Positions 1 through 42,909 of a DNA stretch of 42,909 bases are shown here, piece by piece. How positions within the stretch are numbered: the first letter of the stretch is position 1; every line of letters starts with the position of its first letter. The notes under the pieces were generated by a model that saw nothing but the letters and a program-made list of their open reading frames with translations, was not told the origin of the DNA and searched no databases. This DNA is from Prevotella sp. (GTDB taxonomy: Bacteria > Bacteroidota > Bacteroidia > Bacteroidales > Bacteroidaceae), in NCBI GenBank assembly GCA_017474515.1, contig JAFVHN010000029.1, forward strand, positions 1-42,909, given 5' to 3'. The position numbers and the translations under genes were made by a program.

Positions 1-475
1 CGGACAAGAGAATAGCCTCAATACAGGCCAAAATCAACAGGAGACCAAGGGAAAAACTAAATTTCTTCACACCAAATGAGGTCTTTTTCAAACATTATAC
101 CTAACTTTGCAGCCAACTTGCACTTGCCGGTTGACTCTATACAAAAGTACTGCTCTTTCTGCTTCCAACAGTTTTTTATATAGGTATAACTCTCTATGCA
201 TGCAGGGAAGAACACGGCCTGCAAGGGCACGAAAGGCTGGCATTGGGCCACAAGTGGACAACGATGGCACGCATCGCACACGATTGCTATCACCAGATTT
301 GCAGTTGATATTAAAGTTATAAATCGTAGAGGACATAAAAAGACAATCACATTCAAGAACACCTAATCGGGGTCAAACACTTTATAATCTTCAATGCCAT
401 AATGCAAGAATGAAAAATGTTGTCTTTTTTGACTGCAATAGAGTGATTCGGAGCCAAGCGCCATATATTTGCCTG
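1..475. other. Leading gene-less stretch
   Basis: I see no supportable gene here. Short open frames exist on both strands (57-362 and 107-322), but they overlap each other, start in AT-rich sequence and show no recognisable family. A TAACTTTG box near 108 resembles a Bacteroidetes -7 element but has no clear -33 TTTG and no gene behind it. The stretch may hold the distal end of a neighbouring unit lying to the left of the window. Confidence 0.4.
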
Positions 476-1300
476 TTATTTTTCTGGAGGTATGATCAAG
501 TCAAAATTGTGCTTGCTGAAAATTTTCTCGATGGCCCTGTCGTCGGGCTGTTCTTCCAGGCACCAGGCAATGAAGTTGATAATCTCGTATGTCTGAATGA
601 CTTCCGCCTCTATCAGCATGGGGACAAACGATTCATAGTCTGAGCTGGCATAGGGGAGGTTGTCTGAGCGCGAAACCTCAAAATCCAGCAGCTCCAGCGC
701 CCATGTATAGTTCTGCGGGTGCATGGCATTGTGCATGATGTGGTGGTCGTGCAACACCCTGAGGTTGCCCACCAGGATGTCTGCGGCGCGAAGATGCCTG
801 CAGTGCCCTTCGCCGCCCCATTTCTGCACCGTTTTGACCAGCAGGCTTTTTGGCATGAAGCCAATGTCGCTTATACGGTAGGGGCACTCCACGGAATATT
901 GAAGCAGTGCCGCCTGCTTTTCTTCCCCGTTTTGGACGGTTGTCTTGTCGAGCGACAGTACGCAATGCATGCGGTTGGTCTTGATGCCGAGCCGGCGGAC
1001 CTCGTTTCCGATGTCGAAATCGCGCAGGGCATTGTCTAAAGACAAGCCTCCCCATGTCTCACTGTTGACGAGAGAGGTCAATAGCCGTGAGTGCGTGGTA
1101 TAGCTGAGGCCGTTTCCTTTCCCTATCACCCACTCGTCTTCGTGGTAGCGACACAACACGAAGCTCCGACCGTGGTTTGGGCTTATGCAGAAGATTTCCT
1201 TATCGCCATGCTCATCTCTTACGAATGGCAAGGCTTCACGATTGTATTCCGTTTCACGTACTGTCTGACAGGTGGTGCGCGAGGCTCTGAATTTTCTCAT
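476..1300 (-). CDS. Kinase-fold (SelO/APH-like) protein next to radical SAM peptide maturase
   Basis: This 274-residue protein is not a recognised named family. The N-terminal part has a GKGNGLSYT stretch followed by RRLGIKTNR, which resembles the ATP-binding region of SelO/YdiU proteins (KGxGxTP...LGIPTTR). Near residues 190-215 is HNAMHPQN followed by LLDFE, which looks like a kinase catalytic loop and DFG region. The usual Asp of HxDxHxxN is Ala here, so phosphotransfer is doubtful; SelO, an AMP-transferring pseudokinase, also lacks it. There is no signal peptide, so it should be cytoplasmic. It lies about 200 bp behind the 35-residue Cys-rich peptide gene and its maturase, on the same strand, with repeats and a hairpin between. 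A role in modifying the peptide, or in immunity to it, is inference. The repeat cassette AAAGTGAAGAGTGAAG lies directly upstream of the start codon. Confidence 0.72.
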   Translation of the reverse strand: MRKFRASRTTCQTVRETEYNREALPFVRDEHGDKEIFCISPNHGRSFVLCRYHEDEWVIGKGNGLSYTTHSRLLTSLVNSETWGGLSLDNALRDFDIGNEVRRLGIKTNRMHCVLSLDKTTVQNGEEKQAALLQYSVECPYRISDIGFMPKSLLVKTVQKWGGEGHCRHLRAADILVGNLRVLHDHHIMHNAMHPQNYTWALELLDFEVSRSDNLPYASSDYESFVPMLIEAEVIQTYEIINFIAWCLEEQPDDRAIEKIFSKHNFDLIIPPEK

Positions 1301-1444
1301 GGCAATTTAAAGTGAAGAGTGAAGAATGTCGAAGGTATCGCGAGCAAGTAACGAGAACGAAGTGGCAATTTGCTGCCGCGCATATTTCATAACTAAGAAT
1401 TCATAATTTAAAGCATTTTAACTCCTGAACTACAAAAGTAAAAG

Positions 1445-1490
1445 AGTGAAAAGGTGAAATAAAGAGTCCACTCTTTTTCACCTTTTCACT
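1445..1490. terminator. Inverted repeat between peptide gene and kinase-fold gene
   Basis: AGTGAAAAGGTGAAATAAAG on the left pairs, with small bulges, with the CTTTTTCACCTTTTCACT arm on the right, separated by only a few bases. It can form a long A/T-rich hairpin in either strand and could stop or attenuate transcription after the peptide gene at 1501. The arms are made of the GTGAAAAG words that recur as simple repeats across this window, so it may instead be two opposed repeat copies. Confidence 0.45.
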
Positions 1491-1500
1491 TTTCGCTTTT

Positions 1501-1608
1501 CTACTTGTTGTGTTTAACCAAGATGGTAGGGCACGAACATTGGTATGAGCATGCTGCCATGGCCACAACCTTCGACGCTTGTTTTGTCGATAAAACAATT
1601 TCTCTCAT
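1501..1608 (-). CDS. Candidate RiPP precursor peptide (35 aa, Cys-rich)
   Basis: This short gene encodes MREIVLSTKQASKVVAMAA followed by CSYQCSCPTILVKHNK, then TAG. The ATG is the only ATG start possible in its frame: an in-frame TAA lies seven codons upstream. It begins 5 nt after the stop of the radical SAM/SPASM gene, so the two are almost certainly cotranscribed and probably translationally coupled. A short polar/hydrophobic leader followed by a compact cluster of three Cys (C20, C24, C26) is the expected form of a RiPP precursor whose core is crosslinked by a SPASM radical SAM enzyme (sactipeptide- or ranthipeptide-like chemistry). There is no GG cleavage motif, so it does not fit the GG-leader Bacteroidales precursor family. 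The exact modification is unknown. The gene is too short for ordinary gene callers. Confidence 0.72.
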   Translation of the reverse strand: MREIVLSTKQASKVVAMAACSYQCSCPTILVKHNK

Positions 1609-1613
1609 ATCAG

Positions 1614-3203
1614 TCAGGTGTTTTGAAGGTTACAGGAATAGTTTTCGGACACTCCATTTATCCGCGCATCCTCCCTGTGGTTGACAGAAGGGGTGCGTCC
1701 AAACTTTCTTATTTCGCATTTTATTTCAGACAATGCCGTTTCCAAATCTTTTCCTTGCAGAGGGTCATAACCCTCTTGCATCTTTACGGCCAGACCATAT
1801 CGTTCCTTGGCCAGGAAGCAGTTGTTCTCAGAGGCCACCAAGGGGTTGCCGTGGGCAATGTAGTTGTTGCCCACACACATCTCGCAATAGGCGCAATAGG
1901 GGTGCTTATAGCAGTCGGCGCAGTCGCCGAGCGTCCGTCGGCGCCACCATTTCAGTTCCTTGTTGCCGTTCAGCAAATCAGAGACAGAGGTTTCCCTGAC
2001 GTTTCCCAGCTTCAGCGGGAAAGCACAACAAGGCTGCACGTTGCCTTCCGGGGTGATGCACAGCGTGTTGAGGCCGGCATCACACATGATGCCGCCTTCA
2101 TGTCTCACCATCTCTTTCACGCCGTCGCCGCTGATGTAATAAGAAAGGTCTTTGTCGCGTAAAACGATTTCCAGCTGCTCATGTTCCAGCCGCAGGAACT
2201 TCGACGGGCTGCGGTCGCCTTCCACGGAGTCCGTCACATTCAAGTCGAACTGTGGCAAGGCCCCATAGCGTCGGGCCACGGTTTTCACTGTGTGGTAGGT
2301 GGAAACGTTGGGTTTCATGATGCAGCACTTCAACAGCATCGGGAGGGCATAATCGCTGCATTCCGCTATGAAGGCGACGATCTTGTCGTGCGACCCCCTG
2401 ACGCGTGTGATAGAGTCGTGAACCTCCGGCACGTCGCTATAGAGCGAAATGCCGATGGTGCGGGGGTAATATGCGGCCAGGCGGCCCACGTCGCCTACCA
2501 CGCTAATGCCGTTGGTGAAAATGTCAACGGCAATCTCTTTGCGGTAGAGATAGTCCATGATGTCCCACACGATGTTTTTTGAGAATGGGTCGCCGCCTGT
2601 CAGGCACACCTTGGTGATGCCCATTCCCACCAGTTCGTCCAACAGCTTTTTATAGTCGTCCAGCGTCAGTTCTTTTCTCATTCCCCTTTTACTGGTCTCA
2701 TTATTGTTTCTTGCCGCCCCGGGGTTATAGCAGTGCATGCACCTCTCGCTGCAACGATAGGTCAGTTCCAACATCACGCTGGTGAGCCCCCCTACCCTCT
2801 CGCTGTATGCCCTTTCCGCGCTGGCGTTCCCCACTATGGTCATTTCATGCAGGGCGTTTATGCTGTCGGCCACCTGCTGTCTTCTTTCTGCTTTCAGAAG
2901 GCTGCGGCGCTCAGCTATCTCCTCCTGCGATGGCACCTTCCGCGTCAACAGCCCATAGCGTTCCAACTCCCCGAGGAAGGGGTCGAGGCAGTCCTCCCTC
3001 ACATCTGTCTGTTTTGAAAGCCCCCCCAGAGTGAAGGCGCTGTTCCTCTCCACCGACAGGATGCTGCCAACGACCTCTGCCGACACATCCTCGTAATAGA
3101 AACTCATTCCCTCTAACAGGTTGTACATTATGGCGGCACCGTGAGCCCTGTCGTACCGGCCGCAAGTCCATTCCGGACGGAAATAGTGTTTTTCCTTTAC
3201 CAT
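1614..3203 (-). CDS. Radical SAM/SPASM peptide maturase
   Basis: This 529-residue protein has the radical SAM [4Fe-4S] motif CSERCMHC at residues 151-158 and a glycine-rich LTGGDP at 201-206. A C-terminal SPASM domain carries Cys at 374, 382, 392/393, 428, 431, 437, 440, 443 and 462, enough for two auxiliary iron-sulfur clusters. Residues ~25-95 look like a winged-helix PqqD-like peptide recognition element. Such enzymes use S-adenosylmethionine radicals to crosslink or otherwise modify a peptide in the cytoplasm. The immediate downstream gene (1501-1608) encodes a 35-residue Cys-rich peptide, its likely substrate. The start at 3203 is the first ATG behind a TAATTTTG promoter box at 3226-3233. 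The alternative, an anaerobic sulfatase-type maturase, is less likely given the recognition-like domain, the adjacent peptide and the lack of a sulfatase. Confidence 0.88.
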   Translation of the reverse strand: MVKEKHYFRPEWTCGRYDRAHGAAIMYNLLEGMSFYYEDVSAEVVGSILSVERNSAFTLGGLSKQTDVREDCLDPFLGELERYGLLTRKVPSQEEIAERRSLLKAERRQQVADSINALHEMTIVGNASAERAYSERVGGLTSVMLELTYRCSERCMHCYNPGAARNNNETSKRGMRKELTLDDYKKLLDELVGMGITKVCLTGGDPFSKNIVWDIMDYLYRKEIAVDIFTNGISVVGDVGRLAAYYPRTIGISLYSDVPEVHDSITRVRGSHDKIVAFIAECSDYALPMLLKCCIMKPNVSTYHTVKTVARRYGALPQFDLNVTDSVEGDRSPSKFLRLEHEQLEIVLRDKDLSYYISGDGVKEMVRHEGGIMCDAGLNTLCITPEGNVQPCCAFPLKLGNVRETSVSDLLNGNKELKWWRRRTLGDCADCYKHPYCAYCEMCVGNNYIAHGNPLVASENNCFLAKERYGLAVKMQEGYDPLQGKDLETALSEIKCEIRKFGRTPSVNHREDARINGVSENYSCNLQNT

Positions 3204-3225
3204 AGAAGATTGTTTTTGTCAAGTG

Positions 3226-3233
3226 CAAAATTA
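3226..3233 (-). promoter_or_regulatory. -7 box TAATTTTG of the radical SAM operon
   Basis: On the minus strand TAATTTTG fits the Bacteroidetes -7 consensus TAnnTTTG and lies 22 bp before the ATG at 3203. A matching -33 TTTG at 19-21 nt is not seen, so the assignment rests on the -7 box and its position. Confidence 0.5.
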
Positions 3234-3364
3234 AACCTTTGTTATATCATTAGGGGATTATATATATGTATAAAAAACGTTTCTTCATTCCTGCTTCCCC
3301 CGATGAGCCGATTGCCACATTTCCATATATATACACTCAAGCGGGACTCCGAGCCCACGAAAAA

Positions 3365-3730
3365 TCATTCTCTTTTCCTGACCGACTTCTCATATTCCCT
3401 GAAAATATCTATTTGTTTCCACAGATTGGGAAGAACGTTGTCTATTTTGTGTTCCAACGTATAAGTCTTGGTTTTTCCGTTGTCTTTATACACAGCATTT
3501 CCGCACAACCGCCATCCCCAGCGAGAGCAGAGGAACGAAACCACTTCAACTGCGGAATTGAAATTCAACTGGTTTTTGTCATTATATAAGCCTGTCTGCT
3601 TCGCGTAATCAGAGCCCAAGTATTTGATGTTCTCGCCGAAGACCACGGAAATGCACCTGTTGCTCTCAGTCACCTCACACATCACCCGATTGACTTGTGA
3701 AAAGACCATGGGAACAAAGACGAAGAGCAT
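3365..3730 (-). CDS. Small exported protein of a Bacteroidales hypothetical family
   Basis: About 121 residues beginning MLFVFVPMVFSQ, a short hydrophobic signal-like segment with a probable cleavage after SQ. The body (MCEVTE..., VVFGENIKYL, FNSAVEVVSFLCSRWGWRL, YTLEHK) resembles a common small secreted protein of Bacteroides and Prevotella that contains 'FNS.VD.LNYM...GW' and ends in a short basic tail. Its function is not known. The open frame continues upstream to an ATG at 3844, but that extension runs through an intergenic repeat (the CCCCCCTTGGGGG word near 3797), so I prefer the later start. A start between the two using a non-ATG codon would give a longer signal peptide. It lies 161 bp upstream of the radical SAM gene on the same strand; a functional link is uncertain. 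Confidence 0.6.
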   Translation of the reverse strand: MLFVFVPMVFSQVNRVMCEVTESNRCISVVFGENIKYLGSDYAKQTGLYNDKNQLNFNSAVEVVSFLCSRWGWRLCGNAVYKDNGKTKTYTLEHKIDNVLPNLWKQIDIFREYEKSVRKRE

Positions 3731-4030
3731 CGCCAGAATCGCCGGAATCCTTATATAACAGCTGGTTGTTTGGGCGCTCAAGGCCCTCCTCTCATCCCCC
3801 CTTGGGGGCCAGTGACATGAGTGGAAATTTTCTTTGTTAATCATTATCGGTTTTCATTAGCTTTTGCAAAGATACGGCAACTATACGGGAACGACTGCGA
3901 AAATATAGGTATAAAAAAGACCTGTCATCATTTCATCTCCTTGCATTCCCCGTCCCCATAGGTCCAAACGGAATCACACATCCATCGGCGAACAGAGACT
4001 GTCGGCCATGTCATAGAGAGGAGAATTGAT

Positions 4031-4234
4031 TTGTCAAGATTTTTCAACATATTTTGGTTCCCATAAAAAGTTTGACGGCATATTTCAAGGAGAAATCTTG
4101 AAGTTTTCTCCTCTCAAACTTCAAGATTTCTCCTTGAAATTTTCGGCCAAACCATAGGTGATTTCCAAAGCGTTGATTATCAAGACTTTAAAAAGTCAAC
4201 ACGAAAACGGCCTGTTTTGTCAAAATATTTTACC
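4031..4234 (-). repeat. 205-bp palindromic element, copy A (inverted orientation)
   Basis: Read on the minus strand it begins GGTAAAATATTTTGACAAAA, then a CCGTTTTCG segment, a TTGATAATCA word and a long palindrome (CAAGGAGAAATCTTGAAGTT pairing with AACTTCAAGATTTCTCCTTG), and ends TTGAAAAATCTTGACAAA. The same layout recurs at 12804, 19501 and 27638. Here the palindrome has CAAGGAGA/TCTCCTTG where the other copies have CGGGGAGA/TCTCCCCG, so both arms have changed together. It fills most of the gap between the divergent genes at 3730 and 4488. Confidence 0.8.
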
Positions 4235-4407
4235 GATTTTCACCCATGACGCTATCCGTCGCCAACCAAAGAAAAACAGGATGAAACGCCTTGAACATGG
4301 AAAGCCTGTTCTGGGGATAATTGGTTTCAAAAAAAGACATGAAAACCTCAAATAACTGTCAGTTGGAAATGGAATTTGGCCTTTGTCGATAATCTCTCGG
4401 AATAATA

Positions 4408-4439
4408 TTTGGTGGTTTTCATGTTTTTCCGTAAATTTG
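4408..4439 (+). promoter_or_regulatory. Bacteroidetes-type promoter before the small LRR gene
   Basis: TTTG at 4408-4411, a 20-nt spacer and TAAATTTG at 4432-4439 match the -33/-7 consensus exactly. The gene starts at 4488, giving a leader of about 40 nt. Confidence 0.75.
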
Positions 4440-4487
4440 TGCGGTATTATGAATCACTGAAATACTATCACCTAAACATTATACAAG

Positions 4488-5039
4488 ATGAAAAGATTAT
4501 CAATAGCAATGATGCTGATGCTGACGATTTCGGCTGGGGCACAGACATTGGAGACGCAGACAAATTTCACGACGGGCTACATTTCCACGTCGTATTTCAC
4601 TGCCGAGAACACGATTAAAAGCATCGACGGGGTGCTGTATATGATTTACAACGACAGTCCCGTAGCACTTGTGAAGTATCCGGCCATGAACCCGCGCGAG
4701 GAGTTTGAGGTGCCGTCAACCGTGAGACGTATCTGCAACAACGCCTTTCAGGGAACGAAGTTCTTGAAGACCTTGAAGATACACAGCACGGTGACCGGCG
4801 GTTACAACCTCCACCTGCTGATTGGCGAAAATGCCTTCAACGACAGTTCGATAGAGAACTTTGAGGTGATTGAGAACAACGAGGACACGGCCTCGAAAGC
4901 CAGGCCGGCAACGGCCACGCCACGGCAGGAAACGGCACGCTACGACCTGGCAGGGCGCAAGACGACCGAACACGTCCGCGGCATTCAGATTGTGGCTCGC
5001 GGGGAAGATGCTCCACGAAAGGTCCTCGTGCAACCGTAA
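4488..5039 (+). CDS. Small secreted BspA-like leucine-rich repeat protein
   Basis: A 183-residue protein with signal peptide MKRLSIAMMLMLTISAGAQ. The middle carries one to two BspA-type LRR_5 units (VPSTVRRICNNAFQGTKFLKTLKI; GENAFNDSSIENFEVIENNE). The C-terminus (ARYDLAGRK...RGIQIVARGEDAPRKVLVQP) resembles the Prevotella T9SS C-terminal signal, in the less common 'RGIQIV' form. BspA-like proteins are surface or secreted adhesins; with so few repeats this one is either a small secreted member or a shortened derivative. A good promoter lies at 4408-4439 and a terminator follows at 5105-5130, so it is a single-gene unit. Confidence 0.8.
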   Translation: MKRLSIAMMLMLTISAGAQTLETQTNFTTGYISTSYFTAENTIKSIDGVLYMIYNDSPVALVKYPAMNPREEFEVPSTVRRICNNAFQGTKFLKTLKIHSTVTGGYNLHLLIGENAFNDSSIENFEVIENNEDTASKARPATATPRQETARYDLAGRKTTEHVRGIQIVARGEDAPRKVLVQP

Positions 5040-5104
5040 AAGATGCAACAGGGCGCGCCCGCGGTGATTTTTGACAACAAGCCGGTTGGCAAAAAGAATC
5101 AAAA

Positions 5105-5130
5105 AAAAGCAGCCGTTCCCGACTGCTTTT
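5105..5130. terminator. Bidirectional terminator between 4488 gene and ADP-ribosylglycohydrolase
   Basis: AAAAGCAG and CTGCTTTT form an 8-bp stem over a 10-nt loop, followed by T-rich sequence on the plus strand and preceded by A-rich sequence. It lies between two convergent genes (stops at 5039 and 5169), where a shared terminator is expected. Confidence 0.8.
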
Positions 5131-5168
5131 TCCTATTTTTTACACTTAATCTGAGGAAAAGTGACTGC

Positions 5169-5990
5169 TCATGGCTGCTCACCTGCCGGATGTTCCGGGG
5201 CGGGCAAACAGGCTTCAAAACGCTGTATCACGTCAATGAACTCCTTCGGGAGACGCGACAAGGCCTGCTGCCTGATTTTTACGGGGACACCATAGAAAGC
5301 GCCGGCCACGGCACCGGCCACGGCAGCTGCCGTGTCGGTGTCCTTGTTGGTCAGAACGGCCTTGAAAAGGCAATCCTCATAGCTTATGCTCTCGAAGAAA
5401 CATATTAACGCGGCAGGCACCGTTCCCTGACATGTGACGTCGAAAACATAGTCGGCGTTGTACAGGTCCAAATACGGGCGGTTCAGGTCATAGTCGAAGA
5501 GTTCCAGCAGTTTTGACTTGATTTGTTCTTTGGGCTGCCCCAGCCTGGCCATCAGTGTGGCAACCGCTATTGCCTGTGCTCCCTTGATGCCCTCTGGATG
5601 GTTGTGTGTGGGCATGGCGCTCTTCCTTGCCAGCGCCATGGCTTCTTCTATGGAGTTCGCCCAACAGGCAACGGCGCTCACCCGCATTGCCGACCCGTTG
5701 CCGAATGAGTTGTAAGGCCTTGGGGTGCTAGAGCGGCACCATCTGAGGAACATTCCGCCATATCCTATCCAATCATATTTCCTGCCATAAAGCAAGAGAT
5801 AATCCTGCAGACTGCTTCCCGGATGGCAGAGCCAGTCGGCAACGGCCATGGTCAGCACCGTGTCGTCGGTGTATTGGCATTGGCGGTCGAAGAACTTGAA
5901 GTGTTGTTCATCAACACCTCGGAATTCATAGGGCTGACCGATGATGTCACCGGCTATAGCCCCTATCATAGCGTCAATTCTGTTTCTCAT
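5169..5990 (-). CDS. ADP-ribosylglycohydrolase family protein
   Basis: A 273-residue protein of the DraG/ARH family, which removes ADP-ribose from proteins, nucleic acids or small molecules using two Mg ions. Visible motifs are GAIAGDIIGQPYE near the N-terminus, YTDDTVLT (metal-binding Asp pair), GNGSAMR, HNHPEGIKGA, and TNKDTDTAAAVAGAVAGAFYG near residue 225, which supplies the remaining metal ligands. All key acidic residues look present. No signal peptide, so cytoplasmic. The gene lies 91 bp behind the WG-repeat protein (6082-6909) on the same strand and could be the last gene of that unit. In such settings these enzymes can act as antitoxins or regulators, but nothing here proves it. Confidence 0.9.
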   Translation of the reverse strand: MRNRIDAMIGAIAGDIIGQPYEFRGVDEQHFKFFDRQCQYTDDTVLTMAVADWLCHPGSSLQDYLLLYGRKYDWIGYGGMFLRWCRSSTPRPYNSFGNGSAMRVSAVACWANSIEEAMALARKSAMPTHNHPEGIKGAQAIAVATLMARLGQPKEQIKSKLLELFDYDLNRPYLDLYNADYVFDVTCQGTVPAALICFFESISYEDCLFKAVLTNKDTDTAAAVAGAVAGAFYGVPVKIRQQALSRLPKEFIDVIQRFEACLPAPEHPAGEQP

Positions 5991-6081
5991 ATCTTGAGTT
6001 CATGTTTATAGTAATCAATTTTTTGGGATGGTTGGCAGCAGCCACTATGGTAACGCAATATTGTGGACAAAACCTTTCGTT

Positions 6082-6909
6082 TTATTTGCTTGTGAAATAA
6101 ACAATGTCGTAGTATCTCTTTCCTTTTCTGACGATGAAAATCTCATCTTGGTCATCTTCCATCTTCCAGACTTCTTCTATAGGTTGGACGAAGATTTCGT
6201 CACATTCCGGGTAGCAGTAGTTCTTATAATATGCAGTGTTGTCAGGGAACCACCACCCCCATTTCTCGTCTTTTGTGAACAAAGTCAGATCCCATCCTGG
6301 CACATGATAGATAGCATCCATCTCCACGGGAACCATGATATCAACCTTTTCTCCCGGAAAATCAATTGAAGCAACGCCCTGTTTCCCATCCTTGATGAGA
6401 ATATAGTGGTTCGGAGCTCCAGGTTTTCTGAAGATTTTGTCGTATTCGAATGGTATTTGTACATTCAAACTTTTGTCAACCAGTCCCCATTTGCCATTCT
6501 GCTTCACCACAAAGAGCCATTGGTGGAAGAACTCATAATCATCATATGTCAAGCTGACTTCCTCGTATATTGCGGGCAAAGCTATGCCACCATTCAATGA
6601 TTTCAGGCCAACACGTCCATTCTCTTCTAACAACATATTGCTATAGCCGTTTTTCAGCCAGAAGAGTTTGATTTCCTGAAGAAGAGGTAACAATTGGTTA
6701 TGAAATAGGTCGCTTGCTACACTTGATGTTTCTGCCCTCTCTTCAAGAATTTTCAATTCTTTAGTGATACTTTGGTGTTTTTTGAAAAGAATATCCATCT
6801 GAGCCTCCTGATCTGAGGTCAGCTTCTTTTCCTTTGCCTTAGTGTTGCATTCCTCCCAAATCTCGGTGCAGGTCCGGAATTTGGATTGCCATGTCTTTAA
6901 GAATTCCAT
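6082..6909 (-). CDS. WG-repeat protein
   Basis: A 275-residue protein. Residues ~1-90 are charged and probably helical or coiled (KELKILEERAETS). The rest contains WG repeats: ENGRVGLKSLNG, NGKWGLVDKSLNVQIPFEYDKIF, DGKQGVASIDFPG and DEKWGWWFPD. WG repeats form beta-propeller-like binding modules with no fixed chemistry. No signal peptide or lipobox is seen, so it is probably cytoplasmic. Its ATG overlaps the stop of the upstream gene by 13 nt, so translation of the two is coupled. It is probably part of one unit with the genes at 6897-8931. Confidence 0.8.
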   Translation of the reverse strand: MEFLKTWQSKFRTCTEIWEECNTKAKEKKLTSDQEAQMDILFKKHQSITKELKILEERAETSSVASDLFHNQLLPLLQEIKLFWLKNGYSNMLLEENGRVGLKSLNGGIALPAIYEEVSLTYDDYEFFHQWLFVVKQNGKWGLVDKSLNVQIPFEYDKIFRKPGAPNHYILIKDGKQGVASIDFPGEKVDIMVPVEMDAIYHVPGWDLTLFTKDEKWGWWFPDNTAYYKNYCYPECDEIFVQPIEEVWKMEDDQDEIFIVRKGKRYYDIVYFTSK

Positions 6910-8153
6910 GATCTCAGTAATCCTACGCTTGTTTCAAAATCCATACTTTTATTGAATACGCTGACGAGTTCCTTTGACTTCTCCATAAAGAAGCCGATGT
7001 CCTTCAGGAAATGCAGGTCGGAATCATATGGGAACCTCAGGAAACATTCTCGTGTCCATTCTTGCTGGCGGTCTTTCAAGAAGTAGATGGAGATGCTATC
7101 GGTTTCGAAAACGATTGTCACTTTTTCCGCATAGGAACCCAGTCGGCTTTCGATGTTCTGTTTATGATTTTGGAGTTTAATGTTGTCGCTATTGCACATA
7201 ATGATAAAATCCCGCAATGAGAATTTCTCATTCAGACCACAGTGAACCATGATGTACATATAGTCGTCCTTTTTCAAGTTACGGTTTCTTTCCTGGTCTC
7301 TGCGGACCATCAGAACCGCTCTTCTTCTGAAATACTCATCACGGTCAAAGTCTGGATTATCGTTTGTAAACGTCACGCCGCAATCATTTCGATGCTGACA
7401 AATAAACTCCACATTTTCAGGTAACCTTGCTGATATTTCTGACAAGGCCCAGTAACTATACACCAAGTTATTCAACGCATGGCTCTTGTTTTGAGGATTC
7501 CAGAAATAATCGGGAATGTAGGCATATGCCATGTCGTGAGTTTCCGTGGCACGAAGGCGTATTTCATGACCTATGGAAAAACTGTTGTCATATTGTATGC
7601 TATGCCCCATATCCTTGGTGAATTTCCCGCTGATGAAGCATTCTCTCAGGGAACCGGGCACCAGTTCTTTAAGTCCACTTATAATAATGTCCTTACTCCT
7701 TTCCTTAAGTTTGGTATCAATATCAGAAAAAAGCGAAACCAGTTCTGAAGGGTGCAGGCCATCTTTAGTATAATGGATGAAAATATAGTGACCATTCGAT
7801 ATAACCAACTGAGGTTCTTCCTGTGTTCCTTCTACAACAACATGAATCTCTGGAACAGTATGGATTATCAATTTTGCATGATTCTCTTTTTCATCAATTT
7901 GCAGTTCAGAGCAGTTCCCATTGTTCACAGCGAGTTTTTTCAATGCAAGGACGTAGTCATTGAACCATATCTTTTTTTCGGTCTGATTTCGGCGAGTCTT
8001 GAGTATTTCCTCTCTCAGCCATTCAAGATGGAAATATTGCAGGCTCTCATGGAAAGCACTGAAGTCTTTTTCCGCATCTTCACCTATGGGGGTGTTGTCC
8101 CTGCCCTCCATCAGTGTCTGTCCTATTAAATTGAGTGGGATTTCTGAGTTCAT
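6897..8153 (-). CDS. Hypothetical protein, 418 aa
   Basis: Not recognised. It starts MNSEIPLNLIGQTLMEG and is acidic to neutral, without a signal peptide or membrane segment. Two stretches look like compact alpha/beta folding units (AKLIIHTVPEIHVVVEG...LVISNGHYIFIHY, and KVTIVFETDSISIYFLKDRQQEWTRECF). An ATG at 8195 would add 14 residues but overlaps the end of the broken gene upstream, so the start at 8153, 14 nt behind that gene, is preferred. It overlaps the WG-repeat gene by 13 nt. Tight packing on both sides says the three genes acted together. The possibility of a toxin/antitoxin or effector set was considered, but no catalytic motif supports it. Confidence 0.72.
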   Translation of the reverse strand: MNSEIPLNLIGQTLMEGRDNTPIGEDAEKDFSAFHESLQYFHLEWLREEILKTRRNQTEKKIWFNDYVLALKKLAVNNGNCSELQIDEKENHAKLIIHTVPEIHVVVEGTQEEPQLVISNGHYIFIHYTKDGLHPSELVSLFSDIDTKLKERSKDIIISGLKELVPGSLRECFISGKFTKDMGHSIQYDNSFSIGHEIRLRATETHDMAYAYIPDYFWNPQNKSHALNNLVYSYWALSEISARLPENVEFICQHRNDCGVTFTNDNPDFDRDEYFRRRAVLMVRRDQERNRNLKKDDYMYIMVHCGLNEKFSLRDFIIMCNSDNIKLQNHKQNIESRLGSYAEKVTIVFETDSISIYFLKDRQQEWTRECFLRFPYDSDLHFLKDIGFFMEKSKELVSVFNKSMDFETSVGLLRSWNS

Positions 8154-8167
8154 TTTGTTCTTATTTG

Positions 8168-8931
8168 TTAGATATTCTTTTGAAGCCCCTTCCACCTTAG
8201 CATATAAGAATACTGGTAGAGGGCGGTGGCGATGGGCTGCAGGTAATGGCCTTCAAAGTGCCCGTTGCGGTTGATGCCGGTGTTGATGATGCGGTCTAAC
8301 ACCTCGCGCGTCATGCCACGGAAGCTGATTTGGAAGCAGTGTTTCTCCACATTCATGTTGACAAATACGGCGGCATTGTGTTGACGGAGAGCGAGACGTT
8401 GGGGTTCTTCTCCTCTGCCAGCCTTATGAGGCATCTGAATATCTGTCAGGAGGCTTGGGGTATCACCCTGAAGTAGTTCCAAACCTCGGGGGTGCTTTGT
8501 GCAAGATAATCGAGGAACCGCTCCATGTCTTCGGGGGTTTTGCATGGAAGCGAGAAACCCTGACGGGTGAAGTATCCGTCGATGGCGTTCTGCATCATTG
8601 TTGTCTGGGCAAGGGTTTCCTCCGGTTGTTTTTCCCGTGCATCGTTCATCACCACTTGCAACGACAATGATGCGACGTTGAAGACCACCATGCGGTTTCC
8701 CGAAGCGGGATGCTTGGTATAGAGGGCCTTCCCGCAAACGTCGAAACGGATGCGGCGTGAATGGATGTCCTCAGGCTTGAAAGACTGCTGAAGCTTCTGG
8801 AACAAGGGATGGCCCTCGTGGAGGAGCGTTGCGGTGAGTTTGCTTGAGGAGGGGTTGACGGCCTGTTCCCGCGGGATGGCCGGATGCGACGGGTCGAAGA
8901 CGCATTTCTTCATTCGAATGATTTTACTCAT
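8168..8931 (-). pseudogene. Broken gene: nonsense codon plus frameshift
   Basis: The first 161 codons run from MSKIIRMKKCVFDPSHP (8931) to a TGA at 8446-8448. Immediately after that stop the same frame continues with protein-like sequence (QIFRCLIRLAEEKNPNVSLSVNTMPPYL). Around 8356-8380 the coding signal shifts to another frame (FVNMNVEKHCFQISFRGMTREVLDRI) and runs to the stop at 8168. A single ancestral protein of about 250 residues with one nonsense and one frameshift explains all three pieces. The family is not recognised. Sequencing error could explain one defect, but hardly both. It is the first gene of the minus-strand unit that continues to 6082. Confidence 0.7.
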
Positions 8932-9150
8932 CAGCTATTGGTTTTTAAAAGAGTAGCCTCCCCCACCCTCCCGCAGGAGGGGTGCGATGGCCGCACAAAT
9001 TTTTGGGGAAGTGTCATTATTAATAAATTCTGGTGCAAAGATATGACAAAAAAACGGCTTTTGCAATTTTTATATAGGTATAAAACCTGGGTAGTAAAAA
9101 ACGACGACCGGGACCGGAGATTGATTTTTCGGGGAAAAAGTCCGAGTTTA

Positions 9151-9182
9151 TTTGGCTTTTCACCCGCTTATTCTTACATTTG
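9151..9182 (+). promoter_or_regulatory. Bacteroidetes-type promoter before the acetyltransferase
   Basis: TTTG at 9151-9154, a 20-nt spacer and TACATTTG at 9175-9182 match the -33/-7 consensus. The ATG follows at 9209. The upstream open frame (from 9152) overlaps this promoter, which supports the later start. Confidence 0.8.
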
Positions 9183-9208
9183 CACAATCAAACATTCATG
9201 ATGAGGAA

Positions 9209-9835
9209 ATGAAACAGGAAATCAATCCCAAGGACACGAACCGGGCGGAAGCCTTCGAGATGTGGATGAAGTCGCCGATGCCCATGGTGACGCTCATAAA
9301 GACCTTCGACGTGACACGCCTGTACAAGGCATCGAGACGGAGGGGGATGAAGTTCAACATGCTCCTTTGCTGGTGCATCGGCAAGGCGGCAAGCCAGATA
9401 GAGGAATTCTACCTGTTGCCCGAGGGCGGAAAGCTTTTCAGGTCGGACCGCCTGGCCGTCAACGTCATTGTAAACAACAAGGCCGGCGGCATCGGTAATT
9501 GCGACGTTCCGTATAGCGACGACCTGCAACAATTCATCGGCGACTACGAAGCGCTCACCCAGCAGGCCTGCGACACCTGCCGCAACATCAATGACAACGA
9601 GGCCTTGATTGTGGGGACATCGGCCGTTACGGGCACCGAGCTGGATTGCATCGTCAACCAATACAGCGGCATTTTCAACAACCCGTTCCTGGCATGGGGG
9701 CGCTACAGGCACCGCTGGCTGAAAACCACACTGGCCATCTCCTTCCAGTTCCACCACGCCCAGATGGACGGCCGACAGGCAGCACTGTTCCTTGAGACTT
9801 TGCAAGCTACCATACATGGGATGGGAAAAGTTTAG
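9209..9835 (+). CDS. Chloramphenicol acetyltransferase-fold acyltransferase
   Basis: 208 residues, the usual length for type A CAT. The C-terminal motif FHHAQMDGRQAA contains the catalytic His of the family pattern HHxxxDG. Other conserved features are FNMLLCWCIGKAA and NVIVNNKAGGIGNCDVPY. CAT enzymes are cytoplasmic trimers that acetylate chloramphenicol from acetyl-CoA. Many Bacteroidetes encode such homologs without proven resistance, so the true acceptor is unknown. It stands alone, with its own promoter and no mobile element around it, which suggests a resident gene rather than an acquired resistance cassette. Confidence 0.85.
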   Translation: MKQEINPKDTNRAEAFEMWMKSPMPMVTLIKTFDVTRLYKASRRRGMKFNMLLCWCIGKAASQIEEFYLLPEGGKLFRSDRLAVNVIVNNKAGGIGNCDVPYSDDLQQFIGDYEALTQQACDTCRNINDNEALIVGTSAVTGTELDCIVNQYSGIFNNPFLAWGRYRHRWLKTTLAISFQFHHAQMDGRQAALFLETLQATIHGMGKV

Positions 9836-9887
9836 AGTGAAAATAAAGTCCCCCTCTCATTTCCCCAAGACCATGAGCGAGGAGGTA

Positions 9888-9953
9888 TTAGTTATGAGTT
9901 ATGGCGGCGGCAATAATTCCCCTCATAACTAACACCCCTCCTTTTGGGAGGGG
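9888..9953. repeat. Paired inverted repeats between CAT-like gene and metK
   Basis: TTAGTTATGAG (9888-9898) and CTCATAACTAA (9922-9932) form one hairpin. CCCCTCCTTTTGGGAGGGG (9935-9953) forms a second one. They sit between two convergent genes and may serve as a terminator. Both words belong to repeat families seen in many other gaps of the window. Confidence 0.55.
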
Positions 9954-9966
9954 TCGGGGGTGGGCC

Positions 9967-11163
9967 TTAAAAATATTCCTTCAGGGAGTCGGCGATATCT
10001 GTCTCCTCCCACGGGAACAACTGCAAAGACTTTTCTAACTCGTTGTCGGCATGGCCGAAATGCCCCCTTTTTGTCACCTCATAGAAGCGGGGTTTCAGTC
10101 CGTCGAACCGTTCAATGATGCCCTTTGGCGAGAGGTCGATATGATCGACAATCCACGTTTCGAGGTCTTCGGCGAGGTTGGGATTGTCATTGTGCAGCTT
10201 GCCGGAATGACGGCCGGAATTGTCAAGTTCGATGTTGAGGGCACATGGTTGCGGCATGCCTATCATGTATGCCAACTCCACCTTCGCCGTGTCTGCCAGT
10301 CCCGCGGCCACGATGTTCTTCGCCAGGTACCGGCACATATAAGTGGCGCTGCGGTCCACCTTGCTCATGTCTTTTCCCGAGAGTCCGCCACCGCCCACGG
10401 GGGCATAGCCGCCGTACTGGTCGGCCACGATTTTCCGGTTGGTCATGCCGCAGTCGGAGATGCTTCCGCCGGTGTGCCACTCCCCTGAAGGGTTGACGGC
10501 GATTTCGGGGTTGTCGCCGATGATGTGTTTCCGAAAGAGGTTGTCGCTTATGCGCATTTGGTTTTTCTTAATGAGCCCGGCGATGCACGACCTTGCCTGT
10601 TCCAATGAACCCTGGTGCATGGAACTGACAAGTATGGATTTCACTTTTGCGCGTCCCTGCTCATCGTAAGCCACAATCACTTGCGACTTCACGTCGGGTC
10701 CAAGCCCTTCATGCCGTGCTTCTTCCACACACTTGCACAGATGTTTTGCCAAATAAGCTCCGAGGGGCAGAAATTCTTCCGTCTCGTTCGAGGCAAAGCC
10801 CACGCAAAAGCCTTGGTCGCCGGCCCCGATGATGCCGTCGTTGCGGTCCACGCTTCGGCTGATTTCCAGCGACTGCTTGCCGATGAGGTTGACGACCTTG
10901 ATGTCGTCGCCCGACAAGTGATGGTCGTGGGGATAGCAGATGTCTTCCATGGTTTTTCTCACGATGTGGTCATAGTCGATGAGCGCCTTGCTTTTCACCT
11001 CGCCGCCCAAGACCACGATATTGTCTTTCACCATTACTTCGATGCCGGCGCGCGTGTTGGGGTCTTTTTCTAAAAAGGCGTCCAGCAGCGCGTCGCTGAT
11101 TTGGTCGGCCACCTTGTCGGGATGGCCTTTTCCTACGTATTCACAAATTACTGTTCTTTTCAT
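9967..11163 (-). CDS. metK: S-adenosylmethionine synthetase
   Basis: A 398-residue enzyme that makes SAM from methionine and ATP in the cytoplasm. It shows GHPDK (residues 13-17), the methionine-site signature GAGDQG, and the P-loop-like GGGGLSGKDMSKVDRSATY. All three standard domains appear present. It is somewhat divergent: GFASNETEEFLPLGAYLAKHL replaces the usual [21 protein letters not shown]-like stretch, and I recall many Bacteroidetes MetK being nearer 430 residues. It may therefore be a second or non-orthodox copy. The gene lies 139 bp behind the unknown gene at 11303 on the same strand. The gap contains a small CCTCCA/TGGAGG hairpin but no riboswitch that I recognise. SAM from this enzyme would also feed the radical SAM maturase. 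Confidence 0.93.
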   Translation of the reverse strand: MKRTVICEYVGKGHPDKVADQISDALLDAFLEKDPNTRAGIEVMVKDNIVVLGGEVKSKALIDYDHIVRKTMEDICYPHDHHLSGDDIKVVNLIGKQSLEISRSVDRNDGIIGAGDQGFCVGFASNETEEFLPLGAYLAKHLCKCVEEARHEGLGPDVKSQVIVAYDEQGRAKVKSILVSSMHQGSLEQARSCIAGLIKKNQMRISDNLFRKHIIGDNPEIAVNPSGEWHTGGSISDCGMTNRKIVADQYGGYAPVGGGGLSGKDMSKVDRSATYMCRYLAKNIVAAGLADTAKVELAYMIGMPQPCALNIELDNSGRHSGKLHNDNPNLAEDLETWIVDHIDLSPKGIIERFDGLKPRFYEVTKRGHFGHADNELEKSLQLFPWEETDIADSLKEYF

Positions 11164-11302
11164 TGTTGTTGATTTTTAATGAGTTGTTATGTTTATACTA
11201 GTTTATATGTTATGAAAGAAAATGGAAACGGGGATTGCTGGAGGATTCCTCCAACGGTGGAGGGAAGAAAGACTCCTCCCCCACCGGCCCTTTTGTTGCG
11301 GT

Positions 11303-12025
11303 TCAACTATGGGGGAAGATGCCGTTCGTCCTTGTTTGGTGTAGCTCGCGGATGCGGTCGGCGGTCTTGTTCCTGAAGCCGAACGAGTCCTCCAACGGCG
11401 GCATTTGCTCCATGAGTTGCTCAAAGGTGACGGCGCCATGGGCAGCGTCCTCGAAGACGATGCGTTCGGCGGGGATACGGATTCTACGCAATCGCAACTT
11501 ATTTTTGCCGACGGAGCATTTCTCGTCCTCAAATCCGCACCAGTAGCGCAACACATTGTCCAGCGTGCCGTTTTTCTCCACGGCATTCTTGGCGTGCGTG
11601 CGGAAAGTGGAGAGGTTGTGTTTATTCGCCTTGCAATTTTCCACCCATTGCTGGCCGCCCGAACGGTAGAGCTTGTCGTAGAGGGCCTTGATGGCGTCGG
11701 CGGCACGCACGTTGTTGAAGTACCGGTTGGTCAACCCGCCCACCACCTTCTGGCACAGAAGTGTGAGCACATAGAGCATTTTCGCCCCGCGGTGCGGCAT
11801 GTCGAGCACCGTCTCCTCGCCGCTGTCCCTGCGGATGACGATGGTGTAGTCGCCTTCCTTCGTCTTGCAATCGGGCCTGTCCGACGGCCTCACCACGATG
11901 GAAAAATCGGGGGCGGCAATGTCGCTGACGATGTGCTTGTCGAACTTGTCGCCAAGCATGATAAGAACGAGAAAGGGGTCAAAACCATTGAGGATGACTT
12001 GGTTTCCTTTAAATTCGATTTTCAT
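11303..12025 (-). CDS. Hypothetical protein, 240 aa
   Basis: Not recognised. It starts MKIEFKGNQVILNG and has no signal peptide or membrane span. The first ~80 residues are beta-rich (DYTIVIRRDSGEETVLDMP). Residues ~85-175 are helical and basic (AADAIKALYDKLYRSGGQQWVENC...NLSTFRTHAKNAVEKNGTLDNVL), followed by KLRLRRIRIPAERIVFED. The basic helical part could bind nucleic acid, but this is a guess. It lies upstream of metK on the same strand. The unusual pairing could help identify the family in other genomes. Confidence 0.65.
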   Translation of the reverse strand: MKIEFKGNQVILNGFDPFLVLIMLGDKFDKHIVSDIAAPDFSIVVRPSDRPDCKTKEGDYTIVIRRDSGEETVLDMPHRGAKMLYVLTLLCQKVVGGLTNRYFNNVRAADAIKALYDKLYRSGGQQWVENCKANKHNLSTFRTHAKNAVEKNGTLDNVLRYWCGFEDEKCSVGKNKLRLRRIRIPAERIVFEDAAHGAVTFEQLMEQMPPLEDSFGFRNKTADRIRELHQTRTNGIFPHS

Positions 12026-12245
12026 GACAGAATAATAAATATATTAAATAAGTGTTGATAAGGGGGGAATGGAAATCTCCTGAATGGAGTGCGAGAGGAA
12101 CCGACATGGAGGCCTGCGCCTTCCGATTGTCTGGACTTGGAACACGAAAGGGGGGAAGATGGTTTCCGGTCAGGAAACCGAAGGGAAGAACAACGTTGTC
12201 AAAAGACAGCGCGAAACAAGGTTGGATGAAAACCAACGACCAAAA

Positions 12246-12274
12246 GCCCTTCCACCAAGGGTTTGGTGAAGGGC
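12246..12274. terminator. Strong hairpin, possible terminator
   Basis: GCCCTTCCACCA pairs with TGGTGAAGGGC with a single bulged base over a short loop, flanked by AAAA on both sides. It lies in the gene-less stretch upstream of the 240-residue gene (12026-12449). I saw nothing else supportable there; open frames in both directions have no protein-like character. Confidence 0.55.
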
Positions 12275-12449
12275 AAAAGAATCCTGTGCGGAAGACTTTG
12301 AGTCCCCCACACACGAATTTGTAAATAAAAGAAATAAGTTTTGCATAAAAATTTTTAATTAATCGGTTTATAAAACTGTTAATTCAGATCATTTTCCCAC
12401 CGTGGCGACTTTAAAATGATTTCTCCTGTTGGTGAACATAAGAATCCAT

Positions 12450-12569
12450 TTAAAAGCGCTCGGTTGGAGCAGCTCTTGGCTGTCTCTTGATCCATTTGTA
12501 CAACTGTTCAAAGAACTCATTCTGGCGAGCATACTCCAACAACGCGGAGAGCTCATCCTCTTGCTTCGG
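12450..12569 (-). pseudogene. Decayed gene 3' fragment
   Basis: A 39-codon stretch reads PKQEDELSALLEYARQNEFFEQ then LYKWIKRQPRAAPTERF and a stop. Its amphipathic, protein-like composition differs from the surrounding sequence. Upstream, in the same frame but broken by two stops, comes NGMAKAALFGHTKP. Another frame gives HKAGTNSQFDRSK directly before QEDEL. Together they look like the end of a decayed gene extending to about 12680. The family is not recognised. Confidence 0.4.
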
Positions 12570-12803
12570 TCAAACTGGCTGTTGGTGCCTGCCTTATGGC
12601 TTCGTATGCCCGAAAAGTGCAGCTTTTGCCATTCCGTTTTTGGCTTGCAAAGGGCTCTTGTGTTTCTCAGACACACCCTCTTGGAAAAAAGCGACGCAAA
12701 GGTAAGTAGAATAATCGAGAATAAAGAATTATTTGCCTTAAAAATCTTTAACCGCAACAAGTTTTTCTCTTCTTTACGACGGATAGCGGCCTGGATATAA
12801 ACT

Positions 12804-13008
12804 GGTAAAAAATCTTGACAAAACCATCGATTTTTAGGGTCTTTTGTAACTTATTGAATTTCAACCGCTTGCAAATCCCCCGAAGTTTGACCGCAAATCT
12901 CGGGGAGAGAATTGGCAAATCTCTGCCCTCAAACTGCAAAATCTCTCCCCGAAAATTGCCGTCAAACTTCTTTGTGTGACACAAAACCATTGAAAAATCT
13001 TGACAAAA
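12804..13008 (+). repeat. 205-bp palindromic element, copy B
   Basis: Begins GGTAAAAAATCTTGACAAAA and ends TTGAAAAATCTTGACAAAA. The centre is a palindrome: GTTTGACCGCAAATCTCGGG pairs with the later CCCGAAAATTGCCGTCAAAC with small mismatches, and GGGGAGA pairs with TCTCCCC. The element ends 24 bp beyond the stop codon of the AAA ATPase gene on the minus strand. Confidence 0.82.
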
Positions 13009-13032
13009 CCTGCCGGAAATCACTACCCTTGT

Positions 13033-14742
13033 TTACACGAACCCGATGTGGGTGGCGGTGCTTTTGCGGATGGTTTCCTCCTGGCAGAAGCGGCGTATCT
13101 TGTCGTCGTCAACGGAGGTCTCTCCGTAGAGGATGGACTCCACGTCGCATTTCCTTACGATGTTCTCTATCTGTCCGCCACTGAAATCGAACGAGGCGGC
13201 CAGTTGGAGAGCCATGTCGCTGTTGAGTGTGGGCAACATAGACAGCCAGATGTTCTTCCGCTGCTCAATGTCGGGACGCTCAAAACGCACCTTGTAGATG
13301 AAGCGGCGCTCGAAGGCAGGGTCCAAGTTTTGCTCAAGATTGGTAGTGGCAATCATGATGCCGTCGAGCGTTTCCATTTCCTGAAGTACGATGTTCTGGA
13401 TGGTGTTCTCCATTTTATCTACTGCACGCAAGGCATTGTTCATGCGGGTGCCAAGGATGGCGTCGGCCTCGTTGAAGAGCAGAATGGGGGTCTTGTCGCA
13501 TGTCTTGCAAAAAGTGCGGTAGTTGTCGAACACCGCCTTGATGTTCTGCTCGCTTTCTCCCACCCATTTGCTTTTTATTTCCGACATGTCCACCTGCATG
13601 ATGTCGCGGCCGGTGGAGCGGGCAATCTGAAGCACGCTCTCCGTCTTCCCCGTGCCCGGTGCGCCGTAGAAAAGGCATGCGAAGCCCGTTCTGCGGCCAT
13701 GCTCTTTCAGTCGGGTCTGGATGGCGGTCAGCCTCTCGCCGTCGAGCATTTGCGACAAGTCCTCTATCTGCCTCCCCACCTTTTCGTTGAAGAACAAGTT
13801 TTTTTGCACAATGTTGGCGGCTTTTATCGACCCAATGTTTGTTTCGCGCTTGGGAAGGGAATATCCCTTGAGGAGTTTCTCGCGTGCTGATGCCGTGAGC
13901 TTATAGATCGACCTGTTGAGGAAATCCTCCTTGCCGGTGTATTCCACGAGGTGCCTTTTCATGAGAATATGGTTTCCGTTCTCCAAGGAATTCAACTCAT
14001 AGTATGCCTCGTGGCGGTCGTCGAAAAGATAATTCAAGCTATCGTAAGAAACGCTCTCGCTTTGGTTGAGCACGAGGTGGCGGGCCATTGACGTAATAAT
14101 CAGATTGCTGTTGGAAGGAAGGTTCAGCCTTTTCATGGCCTTCACATAGCGCAGGTCTTTGTTGGCCTCAAGGAGTTGTTCAAACTCCTCCCTCAGCATT
14201 TCGGTGTCGATTACCTCTTCCTTGCGCAGGTGTGTCAGGTCATGAACCATTTGGAAGAATTGTACGCCGTCCTTGGCGGTGAGCGACTTCGGAACAAATC
14301 GTTTGTTTTCGATGAAGGCTGTTATCACGGACTTGGGGACCACATAGCCCAGCGATTCGCCATATCTCCGTTTCACCTTCATGAGGAACTTGCGTTTTAC
14401 CAGGTCGTTGATGTCTTCCTGGTATTGCATGACCCGCACTTTGGTGCAGCCCAGGTTTCGTGCCAAACTGGCAATGGTGACGTTATCGCCGTCAGAACTT
14501 TTTTCCACGAAGAAAGAAAGCAGAAGGGCCTGCATTGGTTTGATGTCTTGCAAGTCAGAGATGTAGTCGAGGTATCCCTTCATGATTTCCATGTTCTCCT
14601 CTTTGAGTTCCGAGTTCTCTGCATAAAGCAAAACATTTTCAATGCAATGGAGCATGGTCTTCTCACTTTCAGGAATAGTTGGATCAAAGATTATGGTCAC
14701 GTTTTGAGTTTTTTGGCCCTTGTTGCTCTTCTTTTTACTCAT
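13033..14742 (-). CDS. AAA family ATPase
   Basis: 569 residues from MSKKKSNKG, which is preferred over the ATG at 14835 because that extension crosses a repeat and a promoter box. Residues 1-340 are a helical region including a winged-helix-like part (VTIASLARNLGCTKVRVMQYQEDINDL). The AAA domain has Walker A GAPGTGKT at 360-367, ILLFNEADAIL as Walker B near 420-430, NLEQNLDPAFERRF as the second region of homology with the arginine finger, and a C-terminal lid (DFSGGQIENIVRK). The Walker B Asp position is Asn424 while the catalytic Glu425 is kept. Such proteins are cytoplasmic hexameric remodelling ATPases; the substrate is unknown. No linked partner gene is seen. The stop is followed by repeat copy B. 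Confidence 0.85.
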   Translation of the reverse strand: MSKKKSNKGQKTQNVTIIFDPTIPESEKTMLHCIENVLLYAENSELKEENMEIMKGYLDYISDLQDIKPMQALLLSFFVEKSSDGDNVTIASLARNLGCTKVRVMQYQEDINDLVKRKFLMKVKRRYGESLGYVVPKSVITAFIENKRFVPKSLTAKDGVQFFQMVHDLTHLRKEEVIDTEMLREEFEQLLEANKDLRYVKAMKRLNLPSNSNLIITSMARHLVLNQSESVSYDSLNYLFDDRHEAYYELNSLENGNHILMKRHLVEYTGKEDFLNRSIYKLTASAREKLLKGYSLPKRETNIGSIKAANIVQKNLFFNEKVGRQIEDLSQMLDGERLTAIQTRLKEHGRRTGFACLFYGAPGTGKTESVLQIARSTGRDIMQVDMSEIKSKWVGESEQNIKAVFDNYRTFCKTCDKTPILLFNEADAILGTRMNNALRAVDKMENTIQNIVLQEMETLDGIMIATTNLEQNLDPAFERRFIYKVRFERPDIEQRKNIWLSMLPTLNSDMALQLAASFDFSGGQIENIVRKCDVESILYGETSVDDDKIRRFCQEETIRKSTATHIGFV

Positions 14743-14773
14743 AATGTAGGAATTTTTAATAGATTTACGACTG

Positions 14774-14781
14774 CAAAGGTA
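14774..14781 (-). promoter_or_regulatory. -7 box TACCTTTG of the AAA ATPase gene
   Basis: On the minus strand TACCTTTG matches TAnnTTTG and lies 31 bp before the ATG at 14742. No TTTG is found at the right distance for the -33 box. Confidence 0.5.
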
Positions 14782-14821
14782 TGGTAAACAAATGAAACGG
14801 GGCGGTTTTTTATATGTATAA

Positions 14822-14869
14822 CTCAACTTTCTCATGTTGATGTAGTTCAGGAGTTACAGGAGTTCAGGT
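14822..14869 (+). repeat. Copy of the MITE-like left end
   Basis: The ~47-bp sequence starting CTCAACTTTCTCATGTTGAT and running on to GGAGTTCAGG is also present, with about one mismatch, at 23704-23750, where it forms the left end of the insertion before the C10 protease gene. Here it lies in the space between the divergent AAA ATPase and LRR giant genes. No matching right end is seen nearby. Confidence 0.7.
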
Positions 14870-14920
14870 GAGCCACTACACTCCTAAAATTGAAATGGTA
14901 AAAAGAAAAAACGCCTAAAT

Positions 14921-14952
14921 GTTGCGTTTTCTCTTTTTTTTTAATACCTTTG
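14921..14952 (+). promoter_or_regulatory. Promoter of the LRR/EF-hand giant gene
   Basis: TACCTTTG at 14945-14952 is a full -7 match. GTTG at 14921-14924, exactly 20 nt upstream, is a one-mismatch -33 box. The predicted leader to the ATG at 15094 is about 135 nt, long for this organism, and may carry regulation. Confidence 0.6.
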
Positions 14953-15093
14953 CCCCTGCAAGTCAAGATTTTGCCCCTTGTCTTTTTTTTGCAGCACCAA
15001 GGGCCGCGGAATGGTGACACGACGGCGGGGTTGGCCTCCTTGCTGCCCGCCCCGGAAAATATAGTTCAACGAAAGTGCTGCTGCCCCGAGATT

Positions 15094-18000
15094 ATGAAAA
15101 GAGTCCTTATTTTCTTCGCCCTGACACTGACGGTGTTGACATCCCGTGCCGCCGTTGTCATTAACTCATCAAATTTCCCCAACAACACGTTCCGCCAATG
15201 GGTGAGCGACAACTGCGACACCGACGGCGACGGCATGCTCAGCGACAGCGAGTTGCAGGCCGTGAAAATCATCAACGTGCAGAACTTAGGCATCAGCAAC
15301 CTGAAGGGCATTGAGTACTTCACCGCCCTTACCGTGCTGAACTGCTCTACGAACTCACTGACTACGCTGAACATCTCGCAGAACACGGCGCTGAAACGCC
15401 TGATGTGCAACAACAACAAGCTGACGGCCCTCAACGTGTCGGCCAACACGAGCCTCACCTTCATCAATTGCTGCAACAACAACATTCAGGGCACGATGAT
15501 GACGGCTTTCATCAACAGCCTGCCTACCGTGAGCAGCGGAAACGGAAAACTCACACTGGTGAGCAACGTGGAGGGCGACAACGAGCAAAACACCTATTCG
15601 ACGGCCAACGTACAGGCTGCCGTGGCTAAGGGATGGAGCGTCATGGATTCCTACGGCGAATCGCTCCTTATCACCCTCGACGCCGTACACTTCCCCGACG
15701 CCACGTTCCTCAACTACATCAAGCAGAACATCGACACCAACCACGACAACATTCTCAGCGACGAGGAGATAGCAGCCACCACCCACATCAATGTGAGCGG
15801 CATGGGCATTGCCGACCTGACGGGCGTCGGCTATTTCACCGCCCTCGAGCACCTCTACTGCCGACGTAATGCACTGACAGAGATTGACGTCAGCAAGAAC
15901 CTCGAACTGCAGGAACTCTACTGCAACGACAACCAGCTGACCAGCCTCTCGCTGTTCAGGAACGACAAGCTCTGGAACATCATTTGCTTCAACAACCAAA
16001 TCAACAGCACCAGCATGGGCTCGCTCATCAGCAGCCTGCGCCCTGCCTATATGGGTCTGGGCGGCTTAGATATCTGCAGCACACAGAGCCATGAGGGCAA
16101 CGCCAAGCCCACCAATGCTCAAATACACCAAGCCAACGCAAAAGGCTGGCGCGTCTATGAAGCGTTCAGCGAAAACAGTGAACATGAGCTGGTGGCCACG
16201 GGAACATACATCGGCAGCAACAACTTCCCCGACAACGCTTTCCGCAACTATGTGGCCTCCACTGCCGTTGACACCGACGGCGACGGCGTGCTCAGCGACG
16301 ACGAGCGGCTGGCGGTCACCGACATCAACATCGGCGGCCTCGGCGTGGCCGACCTTACCGGCATCGCCTTCTTTCCCGAGGTCACCATCCTGCGTGCCGG
16401 CAACAACCAGCTCACCACGCTCGACCTCTCGCCCTGCACCAAACTGCAGCGCCTCTATTGCCAGTACAACCAGCTCACGGGCCTCGACCTCTCGCCCTGC
16501 ACCCAACTGCTGAACGTCACCTGCTTCAACAACCAAATAGGCAAGGATGCCATGAACCGCCTTTTCTTCTGCCTGCCCACGGTGTCCGCCACCGCCACCA
16601 TCGTGGCCTACTCCACCGCCGCCGGCGAGGGCAACGCGCCGTGTAATGCGATACAGGTGAAAGAGGCCGCAGAGAAAAAATGGAATGTGGAATACTTCGA
16701 CGCCACGGCGAACGCCACGACACCCTTCCAGATTACGCTCACCCAGGAAAACTTCCCCGACCCCGCCTTCCGCAGCTACATCTTCAGCAATATCGACAAG
16801 AACCACGACAACGTGCTCAGCCGCCAAGAGATAACAGCCGCCACCGCCATCAACGCGCGAGGCTATGCCATCGCCGACTTCACCGGCATCGAACTGTTCA
16901 CCGAACTGAAGGAGCTCACCACGGGCTATGTCCCCATGGACTTTCTCGACGTTACCAGGAACACCAAGCTGCAAACCCTCGACTGCTCGGCCAACCAGCT
17001 GCAAAGGCTCTACGTGGCCGGCACCGACCTGCGCACCCTGCGCTGCCAGCGCAACCATTTCAACAGCGACGCATGGCAGAAAATCATCAGCGACCTGCCC
17101 GCAAAGAGCGGCACTGCCGGCACACTCGTGGCTTTCGACATGGTGTATGAGGAAAACAACGAGGTGCTGAGCGCTGAACTGATAGCAATGGCAGGCAACA
17201 AAAACTGGACCATCTATTCCTGCGACTTCAACACCCTGACAGAGGTGGAGCCCCTGGAACCCGTGGAAATCAACGCCCTCAACTTCCCCGACGGCAACTT
17301 CCGCCAATTCGTACGCAACTCCTACGACACCAATCACGACGGCACACTCAGCACCGCCGAGATAGAGCCGGTGACCAAGATGCAGTGCCAGGACCGCAAC
17401 ATTGCCGACCTCACCGGCATAGGCTTCTTCACCAACCTGCGCATGCTCAATTGCTACGGGAACAGCCTCACCAGCCTCGACCTCTCCCACAACAAAGCAC
17501 TGCATATGCTCTATTGCGGGGAAAACAGCCTCACCAGCCTCGACCTCTCGCACAACAGGGCCCTGAGGACACTCAACGTGGAATGCAACAGGCTCACCGC
17601 CCTCGACCTCTCGAACAACATTGCAATTCAGAGCCTCAATGTGGAAAGCAACCAACTCGTGGCGCCCCCCGACCTCTCGCACAACCCCAACCTCACCTCG
17701 CTCTGTTGCAGCCACAACAATTTCTCCCCCTCCGCCGTCGATGCCATCATCAACGCCCTGCCCATTGCGGCCACCGCCAGCCATGCACAGCTCACCTTCA
17801 ACCACGATGCCGTAAGCCCCTTGCAGGTGTATGACGCGCGCCGCAAGAATTGGAACGTGAACTACTTCGACACCGAAGGCTACCGCAGAATGATTTCGAA
17901 CATGGGACTGGGCGACGTCGCCATCGACGACCAGCGCTTCTTCCCCGACGCCGCCCTGCGCACCTACGTCAGCGAAAACATCGACACCAACCACGACGGA

Positions 18001-19440
18001 ACGCTCACCGCCCTCGAGGCAGCCGCCGTCACCGACCTCAACGTCAGCGGCCTCAACATTGCCAACCTCCACGGCACAGGCTTCTTCCGCAACCTGCAAA
18101 CCCTGCGCTGCAACGACAACCAGCTCACCAGCCTCAACCTCTCGTTCTTCAACTTTCTCAAGAGGGTGGAATGCTACCGCAACAAAATAGGCAACCAGGC
18201 CATGGACAACCTCTTCGAAAGCCTGCGGTCCAAAATTCCCGGCGACCAGGCAATCCTCATTCCCACCTACACAGGGAGCGGCGAGGGCAACCAGGCCGTC
18301 ACCGACCGCCACATTGCCGAGGCCGCCAACAACAGGTGGGCCGTTTATTCCTACAACGGCTCGTCGTATACAACCATGCAGCAGTCGCAAGTGCCCATCA
18401 ACGCCCTCAACTTCCCCGACAACCACTTCCGCCAATGGGTGGCCAACATCGCCGACACCGACGGCAACCTCGCGCTCAGCTACCAGGAGAGAAGCAACGT
18501 CAGGAGCATCAGCCTCATCGATGGCGCCCTGGCCGACCTCACAGGCATCGCCTACTTCACCGAGCTCACCGAGCTGTATGTCACGAGCAACAACCTCACC
18601 ACCCTCGACCTCACATCCTGCACCAAGCTGGGCGAACTCCACTGCTCCTTCAACCAGCTCACCGACCTGCGCCTGCCGGCCAGCGGCATGCTCCGCACCC
18701 TGGGCTGCGCCGACAACCAGCTCACCAACCTCGACCTCTCCCGCCAGCAAGCCCTCGTCACCCTGGGCTGCGCCGGCAACCGGCTCACCAACCTCTCCCC
18801 CCGCCACTGCCCCATGCTGCGCAACCTTTTCTGCGACAACAACGCCCTGGCCATGCTCGACCTCTCGCGCAATGCCGACCTGGAAGTCCTCTCCTGCAGC
18901 AACACCCTGCTCGGGGAGCTCAACGTCGCCCACAACACAGGGCTCACCACCCTCCACTGCGACGGCAACCAGCTCACCACCCTCGACCTCTCGTCGTGCA
19001 TCCCCCTCAAAGAGCTTGACATCCACCAGAACAACATCCGTGGCGAAGGCATGGACAACCTCATCAACAGCCTGCCCGAACGCACCGACAACCCCGCCGC
19101 CAACGGGCAGGACCACATTTTGTACATCATAGACATCTGCCCCGACAGCGGCGACCACGAACACAACCTCTGCACACAGACGCAGGCAGACGCCTGCATG
19201 GCCAAAGGCTGGACCCTCAAAGCACGGGTGCGGCACAGCTCCGATGGCGACAACTGGTGCAACTGGCTCGGACCCGACAACCCCGCGCCCACGGCCGTCA
19301 CCACACCCGAAACAACCCCACAGCCAACCGCCGCCGCCGCCGACAACTACTATTACTCGCTCGACGGAAGGAGAATAAACCAAAAGCCACACAAACCCGG
19401 CATATATATTCATAACGGGAAAAAAGTCGTGGTGAAATAA
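15094..19440 (+). CDS. Giant surface LRR protein with seven EF-hand modules and T9SS signal
   Basis: 1448 residues. The signal peptide is MKRVLIFFALTLTVLTSRAA; the upstream frame to 14950 overlaps the promoter and is rejected. Seven modules of about 160-220 residues follow. Each opens with FPDxxFRxxV, then a calcium-binding EF-hand-like loop (e.g. DTDGDGMLSDSE), then internalin-like LRRs (LTxLDLSxCTxLxxLxCxxNQ). The loops start at 15216, 15733, 16270, 16795, 17327, 17983 and 18454. The seventh, DTDGNLALSYQE, is the most degenerate. The C-terminus SLDGRRINQ...GIYIHNGKKVVVK is a T9SS signal, so export to the surface or medium is expected. Such proteins act in adhesion; the ligand is unknown. 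Repeat copy C follows 60 bp after the stop. A 1161-codon antisense open frame is a by-product of the GC-rich codon use. Confidence 0.9.
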   Translation: MKRVLIFFALTLTVLTSRAAVVINSSNFPNNTFRQWVSDNCDTDGDGMLSDSELQAVKIINVQNLGISNLKGIEYFTALTVLNCSTNSLTTLNISQNTALKRLMCNNNKLTALNVSANTSLTFINCCNNNIQGTMMTAFINSLPTVSSGNGKLTLVSNVEGDNEQNTYSTANVQAAVAKGWSVMDSYGESLLITLDAVHFPDATFLNYIKQNIDTNHDNILSDEEIAATTHINVSGMGIADLTGVGYFTALEHLYCRRNALTEIDVSKNLELQELYCNDNQLTSLSLFRNDKLWNIICFNNQINSTSMGSLISSLRPAYMGLGGLDICSTQSHEGNAKPTNAQIHQANAKGWRVYEAFSENSEHELVATGTYIGSNNFPDNAFRNYVASTAVDTDGDGVLSDDERLAVTDINIGGLGVADLTGIAFFPEVTILRAGNNQLTTLDLSPCTKLQRLYCQYNQLTGLDLSPCTQLLNVTCFNNQIGKDAMNRLFFCLPTVSATATIVAYSTAAGEGNAPCNAIQVKEAAEKKWNVEYFDATANATTPFQITLTQENFPDPAFRSYIFSNIDKNHDNVLSRQEITAATAINARGYAIADFTGIELFTELKELTTGYVPMDFLDVTRNTKLQTLDCSANQLQRLYVAGTDLRTLRCQRNHFNSDAWQKIISDLPAKSGTAGTLVAFDMVYEENNEVLSAELIAMAGNKNWTIYSCDFNTLTEVEPLEPVEINALNFPDGNFRQFVRNSYDTNHDGTLSTAEIEPVTKMQCQDRNIADLTGIGFFTNLRMLNCYGNSLTSLDLSHNKALHMLYCGENSLTSLDLSHNRALRTLNVECNRLTALDLSNNIAIQSLNVESNQLVAPPDLSHNPNLTSLCCSHNNFSPSAVDAIINALPIAATASHAQLTFNHDAVSPLQVYDARRKNWNVNYFDTEGYRRMISNMGLGDVAIDDQRFFPDAALRTYVSENIDTNHDGTLTALEAAAVTDLNVSGLNIANLHGTGFFRNLQTLRCNDNQLTSLNLSFFNFLKRVECYRNKIGNQAMDNLFESLRSKIPGDQAILIPTYTGSGEGNQAVTDRHIAEAANNRWAVYSYNGSSYTTMQQSQVPINALNFPDNHFRQWVANIADTDGNLALSYQERSNVRSISLIDGALADLTGIAYFTELTELYVTSNNLTTLDLTSCTKLGELHCSFNQLTDLRLPASGMLRTLGCADNQLTNLDLSRQQALVTLGCAGNRLTNLSPRHCPMLRNLFCDNNALAMLDLSRNADLEVLSCSNTLLGELNVAHNTGLTTLHCDGNQLTTLDLSSCIPLKELDIHQNNIRGEGMDNLINSLPERTDNPAANGQDHILYIIDICPDSGDHEHNLCTQTQADACMAKGWTLKARVRHSSDGDNWCNWLGPDNPAPTAVTTPETTPQPTAAAADNYYYSLDGRRINQKPHKPGIYIHNGKKVVVK

Positions 19441-19500
19441 AACGGGGGGTGAAGTTGATTTTACGGCCAAAACAGGCGGATAAGGTGACTGGTCAAAATT

Positions 19501-19705
19501 GGTAAAAAATATTGACAAAAACACAATATTTTTAGCCGTTTTGTAAAGCATTGATAATCAGAGGCTTTAAAAACGGCACAAGTTTGACCGCAAATCTCGG
19601 GGAGAAATCTTGAAGATTTCACTTCTCAATCTTCAAGATTTCTCCCCGAGATTTGCGGTCAAACACTTTTAGAGGACTAAAATTCCTTGAAAAATCTTGA
19701 CAAAA
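19501..19705 (+). repeat. 205-bp palindromic element, copy C (longest stem)
   Basis: Begins GGTAAAAAATATTGACAAAA and ends TTGAAAAATCTTGACAAAA. The centre, about 19586-19672, is a nearly perfect palindrome with arms of roughly 38 bp: GTTTGACCGCAAATCTCGGG pairs with CCCGAGATTTGCGGTCAAAC and the inner GAGAAATCTTGAAGATT pairs with AATCTTCAAGATTTCTC. It carries a TTGATAATCA word upstream of the stem, as does copy A. It lies between two convergent genes. Confidence 0.87.
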
Positions 19706-19718
19706 AGGCAGCGCAGCG

Positions 19719-20360
19719 CTATCCGATTTTTTCCGCCATCCGCTTCCCGGCCTCAAAAGCCTTTTGCAAGTCCTGCTCCCAATGCTCGTCGCGCCATTGC
19801 CTCTTGGCCTCCTCGGAAAATCCCGCAAGCTCATAGCGGTCGTAGTTCTTCACCTGATAGGTGTTGTAGGCCGTCAGGCGTTCCGGCTCGCCGAGGGCTG
19901 CCGTTATGCAATATTCCATTGAGCCGTAGCCCTGGCTGTTGTTGCGTTCCGGCGTTCCGTTCATGGTTTCAATGAGTACCACGGGCATGCGTTTGGGAGC
20001 CGTCATGCTATAGTCGTTGTACGAAAGCCAGGGGAAGGCCAGGCGCTCCAGGAACGTGCGCATCTGCCCCGTCACGTCGCCGAAGTAGATGGGCGAGCCC
20101 AGCACCAGCCCGTCGGCCTGCGCTATTTCTTCCAGCACCGGAGTGAGGGCGTCCTTATACTTGCAGACGTTCGACGCCTTGCCCTTCACCTTGCAGGCCA
20201 TGCACGACATGCAGCCCCTGTAGGCGATGTCGTACAAGCGCACAATCTTCACTTCAACCCCATTGCCCGCCGACCGTGCACCCTCGGCAAACTTCTGGAG
20301 CATCGAGGCCGTATTGAAAACCTTTCTCGGGCCTCCGTCGATAATAATAACTTTCTTCAT
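19719..20360 (-). CDS. NAD(P)H-dependent FMN reductase / iron-sulfur flavoprotein
   Basis: 213 residues of the flavodoxin-like fold. The N-terminus KKVIIIDGGPRKVFNTASMLQKF matches the FMN phosphate-binding pattern of these reductases. YRGCMSCMACKVKG plus a later Cys (C-x2-C-x2-C-x9-C) resembles the compact iron-sulfur site of iron-sulfur flavoproteins. LVLGSPIYFGDVTGQMRTFLERL is the conserved flavin-contacting segment. It should act in the cytoplasm, passing electrons between reduced nicotinamide, flavin and an unknown acceptor. It stands near a flavodoxin lipoprotein (22466) and a DUF362 protein (21420), but is separated from them by an SGNH hydrolase. Repeat copy C begins 14 bp downstream of its stop. 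Confidence 0.85.
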   Translation of the reverse strand: MKKVIIIDGGPRKVFNTASMLQKFAEGARSAGNGVEVKIVRLYDIAYRGCMSCMACKVKGKASNVCKYKDALTPVLEEIAQADGLVLGSPIYFGDVTGQMRTFLERLAFPWLSYNDYSMTAPKRMPVVLIETMNGTPERNNSQGYGSMEYCITAALGEPERLTAYNTYQVKNYDRYELAGFSEEAKRQWRDEHWEQDLQKAFEAGKRMAEKIG

Positions 20361-20501
20361 TTTCTTTGGTTAACGCGTTATCATTCAATTCATTTGGGGA
20401 AAAGATTTTGAAATCTTTAAAGTATGAGTTATGAGATATGAGTTTTACTGCCGCCATAGCTCATAATTAATAACTCAAAACTTAAATCCCCCCTGGGGGG
20501 A

Positions 20502-21164
20502 TTACATCCCTGCTTCCAACAACTGCTCGCAGATGCTTTTCATGCCGCTGATAGACGGATGTCCGTTCTGCTTCTCTATGTCGTGGAGTTCAACGAGCTT
20601 CACCTGGTAATGCCGGCATATTTCGCGCATCGACTCGTTGATGGGCTCCCTCAGCTCCGAGTTCAAGATGAAGCAGAGGGTTGCCGAGGAATAGCGTTTC
20701 TGAAGCATGTCGATCAGGCAGGCAAGGGCGGGACGGAAATTCTTGCAGTCGTCTTTCGTCCAGCCGGCATACTGATACTCGCCCACGGGAGAGTTGGCCC
20801 AGGCGTCGTTGGTGCCGCCGAAGACAAAGATAATGTCGGGATGGCCAAGGCTGTCCACACGCGAGATGAAATTGTTGCGCGACGTGTCCATCCGCCCGAA
20901 CCCCGTGCCGCAGATGGTGGTGCCGCCCCAAGAGTCGTTCTTCTCAAGCGTGTAGCCCTTCGCCTTGATATACAGGCTCCACCAAGTCTGTTCAACCTCC
21001 GTCACATCGTTGCGGTCGTTCGGATAGAACGGAGCGTAATGGGCAGGAATGACGCCCACAAAAGTAGAGTAAGAATCGCCAAGAATTGACACTTTCTTGG
21101 TCTGCGCCGACGATGCGGTAAACGTTGCCGCCATCAGCATAAGTAAAAACAGTTTTTTCTTCAT
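20502..21164 (-). CDS. Secreted SGNH/GDSL hydrolase
   Basis: 220 residues with signal peptide MKKKLFLLMLMAATFTASSAQ. Block I is SILGDSYST with the nucleophilic Ser, block II has the SWGGTTICGTG glycine, and block III is VFGGTNDAW with the Asn. Block V reads EKQNGHPSISGM: the catalytic His is present, but the usual Asp three residues before it is Gln. The enzyme would be an esterase acting in the periplasm or outside, for example on acetylated sugars. The missing Asp suggests a two-residue catalytic set or a different acid, and it may be a family feature. A TAATTTTG box lies upstream on the minus strand at 21225-21232. Confidence 0.85.
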   Translation of the reverse strand: MKKKLFLLMLMAATFTASSAQTKKVSILGDSYSTFVGVIPAHYAPFYPNDRNDVTEVEQTWWSLYIKAKGYTLEKNDSWGGTTICGTGFGRMDTSRNNFISRVDSLGHPDIIFVFGGTNDAWANSPVGEYQYAGWTKDDCKNFRPALACLIDMLQKRYSSATLCFILNSELREPINESMREICRHYQVKLVELHDIEKQNGHPSISGMKSICEQLLEAGM

Positions 21165-21224
21165 GATGTTGATAATTGAATAGTTAATTAGACGAAAGCT
21201 AAACTATTATGAGTTTTAGACTTG

Positions 21225-21232
21225 CAAAATTA
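21225..21232 (-). promoter_or_regulatory. -7 box TAATTTTG of the SGNH hydrolase gene
   Basis: Matches TAnnTTTG on the minus strand, about 60 bp before the ATG at 21164. TTTG words lie upstream at 12 and 16 nt, shorter than the normal spacing. Confidence 0.45.
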
Positions 21233-21385
21233 GGCAAAATCTTGCAAACAAACGAATTTTGGAACAGGAAAAGCACTCTTTTCCGGTAACATCGGGCAAC
21301 GAGCAGGCGAAAGGCCGCGACATGCCTTCTTCATAAACAATCTTAAATATGTGGTGAAATTGCTACAATTCTTCCGCAAAAAGCG

Positions 21386-21393
21386 TAACTTTG
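21386..21393 (+). promoter_or_regulatory. -7 box TAACTTTG of the DUF362 gene
   Basis: Matches TAnnTTTG 26 bp before the ATG at 21420. The best upstream partner, ATTG at 21359-21362, has a 23-nt spacer, so the -33 element is weak. Confidence 0.5.
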
Positions 21394-21419
21394 CCCTTGT
21401 AAAGCGAAAACAACGAATG

Positions 21420-22403
21420 ATGAAAAAGACAACAATGATTGCTGCTTTGATGCTGGTGGCATCGGCAGCCTTTGCACAAAGCACCGTTTACCTGACCAGG
21501 GAAATCAGTCCCGCGGCATTGGTGAAAATCTACAAGGCGCTGGGCGTTCCGGCAAAAGGGCGCGTGGCCGTGAAGATGAGCACCGGCGAGGGCAGCAACC
21601 CCAACTTCCTGAAGCCCGAGCTCGTGAAAGACCTGGTGCTTGAGGTTGACGGCACCATCGTGGAGTGCAACACCGCCTACGGCAACGGACCTGCCGACAA
21701 GAAAGATGAGCGCAACACGTCGGAAAACCACTGGAAGGTCATCGAGCGGCACGGCTTCACAAAGTACTTCCCCGTGGACATCATGGACGAATATGGCGAG
21801 ATACGCATTCCCGTGAAGGACCAGGCGCACATCAAGTACGACATCGTGGGAGCGCACATGGCCAACTACGACTTCATGATTGCCCTCAACCACTTCAAGG
21901 GCCACCCCATGGGCGGCTACGGCGGGGCATTGAAAAACCTGTCAATAGGCTGCGCCAGCCAGAACGGCAAGGCATACATCCACTCGGCGGGCAAGATGGA
22001 AAAGCTCGACATGGGCAAGCTATGGACACCGGAATACATCGGCAACCAGGACGGGTTCCTCGAGAGCATGGCCGCCGCCGCGCAGGCCGTGGTGAACTAT
22101 TTCAAGAAGCAGGAAGGCATCATCTACATCAGCGTGATGAACAACATGTCGATTGATTGCGACTGCGTGGACCATCCCGCCCCCGTGAAGCTCGAAGACT
22201 ACGGCATCCTGGCCTCCACCGACCCCGTGGCCCTCGACCAGGCCTGCATTGACATCATCAACCAGCAGAAGGTGACGGCCAAGAACGACCCCACCGACCT
22301 GCTCAACCGCATAGACAAGCAGCACGGCATCCACACCATTGAGCATGCCGCCGCCATCGGCCTTGGAAGCCGAAAATATACGCTGGTCAGCATTGACAAG
22401 TGA
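21420..22403 (+). CDS. DUF362 family protein, exported
   Basis: 327 residues with signal peptide MKKTTMIAALMLVASAAFAQ. An ATG three bases earlier (21417) is equally possible. The DUF362 pattern is seen in VAVKMSTGEGSNPNFLKPELVKDLV, VECNTAYGNG, the central NHFKGHPMGGYGGALKNLSIGCAS, and LASTDPVALDQACIDII near the C-terminus. Family members are often linked to iron-sulfur proteins; no ferredoxin motif is fused here. CDCVDHP could bind a metal but this is a guess. The flavodoxin lipoprotein gene follows 62 bp downstream on the same strand, so the two probably form an operon and may share a redox process in the envelope. Confidence 0.85.
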   Translation: MKKTTMIAALMLVASAAFAQSTVYLTREISPAALVKIYKALGVPAKGRVAVKMSTGEGSNPNFLKPELVKDLVLEVDGTIVECNTAYGNGPADKKDERNTSENHWKVIERHGFTKYFPVDIMDEYGEIRIPVKDQAHIKYDIVGAHMANYDFMIALNHFKGHPMGGYGGALKNLSIGCASQNGKAYIHSAGKMEKLDMGKLWTPEYIGNQDGFLESMAAAAQAVVNYFKKQEGIIYISVMNNMSIDCDCVDHPAPVKLEDYGILASTDPVALDQACIDIINQQKVTAKNDPTDLLNRIDKQHGIHTIEHAAAIGLGSRKYTLVSIDK

Positions 22404-22465
22404 AAAGTGACAAGTGAAAAATGAAAAGTGAAAAGTGAAAAATACGAACAACCTATTCCACAAAC

Positions 22466-23026
22466 ATGAAAAAGATTTTTATAATGATGGCAGCACTCCT
22501 GGCAATCAGCCTCGGAGCTTGCTCGAAAGCAAACAAAACAAAGGAGAACAATGACAAGAAAGTGCTGGTGGCCTACTTCTCAGCATCGGGCGTCACGAAA
22601 GGTGTGGCCCAGCAGCTGGCAGAGGTGACGGGCGGAACGCTCCACGAAATCAAGCCCGAACAGCCTTACACCGATGCCGACCTCGACTGGCACGACAAGC
22701 AGAGCCGAAGCAGCGTGGAAATGCAGGACAAAAGTTCACGCCCCGCCATCACTGACAAGCTTGCCGACATGAAGGACTACGACGTGGTGTATGTGGGTTT
22801 CCCCATCTGGTGGTACACCTGCCCCACGATTGTCAACACCTTCATGGAGGCCTACGACTTCCAGGGCAAGACGGTCATCCCCTTCGCCACCTCCGGCGGT
22901 AGCGACATCCAGAAAGCGTGCGAAGACCTGAAAGCCGCTTATCCCAATGTCAACTGGAAGAAAGGCAAGCTGCTCAACCACGCTTCCATGGACGACTTGA
23001 AAGAGTGGGTGGAAAGCAATAAATAA
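22466..23026 (+). CDS. Flavodoxin lipoprotein
   Basis: 186 residues. The N-terminus [21 protein letters not shown] has a lipobox (LGAC), so the mature protein should be anchored by lipid at Cys19. The rest is a flavodoxin: [21 protein letters not shown] is the FMN phosphate loop, [19 protein letters not shown] a flavin-contacting segment, and [13 protein letters not shown] the last conserved loop. Membrane-attached flavodoxins of this type carry electrons outside the cytoplasm in many Bacteroidetes. It follows the DUF362 gene with a gap made of GTGAAAAG-type repeats. Confidence 0.9.
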
Positions 23027-23041
23027 ACCTACGGGAGGGGC

Positions 23042-23455
23042 TCATTCCCCGATGATGGTTACAACCAGTCGTCTGGCGCCACCGTAATCTCTGTATTCAC
23101 AAAAGTAAATTCCCTGCCATGTTCCCATGTTCAGGCGTCCGCGGGAAATGGGAATGGTCAGGCTTACACCGCTGAGGGTTGACTTGGCATGTGCCGGCAT
23201 GTCGTCGGCACCCTCCAACGTATGCTGGTACTCGGGCCTGTTCTCGGGAACCAATCGGTTGAAGATGGTTTCCATGTCAGCCCTCACGTCGGGGTCGGCA
23301 TTCTCGTTGATGCTCAGTCCGCAGCTTGTGTGCTTGCAAAAAATGTTGACGATGCCCGTCGTGGGCAACTGGGGTAGCTGGCGCATAATCTCGCCCGTTA
23401 CCAAATGAAAGCCTCTTGGCTTGGCGGAAAGCGTTATCTCTATTTGCTTTATCAT
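23042..23455 (-). CDS. YjbQ / UPF0047 family protein
   Basis: 137 residues, the typical length of the family. Conserved features are GIVNIFCKHTSCGLSINENADPDVRADME, HAKSTLSGVSLTIPI and GTWQGIYFCEYRD. Members are small cytoplasmic trimers; some have weak thiamine-phosphate synthase activity, but the true role is unsettled. It is convergent with the flavodoxin gene, with stops only 16 bp apart, and shows no operon partner on its own strand. Confidence 0.92.
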   Translation of the reverse strand: MIKQIEITLSAKPRGFHLVTGEIMRQLPQLPTTGIVNIFCKHTSCGLSINENADPDVRADMETIFNRLVPENRPEYQHTLEGADDMPAHAKSTLSGVSLTIPISRGRLNMGTWQGIYFCEYRDYGGARRLVVTIIGE

Positions 23456-23659
23456 TATATAGTAATTGAAGCCCCCTTGGGGGGAAAGAAAAGTGAAATA
23501 CTCCTCAGCTCCATTTCTCTTTGAAAAAAGATGAAAGGGCGAGAAGGCGAATCTCGCTATTTGGCCGCAAAAATATAAAAAAATTGATAAATTGAAAGGG
23601 CAAAATGGTGAAAATGGTGAAAAAAGAGTAAAAGAACGGTGGTTACAGATAAAAATGCG

Positions 23660-23667
23660 TATATTTG
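23660..23667 (+). promoter_or_regulatory. Likely ancestral promoter of the C10 protease gene
   Basis: TATATTTG matches the -7 consensus exactly; the -33 partner is weak. About 25 nt further on comes ATAATGTTTAA (23693-23703), which recurs at 24064-24074. If the sequence between the two copies is taken out, this promoter lies about 60 nt before the ATG at 24091, a normal distance. Confidence 0.5.
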
Positions 23668-23703
23668 CAAGCTAAAACAAATCGTGAGGACGATAATGTT
23701 TAA

Positions 23704-24063
23704 CTCAACTTTCTCAAGTTGATGTAGTTCAGGAGTTACAGGAGTTCAGGAGTTCAGACAATACTTCCAACTCCTTAAAAGTGAGGTGTGGAAAGTGAAA
23801 AGTGAAATGTGAAAAGTGTAAAGTGAAAAGTGAAAAATAAGCCCCCCTCTAATCCCCCCTTGGGGGGAAGACGTACGGCCCAAAGGCTCTCCTTAAAAGT
23901 GAAGAGTGAAAAGTGAAGAGTGAAAAATTTGCTGCCGCTAGAACTATCGTCTGAACTCCCGAACTCCCGAACTCCTGAACTACTTATAACAGATAACTCA
24001 TATAACTAAAAATTCCCTTTTAGCTCCTGTAACTCCAAGAAGTTGAGCGAATGCGAAACATGA
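23704..24063. mobile_element. MITE-like insertion before the C10 protease gene
   Basis: This ~360-bp segment is flanked by the 11-bp direct repeat ATAATGTTTAA (23693-23703 and 24064-24074), as expected for a target-site duplication. Its ends are imperfect inverted repeats: CTCAACTT...AGGAGTTACAGGAG on the left (23704-23744) and CTCCTGTAACTCC...AAGTTGAG on the right (24024-24047). The interior has only repeat words (GTGAAAAG series, CCCCCCTTGGGGGG, CTCCCGAACTCC) and no gene, so it would be non-autonomous. A second left end is at 14822. The ATG at 24067 lies partly in the duplication, supporting the later start of the protease gene. Confidence 0.6.
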
Positions 24064-24090
24064 ATAATGTTTAATCAATATAATGTTACG

Positions 24091-27000
24091 ATGAAAAAAA
24101 TTCTTTTCGTATTGACATTGGCGTTTCTTGTCACCGGCCTCCATGCCGGCCCCGTCTCCATGCGGCAGGCGCAGGAAAAAGCCAAGACGTTTGTGAGTAG
24201 TAAGAAAAGCCCCGCGCAACGCTCTTTGCGCATGGTGACGACCACGGGCACCTTGGCGAAAGCCGGGCAGGAGGGCCTTTTCTATGTGTTCAACGTTGGA
24301 AGCGATGATGGCTTCGTCATCATGTCGGGCGACGACCGCACGATGCCCGTCCTGGGGTATGCCGACAAGGGCTCGTTCGACCAGCGCCGCCTCCCCGACA
24401 ACATGAAGGCCTGGCTGCAGGGCTACGCCGGGCAGCTGGAGGCCTTGCGCAAGATGGACGATGCCCAGGCCCGCTCTTTGCTGGCCGCCGCCGCCGACCG
24501 TCCGCACACCACGCGCCACTCCATCGCCCCCATGATAACGACGAAATGGGACCAGGCACGCCCCTACTGGAACGAGTGCCCGGAGTTCGTTGACGAGGTG
24601 GACGGCGAGCAGGTGTCGGAATTTGCATACACCGGCTGCGTGGCCACCGCCATGTCGCAAATCATGTTCTTCCACAAATATCCCGAGCAGACCAGCGAAC
24701 CCACGGCGCCCTACGACTTCACCTACGGCGACGGCCTGGGCAACTACGGCACGGCGCACGTGGAAAGCCAGCCCGCGACAACCTTCGACTGGGCACACAT
24801 GCTGGAGACCTACACCGGTGCCGAGGATGAGGTCTTTACAACGGCCGTGGCCCACCTGATGTTCTACGTAGGCGTGGCCGTGAAGACGCAATACGGGAAG
24901 GGCGCTTCGGGAGCCTATACCGACGACATTCCCAAGGCCTTCGACTTCTTCGGCTACGGCGCCAAGCTGGCGTTCCGCAACGACTACACCCAGCAGGAGT
25001 GGGAACAGCTGGTCTATGAGGAGCTGGCGGCTGGCCGGCCCATGATTTACAACGGCACGGCGGGAAGCGGAGGAGGACACTCCTTCGTGTGCGACGGCTT
25101 TGAATATGGCGACTACTTCCACATCAACTGGGGATGGGGAGGCATGGGCAACGGTTTCTTCCAGCTGGCCATTCTCAACCCCCACGCCAGCGGCAGCGGC
25201 GGCTCGTCGAGCGCCGAGGGCTACAACATGAAGCAGAACATCTGCTACAACATCATCCCCGGACAGGGCAGCGGACAGGCCGGACAGGGCAGCGGAGAAG
25301 ACGTTGAGGAGGAAGAGCCCGCGCTGACCGTCACCAACATCGACGGCCCGAAAAACTCCACCTACTACCCCGCATGGGAACGCGACGGAAAGTCGTACCC
25401 CTTCAAAATCTACAAATCGAAAATCGTGAAGGTGAGCTTCTCCGACCACGACGGCACCGGCACGAAGTTCAAGGAGGCGCTGGCCCTCTATGACCCCGCC
25501 GCCGACACCTACTCCGTGCTGGCCAACTCCGAAAGCTACACCTTCTCAACGGTAACCACGTCGGCAACGGGGCAGACAGTGAAATACGGCGACGGCATAC
25601 AGAGCAACGCCAGCAACGTCATCAAGTTCGGCGCCGGACTGACCGGCAACTACCGCCTCGTGCCCATGTATAAATACCAGAAAGCCGACGGCTCCGAGAG
25701 CGACTGGAAGCCCATGAAGGGCACCGACCGCTTCTTCATTGAGCTCGACATCACCGCCTACGGTGCTTCGTCCACCTACCACCCGCAGGTGAGCCTCGCT
25801 GCGACCGACTGGCAGTTCACAGGCGGCGAGCAGGTGGGCAAGCCCGAGCAGGTGCACTGCTTCCTCCAGAACAGCGGCCCCGACAAGTTCTTCGGCGACC
25901 TCTACCTGGACTTCGGTGGACAACAGCTCGACGAAATGTCAAACTACACCACCGTCATTCAGGCCGAGGTGCTCGCCGGCGAAACCAAGGAGGTGATTTT
26001 CAACGTTCGGCCACAGAGCGCCGGACAGAAGACCGTCAGGGTGATGACCGTGGACCCCACCTACGGAGAATTTGTCAACGTGCCAGGCAGCGGACATGTC
26101 ACCATTGCCGAAAGCCAGGAGGCTCCCATGGACCTCTCGGTGGTCATCAGGGCTGAGAATGCAGTGGCGGGCGACAACGAGGGCGACTTCGACGTCATCT
26201 ACGACAGCCACGCGCACTTCAGCGCCACCATCACCAACAACGCCCAGGGCGAATACAACCGCTATGTGCTCGCTCCCCTGTTCATTGTCAACAAAGATGC
26301 CGAGGGCAACGTCACCGGCGGCACCATGGTGAACTACAAGCAGGAGAACCTGTCGCTGCAGGCCGGAGAATCGAAGACGCTCTATTTCGACTTCGACAAC
26401 CTGGCCTACGGCGCCACCTATTCGCTCAATATCTATGCCCGCAACGAGGTGCCCGACGAAGAGGATGCCAGCCACGTTACGAATATCGTGGAGAAAGGCC
26501 ACTCCGTCTATTACGACATCCGCCGCGGCATCGTCACATGGAACGCCGACGGCACACGCAGCGGCTTCAAGCCCGAAGAGGGCTTCACCGTGCCCGCCGA
26601 TGCCGCCGCCGTCAGCGTGGAGGGCCTCTCCTTAGGCTCCATCGTGGCCAACGACAACCCCAACACGCTCTACTTCGTGGGTGAGGGCGAGACGGCTCCT
26701 CAGGGACTCGACGGCAAGAACATCATCACGGGAAAGAACGCCGGCACCATCGTCCTGACCGACGGCCACGACTTCTTCACGCCCCAGAGCTTCACGGCCG
26801 AGAACATCAGCTACGAACGCACATTCACCACAGCGCGCACCCGCGGCCAGCAGACGGGATGGGGCACACTGGTGCTGCCCTTCACACCGACGGCGGTGCG
26901 CAACGCCACCGACGACACCCAGGCCGACTGGTTCCGCACTGCCGAGGAACGCGACAAGGACCTCTGGCTATGTGAGTTTGCCGATGCCGACGGCGACATC

Positions 27001-27483
27001 CTCTATTTCGACCATGTGCAGGACATCAGCGCCAACGTGCCATACCTCGTGGCCGTCAGCGACAAGGTGCTCGCCGGCCAGCCCAAGACCTTCGTGTGGA
27101 GCGCAGAGAATGCCGAGGTGAAGCCCGACGCCATCGCCTTCACCAGCACCCTCGACCTCGTCTATGGCGGCACCATGGAAACGCGCAACTTCAACAACAT
27201 CTATTGCATGGATGCCGACGGCAAGCAGTTCGACCACGCCGACGCGGCAACCGTCGATGCCTTCCACGCTTACTTCATCGCCATGGAAGGCACCGAGCAG
27301 GTGCCCACCCTCTTCATAGAAATCCCCGAAGAGGTGGACGACACCCTGCCCACGGCCATCACCGTGGCCACCGCGCCCGTCACCAACGGCCACGTTTACG
27401 ACCTCACAGGACGGCAAATGGCCAACACCAAGCTGCCACGCGGCATCTATATCAGAAACGGGAAAAAGGTCGTGGTGAAATAA
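24091..27483 (+). CDS. C10 family cysteine protease (streptopain/interpain-like) with T9SS signal
   Basis: 1130 residues from MKKILFVLTLAFLVTGLHAG, a signal peptide. Residues ~20-150 form the inhibitory C10 propeptide (AKAGQEGLFYVFNVGSDDGFVIMSGDDR). The catalytic domain has the nucleophile Cys183 in YTGCVATAMSQ and His330 in GGGHSFVCDGF, followed by the family signature HINWGWGGMGNGFF. From ~390 on come several beta-rich domains of unknown binding role. The tail YDLTGRQMAN...GIYIRNGKKVVVK is a T9SS signal. By homology with interpain A and PrtT it should be a secreted protease acting on host proteins. Its promoter region appears to be separated from it by an inserted ~360-bp element (23704-24063), which may lower or alter expression. 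Confidence 0.93.
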   Translation: MKKILFVLTLAFLVTGLHAGPVSMRQAQEKAKTFVSSKKSPAQRSLRMVTTTGTLAKAGQEGLFYVFNVGSDDGFVIMSGDDRTMPVLGYADKGSFDQRRLPDNMKAWLQGYAGQLEALRKMDDAQARSLLAAAADRPHTTRHSIAPMITTKWDQARPYWNECPEFVDEVDGEQVSEFAYTGCVATAMSQIMFFHKYPEQTSEPTAPYDFTYGDGLGNYGTAHVESQPATTFDWAHMLETYTGAEDEVFTTAVAHLMFYVGVAVKTQYGKGASGAYTDDIPKAFDFFGYGAKLAFRNDYTQQEWEQLVYEELAAGRPMIYNGTAGSGGGHSFVCDGFEYGDYFHINWGWGGMGNGFFQLAILNPHASGSGGSSSAEGYNMKQNICYNIIPGQGSGQAGQGSGEDVEEEEPALTVTNIDGPKNSTYYPAWERDGKSYPFKIYKSKIVKVSFSDHDGTGTKFKEALALYDPAADTYSVLANSESYTFSTVTTSATGQTVKYGDGIQSNASNVIKFGAGLTGNYRLVPMYKYQKADGSESDWKPMKGTDRFFIELDITAYGASSTYHPQVSLAATDWQFTGGEQVGKPEQVHCFLQNSGPDKFFGDLYLDFGGQQLDEMSNYTTVIQAEVLAGETKEVIFNVRPQSAGQKTVRVMTVDPTYGEFVNVPGSGHVTIAESQEAPMDLSVVIRAENAVAGDNEGDFDVIYDSHAHFSATITNNAQGEYNRYVLAPLFIVNKDAEGNVTGGTMVNYKQENLSLQAGESKTLYFDFDNLAYGATYSLNIYARNEVPDEEDASHVTNIVEKGHSVYYDIRRGIVTWNADGTRSGFKPEEGFTVPADAAAVSVEGLSLGSIVANDNPNTLYFVGEGETAPQGLDGKNIITGKNAGTIVLTDGHDFFTPQSFTAENISYERTFTTARTRGQQTGWGTLVLPFTPTAVRNATDDTQADWFRTAEERDKDLWLCEFADADGDILYFDHVQDISANVPYLVAVSDKVLAGQPKTFVWSAENAEVKPDAIAFTSTLDLVYGGTMETRNFNNIYCMDADGKQFDHADAATVDAFHAYFIAMEGTEQVPTLFIEIPEEVDDTLPTAITVATAPVTNGHVYDLTGRQMANTKLPRGIYIRNGKKVVVK

Positions 27484-27637
27484 AAGAAACAAGCCCACTT
27501 CCCGATTAACACGAGTTCAGACAATACTCCCACCCCCTTTACAACGGACGAAAAAGGTGCAGAACTATTGTCTGAACTCCTGAAACTCCAGAACTCCCGA
27601 ACTCCTAAAAAGATGGATAGCGGACAAGGTAAAAATC

Positions 27638-27842
27638 AACAAAAAATCTTGACAAAACCGGCCGTTTTCCACAGGTTTTGTAAACCGCTGAATTTCAGCG
27701 GTTTGTAAATAGGGCAAGGTTTGACCGCAAATCTCGGGGAGAAATTTGCCAATTTGAGGGAAGAGATTTGCCAATTCTCTCCCCGAAATTTGCCGTCAAA
27801 CTCTTAGTGGAACTCCATATTTGTTGAAAAATCTTGACAAAA
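27638..27842 (+). repeat. 205-bp palindromic element, copy D
   Basis: Begins AAAAAATCTTGACAAAA near 27641 and ends TTGAAAAATCTTGACAAAA. In the centre GTTTGACCGCAAATCTCGGG pairs with CCCGAAATTTGCCGTCAAAC and AATTTGCCAATTTG recurs as a short repeat inside the stem. A further small hairpin AAACCGCTGAATTTCAGCGG (27684-27703) lies between the outer word and the palindrome. The rest of the gap (27484-28054) holds ACTCCTGAACTCC-type repeats and no gene. Confidence 0.82.
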
Positions 27843-28016
27843 GGGATTGCGCATTTGCCAGCTCCTTTTATCGTTTGTTTTGTTTCCCCCGTCCGTCACA
27901 ATCCTTTTGTGAGGATAAGAACCTTGAATGGGAAGACCAGAAGGCAAGGATGGCGTAAGGGGAAATCTTTTTATGTTATAGTATGTTAATTCGCGCACGG
28001 ATTGTGCTTTTTTTCC

Positions 28017-28024
28017 TATATTTG
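28017..28024 (+). promoter_or_regulatory. -7 box TATATTTG before the BspA-like gene
   Basis: Exact match to TAnnTTTG, 30 bp before the ATG at 28055. A TTTG at the right -33 position is missing. Confidence 0.55.
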
Positions 28025-28054
28025 CAAAACAAAGTGTAACATAATTTTTTTCCT

Positions 28055-30595
28055 ATGAAGAATCTGATATTTATATGCCTGGCGCTGCTGCTCCCCCTGA
28101 CGGCGGCGGCAGAGAGAAAGACCTTCTACGACGAAGAATCGCGCCTGTATTTCGCCTATGAAACGGGCACCAGCAGCTGCGAGGTGATAGCCCGCCCGGG
28201 CGGCTACACCTATCCCTATGGCAACTACACCGTGCCGTGGGTCATCGTGGTGGGGCAGTCGGCGTATTTCGTGACGGCCATCGGCGAAGGGGCTTTCAAG
28301 AACAACGGTCCCGACATGATGGCAAGTTTAACCATTGATCTGAGCCAATGCTATCAACTGACGGAAATAAAGAAATCCGCCTTCTGCTACTCGGGTTTGC
28401 GCTCCCTGGTGTGGCCCACGGATAACAACGTGACGGCCATCGGCGACAGCGCCTTCTATTATTGCGACAAGCTGGCGGAGATGGAGCTGCCGCCGAAGCT
28501 CCAGAGAATAGCGCCTCATTGTTTCAACCAATGCACGTCGATCACGCAGATAACCATCCCCGACGCGGTGAAAACCATCGGCCACCACGCCTTCTACGGA
28601 TGCAAGGGTATTAAGACCATTAACTTCGGCTCGCAAGTCTATGAGATAGGGGAAAGCGCATTCATGAACTGCGGGGCCATCAAGAATTACAACCTGCCCA
28701 ACTCGCTGATCACCATCGGCAGTTACGCCTTTTACGGCCCCTTATCCCTCGACGCGTCTTATCATGCCAACCTCACAATGGGCTCCAATCTGCGCACCAT
28801 CGGCGCACATGCCTTCCAAAAATGCCACTTCGAGACCGTCACCATCCCCGACGGGGTGGAAACGATTGGCGACTATGCCTTCTGTGCCAACAAAGTAGGC
28901 GCCTACGGGGCGATAACCAAGGTAATTCTCGGCAAGGCGGTCACCTACATCGGCCACAATGCCTTCGCCGAAAACAACACGCTGGCAAACGTCACCGTGG
29001 CCAACAGGGAATTGCTGACGGGCGTGGAGAACGACAGCTTCGTATTAAATCCCTCCGGCAGGACGCTCCACGTGCCCGCCGACTTCCTTCAGCTGTACAA
29101 CAACAGTACGTTGTGGAAAAGGTTCTTCATCAACATCGTGGGCGACGGGCCCGACGTCACCTACCCGCTATGGGTGGGCGAAACGCGCATCACCACGGCC
29201 AACCGCAATCAGATTCCTGTAAGCAGCGGCTCGGCATCGTTCGACCCCGTCACCAACGTGCTGAAACTCAACAGCGCCACCATCAACACCAACTATCAGG
29301 GCGACTACTGCATTGGCAACGGAAATCCCGACCGCTATATCAAGGGCATCGACGGGCTCACCATCACCGTGAACGGCCAGTGCCGGCTGACGGCGGTCGA
29401 TAATGCGCTGGTGGTAGGCTCAAACACCATCATCAACGGCACGGGAACCCTGAACATCAACAGCACGGAGAACGCCATCTACGTGGGGGCCAACAGCGAG
29501 CTGACCTGCAACGTGGGCGTGATTTGGGCCACCGCCACCAAAGAGGTCGTATGCGGAGAGGCGGCGTCGTCGCGGCTCGTGATAAACGGCGGCACCATGA
29601 AACTCATTCCCAAGAGCAGCAACTTCTGCACCATTTCCGGGCTGGGAGGCTTCACCCTCACCGACTGCAAATACCACGACCCGGGAGGGGAATGGAAATA
29701 TGCCGACGCCGCTTCGTTTGCCTACAACACCTCCACGCGACGGATGATGTTCGGCAACGAAATCTACAAGAAGACGGTGCTCATACGTCCCGCCACCGAT
29801 CCCGTGTACTATCGCCTCACCGTGGGACAGGTCACCGTGACCAGCAAAAACAAGGACAACATTCCCGGAGGCTCATACGGCAAGGCATCCTACGACCCCG
29901 TCACTCATACGCTCACCCTCAACAACTTTGAAATGGGGTCCAACTACCAAGGGGAATTCGGCATCGGCAACGGCTTCAGCGACATGGGGCTGGAGGGCAT
30001 TCCAGACCTTAGAATCGTGGTGAACGGCAACTGCGCATTCTATACCGCCGACGCCGCCATTCACATCAACGGAGGCACCACAGTCATCTCGGGCGGAAAC
30101 CTTGACCTGGAGAGTACGGTGATGGACGCCATCAGCCTCGGCAGCAACACCACCCTGCAGGTGAACTCCACCAACATCTGGGCAACGTCGCGCATGGGGA
30201 ACGTCATCTGCGGGCACGGCGACAACACAAGCGTTGTGCGCCTCAACGCAGCCAGGCTCACCGCCGTGGCTCCCGACAACGAGCAATACAACACCATCAA
30301 CCACCTAAGCGACTTCGAGCTCAACGGATGCTATTTCAACTCCATGGGCACCTACGACGCACACGGCTTCGCCTTCGATGCCAACAAGCACTGCGTGACC
30401 TACAACGGCGTTCCCTACAGAGATCGCGTGGTCATCTCCACCACACCGCCGCCGCCGCCCATCCCCACGGCCATCAACACCCCGGAAGCCGATGAAACGA
30501 ACACCGACATCTACACCCTCGACGGCCGACGCCTGAACGCGCAGCCCCTCCGCCACGGCATCTATATCAAAAACGGAAAGAAAATTGTAAAATGA
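28055..30595 (+). CDS. BspA-like LRR surface protein with duplicated C-terminal domain and T9SS signal
   Basis: 846 residues. Signal peptide MKNLIFICLALLLPLTAAA. Residues ~20-350 carry BspA-type LRR_5 repeats (IGDSAFYYCDKLAEMELPPKL; TIPDAVKTIGHHAFYGC). Two similar domains follow: one begins YPLWVGETRITTANRNQIP and contains YQGDYCIGNGNPD, the other begins YRLTVGQVTVTSKNKDNIP and contains YQGEFGIGNGFSD. Each has a beta-helix-like run of short Asn/Gly-rich repeats, so the pair arose by internal duplication. The tail YTLDGRRLNAQ...GIYIKNGKKIVK is a T9SS signal. Family members bind host proteins or other bacteria; the ligand is unknown. A strong terminator follows at 30648-30685. Confidence 0.9.
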   Translation: MKNLIFICLALLLPLTAAAERKTFYDEESRLYFAYETGTSSCEVIARPGGYTYPYGNYTVPWVIVVGQSAYFVTAIGEGAFKNNGPDMMASLTIDLSQCYQLTEIKKSAFCYSGLRSLVWPTDNNVTAIGDSAFYYCDKLAEMELPPKLQRIAPHCFNQCTSITQITIPDAVKTIGHHAFYGCKGIKTINFGSQVYEIGESAFMNCGAIKNYNLPNSLITIGSYAFYGPLSLDASYHANLTMGSNLRTIGAHAFQKCHFETVTIPDGVETIGDYAFCANKVGAYGAITKVILGKAVTYIGHNAFAENNTLANVTVANRELLTGVENDSFVLNPSGRTLHVPADFLQLYNNSTLWKRFFINIVGDGPDVTYPLWVGETRITTANRNQIPVSSGSASFDPVTNVLKLNSATINTNYQGDYCIGNGNPDRYIKGIDGLTITVNGQCRLTAVDNALVVGSNTIINGTGTLNINSTENAIYVGANSELTCNVGVIWATATKEVVCGEAASSRLVINGGTMKLIPKSSNFCTISGLGGFTLTDCKYHDPGGEWKYADAASFAYNTSTRRMMFGNEIYKKTVLIRPATDPVYYRLTVGQVTVTSKNKDNIPGGSYGKASYDPVTHTLTLNNFEMGSNYQGEFGIGNGFSDMGLEGIPDLRIVVNGNCAFYTADAAIHINGGTTVISGGNLDLESTVMDAISLGSNTTLQVNSTNIWATSRMGNVICGHGDNTSVVRLNAARLTAVAPDNEQYNTINHLSDFELNGCYFNSMGTYDAHGFAFDANKHCVTYNGVPYRDRVVISTTPPPPPIPTAINTPEADETNTDIYTLDGRRLNAQPLRHGIYIKNGKKIVK

Positions 30596-30647
30596 CGGCC
30601 CTTCCCGTTATCCCCCTTCGCACATCAAGCACTTGCGAATAATCACG

Positions 30648-30685
30648 AAAAAGGAGCAGCACCTCACCCAGGTGCCGCTCCTTTT
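30648..30685. terminator. Rho-independent terminator after the BspA-like gene
   Basis: AAAAAGGAGCAGCACCT pairs with AGGTGCCGCTCCTTTT (one mismatch) over a 5-nt loop and ends in a T run. It lies 53 bp after the stop at 30595. Confidence 0.88.
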
Positions 30686-30710
30686 CTATTTATGTAGCTT
30701 TTTTTTCGAA

Positions 30711-30850
30711 GCCGACACCATAGCAGCCGACACCATAGGAGCCGACGCTTCCAAGCGTCGGAGTAACTATTTGTAATATAATAAATAGCGCTTCAATGTT
30801 TTATATACCCCGACGCTTGGAAGCGTCGGCTCCTAAAGCGTCGGCTCCTT
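30711..30850. repeat. Inverted-repeat element with 25-bp perfect arms
   Basis: The arms 30737-30761 and 30810-30834 are perfect inverted repeats built on CCGACGCTTGGAAGCGTCGG, itself a palindrome. A 48-bp AT-rich spacer separates them. Partial units flank the pair: AGCCGACACCATAG occurs about twice on the left and AGCGTCGGCTCCT again on the right. It could be a REP/BIME-like element. The rest of the gap to 31067 shows no gene. Confidence 0.8.
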
Positions 30851-31067
30851 TGGTTCAGGCGAATTTTGAGTTCAGGCAAATTTGCAATTCGCCTGCCGTG
30901 AATATCAGGATTAGTTATCCGAAATCCTTTTTATACATATTATATTTATCGGTTCTGGCAGAACGGCGGTTTGAAACATTTTTGACAAATCAAGTGTTTA
31001 AAAATATAATACACACTGAATATCAAACACTTACGTTAAACACTGTTTTTGATTTTTATTCCACCCC

Positions 31068-31099
31068 TTTGGAAGTATGCCCCCGACGTTATAATTTTG
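31068..31099 (+). promoter_or_regulatory. Intact promoter in front of a composite pseudogene
   Basis: TTTG at 31068-31071, a 20-nt spacer and TAATTTTG at 31092-31099 match the consensus fully. The next bases lead directly into the interior of a coding sequence without a proper start region, so the 5' part of the gene appears to be lost. Confidence 0.75.
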
Positions 31100-32327
31100 C
31101 ACGCTGGTGCCGGGAACAAACAGCAACATTGCCTGCGGCGACAACTTCGACTGCCGGCGCATCGTGCTGACGCTAAGCGGCACGGAGGCTACACTGCTGC
31201 TGGAGAGCAGGAAGGGCGACACCCCCGACGGGCCGTCGGTGGTGCAGTCGGTGACGCTGATGCCCGCCGAGGTGACCTTGGTGCCGCAACTGCCGGAAAA
31301 GGTGAAAGTGCTGTCGCTGAACAACAGCCTGATACACTACAACGACCAAGACGTGATGTTCAACGACATTGCACAAGGCATGGGCAAGGATGCCCAATGG
31401 ACGAAGCACACCCTGCTGGGGCAAGCCGCTGAGCACGCACTGGAACGAGGGCGACGCACTGGCTGACGAAGATTTCGACGGGATGGGCGCTGCAGCCGAG
31501 GCCACACTGCCCGGGGCCTGGCGCATAGACCGCCAGACCTCCGCACCCCGCACGGTAGGCACATACGCAGCCGCAGAGACCGAAACGATGTATGCCGGTG
31601 GCAACAACCTGCCGTCGAATGCGAAAAACGGCACTTGGAACTTCAGGGCCGACGGCAGCGACAACCGTGCCGTGGGCGGCATCAGCACCGGCGTGGCCAA
31701 CGGAACGCGCTGTGTGAATGTATATGCGCACTTTATGAACTCCGGCCGTAAGGACCTTGAAAACCTGAGCATCGGCTACGATGTGGAGAAATATCGCAAG
31801 GGAAACAACAGCGAAGGGTTTACCGTTCAGATGTGGCCCGCACGCTCTACGGCATGCCGCTCATCTACAACGGACAGGAAACGGGCGGCAACCAGGCGCT
31901 CGACTATTTCGCCGACACCAAAATCAACTGGACGGCCAACGACGACAAGATGCTGGGCACCCTGCGCACCCTCACCGCGCTGAAGCATGCCGTGCCCGCA
32001 CTGGGCGACAACAGCGCCATGGGATGGGTGACGCTCAGCCCCGCCAACGCCAACGTGCAGGCCTAGGCACCACAGTACCTCATCATATCGAAAAACGGGG
32101 GCAACAGCAAAATCTACGACGGCATCCCCTTCGTCAACCACGGCTACTACGTAGAGGGCAACAGCAGCCCCACACATGTCGTGACAGCCACCACCGCCGT
32201 CACCGCCCTACGGCAACCCACACACACCGCCGCACACCTCTACGACCTCTACGGGCGACAGGTAACACCCTCCCAACACAACAAAGGAATATATATACGA
32301 AACGGAAAGAAAATCGTCATAAGGTAA
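31100..32327 (+). pseudogene. Composite pseudogene: DUF4886-like, surface domain, GH13 end, T9SS signal
   Basis: Several coding pieces follow one another. (1) From ~31107: NIACGDNFDCRRIVLTLSG then KVLSLNNSLIHYNDQDVMF and WTKHTLLG, like DUF4886 proteins of the SGNH type. (2) An extra G in the GGGG run 31418-31421 shifts the frame; correcting it gives HTLLGKPLSTHWNEGDALADED. (3) That frame runs on into a beta-rich domain (NRAVGGISTGVANGTRCVNV...). (4) Near 31835 the frame changes to the end of a GH13 alpha-amylase (LYGMPLIYNGQETGG...LKHAVPALGD). (5) A TAG at 32064-32066 breaks this frame, which then continues to an intact T9SS tail (YDLYGRQVTPS...GIYIRNGKKIVIR). At least two different genes were joined by deletions, and the start is missing. 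Confidence 0.75.
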
Positions 32328-32365
32328 CGCACAACAAAAAACGGAAACGCAAAACGCCCTTTTCG

Positions 32366-32403
32366 TACACTGCCAAATGTACCATTCGTGCATTGGCAGT
32401 GTA
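32366..32403. terminator. Hairpin after the composite pseudogene
   Basis: TACACTGCCAA and TTGGCAGTGTA form a perfect 11-bp stem over a 16-nt loop, followed by CCATTTTC. It lies 38 bp beyond the stop at 32327 and is probably the terminator of the ancestral gene. Confidence 0.6.
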
Positions 32404-32440
32404 CCATTTTCATAAAACAGCATCGTCAACGAAGAAATGT

Positions 32441-32664
32441 TGCGCTGCGCTAAATGATAAATGACAAAGTCATTTTAGTTATGAGTTATAAAAATGATAT
32501 TTTTAGTTATGAGTTCTTAATTATGAATTAGGAGGAGAGCCCCCGGCCTCGATGGCCCCCCTCACTCCCCCCTTGGAGGGAAGATGTAGGCTGTTTTTCT
32601 CTCCCCTCCTACGGGAGGGGCGGGGGTGGGCCCTTCCCCCCAAGGGGGGACATGAGGGGGGCCT
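32441..32664 (-). repeat. Mosaic intergenic cassette, copy before GH43 3' end
   Basis: The order of repeat words is GCGCTGCGCTAAATGATAAA, TGACAAAGTCATTTTAGTTA, a TTATGAGTTCTTAATTATGA word, GGAGGAGAGCCCCC, paired C/G tracts around CCCCTCCTACGGGAGGGG, and finally TTCACTCTTCACTTTAAAG. The last word lies inside the end of the GH43 frame. The same words in the same order occur in the other gaps of this locus (34288, 36293, 38880, 40370). Confidence 0.7.
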
Positions 32665-34287
32665 TCACTCTTCACTCTTCACTTTAAAGATGGTGTATTC
32701 AAACCAGTCGATATCGACGAAGCCATTTGTGGGGGTGTTGCATTGCGCAAAGAGTGCGAGCATCACTCCTGTGAAGCCGCCAATGGTCTCGGTGCTGAGG
32801 AAGCGGTATTCCATCTTGGCGAGCTGGGTGAAGTTGATGCCGTCGGACGATGCTTGCAAATAATAATAGTCCTTGTCTGACGTGATGCGCAGCCAGGCAC
32901 GGTTGCCGTTCAGCACTATTTCCTTTTCGTTGTGGCTGGTCTGGCCTAAGCGTACGTTCGACTTGATGAAAACCTTGCCGTTTCTTTTCTCTGCCACCAC
33001 GTCATAGTGGTTCAGCGGAGCGGCATAGGCCGTAAGTCCGGCCTGCATGCCTTCGGTGAGATGCGAAAGGTCGAACAACGCGGTGGCCGAAAAGTTCAGT
33101 TCGGTCTGCCTGCGGGCAACAAAGGTTGGCGATGCCGTCTCGCTGAGGTCGGTGGTGCAAGGGTAAAGCCTGAGCCAGCCTTTCCTTTTTGTCAACGAGT
33201 ACTTGGCATAGTCGGGATTGCACAGGCTCATCCACCCCATGGGCAGCCCCAACGAGTGGTAGCTGTCGCGGGGAGCCTCACGCTTCATGTAGTTGAATTC
33301 TTCTTTCACGGGGTCGTTCGCCATTGGCACCAGGGGCAGCGTCTTACATGTCATGTCTATTTGAAGCGTGCCGTCACCGTTCACCACGGGCCACCCGCCT
33401 TTTTCCCATCTCACGGGGGCGAGCATGGTCTCACGTCCCATCACATGTTGCAGATAACCGCTGGTGCGGTATCCCAGACAAATCATCCACCACGAGGAGT
33501 CGGGAGCCTGCACCAGGTCGGCATGTCCCAGGCCCTGTATCGGGCTGTTCTGCATCTTCATGTTGAAGTGCGAAAGAATGGGGTTGGCAGGGTTGGGCTC
33601 GTAAGGGCCGAAAAGGTTGGTACTTCGCAAGATGTTCACATGATGCCCGTGCTCCGTGCCGCCTTCTGCCAGCAACAGGTAGTAGAAGCCGTCTTTCTTG
33701 TAGATGTGTGGCCCTTCGGGGTATCGTCCGCCAAGGCCTGTTCCCAGGTGGTGAATCTCGCCCAGCTTTTTGCCCGTCACCACGTCAATCTCACAAATCT
33801 TGATGTCGCCCTCTTTCCACAGGAAATAGCATTTGCCCTCGTCGAAGAAGAGCGTGGGGTCGCAACTGCCTATGGCAAAGTCAATCACGATGGGTTCCGA
33901 CCACTCGCCGGCAGGATTGTCCGTCCACACATAGAAATGGCGGCGCGAGGGAAAGACCGTTGTCACCATGTAGAAACGCCCGTCGTGGTAGCGGATGGTG
34001 GGCGCGTAGATGCCGCTATTGCCGTCGGCGCCTTTCAGGTCCACTTGCGAAGGCCGGGTCAGGCAGTTGCCAATCTGTTCCCAATTCACCAGGTCCTTGC
34101 TATGGGATACCGGCACGCCGGGAAAGTATTGGAATGTGCTGTTTACGAGATAGAAGTCGTCGCCGGCACGACATACGCTCGGGTCGGCATGAAAGCCCGG
34201 AAGCACGGGATTTCTGAATCCCTGGCCGCAAATGCCAAGCGTCTGCACCACGGCCAAGAGTAACAGTTGTGTTTTTAAGCATCTCAT
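32665..34287 (-). CDS. GH43 glycoside hydrolase (beta-xylosidase/arabinofuranosidase type)
   Basis: 540 residues with signal peptide MRCLKTQLLLLAVVQTLGICGQ. The five-bladed propeller has the catalytic base Asp35 (FHADPSV), the pKa-setting Asp143 (SCDPTLFFD) and the acid Glu191 (RYPEGPHIY). Residues ~340-540 form the C-terminal beta-sandwich common in GH43 enzymes that act on xylan or arabinoxylan side chains. It removes xylose or arabinose from oligosaccharides in the periplasm. It is the last gene of the minus-strand polysaccharide group. The final residues FKVKSEE are encoded by the repeat word TTCACTCTTCACTTTAAAG, so the natural end was probably changed by a repeat insertion or deletion. 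Confidence 0.93.
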   Translation of the reverse strand: MRCLKTQLLLLAVVQTLGICGQGFRNPVLPGFHADPSVCRAGDDFYLVNSTFQYFPGVPVSHSKDLVNWEQIGNCLTRPSQVDLKGADGNSGIYAPTIRYHDGRFYMVTTVFPSRRHFYVWTDNPAGEWSEPIVIDFAIGSCDPTLFFDEGKCYFLWKEGDIKICEIDVVTGKKLGEIHHLGTGLGGRYPEGPHIYKKDGFYYLLLAEGGTEHGHHVNILRSTNLFGPYEPNPANPILSHFNMKMQNSPIQGLGHADLVQAPDSSWWMICLGYRTSGYLQHVMGRETMLAPVRWEKGGWPVVNGDGTLQIDMTCKTLPLVPMANDPVKEEFNYMKREAPRDSYHSLGLPMGWMSLCNPDYAKYSLTKRKGWLRLYPCTTDLSETASPTFVARRQTELNFSATALFDLSHLTEGMQAGLTAYAAPLNHYDVVAEKRNGKVFIKSNVRLGQTSHNEKEIVLNGNRAWLRITSDKDYYYLQASSDGINFTQLAKMEYRFLSTETIGGFTGVMLALFAQCNTPTNGFVDIDWFEYTIFKVKSEE

Positions 34288-34802
34288 TGTTCACTCTTCA
34301 ATTTTAGTAGTTCTGGAGGATGTTGCTCTTCGCTAAATGATAAATGTTTTTATAAGGAGTTTAGGAGTTTAGGAGTTTAGACAAAAGCATTTTAGTTATG
34401 AGTTCTTAGCTATGAATTATGCGCGCCAGCAAAACTCATCACTCTTCACTTTAAAGATGGCGGCAGCAAATTTTTCACTTTTCACTTTTCACTTAAAAAT
34501 GGTGGCCAGTCCAAACCGCATCCGACTGCAGTCCAAACCGCATCCGACTCCAGTCCAGACCGCATCCGACTGCAGTCCTATTTGCGGACGACTTGCAGAA
34601 GGACTGGAATTTCCGCATGCCAAAACGTTATGTTTTAACGCCTTATTCCCAATCTTTCAGTACATCACGCTTTGACATCTCATACCATCATGGATAAACG
34701 AATGGATTTGTTTAATGACCCCTCCCATATGGAAGGGAGATAAACCGCAGTACGTCTTCCCCCCAAGGGGGGATGAGAGGGGGCCTCGGGACCTTCACTC
34801 TT
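34288..34802. repeat. Gene-less gap with mosaic cassette and 22-bp tandem repeat
   Basis: No gene is seen. The cassette words appear in order: GCTAAATGATAAATG (34334), TTTTAGTTATGAGTTCTTAG (34391), a GTGAAAAG series near 34470, and CCCCCCAAGGGGGG at 34760. Between them, 34507-34572 holds three 22-bp tandem units CAGTCCAAACCGCATCCGAC plus TG or TC, followed by a partial fourth. The third unit differs by one base (CAGTCCAGACC). Confidence 0.7.
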
Positions 34803-36275
34803 TTAGTTCTCCTCGGCGTTGACGAAATAAACGTAATAGTCGGTTTCTTGGGGCAACGACTTCAGGTAAGCGCTGCCTTTCGCCTTGTCGTAGGGTTTGC
34901 CGTCCATGGAGCAAGCGTCCATCTTGCCGTTCACCTGCATGGCCGTGAAGGTGTGCACCACGCGGCTGTCACGCAACTCATAGACTTCGTAGGAATAAGA
35001 CGGCCCTCCCGCGGGTCCCGAGATGCTCACAAAGCCGTTGCCGCCCTTCATTCTGTGCAACTGTGCCTGGCGCCGGCCGTCCTCCACGCCGATAAGCGCT
35101 ATCTTGCCATTCTTGCAGGTGAAGAGGGCACCATGGCGGTCATCCTTGTCGCGAAGCCAGTATTCGTCGCATCCGTCGCCGTCGAAGTCGGCGGCATAAT
35201 AACGGTTCAGCTCGTAGTCTTTGTTCACGTTGGGGTCCTGCTCCACGTAGAGTTTCTGCATCTGCCTGGCATAGGTCTTCCAGAGCGGCGTCATCTCGTC
35301 GGGAATGTTGGCTTGGAAAACCGCATACTCCTGCCTGATGAGCTTGCCGTCGCGAAGAAGGAACATGCCCACGCTACAACTTTCCACACACCCGCGCGTA
35401 TAGAACAGCTCCAGCCCGTTGGGGCCTTCAAAGGCGGCGTCGATGAAGCTGATGTTGTATTCGCCCTCGTCATCGACGTTCCAACCGAAATCGGTGTCGG
35501 AGTCATACCAGCCCTTCACGGGGAAGGAATACACTTTGTCGCCATCGGTCACCACTTCCACGGCCCACACGCTCTTGTCCTTGGGCTTGAATTGCACGAT
35601 GCCGTAGCCATAGCGATTGCCGATACGCACGAAGGTGAGCGAGCGGCTGGCCTGCATATCGTATTGTTTCTCAAGCTGCTGCACCACTGACGGGGGGAAG
35701 GGCTTGCCCTCTTCGCCGCTGGTACATTCCAGTTGCTTGCGGCTTTTCAGGTAGCTCTCGGCGACCAGCAGGAAGAACGTGCCGTCGCCATCGGAAAGTT
35801 TTTCTTTCTCGTCGGCAAAGGCATATTTGGCACCCTGTGTGGGAATGCCCGGACGGCTATGAATGATTCCGATGTCGGCATCCTCGCCGTCGGGAGTCTT
35901 CAGTTGTTCTCCAATGAACTTCACATCGACCATGGTCTTCTGGTCGAGGAGCAACTTGGTGTAGAGCGAGGCACGGCGGCGGAAGTCGGCTTGCAACTTC
36001 CACGACTGGTGGTAGTTGTCGAAATATTCGTCGTTGTCATCACTCTTCTGAGGCTCTTCAAACACACTCCAGTAGGGCACCTGCATGTGCTCTTTGTCAA
36101 AATAGCAAAGGAACATGGGCATGGGTGTGGTGTCGTTCTCCACGGCCGCCACATCGTTGTCGCCAACCGTTATCGTGTCACCGTTCTCGGGACCAGCGGC
36201 TTTCGCCTGCCCCTGGTTCTTACAACCGGCCATCAGCACAACGGCGCCAATGGCAAAAATCAATAGCTTTTTCAT
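34803..36275 (-). CDS. Hypothetical lipoprotein with Asp-rich calcium-like loop
   Basis: 490 residues from MKKLLIFAIGAVVLMAGCKNQ, which has a clear lipobox (MAGC); the longer frame from 36326 runs through the repeat cassette and is rejected. It should be lipid-anchored in the envelope. The family is not recognised. Residues ~360-375 (YYAADFDGDGCDEYWLRD) look like an FG-GAP/EF-hand-like calcium loop, as in repeat proteins that read DxDGDGxxE. The rest is beta-rich with many aromatic residues. It lies between the GH43 and GH51 genes on the same strand and may help bind or sense polysaccharide, but no SusD or SusE feature is seen. The link with the enzymes rests on position only. Confidence 0.75.
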   Translation of the reverse strand: MKKLLIFAIGAVVLMAGCKNQGQAKAAGPENGDTITVGDNDVAAVENDTTPMPMFLCYFDKEHMQVPYWSVFEEPQKSDDNDEYFDNYHQSWKLQADFRRRASLYTKLLLDQKTMVDVKFIGEQLKTPDGEDADIGIIHSRPGIPTQGAKYAFADEKEKLSDGDGTFFLLVAESYLKSRKQLECTSGEEGKPFPPSVVQQLEKQYDMQASRSLTFVRIGNRYGYGIVQFKPKDKSVWAVEVVTDGDKVYSFPVKGWYDSDTDFGWNVDDEGEYNISFIDAAFEGPNGLELFYTRGCVESCSVGMFLLRDGKLIRQEYAVFQANIPDEMTPLWKTYARQMQKLYVEQDPNVNKDYELNRYYAADFDGDGCDEYWLRDKDDRHGALFTCKNGKIALIGVEDGRRQAQLHRMKGGNGFVSISGPAGGPSYSYEVYELRDSRVVHTFTAMQVNGKMDACSMDGKPYDKAKGSAYLKSLPQETDYYVYFVNAEEN

Positions 36276-36292
36276 ATTCTGCAAATAATTAC

Positions 36293-36430
36293 GCTTCGCT
36301 AAATGATAAATGATAAATTTTGACAAGGAGTTTAGGAGTTGAGAAGATTAGGAGTTTAGACAAAAGCATTTTAGTTATGAGTTCTTAGTTATGAATTAGG
36401 AGGAGAGGGCCACCCCGTCCCCCGATGGCT
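36293..36430 (-). repeat. Mosaic intergenic cassette between lipoprotein and GH51
   Basis: CGCTAAATGATAAATGATAA at 36297, GGAGTTTAGGAGTT near 36327, TTTTAGTTATGAGTTCTTAG at 36371, and GGAGGAGAGGGCCACCCCG at the end. The words and their order are the same as at 32441 and 34288. Confidence 0.65.
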
Positions 36431-38872
36431 TTATTTTTCAATTTTCACGATGTTCAGCGAGTAGGGCGGCACGTGGAGCAGTATGCTGTCATCCTTGGGT
36501 GAGAGGAGTTGCCCGATGGGATGGATGGTGGTGGGTGAAAGGAGCGTGTTTTCTTCCATGCCGTCGTTGGCAGCCAGGCGCACCACGCGTGCGCTGCGCG
36601 GCGTGAAATGGCGGAGGTTCAGACGGGCGGTGGTGGCGGCGTCGCCGGTGTTGACAACTTTCACGATGAGCTCGCCGGCGGCGTCGTCGATGGTGGCCGA
36701 TGAGAAAATCCCTTTGGTGACATCGTGCTTCAGCACCGTGTTGAAGACCAGCTCATTGTTGAGCCACGCCTTCACGCTGTCGCCGGCCACCTGGAGGGTG
36801 ACATCGTACCATTGCCCGGTTTCCACGCGCCCCGGCCTGCTGTCGGTGAGCAGCTTCCCGCCGTTGCTTATCTGCTCAATGGCATGCTGCGTGTTGTTCC
36901 ATCCGCCGAAGTTCACCCAGCAGTAGTTCTTCTCGTCAATATAGTTGAAGACGATGATGAAGCCCTCGTCGCCCTCGTCCTTGCGTGCGCGGAAGGTGCG
37001 TGTGTAGTGGTCGCCGCGGATGGTGTCCTTCGCTATGCAGAGGGTGGCCTCCTGGCGGCCTGTCTGGCGCAGGGTGGTGCCCTCCCTCTGCCAGTCGCCA
37101 TGCACGAAGTCCGCATCGCCGGTGGCCTCGAAGGTGGCGCGCGTGTTCCATGTTCCGAAGCCCGCGCGGCTCTGGCGGGGCGTCAGCGGCCGGCGCGCCT
37201 TGTCCTTGTAGGGATTGTTTTGCACCACTTCCACGACCTGCGTGCCCAGGTGCCGGGGCATGAGCTGCTGCACGTAGTAGGAGGGTGTTCCCATGACGCG
37301 GCTGCTGTTGAAACGTATCATGTCGGGACGCCAGCGGGCATCGTTCTCGTTGACGAAGATGGGGGCGTAGGAGGCCAGCGCCACCACGTCGGCGTTGTTC
37401 TCCATGCCCATCATAAAGACGGCCTCGCCCAGTGCGGCGTTCATGTTGCCCAGGTTGCCGTAGCCGTTGGTAACGGCATATTCGCCCACATAGACCTTCG
37501 GCCCGTGGCGGTCGTAGGTGTCGTATTTATGGAAGGCGGCGGCAAACCAGTCGGGCGAGCGGTAGTAGTGCTCGTCGAGCAAATCGACGGGCAGGGGGCT
37601 GTTCCACCGGGGGTTGTCGTCGCCCCACGCCACCACGTTGCCAATGATTTTCATCTGGGGATAGCGGGCAAGGACGGCCTGGCGGAACTGCTCATAGCGC
37701 TCGTAGTAGTGGTCGCTCTGCTGACGGGGGTCGGGCTGGTTGTTCTCGTTGCCTATCTCAAGATATTCCAGGTCGAAGGGCTCGGGGTGCCCGTTCCTGG
37801 CGCGCAAGGCGCCGTATTTCGATGTGACGGGGCCGTTGGCATACTCCAGGGCGTTCAGGCACTCGTCAATCCAAGGCTGGAGGCTGTCGCAGGGCGTCAT
37901 GCCGCCATGCCATATTCCCACATTGACCACATAGAGGGGTTTTGCGCCCAGGTCCTCGGCCAGCTGTAGGTATTCGTGGAAGCCCAGCCCGTCGGTGGTG
38001 CGGTAGCCCCAGTTCACGTTCCAATGGCCTTCGCGCTCCTCTATCGGCCCGATGGTGCGTTCCCAGCGGAAGGCGTTGTCGGGACTCTCCTGCCCCTCCA
38101 CGAAGCAGCCGCCGGGGAAGCGCATGAACTTCGGATGCAGCTGCCAGAGCATGTCGGCGAGGTCGGGGCGCATGCCGTTCTCGCGGTTTTTGAACGTGGG
38201 CGGGAAGAGGCTCACCATGTCTATTTGCACCTGCCCCACTCCATCGAAGACGAAGGCGAACTGCGCCTGCGCGTCGTTGTCGTTGGCGGTGAGCGTTGCC
38301 TCATATTTTTTCCAGCCCTTTGCCTTGCCGGCGGCGAAGCCATCGACCACGGTCTCGGCATAGAGCTGTGAGCCGTCCTGCGAGCAGAGGGTGGCCTTCA
38401 CGGTGCCCTGGTATTTTTGCGTTTTTGCCCAGAAGGTGAGGCGGTAGCTGCGCCCCTGCACGGCGTTGATGCCCCAGTAGCCCTCGTTCACCAGGCATAC
38501 GGGCAGCGAGGGCGAGGCCTTGACATCGAGTTGCAGGGCGTTGTGCTGCACGGCGTTCAGCAGCGGAGTCTTTTTGGATGGCTGTATGAGCCTTGCCGTG
38601 AGCTGGGAGGGGGCGGCGGCATACGTTGACCAGCCCTGCATGTCGGCAGGGGCGCCAAAGCGCGGGCCGTCCTCAAACGAACGGTTACGAATCAGTTCGG
38701 CATAGATGCCGCCGTCGGCAGCGTGGTTGATGTCTTCATAGAAGATGCCGTAGAGCATGGGGCTCACCATAGGCCCGCGTTGCTGGGCATCAATGTCTAA
38801 CGTCACTTGTGCCTGGCCTACGGCTGCAAAAACAGCGCAACCGGCAATGAGGAGAATGGTTTTGTTGAACAT
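36431..38872 (-). CDS. GH51 alpha-L-arabinofuranosidase
   Basis: 813 residues from MFNKTILLIAGCAVFAAVGQAQ, a signal peptide; the frame upstream to 38953 is repeat sequence. The acid/base Glu376 lies in LEIGNENN and the nucleophile Glu464 in KVYVGEYAVTNG, as in GH51. Residues ~120-230 look like an inserted carbohydrate-binding module (SYRLTFWAKTQKYQGTVKATL). Residues ~580-700 form a laminin-G-like sandwich (FIIVFNYIDEKNYCWVNFGGW), followed by the GH51 C-terminal beta domain. It frees arabinose from arabinan or arabinoxylan in the periplasm. Together with GH43 and GH28 it points to the arabinan side chains and backbone of pectin. Confidence 0.93.
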   Translation of the reverse strand: MFNKTILLIAGCAVFAAVGQAQVTLDIDAQQRGPMVSPMLYGIFYEDINHAADGGIYAELIRNRSFEDGPRFGAPADMQGWSTYAAAPSQLTARLIQPSKKTPLLNAVQHNALQLDVKASPSLPVCLVNEGYWGINAVQGRSYRLTFWAKTQKYQGTVKATLCSQDGSQLYAETVVDGFAAGKAKGWKKYEATLTANDNDAQAQFAFVFDGVGQVQIDMVSLFPPTFKNRENGMRPDLADMLWQLHPKFMRFPGGCFVEGQESPDNAFRWERTIGPIEEREGHWNVNWGYRTTDGLGFHEYLQLAEDLGAKPLYVVNVGIWHGGMTPCDSLQPWIDECLNALEYANGPVTSKYGALRARNGHPEPFDLEYLEIGNENNQPDPRQQSDHYYERYEQFRQAVLARYPQMKIIGNVVAWGDDNPRWNSPLPVDLLDEHYYRSPDWFAAAFHKYDTYDRHGPKVYVGEYAVTNGYGNLGNMNAALGEAVFMMGMENNADVVALASYAPIFVNENDARWRPDMIRFNSSRVMGTPSYYVQQLMPRHLGTQVVEVVQNNPYKDKARRPLTPRQSRAGFGTWNTRATFEATGDADFVHGDWQREGTTLRQTGRQEATLCIAKDTIRGDHYTRTFRARKDEGDEGFIIVFNYIDEKNYCWVNFGGWNNTQHAIEQISNGGKLLTDSRPGRVETGQWYDVTLQVAGDSVKAWLNNELVFNTVLKHDVTKGIFSSATIDDAAGELIVKVVNTGDAATTARLNLRHFTPRSARVVRLAANDGMEENTLLSPTTIHPIGQLLSPKDDSILLHVPPYSLNIVKIEK

Positions 38873-38879
38873 GATTTTA

Positions 38880-39001
38880 AAAAGGTGAAAAAAGAGTGGA
38901 CTCTTTAAAGTGAAAAGTGAAGAGTGAAAAGTGAAAAATTTGCTGCCGCGCATAATTCATAACTAAGAATTCATAACTAAAATGACTTTGTCATTTATCA
39001 T
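38880..39001 (+). repeat. Mosaic intergenic cassette (inverted) between GH51 and GH28
   Basis: The words are in reverse order compared with 32441: AAAGTGAAAAGTGAAGAGTG, then AATTTGCTGCCGCGC, TAATTCATAACTAAGAATTC, AAAATGACTTTGTCATTTAT and CATTTAGCGCAGCGC. The last word overlaps the end of the GH28 gene and supplies its stop codon. Confidence 0.7.
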
Positions 39002-40366
39002 TTAGCGCAGCGCAGGCTCTCCCGCCTGCGACGGCACCCCGGCCTTCCCTCCGAAATGGCAGTCTTTGAGCATCACGTCTTCGGTGTCGTCGAAGCTGAC
39101 GGCATTCTTCACCTCTCCGATGGTGATGTTCTGGAAGCGAATGTTTCGCAAGGGCTTTGCCTTGGTTCCCTGAAGTACCAAGCCTCCGGCACGGGCCTTT
39201 CGGCACCGGATGTTCTCGACGGTTATATTCTCGATGTCGGTGAAAAAAGTGTTGTCCTGCCCCTCGCCGCCGTACATGCTGGTGATATAAAAAAGGTCCT
39301 CCACCTCGTCGAACGTGCAGTTGCGGAAGGAAATGTTGCGGATGAAGCCGCCGCGGTCGGGATTGGTCTTGATGTACAGTCCGCGCTTGCAATAGCCGGC
39401 ATAGTCGCAATCCTCGACGAAGACATTCTGCACGCCGGCGGACATCTCGCTGCCCAGGACCACGGCGTGGAGTCCCTTGAAATGGCAGTTGCGGATGATG
39501 ATGTTCTCAGAGGGGCAGGCGGCACCCCGTCCGTCGTGGTCGCGGCCGCTCTTGATGGCCACGTTGTCGTCGCCGTTGTTGAAATGCACGTCTTCGATAA
39601 GGATGTTACGGCTCATTTCGGGGTCGATGCCGTCGTTGTTCACCAGCTGGGCATCGTAGCGCACTCCGCGCACAATGGCATTCTCCGACTGCAACAGGTG
39701 GATGCACCAGAAGGGGGAATTGGTGATGAAAACGTCTTCGATGGTGATGCGCTGACAATCGTATAGCTGAATGAGTTGGGGGCGCAGGTAGTCGTCTTTG
39801 CCGAAGTTGCGTTGTGAGACGGGTGTGCCGGCGTGGTTCATCTCGCGCGAACGCTGCTGTGCCGGTTTTTGCAAACCGCGCCAGGTGGCAAAGGTGGTCA
39901 TGGCGTTGCCGTCGATGGTGCCCTTGCCGATGATGCTGACGTCGTGGAGCTGGTAGCCGTAGATGAACGGGGAATAGTTGTAAAGGAACGTCCCCTCCCA
40001 CGAGGTCTTCACGGCCGGCATATAGTATTCAGGCTCGGGAGCGAACTTCAGCGTGGCGCCCTCCTGAATGTCCAGGCACACATTGCTGACCAGGTGCAGG
40101 GGGCCTTTCAGGTAGTAGGTACCCTTGGGAACAACGATGCGTGCGCCCCCTTGGCGGACGGCCTTCTTCAACGCCTTGCGGAAGGCGGGCAGACAGTCGG
40201 AGGTGCCGTCTCCCCGCGCTCCCATCTTCTGGATGTTGATGACGGCCCCGGGCATTTGTGCGCCGGTGATTTGGCTGAGGATAGCGTCGCGTTGGCGGTC
40301 ACCGGCCAAAACGTTCAGGGCTGCCGTCAGCCAGCAGAGCATCAAGATGATTCGTTGGCATGTCAT
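39002..40366 (-). CDS. GH28 family polygalacturonase-like enzyme
   Basis: 454 residues with signal peptide MTCQRIILMLCWLTAALNVLAG. The right-handed beta-helix begins MGARGDGTSDCLPAFRKAL. The GH28 catalytic features are NNDGIDPE, NGDDNVAIKSG (the Asp pair), GLHAVVLGSEMSAGV in place of the usual GHG strand, and RGLYIKTNPDRGG. It hydrolyses galacturonan or related pectin chains outside the cytoplasm. It is the first gene of the minus-strand pectin group. The last codons (ALR then TAA) come from the repeat word GCGCTGCGCTAAATGATAAA, so the end of the protein is set by the cassette. A -7 box lies at 40522-40529. Confidence 0.92.
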   Translation of the reverse strand: MTCQRIILMLCWLTAALNVLAGDRQRDAILSQITGAQMPGAVINIQKMGARGDGTSDCLPAFRKALKKAVRQGGARIVVPKGTYYLKGPLHLVSNVCLDIQEGATLKFAPEPEYYMPAVKTSWEGTFLYNYSPFIYGYQLHDVSIIGKGTIDGNAMTTFATWRGLQKPAQQRSREMNHAGTPVSQRNFGKDDYLRPQLIQLYDCQRITIEDVFITNSPFWCIHLLQSENAIVRGVRYDAQLVNNDGIDPEMSRNILIEDVHFNNGDDNVAIKSGRDHDGRGAACPSENIIIRNCHFKGLHAVVLGSEMSAGVQNVFVEDCDYAGYCKRGLYIKTNPDRGGFIRNISFRNCTFDEVEDLFYITSMYGGEGQDNTFFTDIENITVENIRCRKARAGGLVLQGTKAKPLRNIRFQNITIGEVKNAVSFDDTEDVMLKDCHFGGKAGVPSQAGEPALR

Positions 40367-40369
40367 AAC

Positions 40370-40521
40370 TTAAAGGTTTTAAGTGAAGAGTGAAGAATAA
40401 GGCCCCCTCATGCCCCCCCTTAAGGGGAAGACGTATGGCGGTTTTCTCTCCCCTCCTTACGGGAGGGGCCGGGGGTGGGCCTCTCCTCATAACTAAAATG
40501 ACATTGTCATTTAGTGCAGCG
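40370..40521 (+). repeat. Mosaic intergenic cassette between GH28 start and its promoter box
   Basis: AAGTGAAGAGTGAAGAATAA, then C/G tracts with TACGGGAGGGG, then CTCATAACTAAAATGACATT and GTCATTTAGTGCAGCGC. Together they fill the GH28 leader between the -7 box (40522) and the ATG (40366). Confidence 0.7.
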
Positions 40522-40529
40522 CAAAATTA
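40522..40529 (-). promoter_or_regulatory. -7 box TAATTTTG of the GH28 gene
   Basis: TAATTTTG on the minus strand, with TTTG 17 nt upstream (slightly short of the usual 19-21). It lies 155 bp before the ATG, and the space between is the repeat cassette. Confidence 0.5.
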
Positions 40530-40626
40530 CACATTTTTACCGACATCAAAGAAAAAAAACTGCTAAATCTGCAAAAATGGTTGATTTATCAGTAAAACGG
40601 TTAGTGCCTGTATGACAATTTCGCCA

Positions 40627-40634
40627 TATCTTTG
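40627..40634 (+). promoter_or_regulatory. -7 box TATCTTTG of the aldo/keto reductase operon
   Basis: Exact match to TAnnTTTG, 38 bp before the ATG at 40673. The -33 position lacks a clear TTTG. Confidence 0.55.
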
Positions 40635-40672
40635 CAACCGATTAAAAACAAACCATAAAAAACAGCAAAGAT

Positions 40673-41608
40673 ATGAGCAAGATTGCATTAGGAACCTGGG
40701 CCTGGGGCGCAGGAGCATTCGGTGGAGACGCCGTGTTTGGAAGCAAGACCGACGCAGAGAACCTGAAGCCTGTGTTCGACGCAGCCATGAAAGCAGGGCT
40801 GAACCTCTGGGACACTGCCACCGTCTATGGCATGGGTGAGTCGGAAAAAATTCTCGGGGCATTTATTGCTGGCGAGAAGCGCGAGGCCGTGGAGGTGTCA
40901 ACCAAGTTTACACCCCAGCTTGCGGAAATCTATGAGAACAGCGTCGGGAAGATGGCTGAGGCCTCTATCGAGCGAATGGGCTGCGAATATATCGACATCT
41001 ATTGGATTCACAACCCCATGGACGTGGAGCGCTGGACACCCGGACTGATTCCACTGTTGCAGTCGGGCAAGGTGAAGCGCGTGGGCGTGTCGAACCACAA
41101 CATCAAGGAGATTCGCCGCGCCAACGAAATCTTAGGCGAGGCAGGCTTCAAGGTGAGTGCCGTGCAAAACCACTTCTCGCTGCTCTACCGTTCGTCTGAG
41201 AAAGGCGGAGTGCTGGACTATTGCAAGGAAAACGGCATCGGGTTCTGGGCATACATGGTGCTGGAGCAGGGAGCCCTCTCTGGCAAATATAACAAGGAGA
41301 ACCCATTGCCTGCAGAAAGCGACCGGGGCAAGAAATACAACCCCGTGCTGCCGCAGCTGGAGGCGCTGACCAACGAGATGACCGCCATCGGAAAGAAACA
41401 CGGCGCCTCGTGCTCCCAGATAGGCATCGCCTGGGCCATTGCCAAGGGAACGCTGCCCATTATCGGTGCCACGAAAGAGCGCCACGTCATAGAGGCTGCC
41501 GAGGCTGCCAGAATTCTGCTGACCGCCGAAGAGGTGGCACGATTGGAACAGTTGGCCGATGCCACAGGAATTGACACCCGTGGCGGCTGGGAACACTCAA
41601 TGGAATAA
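40673..41608 (+). CDS. Aldo/keto reductase
   Basis: 311 residues, a TIM-barrel NADPH-dependent reductase. The catalytic set is visible: Asp and Tyr in WDTATVYG, Lys in VSTKF and His in YWIHNP. The coenzyme-binding end shows PIIGATKERHVIEAA. It reduces carbonyl groups of sugars, aldehydes or ketones in the cytoplasm; the substrate is unknown. The amidohydrolase gene follows 16 nt after its stop, so the two form an operon. Confidence 0.92.
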   Translation: MSKIALGTWAWGAGAFGGDAVFGSKTDAENLKPVFDAAMKAGLNLWDTATVYGMGESEKILGAFIAGEKREAVEVSTKFTPQLAEIYENSVGKMAEASIERMGCEYIDIYWIHNPMDVERWTPGLIPLLQSGKVKRVGVSNHNIKEIRRANEILGEAGFKVSAVQNHFSLLYRSSEKGGVLDYCKENGIGFWAYMVLEQGALSGKYNKENPLPAESDRGKKYNPVLPQLEALTNEMTAIGKKHGASCSQIGIAWAIAKGTLPIIGATKERHVIEAAEAARILLTAEEVARLEQLADATGIDTRGGWEHSME

Positions 41609-41624
41609 TTGAAAAGCTGAAAAA

Positions 41625-42635
41625 TTGAAAACAAAAACAACATTGCTGGCTCTTGCAATAGCTGCAAACAGTTTTGCTCAGGGTGTGATAGATGTGCATA
41701 GCCACATCATCACACCCGAGTTTGTGTCGTCGCTCGAAAGTGAGAACCGACTGATGGACGAGGGATTTCCCTTGCCGGAATACGACGTGGAAAATCATCT
41801 GAAATGGATGGACGAAGCGGGTGTGCAGACATCGGTGCTGACGTTGGCGGCACCACAGCCGACATCTGCCGACGTGGTGAGGCAGACAAACGAAACAGCC
41901 GCCCGCATCAAGAAGGAGCATCCCGGCAGGATGATGTTTTGTGCTGCTCTGCCCCTGCCCGATGTGAATGCCGCTATCCGCGAGGCCATCTATGCACTCG
42001 ACACGCTGAAGGCCGAAGGCATCAAACTGGCCACAAACGCTGGCGGCCAATACCTCGGCGCCCCCGAGCTCGACACGCTTTTCGCGGTGCTGGACAGTCG
42101 GAAAGCAGTGGTCATCCTCCACCCCCATCGTCCGGAACCCGTTAATCGACTGGTGATGCAGCAGACGCCGTTGGCCATGCAGGAATACCTGTCGGAAACA
42201 ACCCGCGCCGTGTCGAACATGATTTCGCACAACGTTCTCGCCCGCCACCCCAACGTGAAGGTCGTCGTACCTCATTGCGGCGCCTATCTGCCGCTGGCCG
42301 TGCCCCGCATGAAATCGCTGGCTCCTGTAATGCAGAAAAACAATATGATAGGCCAGATAGACTGGGAAGACAACCTTGCCGCCCTCTATTATGACCTTGC
42401 CGGCGCCCACAGCCCGGAAGTCATCCGCATGATGCTCACCATCACCACGCCCGACCATCTGCTCTATGGCTCCGACCATCCCTACGTTGCTCAACAAGTG
42501 CTCACGCAGGGCATTGCAAGGTTAAAACAGTACCTGACCGACGAACCAGACCTCGCGCCATTCAAGGAAATGATTTTGTGGGAAAACGCCAGGCGATTGT
42601 TTGGCCAGACGGGAAAGAGTCCACTTTTAAAGTGA
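41625..42635 (+). CDS. Amidohydrolase (Amidohydrolase_2 / ACMSD-like), exported
   Basis: 336 residues. The start appears to be TTG at 41625 (KTKTTLLALAIAANSFAQ follows, a short signal peptide); no ATG lies between the previous stop and the signal peptide. The metal-binding pattern of the family is present: VHSH near the N-terminus, LHPHRP, VPHCG and GSDHPY. Such enzymes decarboxylate or hydrolyse small carbon compounds; the substrate is not known. It is cotranscribed with the aldo/keto reductase. Its final residues (PLLK then TGA) run into the repeat word TTTTAAAGTGAAGAGTGAAG, as in GH43. Confidence 0.85.
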   Translation: MKTKTTLLALAIAANSFAQGVIDVHSHIITPEFVSSLESENRLMDEGFPLPEYDVENHLKWMDEAGVQTSVLTLAAPQPTSADVVRQTNETAARIKKEHPGRMMFCAALPLPDVNAAIREAIYALDTLKAEGIKLATNAGGQYLGAPELDTLFAVLDSRKAVVILHPHRPEPVNRLVMQQTPLAMQEYLSETTRAVSNMISHNVLARHPNVKVVVPHCGAYLPLAVPRMKSLAPVMQKNNMIGQIDWEDNLAALYYDLAGAHSPEVIRMMLTITTPDHLLYGSDHPYVAQQVLTQGIARLKQYLTDEPDLAPFKEMILWENARRLFGQTGKSPLLK

Positions 42636-42760
42636 AGAGTGAAGAGGGAAGAATGAAGAGTGAAGAATAAGGCTTCCCTCTAATCCCCCCAGGGGGAGGG
42701 CCACTCCTCCTAATTCATAACTAAGAACTCATAACTAAAAAAATCATTTTTATAACTCAT
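42636..42760. repeat. Mosaic intergenic cassette after the amidohydrolase gene
   Basis: GAGTGAAGAATAAGGCTTCC, then CCCCCCAGGGGGAGGGCC, then CTCCTCCTAATTCATAACTA and AGAACTCATAACTAAAA. Same words as in the pectin locus, in the plus-strand order seen at 40370. Confidence 0.65.
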
Positions 42761-42774
42761 AATTCAAATTTCTC

Positions 42775-42886
42775 TACGTTTGCAGCGAGATTGCGTGGCG
42801 TGAGCCACGCATAAGCAAAACATAGTAAAAATATTTGCTTAATCGGATTAATCTTCTTACCTTCGTTGTAAGAAGGAGAAGATTAA
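42775..42886 (+). promoter_or_regulatory. Promoter box and structured leader of a gene beyond the window
   Basis: TACGTTTG at 42775-42782 matches the -7 consensus. Behind it come two hairpins: GCGTGGC/GCCACGC at 42793-42810 (4-nt loop), and TTAATCTTCTTAC pairing with GTAAGAAGgAGAAGATTAA at 42848-42886. No start codon with a long frame follows before the window ends. It may be the structured leader of the next gene. Confidence 0.45.
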
Positions 42887-42909
42887 CCTGACAGGGATAA
42901 AGGCAAGTC

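What the first reader, a model, noticed from the sequence alone, without database searches (positions are those of the whole stretch)
476..3203. Candidate RiPP system with an unlisted 35-residue Cys-rich precursor peptide
A radical SAM/SPASM maturase with a recognition-like N-terminal domain (1614-3203) is followed after 5 nt by a 35-codon gene (1501-1608). Its product ends CSYQCSCPTILVKHNK, a compact three-Cys core after a short leader. A kinase-fold protein follows. The order maturase, peptide, kinase-fold protein does not match a RiPP class that I know. The peptide lacks the GG leader of the Bacteroidales families. The gene is short enough to be missed by standard annotation.
Basis: partly seen in the sequence, partly recalled or inferred. 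Interest (0 to 1): 0.88.

Follow-up and report, generated by a model that had tools for sequence, protein, structure and literature searches.

The report
New Prevotella radical-SAM peptide family
A tiny gene of 35 codons lies directly behind a gene for a radical enzyme of the peptide-modifying kind, and the pair recurs in related bacteria with a conserved front end and a variable, cysteine-bearing back end, which is what one expects of a family of ribosomally made, chemically modified peptides that has no name yet in the family libraries searched.

Summary
The maturase (1614-3203, -), the 35-codon gene 5 nt behind it (1501-1608, -) and the protein after it (476-1300, -) are there. The small gene is real: 19 of 19 related loci with a complete maturase end carry such a frame (31-39 codons) behind the maturase, and silent changes outweigh replacing ones in all nine pairs tested. 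Leaders are alike (about MK..L..S.AS.V); cores fall into several types: a RiPP maturase-precursor pair by all sequence signs. Corrections: of the three core Cys only two are conserved in this type (C24 is Ser in the other three); two of 19 peptides have one Cys. New: a stable hairpin follows the precursor in 18 of 19 loci; one relative has three tandem precursor copies; the downstream gene varies. Eleven of 19 have the window's 476-1300 protein, a possible SelO-like pseudokinase without the kinase catalytic Asp; four have an M42 peptidase and a 320-residue protein instead, with a core subtype of their own. None of the 19 peptides matches NCBIfam.

The parts
1501..1608 (-). 35-codon precursor peptide gene MREIVLSTKQASKVVAMAACSYQCSCPTILVKHNK; leader about residues 1-18, core from about residue 19 (boundary inferred)
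   Evidence: homologues behind the maturase in 18 further loci; purifying selection
1614..3203 (-). radical SAM/SPASM maturase, 529 aa
   Evidence: Pfam Radical_SAM and SPASM; CX3CX2C Cys 151/155/158 in 15 of 15 close-family sequences aligned (L089-L092 were not in that alignment)
2904..3203 (-). N-terminal winged-helix, RRE-like domain of the maturase (residues 1-100)
   Evidence: winged-helix Pfam hits in some members of A8, none for the window sequence itself; hhalign against PqqD 22.8 over 39 columns, 0 of 200 shuffles reach it
2340..2768 (-). radical SAM domain (residues 146-288)
1908..2084 (-). SPASM domain as matched by Pfam (residues 374-432); further conserved Cys at 437, 440, 443, 462
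1440..1494 (-). stable hairpin directly after the precursor gene, possible attenuator or mRNA-end structure
   Evidence: MFE -29.5, z -4.3 for the 80 nt after the stop; same place in 18 of 19 loci against 25 of 133 control ORF ends
476..1300 (-). 274-aa protein with kinase-like motifs, possibly a SelO-like pseudokinase; found behind the precursor in 11 of 19 loci
   Evidence: kinase catalytic-loop match, best E 0.05; hhalign against SelO

Best explanation
The locus makes a RiPP. The 35-residue peptide is translated from the maturase operon. Its leader (L..S.AS.V) is bound by the winged-helix RRE-like domain at the N-terminus of the maturase. The radical SAM/SPASM part then installs cross-links in the Cys-bearing core, most likely Cys thioethers, because Cys is present in every core. 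The hairpin after the precursor gene probably keeps precursor mRNA more abundant than that of the accessory gene behind it. The accessory gene is interchangeable: here a possible SelO-like pseudokinase, which may transfer a nucleotide or phosphate to the peptide or bind it; elsewhere an M42 aminopeptidase with a 320-residue partner. Shown: gene order, conservation, selection, hairpin, and that loci with the M42 peptidase share a core subtype. Inferred: one operon, leader binding, cross-linking and its chemistry, the role of the hairpin and of the pseudokinase, and whether the product is secreted.
For: Small frame behind the maturase in 19 of 19 loci from 18 genomes, four of them in other families of the same order. 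pS>pN in 9 of 9 pairs. Leaders alike, cores of several types. Three tandem precursor copies in L008. In 18 genomes the 17 precursor-profile hits of E<=1e-6 lie beside maturases and no orphan copy was seen (those peptides built the profile, and a 34-position profile could miss remote copies). N-terminal domain resembles winged helices and PqqD. The maturase profile matches SkfB (8e-12), PqqE (3e-9) and 5wgg, that is CteB (2e-6), among solved structures, and AlbA (3.7e-22) in NCBIfam. At least one Cys in 19 of 19 peptides, two or more in 17 of 19.
Against: No modified peptide has been seen. L060 and L090 have a single Cys and L092 has CSC, so one common two-ring product cannot hold for all. An aromatic residue follows the first Cys in 18 of 19, so Tyr/Trp/Phe chemistry is not excluded. 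No transporter was recognised among the ORFs near the locus (read by eye, not searched). The kinase-like gene was not found in six loci and is broken in one, so it cannot be essential to the family. The winged-helix evidence comes from relatives; the window domain itself has no Pfam hit. The structure tool was off.
Confidence: 0.8

Rival explanations
1. The peptide is the source of a small redox cofactor or cytosolic peptide signal, in the way of PQQ or mycofactocin, and not a secreted bioactive peptide.
For: No transporter recognised near the locus (by eye); an M42 aminopeptidase stands behind the precursor in L032, L057, L058 and L059 (Pfam E 5e-77 to 5e-83); PqqE and the mycofactocin maturase are among the matches.
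Against: The core varies between types, whereas cofactor precursors are expected to keep the converted residues (recalled); three tandem precursor copies fit a peptide product better.
Confidence: 0.22
2. The maturase makes carbon-carbon or other links at the aromatic residue (Tyr/Trp) and the Cys serve only as disulfide or metal ligands.
For: An aromatic residue after the first Cys in 18 of 19; Y22 invariant in type 1, Y or W in the CGxxYR stretch of type 2.
Against: L092 has no aromatic residue after its Cys pair, and the place of the aromatic residue shifts between types, while Cys is in every peptide. The nearest solved relatives by profile include SkfB and CteB, thioether enzymes (chemistry of SkfB recalled, of CteB in PMC10352776).
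Confidence: 0.25
3. The small frame is a leftover or regulatory frame and not a substrate of the maturase.
For: It is only 35 codons and matches no family.
Against: 19 of 19 loci, purifying selection, core types that follow maturase clades.
Confidence: 0.04

Closest known systems
Sactipeptide and ranthipeptide systems (AlbA, SkfB, CteB)
   Same: rSAM/SPASM maturase with an N-terminal extension, short precursor with Cys next to it.
   Different: Maturase far below the curated cut-offs (AlbA 78.4 of 850 bits, SkfB 41.5 of 300); precursor has 1-3 Cys and is not a six-Cys SCIFF peptide; other accessory genes.
Bacteroidales GG-leader rSAM peptides (family definition recalled)
   Same: Host group, small precursor plus rSAM/SPASM enzyme.
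   Different: No GG in the window peptide; no NCBIfam match for any of 19 peptides at E<=10.
SelO protein adenylyltransferases
   Same: Kinase-like motifs with the HRD Asp lost; in the profile alignment N197 and D206 stand opposite the Asn of TDN and the Asp of DYG; K61 is invariant. SelO has lost the HRD Asp and transfers AMP (PMC8097203, passages read).
   Different: 274 against 478 residues in E. coli; no Pfam match for the window protein at E<=10; NCBIfam SelO only E 0.13; DFE in place of DYG; the Asp of TDN is Gln.
Lasso peptide kinases (ThcoK, BsfK and others)
   Same: A peptide-tailoring kinase in a RiPP cluster; known ones but BsfK act on a C-terminal Ser (PMC10368454, passages read).
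   Different: Those are HPr-kinase-like with a G-rich GKS motif; the window protein has no GKS.
Pseudokinase that forms a nitrile in a marine toxin pathway
   Same: A precedent for a pseudokinase as tailoring enzyme in natural-product biosynthesis; seen only as a reference title inside PMC13060819.
   Different: Not read; relation to this protein untested.
rSAM RiPP cluster BGC8 in the Bacteroidales survey PMC10352776 (passages read)
   Same: rSAM with RRE-like N-terminal domain and a precursor with two Cys.
   Different: Whether that maturase is a relative was not tested here.

Membership tests
RiPP (radical SAM/SPASM type) | short precursor gene beside the modifying enzyme, with conserved leader and variable core | tested here: met
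   19 of 19 loci
RiPP (radical SAM/SPASM type) | CX3CX2C radical SAM motif and SPASM Cys | tested here: met
   C151/C155/C158 and C374, C392, C431, C440, C443, C462 in 15 of 15 close-family sequences, C437 in 14 of 15 (L089-L092 not included)
RiPP (radical SAM/SPASM type) | leader recognition domain (RRE) | tested here: inconclusive
   winged-helix likeness in relatives and PqqD profile match over 39 columns; fold not predicted, binding not testable
RiPP (radical SAM/SPASM type) | post-translationally modified product | not testable with these tools
   needs expression and mass spectrometry
Sactipeptide (AlbA/SkfB) | maturase over the curated equivalog cut-off | tested here: not met
   78.4 of 850 and 41.5 of 300 bits
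Sactipeptide / ranthipeptide | Cys thioether to alpha or beta/gamma carbon | not testable with these tools
   chemistry
SCIFF ranthipeptide (TIGR03973; definition recalled) | six Cys in a precursor of about 45 residues | tested here: not met
   1-3 Cys; no NCBIfam match
Bacteroidales GG-leader peptides (definition recalled) | GG cleavage motif, NCBIfam precursor model | tested here: not met
   no GG in the window peptide; the dipeptide GG occurs in 2 of 19 (L058, L090); 0 of 19 match NCBIfam
SelO adenylyltransferase | family model match | tested here: not met
   no Pfam match at E<=10 for the window protein; NCBIfam E 0.13
SelO adenylyltransferase | remote profile likeness in register over the nucleotide-binding motifs | tested here: inconclusive
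   9 sequences: score 26.5 over 155 columns, reached by 5 of 400 shuffles and by 1 of 60; 11 sequences: 26.8 but over 72 N-lobe columns only, reached by 1 of 500; reversed control 17.0, other alignments 10.9-16.8; hhalign probability only 3%; single E. coli sequence gave an unrelated stretch
Canonical protein kinase | HRD catalytic Asp | tested here: not met
   Ala in 11 of 11 (HNA)
Lasso peptide kinase (HPr kinase-like) | G-rich GKS motif | tested here: not met
   no GKS in the window protein

The most novel reading that the evidence does not exclude
A family of RiPPs in which the maturase is constant while core and tailoring enzyme are exchanged together, one of the tailoring enzymes being a SelO-like pseudokinase that AMPylates or phosphorylates the peptide, in type-2 cores at the C-terminal Ser/Thr. 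For type-2 cores, 7 of 8 loci with the intact pseudokinase gene have Ser/Thr in the last two residues of the peptide (L089 has not), against 0 of 4 with the M42 peptidase (Fisher p 0.01, noticed after the fact, not corrected for kinship). Against it: the three type-1 loci with the gene, the window among them, end in NK or NQ, and kinase loci do not resemble each other in the core more than they resemble M42 loci (57 against 59%).
Probability: 0.2. Interest if true: 0.85.

Novelty: new variant of a known kind. Interest (0 to 1): 0.7.

Why it matters
The precursors are 31-39 codons long and none of the 19 matches a curated NCBIfam model, so mining that starts from precursor models would not see them; the rules table of one rumen survey (PMC13289728, passages read) names such models for ranthi- and sactipeptides, though it also has general RRE and fall-back rules, which were not tried on this locus. 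The change of accessory gene on a nearly constant maturase gives natural pairs for asking what a pseudokinase does to a peptide. The main claim can be tested with a two- or three-gene expression.

Tried and rejected
Chance frame: rejected by conservation and selection. Third Cys as a conserved part of the core: rejected, C24 is Ser in the three other type-1 peptides. Genus-only distribution: my first reading after (1 of 345 phylum genomes, the window's own); corrected (5 of 295 order genomes, four in other families). Kinase gene as an obligate member: rejected (not found in L005, L057, L058, L059, L060, L090; broken in L032; unknown in L092, whose contig ends about 300 nt behind the maturase). 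Mobile on phage or plasmid: maturase and kinase alignments gave no confirmed relative in viral contigs; the kinase had no plasmid match at E<=1; the maturase matched 179 plasmid records, all under 60% identity, about 25% in the five rows shown. The kinase profile found 1 of 287 phylum genomes, the window's own. ADP-ribosylglycohydrolase upstream as a member: present in window, L005 and L007, not seen within 3 kb in L006, and L008 has only about 2 kb upstream before its contig ends, so undecided and left out. SelO: one E. coli sequence gave no useful match, the family alignment did; no SelO gene in 40 relatives. In-print check: searches; in the titles and abstract beginnings listed, and in passages of PMC10352776, PMC13060819 and PMC13289728, I saw no description of this gene set. 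Longer lists were not read, and most subscription papers are not in that library. The -2.2 mark for hairpins was set after seeing the 15 values; the rank test (p 3e-7) does not depend on it. The 133 control ends are mechanical ORFs of at least 150 aa, not curated genes. The pairs for the codon test were picked by hand among peptides of equal length.
Full report
What is there. The window is a whole contig (G000:C58) of a genome whose named relatives at this locus are uncultured Prevotella or Prevotellaceae. On the minus strand lie, in order of transcription, a 529-residue radical SAM/SPASM protein (1614-3203), after 5 nt a 35-codon frame (1501-1608), a hairpin (1440-1494) and a 274-residue protein (476-1300).

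Is the small gene real. A search of named genome contigs with the maturase gave four loci. Three have an intact maturase end, and directly behind it L005, L006 and L008 have the frames MRNAVLEPKQVSTIVTMAACAYQSSCPTVLVKHNK, MKETVKLKTLNISCASNVVAMSACAYQSSCPTVLVKYNQ and MKEELKASKVSSVIEMNACAYQSSCPDVLVKFNQ, the last in three tandem, nearly identical copies. L007 cannot be used: its maturase breaks off. A profile of the 476-1300 protein was found in 11 of 398 genomes of the genus (two of the 11 are fragments) and a profile of the maturase in 23 of 398 at E<=1e-80, of which 14 are close family, one is cut by a contig end and eight are distant (about 30% identity). The order search gave 5 of 295, four of them in other families; the phylum search 1 of 345, the window itself. 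In all, 19 loci from 18 genomes have a complete maturase end (L005 and L025 appear to be two contigs of one genome, G257), and all 19 have a small frame behind it, 5-60 nt away in 18 and 189 nt in L057. In nine hand-picked pairs of equal length pS exceeds pN in all.

What the peptides look like. Type 1 (window, L005, L006, L008): CxYQ[SC]SCP[TD][VI]LVKxN[KQ]. Type 2 (L025-L030, L032, L057-L059, L089, L091): two Cys spaced CX7C followed by G and, three residues on, Tyr or Trp with Arg (CGIAYRSS and the like). Single forms: L060 (one Cys), L090 (one Cys), L092 (CSC). The front part is alike in most: MK..L..S.AS.V. A third Cys inside the core is peculiar to the window peptide; L006, L025 and L026 have a third Cys before the pair. 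At least one Cys occurs in 19 of 19, at least two in 17 of 19. No NCBIfam model matched any of the 19 at E<=10.

The maturase. In 15 close-family sequences (L089-L092 not included) the radical SAM Cys and six of seven SPASM Cys are invariant; C437 is Ser in L005 (sequence). The first 100 residues give winged-helix Pfam hits in some members (best 2e-5; none for the window sequence itself) and a profile match to PqqD over 39 columns that 0 of 200 shuffles reach. By profile the nearest solved structures are SkfB, PqqE and CteB. I infer leader binding by that domain and thioether chemistry in the core; neither was shown.

The hairpin. Eighty nt after the precursor stop fold with z of -2.2 to -4.7 in 15 of 15 loci (third copy used for L008) and with z of -3.1 to -4.7 in three of the four later ones; L090 is the exception (z -0.5), with a strong hairpin about 200 nt further on. 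Among 133 other ORF ends in the same loci 25 reach -2.2 (rank test p 3e-7 for the first 15). The sequences differ while the place is kept.

The protein behind it. It is intact in 11 of 19 loci: window, L006, L008, L025-L030, L089, L091. The window protein has no Pfam match. The family profile matches the catalytic loop of CDK and MAP kinases, best E 0.09 with nine and 0.05 with eleven sequences. Against SelO the nine-sequence profile aligns over 155 columns, from the Lys region to N197 and D206 opposite the Asn of TDN and the Asp of DYG, at a score that 5 of 400 shuffles reach; the eleven-sequence profile scores 26.8 over 72 N-lobe columns only, reached by 1 of 500 shuffles. hhalign's own probability is 3%. 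K61, N197 and D206 are invariant in 11 of 11; the HRD Asp is Ala in 11 of 11; E100, at the place of the helix-C Glu, is kept in nine of 11. SelO too has lost the HRD Asp and moves AMP instead of phosphate (PMC8097203, passages). I call it a possible SelO-like pseudokinase; the fold was not predicted.

Accessory genes change. L032, L057, L058 and L059 have an M42 peptidase (Pfam 5e-77 to 5e-83) and a 320-residue protein behind the precursor; L032 also keeps a broken kinase gene, and L008 has both the kinase and, upstream, the 320-residue protein. Among the eight most alike type-2 loci (of 12) the maturases are equally alike whether or not the accessory gene is the same (83.8 against 84.3%). The precursors are 79% alike among the four M42 loci, 57% among the four kinase loci and 59% across. 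So the M42 loci share a core subtype while their maturases are mixed with those of kinase loci in the tree (four of six inner nodes of that part have support of 71 or less); the kinase loci do not. Type-2 peptides with the intact kinase gene have Ser/Thr in the last two residues in 7 of 8, with M42 in 0 of 4; this was seen after the fact, and the three type-1 peptides with the kinase gene do not show it.

Verdict. A real, conserved precursor-maturase pair of the radical SAM RiPP kind, without a model in the libraries searched, with an unusual and exchangeable accessory protein. A new variant of a known kind. The parts that would make it more than that, pseudokinase tailoring and joint exchange of core and tailoring enzyme, are testable.

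Noticed in passing
L062-L070: Distant maturases (about 30% identical), with MATE transporters beside them (Pfam MatE in the three tested: L063, L065, L066), go with another small-peptide family, MAKN(D/E)NPF.IRKSPV.II(S/T)AQAL.LDDYV..., found in 6 of 8 loci, up to three copies each.
   Followed up: partly
L027-L030, L032, L058, L059, between maturase and precursor: The spacer is 46-48 nt and by eye nearly identical DNA; read in another frame it continues to RWVNVVPQEISL, like the in-frame maturase tail of L026, as if the stop had been moved by a frame change.
   Followed up: no
L008 3571-4019: Three tandem, nearly identical precursor copies, each with its own spacer.
   Followed up: partly
L007 about 6160: Maturase frame breaks off at residue about 395 into unrelated DNA; assembly error or real rearrangement.
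   Followed up: no
L031 7229-7912: A kinase-like fragment in G028 without a maturase match in the stretch fetched, probably a remnant.
   Followed up: partly
L008 972-1949, L032 6642-7598, L057 7571-8524, L058 7218-8183, L059 3416-4375: A 320-residue protein, 64-68% identical to the L008 copy, without any convincing family match (weak U32 peptidase hint for L008, E 0.09).
   Followed up: partly
window 5169-5990: ADP-ribosylglycohydrolase (Pfam E 3.8e-36) upstream on the same strand, also upstream in L005 and L007.
   Followed up: partly
L077: A SelO family protein beside a SagB/ThcOx family dehydrogenase on a Polaromonas plasmid, as annotated.
   Followed up: no
L005, maturase residue 437 (window numbering), and L005 7558-8529: A SPASM Cys kept in 14 of 15 is Ser in L005, the one type-1 locus where no kinase gene was found and where an IS1595-like transposase lies downstream.
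   Followed up: no
L057 between 6169 and 6359: A second short frame without Cys (MANEQKEHDKKK...) lies between maturase and precursor.
   Followed up: no
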